A DNA stretch of 35,490 bases from NCBI GenBank assembly GCA_020073325.1, contig JAIQFJ010000009.1, positions 1-35,490 on the forward strand, given 5' to 3'. The position numbers and the translations under genes were made by a program. Below are positions 1 through 35,490 of the stretch, piece after piece. The notes beneath the pieces are model-generated. The model saw nothing but the letters and a program-made list of their open reading frames with translations, was not told the DNA's origin and ran no database searches. The first letter of the stretch is position 1. Each line of letters starts with the position of its first letter. The stretch comes from Terriglobia bacterium. Its GTDB lineage: Bacteria > Acidobacteriota > Terriglobia > Bryobacterales > Bryobacteraceae.

Positions 1-650
1 CGGATCCGACTCAACTCAAGCGCGCCGTGTTCATCGCCCTCGCCAGCGGAGTCGTAATGGCGGGAGCCGACGGCCCGATGGCGGTCCGCATCGCTGAAAC
101 CACCGAGGGCCAGGCCGCCGAGCGAACCGGTGTCGAACTGCGCCGCGCCCTGCAAATGGTCGGCAATCATGAGTCGTATCGCGAAGCCCGCAATCTGGTC
201 GAGCAGGCATACATCCGTGAAGCTGAGGCGATCCGGTCGCCGTCGGTGCTGGCCGAGGGCGACGCGAAGGCGGTCACGAAGATCGACGAACTCGCGAAAA
301 CATTTGTCGAAACCGGTCGTGCCGCGGATTTGAAGCGTCTGGAAACATACGCGAAGTCGGTGGGATCGGCGGACATCAAGCTGACGTCCGACGAAGAACA
401 GGCCTCGAAGCTGATCCCGCGCAAGAAGCCGGGCGCTCCCGCGCAGCAGGGATTCGGAGGACGCGGCGCGCCCACAGCAGTTCCCGGAAACGGCGCTCAG
501 GAAGCGCGTCTGTTTGCCGATGGAAAGCGAACGATCCTCGAAATTCGCGACGCCGTCAGCGCCGAATTTTTCCCGATCGAGGCAGGGAAGTTCATCCAGT
601 ATTTCCGCGATCTGGAGAAGCAAGGCCAGTTCGAAATCGTGCAGAAATAA
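1..650 (+). CDS. C-terminal part of a protein cut by the window start; possibly the C-terminal region of an M28-type peptidase or related secreted protein
   Basis: Frame is open from base 3 (DPTQLKRAVFIALASG...) through 650; the C-terminal segment LFADGKRTILEIRDAVSAEFFPIEAGKFIQYFRDLEKQGQFEIVQK looks like a small winged-helix/PqqD-like tail. Confidence 0.5.
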   Translation, partial: DPTQLKRAVFIALASGVVMAGADGPMAVRIAETTEGQAAERTGVELRRALQMVGNHESYREARNLVEQAYIREAEAIRSPSVLAEGDAKAVTKIDELAKTFVETGRAADLKRLETYAKSVGSADIKLTSDEEQASKLIPRKKPGAPAQQGFGGRGAPTAVPGNGAQEARLFADGKRTILEIRDAVSAEFFPIEAGKFIQYFRDLEKQGQFEIVQK

Positions 651-723
651 GAATCGGCCGTTACTGAACGTGAATGAACATGAATAGATAATTGACGTTC
701 ATTGACGGCTATACTGAAACAGA

Positions 724-1338
724 ATGCATCTTGTCCCTACCCATGAAGACGTCGTCGGACTGCTCCGTCGCACCGGCGGCCTGCGCGAAGGACATTTTGA
801 GTACACCAATGGCCTGCACGCGAATGAATATCTGCAAGTGGCGCTCACCATGCGCTACTACGAGGCGGCGAAGATCCTTAGTGTCGGCCTGAGCCGCAAG
901 CTGCGCGCGAATTCGGAAATCCGGGCGATGATCCCGGAGCTTTCCATTGTCGCCCCCGCTACGGGCGGACTTCCGGTCGCCTACGGCGTCTGCGAAGCTC
1001 TGCGCGCGCGCCAGGTTTACTGGGCCGAACGCGAAAATGAAAACGAGCCGCAGCGCTTCCGCCAATATCTCGAGCTGAAGAAGGGCGAAAAAGTCCTGCT
1101 GGTCGACGATATTCTTCGCACCGGAAAGAAACTGGCCGAGTTGAAAAAGCTGGTTGAGAACAGCGGCGGAGAAGTTGTCGGCCTCGCAGTGGTGATCTAT
1201 CAGCCCAACCCGACCACGCCGAGCTTCGATCCGCTGCCGTTCTACTATCTGGCAGAACTCGACGCGACTTATTATAAGGACGCCGCGTCGTGCGACCTGT
1301 GCAAGAAAGGCGTGCCGATCGACAAGGTCTGGTTGTAA
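724..1338 (+). CDS. pyrE: Orotate phosphoribosyltransferase-like protein
   Basis: PRTase signature VLLVDDILRTGKK; APATGGLPVAYGV; overall OPRTase-like organisation. Confidence 0.8.
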   Translation: MHLVPTHEDVVGLLRRTGGLREGHFEYTNGLHANEYLQVALTMRYYEAAKILSVGLSRKLRANSEIRAMIPELSIVAPATGGLPVAYGVCEALRARQVYWAERENENEPQRFRQYLELKKGEKVLLVDDILRTGKKLAELKKLVENSGGEVVGLAVVIYQPNPTTPSFDPLPFYYLAELDATYYKDAASCDLCKKGVPIDKVWL

Positions 1339-1462
1339 GTTCACCTGCGGCACGCAAAGCCGGACACCCGCTCCTTAGCAGTCGCGGCTCTTTGTCAGTG
1401 TTTGGGAAATTGTCAGGGTTGCGGTAAAAGGAATGATTTCGCGCAAAGAGAGCGAGCCGTTC

Positions 1463-2383
1463 TTACTTCGCCGCGTCGAGAAAACTGCGCAGATCCGCTT
1501 CGTCGACGCCCGGCTCCCCCGGCGCGACGTTGTTCAGCTTGCCCGCCTTCATCCATTGTTCGAGCTGCCCGACTAAATCGAACAGATGGTCGAACGAATC
1601 GACAATAAACAGCAGCGGCTGATAATGGTCGATCTCGAAACTCTGATTGATCGCCCATTCGAGCTGAATCGGATAGCGCTGCACCTCAGGCGACTCGACG
1701 CAGTGCTGAATTTCGCCATATGAACTCAGCAGGCCGCTGCCGTAGACCTTCAGGCCGTCGCGCCCGCGCATAAGGCCGAACTCGATCGTGAACCAGAAAA
1801 AGCGAGCCATCGCTTTAATCACGCTGGTCAGCGTGCGGATCTGTTCGTCTTTGTCGCGAATTCCGCTCACCATTTCCGCCGCGGTGTGCGCGCATTCCCC
1901 GAAGCGGACCAGCGTGTCGGCAAACGCGCGATCGGTGTGCATCGGAACATGCCCTGCGATGTCGTGGAAGATATCGGGTTCCGGCAGATAGTCGAGCTTG
2001 TCCGATCGGCGGATGGTGATCGTGGTCGGAAATTCACGGTTACGCAGGCAGTCGAAGAACAGGAATGCCGGAACGTAACCGCTTACGGCTTTCGCTTTGA
2101 AACCCGTCAGCGGAGAAAGAAACCGGTTCACGTCGTCGAGCTTCGGGACCCGGTCGGCATTCAGGCACAACGAGCTGATTCCCTTTAAAAAGTGCTCGTT
2201 GGCGTATTTTTCCCACCGGGGCATCATGCGGGTGTAGAGCTTGTGCCAGGCCTCGTGATTCTCTTCCGAATACAGCTCGTACGGCTGGCGAATGTACAAT
2301 TCGCCGTGGCTGCGGGCATCTTCGATAAACGGAGCTTCGGTGGTTGTAAGGCCGATCGAAACAGAGGCTGGCATCGCGTCCAT
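1463..2383 (-). CDS. phhA: Phenylalanine 4-monooxygenase (aromatic amino acid hydroxylase)
   Basis: PEPDIFHDIAGHVPMHTDRAFAD iron-binding motif, FWFTIEFGLMR, YGSGLLSSYGEI; the ORF extends to 2407 but MDAMPAS... is a likelier start. Confidence 0.92.
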   Translation of the reverse strand: MDAMPASVSIGLTTTEAPFIEDARSHGELYIRQPYELYSEENHEAWHKLYTRMMPRWEKYANEHFLKGISSLCLNADRVPKLDDVNRFLSPLTGFKAKAVSGYVPAFLFFDCLRNREFPTTITIRRSDKLDYLPEPDIFHDIAGHVPMHTDRAFADTLVRFGECAHTAAEMVSGIRDKDEQIRTLTSVIKAMARFFWFTIEFGLMRGRDGLKVYGSGLLSSYGEIQHCVESPEVQRYPIQLEWAINQSFEIDHYQPLLFIVDSFDHLFDLVGQLEQWMKAGKLNNVAPGEPGVDEADLRSFLDAAK

Positions 2384-2505
2384 AATGATACTCCAAATTC
2401 CACCCACGGGATAGTGGTGCTGAGGTAAATTTTCTAAGCGACATAGGGTGTTCGATGCGTAGGCATCAGCAAGTTACGTTGTTACGCTAAGCCTGGGAGT
2501 ACTGT

Positions 2506-3075
2506 ATGCGTTTGACGTTTGTAATCGCTTTCTGCGGAGCCCTGGCGTCGGGACAATCGCTGGTGGAACACGCCGCCGCGGCCGCCGGCGGATCGGTGGG
2601 CGGAGTCGCTGGAAAGAAAGTGAGCGACGGGTTGACATCGATCTTCCAGAAGGTGGACCAACAGACGGCAAAAGCGGCCAAAGGTTCGAAGGGCACGGCG
2701 GCAGCTTCGAGCGATCCGTTGCTCGAAGTCGGACCCGGCGTTCCGAAGCAGCGCGCTTCGGTTCCGCCCCCGCCTCCTCCGTTGAAGCACGCCGCGCATA
2801 AACCCGCGCCGCTGCCGGTGGCTCGCGTGGCGCCGGCTCCGGTGGTGACGCCGCAGGTCGAGCCGGAGCCGAATCCGGTCACCGCGACCGAGTTGAAGAC
2901 GCTGGTGGCGGGCATGAATCGCAAGGATGTTCTGAAACTCGGGGCGCCCGCCGCGCGCATCACGATGTATGACGATGGCCACCTGGTCGAGATTTACCGC
3001 TACCAGGATCACGATTCGAGCGTCGGCGTGGTACGGCTGACGGACGGGTCGGTTTCAAGCGTCCAGGTTCGCTGA
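2506..3075 (+). CDS. Hypothetical secreted protein with proline-rich linker
   Basis: N-terminal signal-like MRLTFVIAFCGALASGQS, low-complexity PPPPPPLKHA, conserved-looking C-terminal domain. Confidence 0.6.
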   Translation: MRLTFVIAFCGALASGQSLVEHAAAAAGGSVGGVAGKKVSDGLTSIFQKVDQQTAKAAKGSKGTAAASSDPLLEVGPGVPKQRASVPPPPPPLKHAAHKPAPLPVARVAPAPVVTPQVEPEPNPVTATELKTLVAGMNRKDVLKLGAPAARITMYDDGHLVEIYRYQDHDSSVGVVRLTDGSVSSVQVR

Positions 3076-3092
3076 GCCACGATCACGCGATC

Positions 3093-3602
3093 ATGGGAAG
3101 GATGCAGGTCCGCATCCTGACGGAATCCGACGCCGAAGCATTTCGCATCCTGCGCCGCGAACGCCTGCATCAGGAACCGCACGCGTTTGCGGAATCGATC
3201 GCGGAGCATGACGCGCTGTCGCTCGAAACGATTCGAACGCGCCTGCGCCGTTCGGGAGAGAACTTCGTCGTCGGAGCATTTGAGGACGAGGAACTGGTCG
3301 GCATCGCCGGCTTCTCGCGAAGCCCGCGGGTAAAGAGCCGGCATAAAGGAATCATCTGGGGCGTCTACGTGCGTTCGCGAGCGCGAGGGCAGGGAGCAGG
3401 CCGCGCGCTGATTTCCGCGCTGATCGATCGGGCGCGCGTGGAGCCGGGATTGGAGCAGATCCAGCTCAGCGTGTCGATCGGCCAGGAAGCCGCGCGGCGA
3501 TTGTACGAGTCGCTGGGATTTGAAGTGTTCGGCCGCGAGCGGCACGCATTGAAGGTCGACGGCCACTATGTCGACGAAGACCACATGGTCCTGTGGTTGT
3601 GA
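3093..3602 (+). CDS. GNAT family N-acetyltransferase
   Basis: GVYVRSRARGQGAGRALISALIDRA acetyl-CoA binding motif; RRLYESLGFEVFG. Confidence 0.88.
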   Translation: MGRMQVRILTESDAEAFRILRRERLHQEPHAFAESIAEHDALSLETIRTRLRRSGENFVVGAFEDEELVGIAGFSRSPRVKSRHKGIIWGVYVRSRARGQGAGRALISALIDRARVEPGLEQIQLSVSIGQEAARRLYESLGFEVFGRERHALKVDGHYVDEDHMVLWL

Positions 3603-3627
3603 GGGGGGCGCTCCCTCCGGTCGCGGT

Positions 3628-4044
3628 TCACTCCATTTTCGATTTTCGAAAACGCTTTGCACCCGCCCAATAGAGGCTGATCTCGTGGCCGTCCGGATCG
3701 TCCAGATAAGCGTGCATCCATCCCCACGGCATGAGCTTCGGCGGCTTCTTGATCGCGACGCCCTCGGCTTCGAGCTTCGCGCAGAACTTTTCGAGTTCCT
3801 TCACTTCGAAATACAGCCGCACGCCGTCGGACGGAGGCACGGATTGTCCCGGTTCGGGCAGATGCAGCGCGAGCGTGCCGGTGCCCTTCGACGCTTTGAG
3901 CCGGGCATAGACCACGCGCTTCCGCCACTCGAAGGTCTCGACGATTTTGAACCCGAGCAGGTCCGCGTAAAACTTCAGCGATGCGCTCACGTCGCGCGTG
4001 TAAAGCATCGCATGGTTGAAGTCGACCGGAGATCCTTTGGGCAT
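3628..4044 (-). CDS. VOC/glyoxalase family protein
   Basis: FNHAMLYTRDVSASLKFYADLLGFK...AYLDDPDGHEISLYW; the ORF extension 4045-4113 is encoded by a repeat and is probably not translated. Confidence 0.85.
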   Translation of the reverse strand: MPKGSPVDFNHAMLYTRDVSASLKFYADLLGFKIVETFEWRKRVVYARLKASKGTGTLALHLPEPGQSVPPSDGVRLYFEVKELEKFCAKLEAEGVAIKKPPKLMPWGWMHAYLDDPDGHEISLYWAGAKRFRKSKME

Positions 4045-4066
4045 GATCAGATCGTATACCGAAGCA

Positions 4067-4115
4067 ATGTGGGCCGGTAGGATACCGGCGAGCCGGCTGT
4101 CAGCCGGCCCCACAT
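4067..4115 (+). repeat. Double-hairpin REP-like element, copy A, with complete outer inverted repeat
   Basis: ATGTGGGCCGGTAGGATACCGGCGAGCCGGCTGTCAGCCGGCCCCACAT. Confidence 0.85.
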
Positions 4116-4117
4116 GT

Positions 4118-5431
4118 TTATCGCGGCGCGCGCGGTCCCGGGCCTCGCGCGAAGCTCGACATCGGCGGCGGCGGTGGAGGCTCGGGTTCCGGGGCCGGTT
4201 TCTTCGGGCGCGAATCGAGCCGCGTCAGAACCATCTCTTCTTTGGCTTTGGCGAACTTCGCCGTCCCCGGGGTGACACCGGTGGCGGCCACCATCTCGTC
4301 GGTGATCTCCATCGACGCCGGCAGATACTTGGCGAAGTAGTTGCGGATCCGATCCTGCACCAGCCGCTGCTCGGAGTAGACCAGCAGATAAAGCACGATC
4401 TCGCCGGGGGCCTTCGACAGGACTTGATACAGCGCCGACGGCTTCTGCAGCTTGGGACTCTTCAGGTCGCGCTCCAGTTTCTTCGCCGCCGCTTCCAGTT
4501 TTTCCGAGGCGTTCAGTTCCGGTTTCGTAAGCGCGGTCGCCTTCATCAGCGCCGAAATTTCTTTCGCGTTGAGCTTTTCGAGCAGCACCATCAGAAACAG
4601 CGGAAGCGCGTTCATCTTGTAATCGACCGGCACCACCTGCCGCGCCTTCTGCAGTTTCGCGAACGTCGCCAGATTCAGCTTCGCTCCTTCGAGCGCCGGC
4701 GAATACAAGCCGATCAGCTTTTCTTCCTCGAGGGCCTTCATCAGATCGCCCGCCAGCGGCTCCGCGGCCATGCGGCGCAGCTCGTCGCCGAGCGCTTCGG
4801 GCGTGATCTTGGTGAGCATCTCGGCTTCGCGCGCGTTTTCGTACTGCAGCCTGGTGCGCTCGTCGATCGCGTAGCCCAGGCGAATCTTGAAGCGGATCAG
4901 CCGGATCATGCGCGACGGATCGTCGTAGAAAGAATAGTTGTGAATCGCGCGCAGCTCTTTGCGTTCGATATCGCCCACGCCGTTGGTGGGATCGATCGGC
5001 AATCCGAGCGAGGCTTTATTCAACGACAGCGCGATCGCGTTGACGGTGAAATCGCGCGTGCGCAGGTCTTCGTGGATGGTCGCGGGACTGATCTGCGGCT
5101 TCCCGCCCGACTTGGCGTATTTTTCGTTGCGCGCCATGGCGAGCTCGGCTGTGACCGCGCCGGGGAATTTCAGCTCCAGACATTTTTTGTGATCGTCGGT
5201 CGAGACAATCGACGCGCCCGATTTTTCGATCGCCTTGACCAGCTTCAGCGGACTCGTCTCGACCGTGAAATCGAGATCGCGCACCGGAAAGCCGCCCAGC
5301 ATGTCGCGCAACGCGCCGCCGGTGAGAAACAGATTCACGCCCGCCGCAGAAGCGATCTTCTGCATCTCGCCCACCACGCGGAACTGTTCCGCGCTGAGGT
5401 GGCTCTCCAGCATGAACATGTAATCGCTCAT
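4118..5431 (-). CDS. CCA tRNA nucleotidyltransferase / poly(A) polymerase family protein
   Basis: LFLTGGALRDMLGGFPVRDLDFTVE; RDFTVNAIAL; NGVGDIERKELRAI. Confidence 0.9.
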   Translation of the reverse strand: MSDYMFMLESHLSAEQFRVVGEMQKIASAAGVNLFLTGGALRDMLGGFPVRDLDFTVETSPLKLVKAIEKSGASIVSTDDHKKCLELKFPGAVTAELAMARNEKYAKSGGKPQISPATIHEDLRTRDFTVNAIALSLNKASLGLPIDPTNGVGDIERKELRAIHNYSFYDDPSRMIRLIRFKIRLGYAIDERTRLQYENAREAEMLTKITPEALGDELRRMAAEPLAGDLMKALEEEKLIGLYSPALEGAKLNLATFAKLQKARQVVPVDYKMNALPLFLMVLLEKLNAKEISALMKATALTKPELNASEKLEAAAKKLERDLKSPKLQKPSALYQVLSKAPGEIVLYLLVYSEQRLVQDRIRNYFAKYLPASMEITDEMVAATGVTPGTAKFAKAKEEMVLTRLDSRPKKPAPEPEPPPPPPMSSFARGPGPRAPR

Positions 5432-5457
5432 TCGAACTTGTCCTCTACCGCGGGGAA

Positions 5458-6348
5458 CTACGCCCGCGGATGATGTTGGTCTACGGTCTCACGCAGCCGG
5501 CGCCGTGCCACATGTGTGTAAACCTGCGTTGTTGAAATATCGGCGTGCCCCAGCATGATCTGGACGCTGCGCAAATCGGCTCCGCCTTCGACCAGGTGCG
5601 TCGCAAAGCTGTGCCGGACCACGTGCGGCGTCAAATTTCGAAAAATGCCAACCTGCCGTCCATACCTGCGGATCAGTTTCCAGAATGCCTGCCGCGTCAT
5701 CGCACCTCCGCGCGCCGTGACGAAAAGAAACCGGCTCGCACGGCCCTTCAGGAGCTTGGGGCGGCTGTCGCTCAGATACCGGTCGATCGCCTCCCGCGCC
5801 GGAACGCCGAACGGCACCAGCCGCTGCTTGTTCCCTTTTCCGGTCACCCGCAGGACACCGAGGTCGCGCTCGACGGCGGACAGCTCCAGCCGGCACAATT
5901 CGGAAACCCGCAGCCCGGCCGCATACAGCAGCTCGAGCATCGCCCGGTCCCTGATACCGGTCGGTTTGGTGAGCGGAGGCGCGGCCAGAAGTTTTTCCAC
6001 CTCGTCCCGATTCAGATACTTAGGCAGCGTAGTCCACTGCCGGGGAAGCGCCAGAAATTCGGTGGGGTCGCGGTCGATTTCGCCCTCCCGTGCCAGAAAT
6101 CCATAGAAATTGCGCAGGGTCGTGATGTGGCGTGCGATCGACCGTGGCGACAGTCCCGCGCGATATAAAGACTCGACGTAGCTGGCCAGATCCTCGGAAG
6201 AGGCTTTTGCAGGGGCCGGGATTTTCGCGCTAAGTCTTTGTAAATCAAATTGATAAGAGTGCAGTGAATTCGCCGCCAGCCCCTTTTCCACACGGCAGAA
6301 ATCGAGGAACGACCGGACCGGTGCCGCATCGGCGACCAACGCGTTCAT
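5458..6348 (-). CDS. xerD: Tyrosine site-specific recombinase, XerC/XerD type
   Basis: LYAAGLRVSELCRL, GKGNKQRLVPFG, LTPHVVRHSFATHLVEGGADLRSVQIMLGHADISTTQVYTHV catalytic residues (R-H-R-H-Y). Confidence 0.93.
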   Translation of the reverse strand: MNALVADAAPVRSFLDFCRVEKGLAANSLHSYQFDLQRLSAKIPAPAKASSEDLASYVESLYRAGLSPRSIARHITTLRNFYGFLAREGEIDRDPTEFLALPRQWTTLPKYLNRDEVEKLLAAPPLTKPTGIRDRAMLELLYAAGLRVSELCRLELSAVERDLGVLRVTGKGNKQRLVPFGVPAREAIDRYLSDSRPKLLKGRASRFLFVTARGGAMTRQAFWKLIRRYGRQVGIFRNLTPHVVRHSFATHLVEGGADLRSVQIMLGHADISTTQVYTHVARRRLRETVDQHHPRA

Positions 6349-6411
6349 TTAGCTAATGATACAATACTTGCGAAATTGTTTGAAAGGAAATCCTGCGGAA
6401 AGGCCGCCTAA

Positions 6412-6909
6412 GTGGCTGGAACCACCAACAAAAAGGTTCTCATCGCCCGCTTCGACCGCGAATCGCTGCGCGGATTCGTCCAGACCCCGGGAGGCTTCGG
6501 GGCCGACGCAGTCGAGTTGCTGACGCCGGAAGGGTCGATCGTCTCGATTCCGTATTCGGAGACAAAAGCCGTTTGTTTTGTTCGGGATTTCGACGGCGCC
6601 GACTCCTGGCGCGAGCAGCGGTCGTTCGCCGCGCGTCCCAAAACGCCGGGGCTCTGGGTGCGGCTGGTCTTTCGCGATCAGGATTCGATGGAGGGCATGA
6701 TCGCGAACAACCTGTTGCTGGTGGAGCCGGGCGGGTTCAGCATCATTCCTCCGGACCCGACCTTTCAGAACCAGCGGATCTTCGTGCCGCGCGCGGCTCT
6801 GGCCGATGTGCAGGTGCTCGGGGTGATCGGAAGCCCGCTGCGCAGGAAGCCGGCCAAGAAAGTCGAGCAGGAAGAGGGGCAGCTCGAAATGTTCGGCGAA
6901 AACGGTTGA
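6412..6909 (+). CDS. Conserved hypothetical protein (GTG start)
   Basis: Coding-like ORF MAGTTNKKVLIARFDRESLRGFVQTPGGFGADAVELLTPEGSIVSIPYSETKAVCFVRDF... Confidence 0.75.
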   Translation: MAGTTNKKVLIARFDRESLRGFVQTPGGFGADAVELLTPEGSIVSIPYSETKAVCFVRDFDGADSWREQRSFAARPKTPGLWVRLVFRDQDSMEGMIANNLLLVEPGGFSIIPPDPTFQNQRIFVPRAALADVQVLGVIGSPLRRKPAKKVEQEEGQLEMFGENG

Positions 6910-7620
6910 ACCAGTGGGCGGTAAGGTCGCGCAATTGGAGTTGCGCGACGTTTGCCTGGCTGATCGAGGAGGCCTGGTTGCTGGAGCAGGGCGCTGATTT
7001 TTTTCTGCAGGCGAGCGTCGTGCTCAATCTGCTGCAGCAGCGAGCGTGTTGCCCCTGAGAGTCGCACAGGCAAGCTGGTCGCTTTGTCGTTTCGTTGGTT
7101 GCACGCCTCTTCACTCATCGGCAGGTGCTTGCGGGTTCGCCAGTCGTACAGGGCTATTCCGTTATCTAGTAAGCTGTCCCGGCGATTTCGAAAGCGGCGC
7201 TAGCCACTCGCTGGCGCTCGTGGTTCTGTGGTCTACATTGCAACTCCATCGTTTAGCACTGAACCGCGAACGCGAGTGAGCGGACCCGTTCGCTTTCGGA
7301 ATCGCCGGGACAGCTTACTAGAACGATTCTGGCGTGGATTCGAGGGTTAAAGATTTGCTCGAACTGGAGCTTCTTTTCGCGCCTCTTTCGGAGCCAGAAG
7401 GTCGCCGTTGCCAGCTCCTGAAAAACGAGCTGAAATCTGACTTGGAACATGCCCAGGCCGTCAATATAGGGTCTGCTTGCATGACAGCCTCCTTCTTTAC
7501 CGGTGGCATCGGCGTTGGGAACATTTTCGCAGGAAGTGGCGAGGGCGGCGCGTCCGTTCAGTCGCGTGAACTCGCCTGTAGTGTCGCATCGCGGCGGTGT
7601 GCTGGTCTGGGCGCGGGATG
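6910..7620 (-). pseudogene. Candidate hypothetical ORF interrupted by a 150-bp MITE-like element
   Basis: The minus-strand frame ...FEQIFNPRIHARIVL (right flank) joins LDNGIALYDWRTRKHLPMSEEACNQRNDKATSLPVRLSGATRSLLQQIEHDARLQKKISALLQQ (left flank) in frame once the element and one CTAG are removed. Confidence 0.4.
7169..7318. mobile_element. MITE-like element with ~28-bp terminal inverted repeats
   Basis: GTAAGCTGTCCCGGCGATTTCGAAAGCG at the left and its reverse complement (one mismatch) at the right; flanked by CTAG at 7166-7169 and 7318-7321 (TA duplication). Confidence 0.75.
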
Positions 7621-7630
7621 GCAAGACTGC

Positions 7631-7720
7631 TTGACCCCGCCCTTACGGGCGCGGCTGTCAGTCGCCGTCTCGACGTGATCGAGATCGACATCGCCAATGC
7701 GCGTGAGGGCGGGGTTTCAA
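7631..7720. repeat. Small foldback repeat
   Basis: TTGACCCCGCCCTTACG (7631-7647) versus GTGAGGGCGGGGTTTCAA (7703-7720), imperfect inverted; same terminal motif as the foldback at 21713-21871. Confidence 0.55.
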
Positions 7721-7745
7721 AGCTCCGCTTCACCGCCACGCGTGG

Positions 7746-7775
7746 TTGACTTTTATTTCGGCCGCTGCGAATAAT
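7746..7775 (+). promoter_or_regulatory. Candidate promoter of the Rrf2 regulator gene
   Basis: TTGACT, 18-nt spacer, AATAAT upstream of the ATG at 7792. Confidence 0.45.
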
Positions 7776-7791
7776 CGAAGTAGCGCCCGAC

Positions 7792-8244
7792 ATGTTAAAG
7801 CTCACGAAAAAAGCGGACTACGGGCTGATCGCGCTCCGGCATCTGGCGGAGATGCCCGGGGGATCGAGCGCGAAGGATATTGCCGTGAATTACGGCATTC
7901 CGCTGCCGCTGCTTTCGAAAATTTTGCAGAAATTGGCGCGTGAAGGATTGCTCGCCTCGGAGCAGGGGACGCGCGGAGGCTATCGGCTGGCTCGCGACCC
8001 GCATGAGATTTCGGCGCTCGAAGTGATTCGCGCGATCGACGGGCCGATCATCCTGACGCACTGCTTCACCGAACACACCGAGTGCGACCAGAGCGGCCGC
8101 TGCCCGGTGCGCGAGCCGCTGCGCAAGGTTCACGAAGGCATTTTGCAACTGCTCGAAAACATCAGCATTTCGGACCTCACGCAGGACGGCATGCCCGTGC
8201 CGGCCATCCCGCTCACCACCATTCAATTCGGAATGAAAACATGA
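7792..8244 (+). CDS. Rrf2 family transcriptional regulator (IscR-like)
   Basis: [70 protein letters not shown]; cysteines [22 protein letters not shown]. Confidence 0.92.
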
Positions 8245-9455
8245 AGACTCCGGTCTACATGGATTACCAGGCCACGACGCCCGTCGATTCGCGCGTGTTC
8301 GAGGCGATGCGGCCGTATTTCTGCGAACTGTTCGGGAACGCGGCGAGCAAGACGCACAGCTTCGGGTGGCGGGCCGAAGATGCGGTCGAGAAAGCCCGGC
8401 GGCAAGTGGCCGAGCTGATCGGCGCGTCGGCAAAAGAGATCGTTTTTACCGGCAGCGCGACGGAGTCGAATAATCTCGCGCTCAAGGGCGTCGGCGAGGC
8501 GTATCGCGATCGCGGGAATCACGTGGTGACGGTCGCGACGGAGCACAGAGCGGTGCTCGACGTGTGCAAGCACCTGGCGGCGGACGTCACGTATCTGCCG
8601 GTCGCGCAGGACGGATTGATCGATCTCGATCAGTTACGCGATGCGATCACGGATCGCACGGTGCTGGTCAGCGTGATGTATGCGAACAACGAAATCGGCG
8701 TGATTCAGAATCTGCGCGAGATCGGAAAGATCGCGAAAGAGCGCGGCGTGCTGGTGCATTCCGACGCGACGCAGGCGGTGGGAAAGATTCCGGTGGACGT
8801 GGCGGCGGACAATATCGATCTGCTGTCGCTGAGTGCGCATAAGATCTACGGTCCGAAAGGCTGCGGCGCGCTGTATGTTCGCGCGCGCGACCCGCGCGTG
8901 AAGATCGCGGAGCAGATGAACGGCGGCGGTCACGAGCGCGGGATGCGCAGCGGGACGCTGAATGTTCCTGGAATCGTCGGGCTGGGCGAGGCGTGCACCA
9001 TTGCTCGGGTCGAGATGGCGGAGGAAGCGAAGCGCACGGCGCGCCTTCGCGACAAACTGCGCGACCGGCTGGCGGCGGATCTCGACGAGGTGTACGTCAA
9101 CGGCTCGATCGAGCAGCGGCTGCCGAACAATCTGAACATGAGTTTTGCGTTTGTCGACAGCGAATCGCTGATGATGGGGATTCACGACATCGCGGTGTCG
9201 AGCGGATCGGCATGCAGTTCGGCGGCGATTGAGCCGAGTCATGTGCTGCGCGCGCTGGGGATCGGCGACGATCGCGCGCATTCGGCGATCCGGTTCGGAC
9301 TGGGGCGGTTCACGACGGACGAAGAGGTCGATTACGTGGGGGCGCGCGTGACGGAAGTCGTGCGCAAGCTGCGCGAACTTTCGCCGTTGTACGAAATGCG
9401 GCAGACGGTCCCTGACCCCGGCGTCACGGGCCACGTGTCCCAAAGCAGATCATGA
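8241..9455 (+). CDS. iscS: Cysteine desulfurase (IscS/NifS family)
   Basis: [75 protein letters not shown]; start overlaps the Rrf2 stop (ATGA). Confidence 0.93.
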
Positions 9456-9465
9456 GGCGCAGGAG

Positions 9466-9704
9466 CGGCGTTCGCTCGCGGTTCATACAAATCGCTCAAC
9501 CCATGTAGTGGCGATCGCGACCAGAGGAAGCGGCGAGCATTGAGTTTTCACAAAGACTCGTAACGGTTTGGGTGAAAACTCGGTAGCGCGATCATTTGAC
9601 CAATCCACAGCAGCAGCCGGCATGGCTGCCGGCTTGCCGCTCGACGAGCGGCCCCACGAATTCTGCTCCACGTAGAATAGAGGTGCATGCGCCTCAGCTT
9701 CCTT
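9466..9704. repeat. Direct repeat copy 1 (239 bp), containing a 44-bp double-hairpin insertion
   Basis: Near-identical to 9725-9919 except for an extra 44-bp segment around 9614-9657. Confidence 0.9.
9614..9657 (-). repeat. Double-hairpin REP-like element, copy E
   Basis: Reverse complement GTGGGGCCGCTCGTCGAGCGGCAAGCCGGCAGCCATGCCGGCTG; matches 19398-19441. Confidence 0.85.
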
Positions 9705-9724
9705 AACGAGTGTGTGAAAAGTAT

Positions 9725-9919
9725 CGGCGTTCGCTGGCGGTTCATACAAATCGCTCAACCCATGTAGTGGCGATCGCGACCAGAGGAAGCGGCGAGCATT
9801 GAGTTTTCACAAAGACTCGTAACGGTCTGGGTGAAAACTCGGTAGCGCGATCATTTGACCACTCCACAGCTCGAATTCTGCTCCACGTAGAATAGAGGTG
9901 CATGCGCCTCTGCTTCCTT
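9725..9919. repeat. Direct repeat copy 2 (195 bp), containing the promoter and start of the M28 peptidase gene
   Basis: Aligns with 9466-9704 apart from the 44-bp segment and a few substitutions. Confidence 0.9.
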
Positions 9920-11260
9920 CTGATCGCTTCTCTTGCGCTCGGCGCGGACGATGTTCATATCTCCGCCGATTCGCTGCGCGGGAACTTATCGTTTCTCTCG
10001 TCGGACCTGCTGGAGGGGCGCGCGACGCCATCGCGCGGGCTCGACATCGCCGCTGAGTACATCGCGGGGCAGCTCCGGCGCGCTGGACTCGAGCCGATCG
10101 GCGACGACGGATATTTTCAGACCGCGACCATGCTGGTCCGCGAGCAGAATCCGCAGGGATTTCAGATGACCGTGACCGCCGGCGGCAAGACCGTGCGCGT
10201 CGAAGCGGAGCAAGCGGCAATTCTGGTCGACAAAACGCTAAATCTGGAAAATGTTCCGATCGCGATTATGCCGGAGGATGCCGCCGGCAAGGTGGTGGTG
10301 ATCAACGCGCCGGGGCGCGTCGCGCCGAAGGGGGCTGCTCTGGTGTTGTTTGCTCCGCCCGACAGACCGCGGCCTTCGGTGACCGATCCTGAGTCGGCGC
10401 GGCCGGCGCGCAGCTCCGTGGTGTCTCCGGAAATGATGGATCTGCTGAAGAACGCCAAGGACGCGCGCGTGACGCTGCATGTCGAGCCGATGATCGAGCG
10501 TCGCGTGAAGGTCCGCAACGTGGCCGGCGTGCTGCGCGGGTCCGACCCCGTGCTGCGCGATACGTACGTCCTGCTGACCGCGCATTACGATCACGTCGGC
10601 ATGCGGGCGTCGGGCGACGACAAAATTTTCAACGGCGCGAACGACGACGGCAGCGGCACGGTTTCGGTGATCGAGATTGCGCAGGCGCTTGCGGCGATGA
10701 ATCCACGGCCGAAGCGGTCGATTGTCTTCATGACGTTCTTCGGCGAGGAACTGGGAGACGTGGGGTCGCACTATTATGCGCGTCATCCGCTGGTGCCGCT
10801 GGCAAAAACGGTCGCGCATTTGAATCTGGAACAACTGGGCCGCACCGACGACAGCGAAGGCGCGCAGGTCGCCGAGGCGACGGTGACCGGGTACACTTTC
10901 TCGACGCTGACGAAGACGCTGGTGGAGGCGGGTAAGGCGGTTGGGGTGAAGATTCACGATCGTCCGCACACCGACGAATATTTTTCGCGCAGCGACAATC
11001 TGGCGCTGGCCGAAACCGGCGTGCCCGCGCACACGTTGGGCGTGTCGTTCGATTTTCCGGATTATCACGGCGTCGGCGACGAGTGGCAGAAAATCGATTA
11101 CGACAACATGGCGAAGATCGACCGGGCGGTGGCGCTGGGGCTGCTGCGGCTCGCCTCGGATGCGGAGCCTCCGAAGTGGGACGAGTCGGTGGCGGCGGCG
11201 AAGAAGTATGCGGACGCGGCGAAGAAGCTGCACGAACCGGCAGCGGCGGCGCGTCGCTGA
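9902..11260 (+). CDS. M28 family zinc peptidase with signal peptide
   Basis: LLTAHYDHVGMRASGDDKIFNGANDDGSGTVSVIEIAQAL; MTFFGEELGDVGSHYYARHP; HTDEYFSRSDNLALAETGVPAHTL. Confidence 0.92.
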   Translation: MRLCFLLIASLALGADDVHISADSLRGNLSFLSSDLLEGRATPSRGLDIAAEYIAGQLRRAGLEPIGDDGYFQTATMLVREQNPQGFQMTVTAGGKTVRVEAEQAAILVDKTLNLENVPIAIMPEDAAGKVVVINAPGRVAPKGAALVLFAPPDRPRPSVTDPESARPARSSVVSPEMMDLLKNAKDARVTLHVEPMIERRVKVRNVAGVLRGSDPVLRDTYVLLTAHYDHVGMRASGDDKIFNGANDDGSGTVSVIEIAQALAAMNPRPKRSIVFMTFFGEELGDVGSHYYARHPLVPLAKTVAHLNLEQLGRTDDSEGAQVAEATVTGYTFSTLTKTLVEAGKAVGVKIHDRPHTDEYFSRSDNLALAETGVPAHTLGVSFDFPDYHGVGDEWQKIDYDNMAKIDRAVALGLLRLASDAEPPKWDESVAAAKKYADAAKKLHEPAAAARR

Positions 11261-11272
11261 GCCGGGCTGGCG

Positions 11273-12895
11273 CTACTGCTCCAGCGCGGCGCCGGTGGTT
11301 TTGTGTTCGCCTTTGATCGAGGCGAGGCCTTTCAGCGATCGCGAACTGGCAGGCAGATCCTGCAGGGCGGTCTGAAACGCGGTCTGCGCCTCGTGCGTCT
11401 TGCCGGCCTTCAACGCGATCTCGCCGAGCGCCTCATTGACGGGCCGGGGATACTGCGGAGGCTCGCTGTAGCGCAGCTTCCGCTGCGCCTCCGACGCGCG
11501 TTTGAGGGTCTTCAGCGCGGCGTCCGTCTTGCCCTGCGCCGCCAGCACGTGGCCTTCGAGTTCCTGGCGCGCGACGGTCAATTCTCCCGGCGGCGCGTGC
11601 TTCACCTGAGCGTCGTAATCCTTCAGTGCGGCGTCCATCGCTTTCGCTTCTTCCGCGGCCGCGGCTCCGTTGCCTTTGCCGGCCTGCGCGACGCCCATCG
11701 CCCAATGACGCCATGCCTGCTCGCGCGGGCGATCGTACACCGGCAGCGAGGTTCCGTCGAGCAGTTCGTCCCAGTTCTGTGAAAGCACCATAGCGCGCAT
11801 CAGCGCAAACCAACCCTGACGATACGCGGTGAACGCGTTGTCGACCGCGGCTTTCTCGCGCGGATTTTCGGCGAACTCGAGCAGCGACCGGGCGTATTCC
11901 TTGGCCTTGTCATACTGGCCGTCGAAGGCATAGGCAGTCGAAAGATAGTGCGTGTTGTGGCCGTGGTGGCCGGTGCCGTAGAGCGAATCGGCCTTGATGT
12001 AGCCGAGTTCGTTCACGTTGGCCATGCCGAAATATTTCTCGGCGAGGTCGAGCTTGCCGGTCTGCGAATAAATATGACCGGGCATGTGCAGCGCGTGCGG
12101 GATGTTCGTGACCAGCTCGGCGTAGCGCTTGCAGCTGGGCCAGGCGTCGGAGGCGAAGCTGGAGCCTTCCCAGGCGTGGATCACGTAATGATGGACGCCG
12201 GGATGATCCGGCGCGTCTTTGAGAAGCTGGCGCAGGATCGCGACCGACTCCATCGAATCGGCGCGCGGGGTGTGGTCGGGAAGATCGAAGCCGCGCATCA
12301 GGTGCAGAGCGAGGAACGTGCGCGCCTCTACTTCTTTCGGATATTTGGCGACGATCGCGCGGAGGCCCTCGATATAGGCGTCGTCGGCGCTCTTGCCGGA
12401 GGGCGGCATGCGGCGCGCGGCGATCGAGGCGATGTACATTTTTTCGAGGTCGGTCGCTTTGCCGGGAGCCTTCGCCAGTTCGACCGCTTTCTGCGCCGCG
12501 GCGAGCACGCGCTGATTCGGCCGCGGATCGCCTCCGCCGCGATTCGCTTCAAGCTGATGGCGCGGGCGGTAGTCGCCTGAGGCGATCATCGCGACGCCCC
12601 ACCACGGCATCGGCGCGTCGGGATCGAACTGCGCGGCTTGCAGGAAGCTGCGTTCGGCTTCGACGGCCCAGAAGGAATGAAGCTGGGCGAGCCCCTGATC
12701 GAAAAATTTCTGCGCTTCGGGATTCGATGTCGTGATCTTGAAGTGGACGTATTCGGTCCCTTGTCCGGTCATGATGTGCGCCGGAAGCGCGGGGGCGGTG
12801 CCGCTGGGGGGCGGGATGCACAGGTCGGGCTGCGTGGCCTTCTGCTGGGCGAAAACCGCCATGGTCAGGAAAGCGCCTGCAAGGAGCTTCTTCAT
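11273..12895 (-). CDS. Secreted tetratricopeptide-repeat protein
   Basis: Signal-like MKKLLAGAFLTMAVFAQQ; repeated helical TPR-like segments; ORF open to 12955. Confidence 0.8.
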   Translation of the reverse strand: MKKLLAGAFLTMAVFAQQKATQPDLCIPPPSGTAPALPAHIMTGQGTEYVHFKITTSNPEAQKFFDQGLAQLHSFWAVEAERSFLQAAQFDPDAPMPWWGVAMIASGDYRPRHQLEANRGGGDPRPNQRVLAAAQKAVELAKAPGKATDLEKMYIASIAARRMPPSGKSADDAYIEGLRAIVAKYPKEVEARTFLALHLMRGFDLPDHTPRADSMESVAILRQLLKDAPDHPGVHHYVIHAWEGSSFASDAWPSCKRYAELVTNIPHALHMPGHIYSQTGKLDLAEKYFGMANVNELGYIKADSLYGTGHHGHNTHYLSTAYAFDGQYDKAKEYARSLLEFAENPREKAAVDNAFTAYRQGWFALMRAMVLSQNWDELLDGTSLPVYDRPREQAWRHWAMGVAQAGKGNGAAAAEEAKAMDAALKDYDAQVKHAPPGELTVARQELEGHVLAAQGKTDAALKTLKRASEAQRKLRYSEPPQYPRPVNEALGEIALKAGKTHEAQTAFQTALQDLPASSRSLKGLASIKGEHKTTGAALEQ

Positions 12896-12973
12896 GCCGT
12901 TCATTCTACAACGGATGTTACGGAAATAATACGGGGCTGGGATGCGCGGTAGCACCCGAATGGTACTTGAACT

Positions 12974-13303
12974 TCAGGTGTCGCGGGTTTTGTCCTCGAT
13001 CAGATGGCAGTGCTTATATTTCTTCCCGCTGCCGCATGGGCATGGATTGTTCCTTCCAATTCTGCGAAGTGTCGCGGTCGGGTTCGTCCTCTCTATAAGA
13101 TCTTCCGAACTGCCGAATCGGTTGTCCATGGCCTGCTGAGCTTGTTCCGGGCCGAATTTTCGGTACCGGGAAGGGGGAAAAAGCAACTCATGCAGCACGA
13201 ATGCGACGAGTCCGAGGAACAAAACAGTCGATCCCAGCCAGTGATATCCAACGCCCGTTATGACTAGCACGAGGATCACCTGCCAAGCGCGAGACCGAGA
13301 CAC
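12974..13303 (-). CDS. Membrane protein with C-terminal SEC-C zinc-binding motif
   Basis: Two N-terminal hydrophobic helices and [19 protein letters not shown]. Confidence 0.85.
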
Positions 13304-13410
13304 AATTCATCCTATCGTGTCGCAAACATCTTCCAAGCACTGCCGGGGTGAGCTCTGTTAGTCTCCCGTTATGGAACCGCGCCGTTTCTAGTGTGTATGA
13401 GCGTCCGCCC

Positions 13411-13974
13411 TCAGAGTGCGACAAACCGCAGCGACGATTCGTTGATGCAATAACGCAGGCCGGTCGGTTCGGGACCATCGTCGAAGACGTGGCCGAGGTG
13501 GGCGAGACACAGAGTGCAGTGGACTTCGATGCGATCCATCATCATGCTGGTGTCGCGGCGCGTCGCGATGTTTTCTTTGGCGATCGGGGCGAAGAAGCTC
13601 GGCCAGCCGGTCGCGGAATCGAATTTCGCGTCCGACGAAAACACCGCGTTCGAGCAGCAGATGCAGCGGAACAGGCCGCGGTTGTGGGATTTGTACATCG
13701 TGCCGGTGTAGGGAGTGTCGGTCGATTCGCGGCGGGTGACGTAGAACTGGCCGGGTGTGAGGAGTTTCTTCCACTCGGCGTCGGTGTGGACGATGCGTTT
13801 CGTTTTCGTTGCCGGCTGCGGATTACCGTGATCGTCGAAAGGAATGATCGTCACGTCTACGGCGGGCGGCGGAGGATCGCCTTTGCGCGAGGTGAGCGCG
13901 TAGATTCCGGCGAAGGCAAACGGCGTGATTACCAGTGCACGGCGGCGGCTCAGGATTTCTTTCAGCGATTCCAT
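13411..13974 (-). CDS. msrB: Peptide-methionine (R)-S-oxide reductase
   Basis: GTMYKSHNRGLFRCICCSNAVFSSDAKFDSATGWPSFFAP; GLRYCINESSLRF; true start inferred at MESLKEIL. Confidence 0.92.
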   Translation of the reverse strand: MESLKEILSRRRALVITPFAFAGIYALTSRKGDPPPPAVDVTIIPFDDHGNPQPATKTKRIVHTDAEWKKLLTPGQFYVTRRESTDTPYTGTMYKSHNRGLFRCICCSNAVFSSDAKFDSATGWPSFFAPIAKENIATRRDTSMMMDRIEVHCTLCLAHLGHVFDDGPEPTGLRYCINESSLRFVAL

Positions 13975-14498
13975 TTCTCGCGTTCTCTCAAGCGAAGAAC
14001 CTGCGTGACGTGATGTTCGCCGTGCCAGGCGTAGAGCGCGGCCAAATGTTCCAGCGATACGAAGCCTCGCACGGGATGCACGAATCCTCGCTTCCATTGT
14101 GCCTCGTCGAGCGCGCGCCACGCGGCGACCCAGCGCAGATGCAGCGCGTCGAGCAGGTCGAGCGACGGCGCAATGGGTCCTTCACGCGCGTCGGGAATTT
14201 CCGCCCATTCGGCTTGCAGGTAGCCTTTGATCGTCGGATTGTCCTCAGTCAGCGCCCACTTGAAACGCACATAACTGTTGAGATGATCGTCGGCGTAATG
14301 ATGAACGACCTGTCGAACGGTCCAGCCGCCGTCGCGGTAGGAAGTATCGAGTTGCACGGCGTCGAGTCCGGCGACGGCTTCGCGAAGTTTTTCCGGAGTT
14401 GCCGCGATGACGGCGAGCCATTCGTTGCGTTTTTCCGGCGTCGGCACGACTTGCCAGTCGAATCGGCCGATCGGATACTGCAAATCTTCAAGACTCAT
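13962..14498 (-). CDS. DinB/YfiT family putative metal-dependent hydrolase
   Basis: YPIGRFDW...RDGGWTVRQVVHHYADDHLNSYVRFKWALTEDNPTIKGY...YAWHGEHHVTQV. Confidence 0.88.
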   Translation of the reverse strand: MSLEDLQYPIGRFDWQVVPTPEKRNEWLAVIAATPEKLREAVAGLDAVQLDTSYRDGGWTVRQVVHHYADDHLNSYVRFKWALTEDNPTIKGYLQAEWAEIPDAREGPIAPSLDLLDALHLRWVAAWRALDEAQWKRGFVHPVRGFVSLEHLAALYAWHGEHHVTQVLRLREREKWNR

Positions 14499-14639
14499 CG
14501 CTTCTATTGTGCACGTGATGTGAAGCCTGCGCCTCAAAACCGACTCGATCAGGACACGCTGGTTTCTTCCGGAGTTGAAAACCGAGCCCCACAGTTATAT
14601 TCTTAGAGGCTGCAAATCCGCCGTGGGAGTCACCCCTAC

Positions 14640-15401
14640 ATGTCCTCGATCGACGTGCCGCTTCGAAACGGCGGCTTCGGCAACACCATGCGTAAAGATA
14701 GCTGGTGGGTCGAGCCGCTGCTCGTGTTTTGTGGATTCGCTGCCTTCATCGTTTATTCGACGTGGGCGGCATTACAGGGCAATCATTACACCTTCGGTCC
14801 TTACCTCTCGCCTTTTTACTCACCTCTCCTGATGACGGAAAAGCCGGGATGGTGGCCGGCGTTCGTTCCGTTTTCCGCGGCGATGCTGATTCTTTGGGCT
14901 CCGGGCGGGTTTCGCTTCACGTGCTACTACTATCGAGGCGCCTACTATAAAGCATTCTGGGCGGATCCGCCGTCGTGCGCGGTGGGCGAGCCGCGGAAGT
15001 CGTATTGGGGCGAGCGGTCGTTTCCGCTCATCATCCAAAATATTCATCGCTACTTCCTGTATCTCGCGCTGGTGTTCATCGTGATCCTGGCGCTGGACGC
15101 TTACCGGGCGATGTGGTTCGACGGGCACTTCGGAATGGGCGTCGGGACGCTGGTGATGATCGTCAATCCGATTCTGCTGGGCTGCTACACGCTGGGATGC
15201 CACTCGCTGCGCCACCTGGTGGGCGGAAGGCTCGACGAAATGTCGAAGAAGCCGGCGCGCAAGCAGGCTTACGACTGCGTCTCCTGCCTGAACCGGAAGC
15301 ATATGCTGTGGGCGTGGCTGAGTTTGTTCTGGGTCGGGTTCACCGACGTTTATGTGCGGATGTGCTCGATGGGAATTTTTCACGACGTGAGGATCTTCTA
15401 A
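14640..15401 (+). CDS. sdhC: Succinate dehydrogenase membrane/cytochrome b-type subunit
   Basis: Multi-helix membrane protein directly upstream of sdhA and sdhB; histidines in the helices. Confidence 0.75.
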   Translation: MSSIDVPLRNGGFGNTMRKDSWWVEPLLVFCGFAAFIVYSTWAALQGNHYTFGPYLSPFYSPLLMTEKPGWWPAFVPFSAAMLILWAPGGFRFTCYYYRGAYYKAFWADPPSCAVGEPRKSYWGERSFPLIIQNIHRYFLYLALVFIVILALDAYRAMWFDGHFGMGVGTLVMIVNPILLGCYTLGCHSLRHLVGGRLDEMSKKPARKQAYDCVSCLNRKHMLWAWLSLFWVGFTDVYVRMCSMGIFHDVRIF

Positions 15402-15406
15402 CCCCC

Positions 15407-17224
15407 ATGGCCGAATATCAGAAGTTCGAATACGACGTTTTGATCGTCGGAGCCGGAGGCGCGGGGTTGCGCGCCGCGGTCGAGGCGTCGGCGGCGGGCG
15501 TGAAGACGGCCGTGTTGTCGAAATCGCTGCTGGGCAAGGCGCATACCGTGATGGCCGAAGGCGGAATGGCCGCGGCGATGGGCAATGTGGACGATCGCGA
15601 CAACTGGCGCGTCCATTTCGCCGACACGATGCGCGGCGGGCAATATCTGAACAATTGGAAAATGGCGGAGCTGCACGCGAAGGAGGCTCCGGCGCGCGTC
15701 CGCGAGATGGAAGCGTGGGGCGCGGTGTTCGATCGAACGAAAGACGGCCGCATTTTGCAGCGGAACTTCGGCGGGCATCGCTATCCGCGGCTGGCGCACG
15801 TCGGCGATCGCACGGGCCTCGAACTGATCCGCACCTTGCAGGATCACGGGATCCATCAGGGCATCGACTTTCACATGGAGACGACGATCGTCACCTTGCT
15901 GAAGGATGGCGACCGGTGCGTCGGCGTGTTGGCCTACGATCGCGAGCGCGGACGTTTCAAGCTGTTTCACGCGAAGGCGGTGGTGCTGGCGACGGGCGGA
16001 ATCGGACGCGCTTATCAGATTACGTCGAACAGTTGGGAATACACGGGAGACGGGCACTCGCTGGCGTATCACGCCGGAGCGGCGCTGCTCGACATGGAGT
16101 TCGTGCAGTTTCATCCGACAGGGATGGTGTGGCCGCCGAGCGTTCGGGGAATTCTGGTGACGGAAGGCGTCCGCGGCGAGGGCGGCGTCCTGCGCAACAG
16201 TGAAGGCAAGCGGTTCATGTTCGACGATATTCCGGAGAACTACAAACCGCAGACCGCCGACAACGAAGAAGAAGGCTGGCGCTACACGCAGGGCGACAAG
16301 AACGCGCGCCGTCCGCCGGAGTTGCTGACGCGCGATCACGTGGCTCGCTGCATTCGCCGCGAAGTGAAGGAAGGACGCGGGTCGCCGCACGGCGGAGTTT
16401 TTCTCGACATCGCGTGGATCAAAGAGCGGCTGCCGAACTCGGTGGAGCATATCAAGAAAAAGCTGCCGAGCATGTATCACCAGTTCAAGCAGCTCGCCGA
16501 TATCGACATCACGCAGGTGCCGATGGAGATCGGTCCGACGACGCACTACATGATGGGCGGCGTGCAGGTGGATGCGGAGTCGCAGATGTCGACGATCGCG
16601 GGATTATTCGCGGCGGGCGAATCGGCGGCGGGGCTGCATGGGGCGAATCGGCTCGGCGGAAATTCGCTTTCGGACCTGCTGGTGTTCGGAAAACGCGCGG
16701 GCGAGTTCGCGGCGAAATTCGCCAGGGAACACGGCGCGGGGCAGGTCAACAACGAACAGGTGGAAGAAGCCGCGCGGTGGGCGCTGGCGCCGTTCGATCG
16801 CGGACCGGCGGGCGAAAATCCCTACACCGTGCAGCACGACCTGCAGGCGATGATGCAGGACCTGGTCGGCATCGTGCGCCAGGAAGAAGAGATGGAGCGC
16901 GCGATCGAAGGCATTCAGGCGCTGAAGGCTCGCGCGGCCAAGGCCGGGATCGCGGGGAATCGCGAATACAACAACGGCTGGCACACGGCGCTCGACCTGA
17001 ACAATCTGCTGACGGTGTCGGAGGCGATCGCCATGGCGGCGCTGATTCGCAAGGAAAGCCGCGGCGCGCACTTCCGCGACGATTATCCGGAGAAGAGCAA
17101 ATATTGGTCGGAGCGGAATTTGCGCATCACCAAGGGCGCTGACGGGCATCCGCGGGTGGAAGAAGTTCCGGTGAAGGAAATGCCCGAGGAGTTGAAACAG
17201 GTCATCGAGGAGCAGAGCAAATAA
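15407..17224 (+). CDS. sdhA: Succinate dehydrogenase / fumarate reductase flavoprotein subunit
   Basis: DVLIVGAGGAGLRAAVEASAAGVKTAVLSKSLLGKAHTVMAEGGMAAA; LEFVQFHPTGM-type motif; GLHGANRLGGNSLSDLLVFGKRAGE. Confidence 0.95.
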   Translation: MAEYQKFEYDVLIVGAGGAGLRAAVEASAAGVKTAVLSKSLLGKAHTVMAEGGMAAAMGNVDDRDNWRVHFADTMRGGQYLNNWKMAELHAKEAPARVREMEAWGAVFDRTKDGRILQRNFGGHRYPRLAHVGDRTGLELIRTLQDHGIHQGIDFHMETTIVTLLKDGDRCVGVLAYDRERGRFKLFHAKAVVLATGGIGRAYQITSNSWEYTGDGHSLAYHAGAALLDMEFVQFHPTGMVWPPSVRGILVTEGVRGEGGVLRNSEGKRFMFDDIPENYKPQTADNEEEGWRYTQGDKNARRPPELLTRDHVARCIRREVKEGRGSPHGGVFLDIAWIKERLPNSVEHIKKKLPSMYHQFKQLADIDITQVPMEIGPTTHYMMGGVQVDAESQMSTIAGLFAAGESAAGLHGANRLGGNSLSDLLVFGKRAGEFAAKFAREHGAGQVNNEQVEEAARWALAPFDRGPAGENPYTVQHDLQAMMQDLVGIVRQEEEMERAIEGIQALKARAAKAGIAGNREYNNGWHTALDLNNLLTVSEAIAMAALIRKESRGAHFRDDYPEKSKYWSERNLRITKGADGHPRVEEVPVKEMPEELKQVIEEQSK

Positions 17225-17961
17225 TGGCTACCGCAACGTTTCGAATCTGGCGCGGCGATGCATCGGGTGGCGATTTCAAGACGTACACGACGGAAGTGGA
17301 GTCGGGGATGGTGGTGCTGGACGTGGTGCATCGCATTCAGGCGACGCAGGCCAACGATCTGGCGGTTCGCTGGAATTGCAAGGCAGGGAAGTGCGGGTCG
17401 TGCTCGGCGGAGATCAACGGGCGGCCGCGGCTGATGTGCATGACGCGGCTGAATGAGCTGGATCTTTCGCAACCGGTGACGGTCGAGCCGATGCATACTT
17501 TCCCGCGCATGAAGGATCTGGTCACGGACGTTTCGTGGAACTACAAGGTCAAGACGAAAATCAAGAAATTCGCGCCTCGCAAGCCGGACGCACCCGACGG
17601 CACGTGGCGCATGGCGCAGGCCGACGTCGATCGCGTGCAGGAATTTCGCAAATGCATCGAGTGTTATTTGTGCCAGGACGTGTGCCACGTTCTGCGCGAG
17701 CATCACATGCACGACCAGTTCATCGGTCCGCGATTTTTGGTGTACACGGCGGCGATGGAGATGAATCCGCTCGATACGGCGGATCGCATCGGGGATCTGC
17801 GCGATAGCTGCGGCATCGGCTATTGCAACATCACGAAGTGCTGCACCAAGGTGTGTCCGGAAGAGATCAAGATTACGGACAACGCGATTATTCCGCTGAA
17901 GGAGAGGGTCGTGGATGAGTTCTACGATCCGCTCCAGAGAATTTTTAAAATATTCAGATAG
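17224..17961 (+). CDS. sdhB: Succinate dehydrogenase / fumarate reductase iron-sulfur subunit
   Basis: WNCKAGKCGSCSAEINGRPRLMC; CIECYLCQDVCHV; CGIGYCNITKCCTKVCPEEIKI. Confidence 0.95.
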   Translation: MATATFRIWRGDASGGDFKTYTTEVESGMVVLDVVHRIQATQANDLAVRWNCKAGKCGSCSAEINGRPRLMCMTRLNELDLSQPVTVEPMHTFPRMKDLVTDVSWNYKVKTKIKKFAPRKPDAPDGTWRMAQADVDRVQEFRKCIECYLCQDVCHVLREHHMHDQFIGPRFLVYTAAMEMNPLDTADRIGDLRDSCGIGYCNITKCCTKVCPEEIKITDNAIIPLKERVVDEFYDPLQRIFKIFR

Positions 17962-18286
17962 CGGGATGCTCGATTCGAACGACGTCACCGGGCGCGAGCG
18001 CGTCCAGCGCGGATAATGCCGCCGGAAGCAGCATCTCCAGATCGTGAAGGCGATTGCTGGGTGCACACAGGATCACAATCGAGATTCCTCTCCTCGACAG
18101 ATTCTGCTGCGAAGGGATCTCCTGGTCGACGGTAATCAGCACTTCGAAGCCTGCCTGTTCAGCCGCTTCAAGCAAACGCCCATTTTTCAATCCCGCGAAA
18201 TTGGCGTAGGCTGCGGTTTGGCAGTCGTGGCCTCCAAAGCAGTGGCGCAATCTTTGATCGATGCATTCATCGAGAAGGATGCGCAT
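17954..18286 (-). CDS. DUF5615-like PIN-fold putative toxin
   Basis: MRILLDECIDQRLRHCFGGHDCQTAAYANFAGLKNGRLLEAAEQAGFEVLITVDQEIPSQQNL. Confidence 0.85.
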   Translation of the reverse strand: MRILLDECIDQRLRHCFGGHDCQTAAYANFAGLKNGRLLEAAEQAGFEVLITVDQEIPSQQNLSRRGISIVILCAPSNRLHDLEMLLPAALSALDALAPGDVVRIEHPAI

Positions 18287-18495
18287 CAGGCGCGGGTCAG
18301 CAATAGCTGCTTTGCTTCCTCTAAGGCTTCGAGGGCGAGCGCTCGCGATACGGTTGGAAACCCTTCGAGGAAACTTTCGAGCGGTTCACCTGCCTCCAGA
18401 TAGTCGAACAGCGTCTTTACGGGCACACGAGTCCCGCGAAACACGGGAACGCCGTGCATGACTTCAGGGTCTCGCGTGATTGCGCCCACGACCAA
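18286..18495 (-). CDS. DUF433-like putative antitoxin
   Basis: ITRDPEVMHGVPVFRGTRVPVKTLFDYLEAGEPLESFLEGFPTVSRALALEALEEAKQLL. Confidence 0.88.
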   Translation of the reverse strand: MVVGAITRDPEVMHGVPVFRGTRVPVKTLFDYLEAGEPLESFLEGFPTVSRALALEALEEAKQLLLTRA

Positions 18496-18535
18496 TTATC
18501 GTCCTATTGTTTCCGTGATGTCGATAGAATTGTTT

Positions 18536-19042
18536 ATGGAAATCCGCGCACTCAATGAGTCCGACGCCGCCGCATGGTGGGATCTGCGGCTCGAAGCCTT
18601 GCAGAACGAGCCATTTGCGTTTAGCAAAGCTATCGATGAGCACCGTGCGACTCCGGTGGAAACCATCGCCACGCGCTTTCGTGATGCCGCGCCGACGACT
18701 TTGAATCTCGGCGCATTCGAAGACGGAAAACTTGTCGGCACGGCGACCTACATGCGGGAAGCGGGTGAAAAAGAGCGCCACAAAGGTCGTATCTACGCGG
18801 TCTACGTTTCCGCCGCCCATCGGGGGAAGCGCATCGGCAAGGCGCTGCTCGAAGGGTTGCTCGATTTTGCCAGGAGCGATGCAACACTCGATCAGGTGCT
18901 CATTTCGGTCGCGACCAGTCAGACCGCGGCCTGCGCGCTGTATGCTTCCCTCGGATTCGTGAAATACGGGACCGAACCGCGTGCGCTGAAGATCGGCGCG
19001 CATTACGTCGACGAGGATCATATGATCCTGCGGTTGAGGTAG
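18536..19042 (+). CDS. GNAT family N-acetyltransferase (paralogue of 3093-3602)
   Basis: IYAVYVSAAHRGKRIGKALLEGLLDFA; CALYASLGFVKYG; C-terminal HYVDEDHMIL shared with the first GNAT. Confidence 0.88.
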   Translation: MEIRALNESDAAAWWDLRLEALQNEPFAFSKAIDEHRATPVETIATRFRDAAPTTLNLGAFEDGKLVGTATYMREAGEKERHKGRIYAVYVSAAHRGKRIGKALLEGLLDFARSDATLDQVLISVATSQTAACALYASLGFVKYGTEPRALKIGAHYVDEDHMILRLR

Positions 19043-19306
19043 GCTCCGAGCGCACCCGCGGCCAATCGGCCGCACATTGAGATCGCCAGCAGCCACTGAA
19101 ACGAGATCCCCAACGGGATCAGCGAGGCGAGATCGACTGCACAGGCGGCGACGCCGATGCAAAATCCGTCGATCCATTTCTTCCCGAACCGCCACGCGGC
19201 GAGGAAGCTGAACAGCGCGCCGCCGACCGGGCCGGTCCACGCGCCGAGCCGCTCTGCGAACCGCTGATCGGCTCCGCTTTCATGCGGGCTGAATAAAGCG
19301 ACCAGC
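19018..19306 (-). pseudogene. 3' half of a split small membrane protein gene
   Basis: LVALFSPHESGADQRFAERLGAWTGPVGGALFSFLAAWRFGKKWIDGFCIGVAACAVDLASLIPLGISFQWLLAISMCGRLAAGALGAYLNRRII*; no start codon at the upstream end, which abuts the repeat at 19307; not in the supplied ORF track. Confidence 0.75.
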
Positions 19307-19552
19307 TACCCCGCTCATGGTCCTGTAGTCTGCTTTGCAAACTGAACCGAACGCGAGTGAGCGGCCCGTTCGCTTTCGAATTCGCCGGAACATCAGCGTG
19401 GGGCCGCTCGTCGAGCGGCGAGCCGGCAGCCATGCCGGCTGATGCCGATTCCTTCGTGCTCCGCGCCATCCGAGTCCTCACACCGGCGCAGGAGGCTCAA
19501 TGAGCTCCGCATCGTGATTGAAAGCCCACTCCGGCGATTCCGAAAGCGGCGC
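19307..19552. repeat. ~246-bp composite palindromic repeat, tandem copy 1
   Basis: TACCCCGCTCATGGTCCTGTAGTCTGCTTTGCAAACTGAACC... repeated at 19553 with few differences. Confidence 0.92.
19398..19441 (+). repeat. Double-hairpin REP-like element, copy C
   Basis: GTGGGGCCGCTCGTCGAGCGGCGAGCCGGCAGCCATGCCGGCTG. Confidence 0.85.
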
Positions 19553-19767
19553 TACCCCGCTCATGGTCCTGTAGTCTGCTCTGCAAACTGAACCGCGAAC
19601 GCGAGTGAGCGGCCCGTTCGCTTTCGAATTCGCCGGAACATCAGCGTGGGCCGCTCGTCGAGCGGCGAGCCGGCAGCCATGCCGGCTGATGCCGATTCCT
19701 TCGTGCTCCGCGCCATCCGAGTCCTCACACCGGCGCAGGAGACTCAATGAGCTCCGCATCGTGATTG
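19553..19767. repeat. ~246-bp composite repeat, tandem copy 2 (3' truncated)
   Basis: Same sequence as 19307-19521, diverging after GCATCGTGATTG. Confidence 0.9.
19646..19688 (+). repeat. Double-hairpin REP-like element, copy D
   Basis: GTGGGCCGCTCGTCGAGCGGCGAGCCGGCAGCCATGCCGGCTG. Confidence 0.85.
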
Positions 19768-19811
19768 CGACACTGAAAGCTCCCCGGGCAGCGATCCCCC
19801 ACGACACGCCG

Positions 19812-20630
19812 CTAGCCTTGCCGCAGCGATTTTGCCGCCGCTGCGGCTCGTTCGAATTCTTTTTCGATCGCTTTCGATTGCAGTTGCTTTCGCAGATCCT
19901 GCAAACGATCGATGAACGCGGCCAGCGCGGCGTCGATCGAACCCCGGTTCGTCGAAAAAATGTCGCGCCAGATTTCATACGGGCTCAAGGCGAGGCGCGT
20001 CAGATCGATGGCGGCTGGTCCGACGACCTGCGCGGCTCCGGGTTCGGCGGCGATCGAAGCGGCCAGCGCGGTCGAGATGAGTTGCGGCAGATGCGACGTC
20101 AGCGCCACCAGGCGATCGTGCTCCTCAGCGTCGAGAATCACGACGCGCGCGCCCATGCGCTTGATCCAGCGCTCGAGATCGGCGTCGGGCGTTGTGAGGA
20201 TGTAGGGGCGTCCTTTGAAAAGTCCCGCTTCGGCTTCGGCGACGCCGCGCGTCTGTTTGCCGGCCATGGGATGGCCGCCGATGAATCGCCCGCGGCGAAT
20301 CCGCTTGGCGGCGCGCGCGACGATGGCGGACTTCGTGCTGCCGGCGTCCGTGATCAGGGTGCCGGGGTAGACATGCGGATCGATCTCATCGAGCGTCTGC
20401 AGAATGCGTTCGATGGGTTGGGCGAGATAGATGAGATCGGATTGCCCGGCGGCGTCGCGCAAGGGCATGGCTTCGTCGATCACGCCGTGGGCGAGCGCGG
20501 CTTTCACCGTGTCGGGCGAGCTGACGCCAATGATTTTGCCCTTGAATCCGGCGCGGCGCAGAGCGAGTGCAAAGGATCCGCCGACGAGGCCGACTCCGAC
20601 GACGCTCACGACTGACCAGGTCTTCGCCAT
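19812..20630 (-). CDS. tyrA: Prephenate dehydrogenase
   Basis: VVSVVGVGLVGGSFALALRRAG; VITDAGSTKSAIV; FIGGHPMAGKQTRGVAEAEAGLFKGRPYILT. Confidence 0.92.
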   Translation of the reverse strand: MAKTWSVVSVVGVGLVGGSFALALRRAGFKGKIIGVSSPDTVKAALAHGVIDEAMPLRDAAGQSDLIYLAQPIERILQTLDEIDPHVYPGTLITDAGSTKSAIVARAAKRIRRGRFIGGHPMAGKQTRGVAEAEAGLFKGRPYILTTPDADLERWIKRMGARVVILDAEEHDRLVALTSHLPQLISTALAASIAAEPGAAQVVGPAAIDLTRLALSPYEIWRDIFSTNRGSIDAALAAFIDRLQDLRKQLQSKAIEKEFERAAAAAKSLRQG

Positions 20631-20681
20631 GTCAGAGTCGTTGAAGCCCGGCCTGACGGCCACGGCTGCGGCGCACGCGGC

Positions 20682-21695
20682 TCACGCGGTTCTCCCGACA
20701 GCCGCCGCGATCGCGCGGATTTGCTGCATCATTTCGGCGAACTGCGCGGGCGTCACCGTTTGCGCGCCGTCGCTCATCGCTTTATCGGGATCGGGATGAA
20801 CTTCGACAATGAGCCCGTCCGCTCCGGCGGCCACGGCGGCTCGCGCGAGCGGCAGCACCAGGTCGCGGCGCCCGGTGCCGTGCGACGGATCGCCGACCAC
20901 CGGCAGATGCGACAGTTTTTTCAGCACGGGAATCGCCGAGATATCCATGGTGTTTCGCGTATACGTCTCGAACGTGCGGATCCCGCGCTCGCACAGGATC
21001 ACTTCGTAGTTTCCGCCGCTCATGATGTATTCGGCCGCCAGCAGCAGTTCCTCGATAGTCGCGGACTGGCCGCGTTTCAGTAAGACCGGCTTACGTGTTT
21101 TGCCCACCTCGCGCAGCAAATTGAAATTCTGCATGTTCCGCGCGCCGATCTGCAGAATGTCGGAATACGTGAGCAGCATCGAAAGCTGCGTGTGGTCCAT
21201 CACCTCGCTGACCACCAGCAGGCCGCGGCGATCGGCGGCGGTCCGCATCAGCTTGAGGCCTTCTTCGCCCAGGCCCTGGAAGCTATAAGGCGAGGAGCGC
21301 GGCTTGAACGCTCCGCCGCGCATGATCTGCGCGCCGTGCGACGCGACGATTTCGGCGACCTTCTCGATCTGCTCGCGCGATTCGACGCTGCACGGACCGG
21401 CCATCGTGACCACGTGCGTCCCGCCGATTTCGACCTTGCCGATCTTGATCACCGTTCCTTCGGGCTTCCAGTGCCGCCCGGCCAGCTTGTACGGCGAGAC
21501 GATGCGATGGCATTCCTTGACGCCGTCCATCACCTCGAAATCGTGCGGATCCATCTCGTCGATGGGCCCCACGCCGCCGAGCACGGTGTGCATCACGCCG
21601 GTGGAGCGATGCACGGTGAAGCCGAGCGTGACCAGACGGTCGATGACGGACTGAATCTGTTCTTCGGTCGCGCCCTGCTGCATGACGACTAACAT
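20682..21695 (-). CDS. aroF: 3-deoxy-7-phosphoheptulonate synthase (DAHP synthase with N-terminal regulatory domain)
   Basis: [135 protein letters not shown]. Confidence 0.95.
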
Positions 21696-21712
21696 TGGTT
21701 GATTGGCTCCTT

Positions 21713-21871
21713 TGACCCCGCCATCACGAGTCTGTGTGAAAACTGAACGTTCGCCGCTTCCTGCGGTCGCGGTTCATTGCCGGCATCCCGCTGAATCAGC
21801 CGTTTAAGGAACCGCGACCGCAGGAAGCGGCCGGCGCCGATCATTTTCACACAGACTCGTAAGGGCGGGGC
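21713..21871. repeat. Long foldback element (~60-bp arms) between the DAHP synthase and chorismate mutase genes
   Basis: Left arm 21713-21776 TTGACCCCGCCATCACGAGTCTGTGTGAAAACTGAACGTTCGCCGCTTCCTGCGGTCGCGGTTC; right arm 21809-21871 is its approximate reverse complement. Confidence 0.85.
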
Positions 21872-21903
21872 TTGCTCGCGCGAAAACAGAGATACACGGG
21901 GAA

Positions 21904-21928
21904 AGCCCCGGCAGTCATGCCGGGGGCT
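21904..21928 (-). terminator. Strong GC hairpin downstream of the chorismate mutase gene; possible terminator or REP-like hairpin
   Basis: AGCCCCGGCAGTCATGCCGGGGGCT; on the minus strand followed by TTTCCCC, only a short U tract. Confidence 0.4.
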
Positions 21929-21939
21929 CGTGCACTCAC

Positions 21940-22239
21940 TCACGATTTCCCCCCATCGATCCGCATCTTTTGCAGGCTGCGCATTTCGTCGATGATTCGC
22001 TCGAAAATCCGCTGCGCCGCCGCGACGCTCAGCGGTCCACGATTGTTTTCCGAAATATTGCGAAAAACGTCCTGTTCACGCTTGGGCTCGTAGACGGGAA
22101 AATTCACGGCCTGTTTGACGCGGCCGATCTCTTCCACCACGCGCGTGCGGCGGTTCAGAGTTTCGAGAAGCTCGCGATCGATCGCATCGATCTCATCGCG
22201 AAATTTCGCGAGAATCGCGAGCGCTTCTTCCGGAGTCAT
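21940..22239 (-). CDS. Chorismate mutase (AroQ type)
   Basis: LAKFRDEIDAIDRELLETLNRRTRVVEEIGRVKQAVNFPVYEPKREQDVFRNI. Confidence 0.9.
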   Translation of the reverse strand: MTPEEALAILAKFRDEIDAIDRELLETLNRRTRVVEEIGRVKQAVNFPVYEPKREQDVFRNISENNRGPLSVAAAQRIFERIIDEMRSLQKMRIDGGKS

Positions 22240-22997
22240 CCGTCGATCCCTTTGCGCAGCGAACGCGCGAAACCTTCGAGATCGCCGCCCTGTTCGATGA
22301 TGCGGACGAAGGCGCTGCCGACGACGATTCCATCGGCGAGCTGCGCGACGTCGTGCGCCTGCTCCGGAGTCGAAATGCCGAACCCGACGGCGAGCGGCAG
22401 TTTTGTTTCGGCGCGCATGGAGTTCACCAGCGGCGCGACGGAGTTCGAAAGCTCCGCTCGTTCCCCGGTGACGCCGGTGCGCGACACGAGGTAGACGAAT
22501 CCGGTCGAGTATTCGCCGACGAGTTTTAAGCGCTCAGGCGTCGAGGTCGGTGCGGCGAGGAAGACGGTGTCAAGCCCGGCTTTGCGCATCGCGGCCACGT
22601 AAGGCGATGCTTCTTCGACGCTGAGGTCGGTAAGCAGGCAGCCGTCGATGCCGGCGGCTTTGGCGTCGCGTGCGAGCGCGTCGAGTCCGTAGCGCAGGAT
22701 CGGATTCAAATAAGTGAATAGCAGTAAGGGAATCTGCGATTTCTCGCGGATCTTTTTCGCGATCTCGAGGACTTTCTTTACCGTAGTGCCGGCTTTGAGG
22801 GCGCGGTCGGCCCCGCGCTGGATCACCGGCCCGTCGGCGATCGGGTCGGAAAACGGCACGCCGAGTTCGATGAGATCGACACCGCCGCGCTCGAGCGCCG
22901 CAACGAATTCGGGCGTCTTTTCGGGCGTCGGATCGCCGGCCGTGATGTAAGCAATCAGAGCCTTGCGGCCGTTAAACGTGGACTGGATTCTGCTCAT
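22236..22997 (-). CDS. trpA: Tryptophan synthase alpha chain
   Basis: [58 protein letters not shown]. Confidence 0.96.
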
Positions 22998-24186
22998 CGA
23001 GTTCAGGAAGATTTTCGCGATAGATGTCGGTATCTTTGTCGCCGCGCCCGGAAAGATTGACGACGTACAGCTCGCCCTTCGCGGCCGGCGCGCGGCGGAT
23101 CGCTTCGGCCACGGCGTGCGCGGATTCGAGCGCGGGAATAATGCCTTCTTTGTGCGCCAGCGTCATGGCGGCGTTCAAAGCTTCTTGGTCGCCGACCGAG
23201 GTGTATTCGGAGCGATGCTGATCGTGCAGCCAGGCGTGTTCCGGGCCGACCATGGCGTAATCGAGTCCAGCGGAAACCGAATGCGTCAGCGCGACCTGTC
23301 CGTCTTCGTTCTGCAAAACGTAGCTGTGCGCGCCGTGCAGGACGCCCGGGGAGCCGCCCGAGAATCGCGCGGCGTGTTCGCCCAGGCGGTCGCTGTGGCC
23401 GCCGGCTTCGATGCCGATCAGTTTGACTTTCTCGTCGCCGATAAAGGCGTGGAACATGCCGATGGCGTTCGAGCCTCCGCCGACGCAGGCGAAGATCGAA
23501 TCGGGCAGGCGGCCTTCGCGCTTCAGAATTTCTGCGCGCGTTTCTTCGCCGATCACGCGATGAAAATCGCGCACCATCAGCGGATACGGATGCGCGCCCA
23601 GCGCGGAGCCGAGCAGGTAGTGCGTCGAGTGAACATTCGTGACCCAGTCGCGCATCGCCTCGCTGATCGCGTCTTTGAGAGTCCGGCTGCCGTTGGTCAC
23701 GGGCACGACCTTCGCGCCGAGCATCCGCATGCGAAACACGTTCAGCCGCTGCCGCCGCATGTCTTCTTCGCCCATGTAGACCGTGCAATCGAGGCCGAAC
23801 AGCGCGCAAACGGTCGCGCTGGCGACGCCGTGCTGACCGGCGCCGGTCTCGGCGATGATGCGCTTCTTGCCCATGCGAACCGCGAGCAGCGCCTGGCCGA
23901 GACAATTATTGATTTTATGCGCGCCGGTGTGAAGCAGATCCTCGCGCTTGAGGTAAATCTTTGCTCCGCCAAGCGATTCGCTCAAGTGTTTGGCGTGATA
24001 GAGCGGCGTCGGACGGCCCGCGTAGTTGTGAAGCAGGTCGCCCAGTTCGGCTTGAAATTTCGGATCGGCCGAAGCTTCGCGATAGGCGTGCTCGAGTTCT
24101 TCGAGCGGAGCCATCAAGACTTCAGGAACGAAGCGGCCGCCGTAAGGACCGAAGTGACCGGTCGAGTCAGGCTGCGAAATCATCAT
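22972..24186 (-). CDS. trpB: Tryptophan synthase beta chain
   Basis: [61 protein letters not shown]. Confidence 0.97.
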
Positions 24187-24755
24187 GTTGGTATTTCCCG
24201 AGCTGCGGCGATGAAGCGCCGCACCTTTTCGTGATCTTTGATTCCCGGAGCGGATTCGAGGCCGGAGCTGGCGTCGACGCCCCAGGGCTGTGCGATGCGG
24301 ATCGCCTCCCGGACGTTCGAATCGTTCAGTCCGCCGGCGATCATAATCTTTTTTCCGTGCGCCCGTGCGATGCTCCAGTCGAACGAAACGCCGTTGCCGG
24401 AGCTGTCGAGAAAAAGCGCCTCGCAGGATCCGGTGCTGAGCGCGATGCCGCCGTGTTCGGGAATCCGCACCGCTTGCCAGATGCGGAGGGTGCGCGGATT
24501 GACCTGCGATGCGCCGTAGATTTGAGCCACGTCGAGTTCGCCTTCCTTCATCGCCCAGTGCACGTATTCCGGATCTTCGTTGACGAATACGCCGACTTTC
24601 CAGAGTTTGAGACCCTGGCAGAGCTCGCGTGCGCGTTCCGGAGTAACATAGCGCGGGCTGGGCTTATAGAAGATGAAACCGATGGCGTCCGCGCTGGCAT
24701 CGGCCGCGGCCTCGGCGTCTTCGCGTCGGGTGATTCCGCAGACTTTGACGATCAT
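24183..24755 (-). CDS. trpF: Phosphoribosylanthranilate isomerase
   Basis: [64 protein letters not shown]. Confidence 0.95.
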
Positions 24756-25525
24756 TGCAACGCTCGCAGGGCGGCCGAAGGATCGGGGGATTTCATCAGA
24801 TGCTCGCCGACGAGGAATGCCTGGAAGCCCGCCGCGCTTAATTTTTCGACATCGGCGCGGGAATGGATTCCGCTTTCGGCCACCTTGAGAATCGACGCGG
24901 GAATCTTTTCGGCGAGGCGGAGAGAAGTTTCGAGATGAACTTCGAAGGTGCGCAAGTCGCGGTTGTTGACACCAACGATTTCCGCACCGGATGCGAGCGC
25001 GGCGTCGAGTTCGGAAGCATCGTGAACTTCGACCAGAGCGGCCATTTTGAATCGTGCCGCGAGTTCGCGGAAACGGCGCATTTCGGACTCATCGAGGAGG
25101 GCGGCGATCAGCAGAATCGCGTCGGCGCCATGGGCCGCGGCTTCGATGACGTGCGCCTCGTCAATCGTAAAATCCTTGCGAAGGACCGGAATCGCGACCG
25201 CGGCGCGGGCAGATTCGAGATCGGCCAGGCTGCCCTGGAAAAAATCGCGGTCGGTGAGGACGCTGAGCGCGGCGGCGGCGGTGTACTGCCGCGCAATCGC
25301 GGCCGGATCGAAATTTTCGGCAAAAACGCCCTTACTCGGAGACGCTTTCTTGATTTCGGCGATGATCGCGGGCTTTTTCGCGGCCAGCGCGGCGCGGAAA
25401 TCGCGGCGCTCCATCCTGCCGGCGGCGCGGCGTTCCAGATCCGCCAGACGTTCGCGGACAGAGCTCAGGTCGCGACGCTTCTGGTCGACAATTCGGGCCA
25501 GGATGTCGGGTACGGCTTTGACCAT
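24752..25525 (-). CDS. trpC: Indole-3-glycerol phosphate synthase
   Basis: IIAEIKKASPSKGVFAENFDP; LSVLTDRDFFQGSLADLESAR; VLRKDFTIDEAHVIEA; VGVNNRDLRTFEV. Confidence 0.96.
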   Translation of the reverse strand: MVKAVPDILARIVDQKRRDLSSVRERLADLERRAAGRMERRDFRAALAAKKPAIIAEIKKASPSKGVFAENFDPAAIARQYTAAAALSVLTDRDFFQGSLADLESARAAVAIPVLRKDFTIDEAHVIEAAAHGADAILLIAALLDESEMRRFRELAARFKMAALVEVHDASELDAALASGAEIVGVNNRDLRTFEVHLETSLRLAEKIPASILKVAESGIHSRADVEKLSAAGFQAFLVGEHLMKSPDPSAALRALQ

Positions 25526-25538
25526 GTGCGGGAAATAT

Positions 25539-26114
25539 TCATGTTAACATCACCCGCACGCGGATCTCAGCCGATGGATCGACGGACACCTGGAGCGATC
25601 CGCCGAAAGATTCGGCCACGCGCCGCGCACCCTGGATGCAGAGCGTGGAACCGGGGCCCAGCGACGCTTCGGAGCGCCCATGGGCGGCGCAGGAAAATTC
25701 GAGGCAACCGGGCTGGATCCGCAAGGCGGCGGTCGGCGGAAACTGGCGGAACAGGATGACCAGATTTTCCACCAGCGCGCGCAGAAGCGGCGCGTCGGCT
25801 CGAACGGCCGGAAGCGGATCGGCAAATTGGACATCAAAGCCGGCAAGTTCGATCTCGCCGACGAGGTCGCGCAAATCGACGTCCTCACGCTGCCCGGGAA
25901 GCGGATCGGCGATGAACTGGCCGCTGGTCAGCATCCAGTTGGATTGCTCGACAAGAAGCTGGATACGGTCGAGCTGCTCATGGACCTTTTGCTCCTCGGG
26001 AAGGATGAGCGTCAGATAGTAGGCGATCGATTCGATGGTGCTGAGCGGCTGCCGCAGCTCGTGCGCCAGGACGCGCATCAGGTCGTCGGAAGGAGCCGGG
26101 GCGGCGTCGGCCAT
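25539..26114 (-). CDS. Histidine kinase-like protein (HisKA dimerisation helix, degenerate or absent ATP lid)
   Basis: LMRVLAHELRQPLSTIESIAYYLTLILPEEQKVHEQLDRI phosphoacceptor H box; weak N box (LLRALVENLVILF), no recognisable DxGxG. Confidence 0.75.
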   Translation of the reverse strand: MADAAPAPSDDLMRVLAHELRQPLSTIESIAYYLTLILPEEQKVHEQLDRIQLLVEQSNWMLTSGQFIADPLPGQREDVDLRDLVGEIELAGFDVQFADPLPAVRADAPLLRALVENLVILFRQFPPTAALRIQPGCLEFSCAAHGRSEASLGPGSTLCIQGARRVAESFGGSLQVSVDPSAEIRVRVMLT

Positions 26115-26122
26115 GGGTGTTT

Positions 26123-26152
26123 GTTATACCGCCTCGCACGAGTGCGCGTCAA
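26123..26152 (-). promoter_or_regulatory. Candidate sigma70-type promoter for the kinase-like gene and trpCFBA, with an inverted repeat in its spacer
   Basis: Minus strand TTGACG-N18-TATAAC; CGCAC-GA-GTGCG at 26135-26146 lies between the two hexamers. Confidence 0.6.
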
Positions 26153-26598
26153 CTTAATCTCGACCGGACGCGTTCGCTGAGGGCTTTGCCGTCGACGCGC
26201 TTACCCGCAAGTTTCGCCTGCGCGGCTTTCATGACGACGCCCATTTGCTTGAGCGACGGATTCGGCGTCTCCGCGATGGCCGCGGCAATGGCGGCGTCGA
26301 TCTCCGCATCGGTGGGCGCGGCGGGCATGTAGGATTCGACCAGTTTCAGCTCGTTTTCTTCTTTTTCGGCGAGCTCGGGACGGTTGCCTTTGCGAAACAT
26401 GTCGGCCGCTTCGCGGCGCTGCTTGATCAGCGTGGTGAGGATCTGCAGCTCGACCGATTCGTCGATAGGTTTGGCGGGATTGTCGACCTTGTACTTCATC
26501 AGCGCGGCCTTGATCATGCGCAGAGCGTCGAGCCGCGATTGTTCGCTGGCCTTCATCGCGGCGGTCATGTCGTGTTGGATCTGATCGAGAAGCGGCAT
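26149..26598 (-). CDS. GatB/YqeY domain protein
   Basis: MPLLDQIQHDMTAAMKASEQSRLDALRMIKAALMKYKVDNPAKPIDESVELQILTTLIKQRREAADMFRKGNRPELAEKEENELKLVESYMP. Confidence 0.93.
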   Translation of the reverse strand: MPLLDQIQHDMTAAMKASEQSRLDALRMIKAALMKYKVDNPAKPIDESVELQILTTLIKQRREAADMFRKGNRPELAEKEENELKLVESYMPAAPTDAEIDAAIAAAIAETPNPSLKQMGVVMKAAQAKLAGKRVDGKALSERVRSRLS

Positions 26599-26654
26599 TG
26601 GAGTCTAGTTTAAACAATCGCGAGAATTTTGGGCCGCAGCGAGCAGTAGATCCA

Positions 26655-26943
26655 TTGCGGACCGAATTTCAATTCGATTGGGACCAAGACAATCTTGATC
26701 CACATCGCTCGGCACGACATCACGGCGGCCGAATTCGAACACCCGCGGGAAGCGGATCCACTTGACATGGGGTACGACTTTATCGACGGCGAGCATCGTT
26801 GGATCGAGGTCGGGCACACGCGCGCTGTTCGCGTGATCGTTTTGGTCTGGACCCTCCGAGGATCGATCGTCCGGCCCGTCACGGCTTGGCAGGCACCGCG
26901 AAAACGAACGATCGCATATCTTAAACTGAAAGGGCTGACATGA
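26655..26943 (+). pseudogene. BrnT-like toxin with a single-nucleotide frameshift near codon 16
   Basis: Frame 1: (TTG)RTEFQFDWDQDNLD, then one extra base near 26700, then HIARHDITAAEFEHPREADPLDMGYDFIDGEHRWIEVGHTRAVRVIVLVWTLRGSIVRPVTAWQAPRKRTIAYLK. Confidence 0.65.
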
Positions 26944-27263
26944 AAAAGTTGTCTCCTCCGAAATTCGCTAACGAAACCGAGGAAGCCGATTGGTGGTACG
27001 CGAATCGAAGGGCCGTCGAGGCAAGGCTTTTTGAGGCAATCCGTAACGGCACCGCCGGACGCGGGGCGCCACTTCGACTGACCCGCGAGGCTCTGGCGAT
27101 CGAAGAAGTCGCGCTTCCGATCGCGGAGCTCGACCGTGCGCGGGAACTCTGCGCGAAAAAGAAGATCGATTACCGGACCTATCTGAAGAACCTTCTTCAC
27201 GACGCGCTCGATCGCGAGGAAGCGGCCGCCAAAAAATCTCGCACGGGTCGAACTGCGCGATAA
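26940..27263 (+). CDS. CopG/BrnA-like antitoxin
   Basis: PPKFANETEEADWWYANRRAVEARLFEA...DYRTYLKNLLHDALDREE; ATGA overlap with the toxin reading frame. Confidence 0.8.
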   Translation: MKKLSPPKFANETEEADWWYANRRAVEARLFEAIRNGTAGRGAPLRLTREALAIEEVALPIAELDRARELCAKKKIDYRTYLKNLLHDALDREEAAAKKSRTGRTAR

Positions 27264-27279
27264 TTGGGAGGTAACTCCC

Positions 27280-28455
27280 ATGCACATAAAGAAGCAGCGT
27301 TTGCTCACCCCGGGGCCTACGCCCCTCTATCCCAAGGCCCTGTACGCCATGCTGGGATCGGACCTGCATCATCGCACGGACGATTTTCGAGGCGTATACA
27401 AATCGGTTCTCGCCGACCTCAAGGAGTTGATGGGGACGGCCAACGACGTTCTGGTGCTGGTCGCCTCCGGCACCGGGGCGATGGAAGCGTCGGTCACAAA
27501 TTGTTTTTCGCCGGGCGACAAGGTGATCGTGTGCTCGGCCGGAAAATTCGGCGAGCGCTGGGGCGAAATCACCAAGGCTTACGGGCTGAACGTCGTCCTG
27601 CTGGAAAAGCCCTACGGACAAACCGTCAGCGCGGCTGAGGTGGAAAAAGCTCTGGCGGCGAATCCCGACGTCAAGGGCGTGTTCGTGCAGGCGTCGGAAA
27701 CATCGACCGGGGCGTCGCATGACGTGCGCGCAATGGGCGAGGCGATCAAGAAGACCCAGGCGATTTTCGTCGTCGATGCGATTACGGGGCTCGGGACGCA
27801 GCCGCTCGATATCGACGGCTGGGGGCTCGACATCGTGATCGGTGGATCGCAGAAGGCGTTCATGGTGCCTCCAGGAATCGCGTTTTTGTCGATCAGTGCA
27901 AAGGCGTGGGCGCTGGCGGAGACGGCCAAGCTCCCCAAGTTTTATTTCAATTTGAAGAAAGAAAAGAAAAACGCGGCGAGCGGCGAATCCAGTTGGACTC
28001 CGGCCACGTCTCTCATGCTGGGCATGGCGGAAGCGCTGAAGTACATCAAGACGCTTGGAATGGACAAGCTGATCGACAACGCGCAGCAGCTCGCGCGGGC
28101 GACTCGCGCAGCGTGCGCGGCGCTGGGGCTCGAATTGTTTTCTCCCGATAGTCCGAGCGGGTCGGTGACGGCGGTGAAGGCTCCGGCGGGACTCGATTCG
28201 GGCGTGATCGTCAAGGATTTCAAGAGCCGCTTCGGCTCGATCATCGCCAACGGACAAGGGTCGATGAAGGGCCAGATTTTCCGCATCGCGCATCTGGGCT
28301 ATTTCGATTTTCCGGACCTGTTCGCGATGGTGGCGGAATTGGAATTGATTCTGAAGGCGAATGGAGTGCCGGTAAAGCTCGGCTCGGGCGTGGCCGCGGT
28401 CGAGCAGGCTTACGTTGAAATCGCGATTGCCCAGAAAGAGACCGTAAACGCTTAA
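27280..28455 (+). CDS. Class-V PLP-dependent aminotransferase (alanine/serine-glyoxylate aminotransferase family), probable phosphoserine aminotransferase role
   Basis: LTPGPTPLYPKALYAMLGSDLHHRTDDF; ASGTGAMEASVTN; VVDAITGLGTQPLDIDGWGLDIVIGGSQKAFMVPPG; immediately upstream of serA. Confidence 0.9.
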   Translation: MHIKKQRLLTPGPTPLYPKALYAMLGSDLHHRTDDFRGVYKSVLADLKELMGTANDVLVLVASGTGAMEASVTNCFSPGDKVIVCSAGKFGERWGEITKAYGLNVVLLEKPYGQTVSAAEVEKALAANPDVKGVFVQASETSTGASHDVRAMGEAIKKTQAIFVVDAITGLGTQPLDIDGWGLDIVIGGSQKAFMVPPGIAFLSISAKAWALAETAKLPKFYFNLKKEKKNAASGESSWTPATSLMLGMAEALKYIKTLGMDKLIDNAQQLARATRAACAALGLELFSPDSPSGSVTAVKAPAGLDSGVIVKDFKSRFGSIIANGQGSMKGQIFRIAHLGYFDFPDLFAMVAELELILKANGVPVKLGSGVAAVEQAYVEIAIAQKETVNA

Positions 28456-30048
28456 ATGAAAATCCTGGTGGCTGAACCGCTGGCTGAGGCGGGAATCGAG
28501 ATTTTGAAAGCTCAGCGCGGATGGGACGTTGTTGTCTCCAATCCGGAGGAGTATCAGAAATATCTTTCCGACGCCGATGCGCTGATCGTGCGGAGCGCCG
28601 TGAAAGTGGATGCGGGTGTTCTGTCGAAAGCGCCGAACCTGAAGGTGGTGGGACGCGCGGGCGTGGGCGCGGAAAATGTCGACGTGGAAGCCGCGACGGC
28701 GGCGGGCGTCCTGGTGATGAATACCCCGGGCGGCAACGCGGTCTCGGTCGCCGAACACACCCTGGGACTGATGCTGTCGATGGCGCGCTCGATCCCCCAG
28801 GCGATCGCGTCGGTGAAGAGCGGGAACTGGGAAGACAAGAAATTCCTGGGAACGGAACTGCGCGGAAAAACGCTGGGCGTGATCGGCCTGGGCAGCATCG
28901 GACGCGAAGTGGTGCGGCGTGCACGCGGTTTTGAGATGCGCATTGTCGCGAGCGATCCTTACGTCAACTCGCGCACAGCGGCCGACTTGAGCACCACGCT
29001 TCTGTCGCTCGAGGAGCTGTACGAAGAAAGCGACTACATCACGCTGCACGTCGCGCTGACCACGGAAACGTACGGGATGTTGAACGACGCGGCGTTCGCG
29101 CGCATGAAGAAAGGCGTGCGGATCGTCAATTGCGCCCGCGGCGAGCTGATCGACGGCGAAGCTCTGCGCAAGGCGATCAGGTCGGGAAAAGTCGCGGGCG
29201 CCGCGCTCGACGTATTTCAAACCGAGCCTCCGGTGAGCGAGCCGCTGCTGGCGCTCGACAATGTTCTGGCGACGCCGCACATCGGCGGATTCACGCTTGA
29301 GGCGCAGGACGCTTTGGGCTATCGCATCGCGGAGCAGGTGATCGAATATCTGCGCGAAGGCGTGGTGCTGAACGCGGTGAATATTCCGGCGCTGACGGCG
29401 GAGCAGTATCGCGCCGTGGGTCCCTATGCGACGCTCGCAGAAAAGCTGGGGACTTTCGCGGCGTATGTCGCGACAGGAAATCCGCGGCTGGTGCGGCTGG
29501 TGTATAAAGGACGCATTTCGGAGCAGAACACGTCGCTGATCCGCAATGCGGGGCTCGCCGGTGTGCTGAGCCGGTCGCTGGCGCGGAAGGCGAATGTCGT
29601 GAACGCTCTGCAAATCGCGGCGGACCGCGGCGTGTCGTACGCGGAGCGCTACGAAAAGACGGCCGAGCCGGGTCATGGCGACTCGGTGCAGCTCGAACTG
29701 GAGACGGATGCGGGCACGACGGTGGTCGAAGGCTCAGTGGTATTCGATCGTCCGCGGCTGCTGCGCGTCGATGGAATTTACTGCGAGGCTCCGCTGACCG
29801 GGCATCTGGTGTTTTTGAAGAACGCCGATGTGCCGGGTGTCATCGGATATGTCGGGTCGGTAACCGGGAAAAACAACATCAACATCGCGAGCTTTTCGCT
29901 GGGGCGCGAGGAGCGGCCGGGAAAGAATGGGTCGCTACAGGCGGTCGCGGTGGTGGAAACGGATGGTCCGGTGCCGGAGAATGTGCTGAAGCAGATCTTA
30001 GAGAACAAGTCGGTCACGCTGGCGAGGTCGGTAGAGTTGCAGGCGTGA
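28456..30048 (+). CDS. serA: D-3-phosphoglycerate dehydrogenase
   Basis: VVGRAGVGAENVDVEAATAAGVLVMNTPGGNAVSVAEHTLGLML; LGVIGLGSIGREVVRRA; C-terminal ACT-like VPGVIGYVGSVTGKNNINIASFSLGR. Confidence 0.96.
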   Translation: MKILVAEPLAEAGIEILKAQRGWDVVVSNPEEYQKYLSDADALIVRSAVKVDAGVLSKAPNLKVVGRAGVGAENVDVEAATAAGVLVMNTPGGNAVSVAEHTLGLMLSMARSIPQAIASVKSGNWEDKKFLGTELRGKTLGVIGLGSIGREVVRRARGFEMRIVASDPYVNSRTAADLSTTLLSLEELYEESDYITLHVALTTETYGMLNDAAFARMKKGVRIVNCARGELIDGEALRKAIRSGKVAGAALDVFQTEPPVSEPLLALDNVLATPHIGGFTLEAQDALGYRIAEQVIEYLREGVVLNAVNIPALTAEQYRAVGPYATLAEKLGTFAAYVATGNPRLVRLVYKGRISEQNTSLIRNAGLAGVLSRSLARKANVVNALQIAADRGVSYAERYEKTAEPGHGDSVQLELETDAGTTVVEGSVVFDRPRLLRVDGIYCEAPLTGHLVFLKNADVPGVIGYVGSVTGKNNINIASFSLGREERPGKNGSLQAVAVVETDGPVPENVLKQILENKSVTLARSVELQA

Positions 30049-30049
30049 G

Positions 30050-30332
30050 ATGGATCTCGTCTTCGAGTGGGATCCGAAGAAGAATCGCGCTAACCTGAAA
30101 AAACATGGAGTCGGAGGAAGCGGCGGCGGTATTTTACGATCCGCTGGCTCTTATTTTCCCGGATCACGAACACTCCGATGCTGAAGACCGCGAAATCATC
30201 GTAGGCTACTCGGCGAGAGGACGACTGCTCGTGACGAGCTACAAAGAATGGAACTCGTGCATCCGGATCATCAGTACTCGCCGGGCCACGAAAATCGAAA
30301 TGCGGGATTATGAAGAAAACGTCGGGAACTAA
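30050..30332 (+). pseudogene. BrnT-like toxin with a single-nucleotide frameshift near codon 21
   Basis: MDLVFEWDPKKNRANLKKHGV (frame from 30050), then [68 protein letters not shown] (frame of 30105); shift at about 30113. Confidence 0.75.
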
Positions 30333-30600
30333 GGCATCAAAACACCAGCGCGACGAGCTTCGCCCCGAGTACCGGTTCGACTACAAGCAAACGAGGCCGA
30401 ACCGCTTCGCGAAAGATCTTCAAGGCAAGACGCTGATGGTCGTGCTCGACCCCGATGTCGCGAAAGTCTTCCGCGACGGCGAGTCGGTGAATGCCGTGCT
30501 TCGGGCTTTGTTGACCGTCATGCCAGCCAGACGAACCAAGCAGGTCCAAGCGGACAATCGGCGTTTTTCTAGAGCGATTCTAGCAACACGACTCTGCTAA
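30310..30600 (+). CDS. BrnA-like antitoxin
   Basis: [58 protein letters not shown]; adjacent to the BrnT-like gene. Confidence 0.78.
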
Positions 30601-30611
30601 AATCCGTTTCC

Positions 30612-32537
30612 ATGAGCAACGTCTATCCTCCACCGGAGGAGTTCGCGAAAAAAGCGCACGTCCCGTCGATGGACGCCTATCGCGAACTGTACCGCCGGGC
30701 CGAGCAGAACCCTGAAGCGTTCTGGGCCGAGGTCGCCGAGCGCGAGATTCACTGGTTCGAGAAGTGGTCCAAGGTGCTGGAATGGGACGCTCCGTTTGCC
30801 AAGTGGTTCGTCGGCGCGAAAACGAACATCTCTTATAACTGCCTCGACCGCCACATCACCACGCATCGCAAGAACAAGGTCGCGATTCTGTGGGAAGGAG
30901 AGCCGGGTGAACAGCGGGCGCTGACGTATCTCGAATTGCATCGGCTCGTCTGCCGCTTCGCGAACGTGCTCCAGTCGCGCGGGTACAAGGCCGGCGACCG
31001 CGCCATCATCTATATGCCGATGATTCCGGAGCTGCCCATCGCGATGCTGGCGTGCACGCGGCTCGGGATCATTCATAGCGTCGTGTTCGGCGGATTTTCG
31101 GCGGAAGCACTGAAGGCCCGCATTCAGGACCTGGGCGCGACCGTCGTTATCACGGCCGACGGCAGTTATCGCCGGGGAAAAGAAGTGAAGCTGAAAGCCG
31201 CGGTGGACGAAGCGGTGCCCGAATGCCCGACGATTCAAGACGTCATCGTGTATCAGCGCACGGGCTCCGACACCCCGATGCAGATCGGCCGCGATCACTG
31301 GTGGCACGAACTCGACGCCAATGCGACCGAGGATTGCCCCGCCCTGCCGCTCGACAGCGAGCATCCGATGTTCGTGCTGTACACGTCGGGCACGACCGGC
31401 AAGCCCAAAGGAATTCTGCACACCACCGGCGGCTACATCACGCAAGTCACGGCGGGCATGAAGTGGATCTTCGACCTGCGTGATGAAGACACCTACTGGT
31501 GCTCCGCCGACATCGGATGGATCACCGGCCATAGCTACATCGTGTACGGGCCGCTCTCCGCGGGCACGACCAGCGTGATGTACGAAGGCTCGCTCGATTT
31601 TCCGCAGTTCGACCGCTGGTGGCGCATCGTCGAAAAATATCGCGTCAACGTGATGTATACGTCGCCGACGGCGATCCGCGCGCTGATCCGCCAAGGCGAG
31701 CATTGGCCCAACGCGCACGATCTTTCGAGCCTGCGCCTGCTCGGCTCCGTCGGCGAGCCGATCAATCCCGCGGCATGGGAGTGGTATCACACGGTGATCG
31801 GAAAATCACGCTGCCCGATTGTCGACACGTGGTGGCAGACTGAAAACGGATCGATTCTGATTACGCCATTGCCCGGCGCGACGCCGCTGAAACCAGGCTC
31901 GGCAACGTTTCCGATTCCGGGCATCATTCCCGATATCGTCGATTTCAACGGCAATCCCGTAGGCCCCGATCGCGAAGGGTATCTCATTATGCGGCGGCCG
32001 TGGCCGAGCATGGCGCGCACGATCTGGGGCGATCCGGAGCGATTCAAGGAACAATACTGGAATAAATTTCCGGGATCGTATTTCACGGGCGACGCCGCGC
32101 GCCGCGATGCCGATGGATACTTCTGGGTGCTGGGCCGCGTCGACGACGTGATGAACGTCAGCGGACACCGGCTGAGCACGATGGAGGTGGAGTCCGCGCT
32201 GGTGCGTCATCCGGCCGTCGCCGAAGCGGCCGTGGTCGGCAAGCCGCATGAGATCACCGGTCAGGCCGTGTGCTGTTTCGTGACGCTGAAGCGAGGCGAG
32301 TGGAACCACGACGAGCTCGGCAAAGAGCTGCGCCAATGGGTGGCGAAAGAGATCGGCGGCTTCGCGCGGCCGGAAGAGATTCGTTTCTCCGACGCGCTGC
32401 CGAAGACGCGCAGCGGAAAGATCATGCGCCGGCTGCTGCGGGAGATCGTGACGACGAACACCGTCGCGGGCGATGTCACGACGCTCGAAGACATGAGCGT
32501 CGTGACCAGGCTGGCGGCGCAGCAGGATGAAGATTGA
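30612..32537 (+). CDS. acs: Acetyl-CoA synthetase
   Basis: [80 protein letters not shown]. Confidence 0.97.
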
Positions 32538-32555
32538 CGGTGTTCCTCAGCGGCC

Positions 32556-32933
32556 ATGATTGTCCTGATCAATCTCGCCGCGACGCTGTTTCTCACGGGG
32601 CTGGCCTGGTCGCTGCAGTTCGTCCAGCTTGAGGTGCTTCAACCTGAGCAGCTCGCGCTGCACCGGCGGCTTAATTCGCGCCTGATGATCGCGCCCATGG
32701 CGATCGAGTTCGTCACCGCAGTGTGGCTGGCCTGTGTAGAGCCGCGGACGCTTCCCGTCGCGGCCCTGGTGCTGTGGCTGGCGATCGCGTTCGCAACTCT
32801 GCGTTACTCCCACGCGAGCCGCGCGGCCCGCATCGCCGATCTGAAATTCTGGAACGCGCTTCGCACCATCTGCTGGACCGCGCGCTCACTGTTACTCGCC
32901 GTCATTCTGTTAGAATCGCCGCATGCAAGGTAA
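32556..32933 (+). CDS. Small integral membrane protein of unknown function
   Basis: Multiple hydrophobic helices: MIVLINLAATLFLTGLAWSLQFVQLEVL...LVLWLAIAFATL. Confidence 0.7.
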   Translation: MIVLINLAATLFLTGLAWSLQFVQLEVLQPEQLALHRRLNSRLMIAPMAIEFVTAVWLACVEPRTLPVAALVLWLAIAFATLRYSHASRAARIADLKFWNALRTICWTARSLLLAVILLESPHAR

Positions 32934-33399
32934 TCCGGAAGTCCTAAAGTGTCTGGGCGAAGCCCTGAAGGCCGAGCTCACGGCCATCAACCAGTATTTT
33001 TTGCATTCGAAGATGTGCAACAACTGGGGATACTATCGATTGGGCGCGTATTACCGCAAGGAGTCCGTCGAAGAGATGGTCCATGCAGAGAAGCTGATGG
33101 ACCGGATCCTGCTGCTGGATGGGACTCCGAACATGACCGACATCGGGCACATCCATGTCGGCAAGAATGTCAAGGCGATGTTCGAAAGCGATCTCGCGCT
33201 GGAAATGGCGGCGTCCAAACACCTGAACGGCGCGATCAAAATCGCGACCGAGGTCCACGATAACGCGTCGCGCGCGCTGTTCGAAGAGATTCTGAAGGAC
33301 GAAGAAGAGCACATCGATCATCTGGAGGCGGATCTGCACGCGATCCAGGAGATCGGACTCGATAATTTCCTCGCGCAGCAGTTGCATAAAGACGATTAA
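32923..33399 (+). CDS. bfr: Bacterioferritin
   Basis: MQGNPEVLKCLGEALKAELTAINQYFLHSKMCNNWGYYRLGAYYRKESVEEMVHAEKLMDRILLLDGTPN; EILKDEEEHIDHLE. Confidence 0.96.
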   Translation: MQGNPEVLKCLGEALKAELTAINQYFLHSKMCNNWGYYRLGAYYRKESVEEMVHAEKLMDRILLLDGTPNMTDIGHIHVGKNVKAMFESDLALEMAASKHLNGAIKIATEVHDNASRALFEEILKDEEEHIDHLEADLHAIQEIGLDNFLAQQLHKDD

Positions 33400-33435
33400 A
33401 GACAGATCACGCGCGGAGGTCCGCGCATCCAATAG

Positions 33436-34725
33436 GTGATGCCCCGAGTAGTGATTATCGGAGGCGGTTTCGGAGGGCTGGAAGCCGCCAAAGCGTTACG
33501 CAAGGCGCCCGTCGAAGTCACGCTTCTCGACCGGCGCAATTTCCATCTGTTTCAGCCGCTGCTCTATCAAGTCGCCACAGGGTCGCTTTCGCCCGGCGAA
33601 ATCAGCGCTCCTCTGCGCGCAACGTTGCGGAGCCAGAAGAACGTCCGGGTTTTGCTCGGTGACGCCGTTTCGCTCGACGCCGAAAGGCGCGTCCTGATTC
33701 TGGCCGACGGCGCGATCGAATATGACGTGCTCATCGTCGCGACGGGCGCTCAGAATTTCTATTTCGGAAACAAAGATTGGGAGCACGCCGCCCCAGGGCT
33801 CAAGTCGATTGAAGACGCCACCGCGATGCGTCACAAGATTCTGTTCGCGTTTGAAGCCGCCGAGCGCGAGACGGATCCCGCGCGCCGCGATGCGTGGCTG
33901 ACTTTCGTCATCGTCGGCGGCGGACCGACGGGAGTGGAACTCGCCGGCGCGCTCGCCGAAATCGCCACCGATACGCTGCGCCACGATTTCCGCTCGATCG
34001 ATCCGCAGAACGCGCGGATCATTCTATTGGAAGGATCGCCGCACGTGCTGCCGTCCTATCCCGAAGATCTTTCCATCGCCGCCGAAAAATCGCTGATCAA
34101 GCTGGGCGTCCGTCCGCGCGCGGGAATCCGCGTCACCAGGATCGACGCCGACGGCGTCACGATGGATAACGGCGAGCGCATCGCGGCGAAAACCGTACTC
34201 TGGGCCGCCGGCGTGCGTTCGTCGGATTTCGGACAGGCGCTGAAGGACCACGCGGGCGCGGCGCTCGATCGCCAGGGACGCGTGATCGTTGAGCCCGATC
34301 TCACGCTTCCCGGCCATCCCGAAATTTTTGTCGCCGGCGACCTGGCGCATTTCGAGCAGGACGGTCATCCGGTTCCGGGCGTTGCTCCCGTTGCCATGCA
34401 GCAGGGCCGCTACGCCGCCCGCGTGATTCGCGACCGGCTGCGCGGCACACAGACCGTGCCGTTCCGCTACTTCGATAAAGGCAGCCTGGCGGTGATCGGC
34501 CGCCGTTCCGCCGTCGTCGAAATTGGAAAACTGCACGTGACCGGCGCGATCGCGTGGCTGATGTGGCTGTTCATCCACCTGATGTACCTGGTGGGCTTTC
34601 AAAACCGGGTGATCGTTTTTCTCCGCTGGGGAATTCAGTATCTGACCTTCGACCGCGGCGCGCGGCTGATCACCGGCAAGATCCCGGCCCCCGAAAAAGT
34701 CGAAGTTCCAATGTGGGGCCGGTAG
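33436..34725 (+). CDS. ndh: Type II NADH dehydrogenase
   Basis: VVIIGGGFGGLEAAKALRKAPVEVTLLDRRNFHLFQPLLYQVATGSLSPGEIS; FVIVGGGPTGVELAGALAEIA; IFVAGDLAHF; start GTG 33436 or ATG 33439. Confidence 0.95.
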   Translation: MMPRVVIIGGGFGGLEAAKALRKAPVEVTLLDRRNFHLFQPLLYQVATGSLSPGEISAPLRATLRSQKNVRVLLGDAVSLDAERRVLILADGAIEYDVLIVATGAQNFYFGNKDWEHAAPGLKSIEDATAMRHKILFAFEAAERETDPARRDAWLTFVIVGGGPTGVELAGALAEIATDTLRHDFRSIDPQNARIILLEGSPHVLPSYPEDLSIAAEKSLIKLGVRPRAGIRVTRIDADGVTMDNGERIAAKTVLWAAGVRSSDFGQALKDHAGAALDRQGRVIVEPDLTLPGHPEIFVAGDLAHFEQDGHPVPGVAPVAMQQGRYAARVIRDRLRGTQTVPFRYFDKGSLAVIGRRSAVVEIGKLHVTGAIAWLMWLFIHLMYLVGFQNRVIVFLRWGIQYLTFDRGARLITGKIPAPEKVEVPMWGR

Positions 34726-34757
34726 TCCTACCGGCAAGCCGGTTGTAGAACCGGCTG
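34711..34757 (+). repeat. Double-hairpin REP-like element, copy B, overlapping the end of ndh
   Basis: ATGTGGGGCCGGTAGTCCTACCGGCAAGCCGGTTGTAGAACCGGCTGG. Confidence 0.8.
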
Positions 34758-34801
34758 GAGCTTTTCCGGTCACGCGACCTCAGCCGGTTTGACAACACGG
34801 C

Positions 34802-35299
34802 TTAATCCTCAAACGCCGGCTCGAACGCTTCCTCACCCCGAGGACGCACTTCGCGATTCCGCGTGAGAATCCGCGCGCAGGTATTCCAGCGCAGCAGCGC
34901 ATCGTCATTGCCCGCGGGACGCAACGATTCGGCGCGCTCGTAGTAATCCATCGCTTCGCGCAGCGATTGATACGCCGAAAATCCCGCCCCCGGCGAGCCT
35001 TGCCGCAACAGCGCATCCGCCCATCGCTCCGCGATGATGCCGGAATAATAAGCGCGCTCGTATTCACCGTCAAGGCGCTGAATCAGTTCACGCGCGCTTC
35101 CGGCGGAGACTCCTTTGCCGAACTGATCGGTGCGGCTCAGCAGCAGCATCACGACCGCCTGCTGATTCTGCGGCTCAATGCGCAGGACGTCTTCGCAAAT
35201 GCTTTCGGCTTGCCAGGGTTCATTCAGGAGGCGATACCGCTCGACCTTGGCGAGTGCTTCGGGGATCGCCTGACGCGAAATCGGTTTCAGCTCAAACAT
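34802..35299 (-). CDS. Hypothetical TPR-like helical protein
   Basis: MFELKPISRQAIPEALAKVERYRLLNEPWQAESICEDVLRIEPQNQQAVVMLLLSRTDQF... Confidence 0.75.
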   Translation of the reverse strand: MFELKPISRQAIPEALAKVERYRLLNEPWQAESICEDVLRIEPQNQQAVVMLLLSRTDQFGKGVSAGSARELIQRLDGEYERAYYSGIIAERWADALLRQGSPGAGFSAYQSLREAMDYYERAESLRPAGNDDALLRWNTCARILTRNREVRPRGEEAFEPAFED

Positions 35300-35320
35300 G
35301 CGTCATTTATAATACTCCCG

Positions 35321-35391
35321 TTGAAACGAGCCGTCGTCATCATCGGATTGGGCATCGCCGTGGAAGCCGCGAATATCGGCGTGCTGATCGC
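35321..35391 (+). pseudogene. 5' half of a split small membrane protein gene (TTG start)
   Basis: (M)KRAVVIIGLGIAVEAANIGVLIA, then enters repeat sequence; joins 19306-19018 (-) in frame. Confidence 0.7.
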
Positions 35392-35490
35392 GCGCCGCTT
35401 TCGGAATCGCCGGAGTGGGCTTTCAATCACGATGCGGAGCTCATTGAGTCTCCTGCGCCGGTGTGAGGACTCGGATGGCGCGGAGCACGA
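35392..35490. repeat. Inverted, window-truncated copy of the ~246-bp repeat
   Basis: GCGCCGCTTTCGGAATCGCCGGAGTGGGCTTTCAATCACGATGCGGAGCTCATTGAG... is the reverse complement of the 3' part of 19307-19552, nearly identical. Confidence 0.92.

Follow-up and report, generated by a model that had tools for sequence, protein, structure and literature searches.

A tandemly duplicated REPIN remnant in an uncultured Bryobacterales genome and the probable loss of its last arm from one copy

In Pseudomonas fluorescens SBW25 REPs form inverted doublets around a conserved spacer, with singletons beside the doublets and a RAYT that is flanked by its own REPINs (PMC3116915), and 16 tandem clusters made of a REPIN and its flanking sequence have been reported there (Bertels and Rainey 2011, PMC3116915). 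In the part of the GTAG-superfamily account considered here (PMC3733652), REPs occur as head-head dimers, grouped units are reiterated with flanking DNA, singletons are remnants of dimers, and some dimers lie inside longer palindromic repeats. For the transposases, the combination of NHVH, WQ and YIxNNP is the pattern of TnpA_REP subclass 2.4 (PMC6006769), and Solibacter usitatus carries class 3 HUH-Y1 proteins alongside about 600 CnGA-foot structures or hairpins (PMC6006769).

The window, by which we mean the whole 35,490-nt stretch of DNA that was analysed, lies on contig C170 of a 6.54-Mb, 600-contig MAG (G000). Its elements resemble the REPINs of SBW25 in having doublets with a spacer, a RAYT with flanking elements, tandem clusters and singletons (PMC3116915), however in each arm here a single GTGG foot is followed by two hairpins in a row, the host belongs to the Acidobacteriota, and the pair of copies on which we concentrate is a degraded cluster with one arm. 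Dimers, units repeated with their flanks, singletons and a longer-palindrome setting are shared with the GTAG-superfamily as well, although the foot here is GTGG and the family is not met in the part of that account considered (PMC3733652). The RAYT is like those of subclass 2.4, or RAYT group 4, REPtrons by motif only (NHVH, WQ and YIxNNP in ~200 aa), and as in those REPtrons the gene lies between long GT[AG]G REPs, with a double-foot form present here at 4069-4113 (PMC6006769). Solibacter usitatus is of the same bacterial order and class-3-like genes are found here too, but the foot of the window element is GTGG, and its companion gene is the RAYT of subclass 2.4-like type rather than those of class 3.

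Earlier accounts already describe both tandem clusters of a REPIN with its flanks and singletons left over from dimers, and what is seen here is REP/REPIN decay of a known kind, not a new insertion, in a taxon that is new for such elements. We consider it highly probable that a REPIN remnant was tandemly duplicated and that its last arm was later lost from copy 2, the arm being part of a RAYT-associated REPIN family. As the pair would then record REPIN decay after a tandem duplication, it gives no evidence of recent insertion. The locus adds a REPIN-RAYT system with two-hairpin arms in uncultured soil Acidobacteriota (Bryobacterales), with RAYT-specific stems that extend to several sister species, and it illustrates how remnants of spacer and flank tell loss from gain when "filled/empty" pairs are read.

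Double-hairpin arms and their family

The right REP arm of copy 1 (9615-9657, plus strand) is made up of hairpin A, TTG, hairpin B and CCCCAC, and it matches the covariance model of the arm at 67.8 bits, a score that it attains by construction since an identical sequence was in the training set. Folded as single-stranded DNA it gives two hairpins, with z-scores of -3.3 on the plus strand and -3.6 on the minus strand. The reverse strand reads GTGGGGCCG... and starts with GTGGGGC, so that the GT[AG]G tetranucleotide of REPs stands at its 5' foot; in the copies collected from the genome this foot was preset, as the regular expression that collected them demanded CCCCAC.

Hairpin A has five matches in the window at up to three mismatches, against 0.11 expected, and 29 exact copies in the genome, where the covariance model of the whole arm (A-GCCGG..CCGGC-T, Y, GCCG..CGGC, CCCAC) has at least 104 matches. 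The stems covary: 99.1% of cells are paired and 47 cells are altered on both sides, where shuffles give 20.0 (none of 500 reaches 47) and slid pairings 0-13, the regular expression for this test having fixed the outer bases and left the varying pairs free. The element is thus a short palindrome with many dispersed copies and compensatory changes in its stems, which bears out the earlier note's view of it as a dispersed double hairpin of REP type. Among 60 relatives few have many matches to the arm model, G004 having 32. Several contigs of the assembly (C113, C365, C105, C328, C434, C485 and C173) end in or near REP elements, so that the assembly gives a lower bound on copy number.

The 44-bp double hairpin makes up a single arm of a larger unit, the REPIN, in which two inverted REP arms, each made of a GTGG foot, hairpin B and hairpin A, surround a conserved spacer. 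An inverted left arm lies upstream of some 54 of 120 distinct right arms under a loose regular expression (examples of the doublet are on C490, C39, C474, C297, C247 and C291), so that the family contains two inverted REPs with a spacer, whereas copy 1 in the window is one-armed. In the subfamily of the window the order is left flank GCGCGATCATTTGACC, left arm (AAAAAT)GTGGGG, spacer GTTTCGTAACCAATCCACATCA, right arm and CCCCACATTCTTGGTCAAGTTGAG. The stretches outside both feet, TTGACCAAAAATGTGGGG and CCCCACATTCTTGGTCAA, are mutually inverted and the REPIN therefore sits within a longer imperfect palindrome, a setting that the part of PMC3733652 considered here describes for REP dimers of Anabaena variabilis.

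The RAYT and its flanking elements

A search for a RAYT/Y1 gene elsewhere in the genome, as the earlier note had proposed, leads to contig C148, where an intact ORF encodes a 200-aa HUH transposase with the motifs NHVH, WQ (as FWQ) and YIENNP. It scores 34.3 bits against Pfam Y1_Tnp, above the cut-off of 23, and 71.7 bits (E 5.7e-20) against NF047646 REP_Tyr_transpos, where the cut-off is 80; its place in subclass 2.4 (NH[IFV]H, WQ, YIxNNP) is given by motif only. Inverted double hairpins that carry GTGG feet lie on either side of it, an HUH-Y1 gene between REPs of its own family. The stems of these flanking elements are of a sister type (GGTC/GGTT), not of the window type (GGCA/CGCTC), which weighs against our overall reading.

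There are four Y1_Tnp (PF01797) loci in the genome. A second subclass 2.4-like RAYT (L034, on C431) is broken by a frameshift and stops, and two further proteins (L032 on C579, L033 on C363) are HUH-Y1 proteins of class-3-like type with YVLEGQ and YVVAEQ motifs. Flanks of RAYT homologues in other species of the genus were examined with a detector that takes GT[AG]G followed by two consecutive perfect hairpins and that gives 0-0.4 per locus in shuffles. It was positive on both sides of two loci in G004 and two in G012, on one side of the homologue in G018 and, with one mismatch allowed, on both sides in G020; it was positive at 1 of 30 Y1 loci from a PF01797 search of the relatives. Stem sequences differ from RAYT to RAYT, each homologue having its own.

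The duplicated pair at 9461-9919

The pair consists of two direct-repeat segments, 9461-9611 with 9720-9870 (151 nt, 97% identity, offset 259) and 9657-9704 with 9872-9919 (48 nt, 98%, offset 215), and the two offsets, which are those given by the earlier note for its tandem copies, mean a net length difference of 44 bp. That exactly 44 bp are extra holds as a net figure, but the bracket is really 46 nt in copy 1 (9611-9656, plus strand) facing CT in copy 2 (9870-9871). The same difference can be expressed as a 44-nt gap with one A/T mismatch, and on either count the ends of the extra segment in copy 1 are not perfectly clean. Copy 1 (9461-9704, plus strand), the filled one, holds an upstream flank, the REPIN left flank, a spacer remnant, the right REP arm and a downstream flank, and copy 2 (9720-9919, plus strand), which is without the arm, overlaps at its end the first codons of a gene for an M28-family peptidase (9902-11260, plus strand). 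Upstream lies a gene for an IscS-type cysteine desulfurase (8082-9455, plus strand, in the listed frame, its true start being probably near codon 53). Another dispersed intergenic repeat, CGCGGTTCA...GCGACC..AGGAAGCGG, adjoins the REPIN composite at 9477-9560 and is also found on C335, C563, C226, C306 and C454, where it is about 75-88% identical.

The left flank GCGCGATCATTTGACC is present in both copies (9586-9601 and 9845-9860, plus strand), and in the genome there are six exact copies of it and two with one mismatch, the two window copies being counted. It is followed in copy 1 by a spacer remnant at 9602-9612 (plus strand) that reads AATCCACAGCA where the family spacer reads TTCGTAACCAATCCACATC, and then by the right arm, as in the family order. 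Within the pair the remnants are AATCCACAG in copy 1 and ACTCCACAG in copy 2 (9861-9869, plus strand); copy 2 matches copy 1 up to ACTCCACAG with one difference and then goes to CTCGAATTC, a junction that is not clean. At up to two mismatches there are eight left flanks in intergenic DNA outside the window (C39, C94, C490, C501, C20, C25, C426 and C474), and in all eight the right arm follows in the same orientation, none of them being empty. Similarly, 15 of the 16 matches to the spacer have a right arm after them, and the sixteenth is a chance match in coding sequence. The remnant in copy 2 is short, with 7-8 of 9 diagnostic bases matching and a chance of ~1e-3 at a fixed offset that is higher if sliding is allowed, and the argument for loss therefore rests on flank, spacer and arm position combined.

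Because left flank and spacer remnant persist in both copies, copy 2 is best read as a product of loss and not as a virgin empty target, and because the other left flanks are all followed by a right arm, the ancestor of the pair would already have been a REPIN without its left arm. The left arm is missing from both window copies, which would place its loss before the duplication; the right arm is missing from copy 2 only, and its loss would be private to that copy. This departs from the claim of the earlier note that the pair demonstrates gain or loss of the double hairpin as a unit, with no direction given: only one arm is involved, and copy 2, with flank and spacer remnant still in place, is not an empty allele free of all parts of the element.

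The reverse course, in which the duplicated site began without any element and the RAYT put one REP arm into copy 1, appears very unlikely to us. It would account for the near-clean look of copy 2 as an empty allele and for the closeness of the ends of the 44 bp to the hairpin feet, and a RAYT does exist in the genome; however the "empty" site already has the left flank and spacer remnant of a REPIN, an incoming arm would need to have hit the exact position and orientation of the family, and Bertels and Rainey saw excision of doublets but of no singlets (PMC3116915). No target-site duplication is apparent at the pair, and the other genomic copies examined include no precise empty site. An orthologous site in a close strain was not found, the nearest peptidase homologues being 56-68% identical, and the upstream gene was not found beside the peptidase homologues of relatives within the stretches examined. 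The nearest cysteine desulfurase homologues of named relatives, in Solibacteraceae and Bryobacteraceae MAGs, are 67-70% identical.

Reconstructed from these features, the order of events would begin with a REPIN that lay within a larger intergenic repeat, upstream of the gene for the M28 peptidase. Its left arm would have been lost first, probably through a deletion between ACCAA direct repeats, and the region with its flanks would then have been tandemly duplicated, reaching the first codons of the peptidase gene. Copy 2 would later have lost its right arm by a palindrome-associated deletion, either hairpin-bridged replication slippage or hairpin cleavage, the spacer remnant being what such a deletion would leave. 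The flanking CCAC repeats do not explain the junction by simple slippage, which predicts CCACGAATTC where CCACAGCTCGAATTC is observed.

The arm could also have been lost through excision catalysed by the RAYT at the REP feet instead of through replication slippage, an option that we regard as rather unlikely. The copy-2 deletion ends near the hairpin feet, TnpA_REP cuts single-stranded DNA beside REPs at CT (or CA), cleavage at a GTGG foot having fallen on CA or CC in one system (PMC8266576), and reads of REPIN excision are known in SBW25 (PMC3116915). The junction is one base off any simple slippage product, a point against our preferred reading, and with its ends near the feet it does not separate slippage from enzymatic excision. 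We favour slippage, since only one arm was left and excision of singlets is unseen in SBW25 (PMC3116915). Many differing, ragged arm deletions elsewhere also count against excision, being expected of generic palindrome instability.

Such deletions are found on C501, C94, C426, C20 and C25, where the left arm or the spacer is deleted at differing points, so that arms are not in general lost "as a unit". Within the window, a double-foot relic at 4069-4113 (GTGGGCC...GGCCCCAC) scores with the model on both strands, has a fold z of -5.4 and resembles a REPIN that has lost its centre; a double-foot REP could come from a central deletion in an inverted dimer (PMC6006769). A REPIN of the sister stem type (34713-34803, minus strand) has an intact arm at 34713-34756 and a truncated partner, the right arm, at ~34782-34803. 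Taken with the ragged deletions, these two elements, which the earlier note does not mention, suggest that decay by palindrome deletion is common in this genome. A bolder proposal, which we hold to be improbable, is that the RAYT of this Bryobacterales genus acts on a composite REP of two hairpins and one GTGG foot and can excise a single arm; if that were true, copy 2 would be the footprint of single-arm excision, a step unseen in SBW25.

Tandem REPIN clusters elsewhere in the genome

A second tandem duplication in the window (19295-19767, minus strand) pairs 19295-19520 with 19543-19767 at 96.5% identity and has a REP arm in both copies. These arms, at 19398-19440 and 19646-19687 on the minus strand, are the same element in reverse orientation, as had been recognised earlier, with TCG for TTG and with the second one C shorter. 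The element is repeated directly together with its flanks at 9461-9919, at 19295-19767 and on C25, C167, C61 and C511, as well as on C103 and C95 of G004, and in all of these pairs except the one at 9.5 kb the copies hold the element or a degenerate form of it.

The tandem layout or the missing arm could in principle be an artefact of assembling a repeat from short reads, and this MAG has 600 contigs, several of which end inside REP elements. However the two copies are told apart by several single positions and by distinct outer flanks, copy 2 leads straight into an intact gene, and further independent tandem pairs, 197-400 bp long, are present in this genome as well as in G004; we find this explanation hardly credible.

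Tandem duplications were found at eight places in 717 kb of the genome and the element is present in three of these, two of them within the window. Outside the window this leaves 1 of 6 against ~0.3 expected, and enrichment of tandem duplications at elements is thus not established. A count of 6 of 6 was dropped as a sign of enrichment, the loci having been element-centred and biased. On C103 of G004 (L254, 52400-53400) there are three tandem copies of the 3' end of a gene with a REPIN, the third being truncated by a different REP. Two tandem arrays without REP elements, L378:14348-14865 and L387:16481-16836, have periods of 87 and 72 nt, both multiples of three, and are probably coding repeats.
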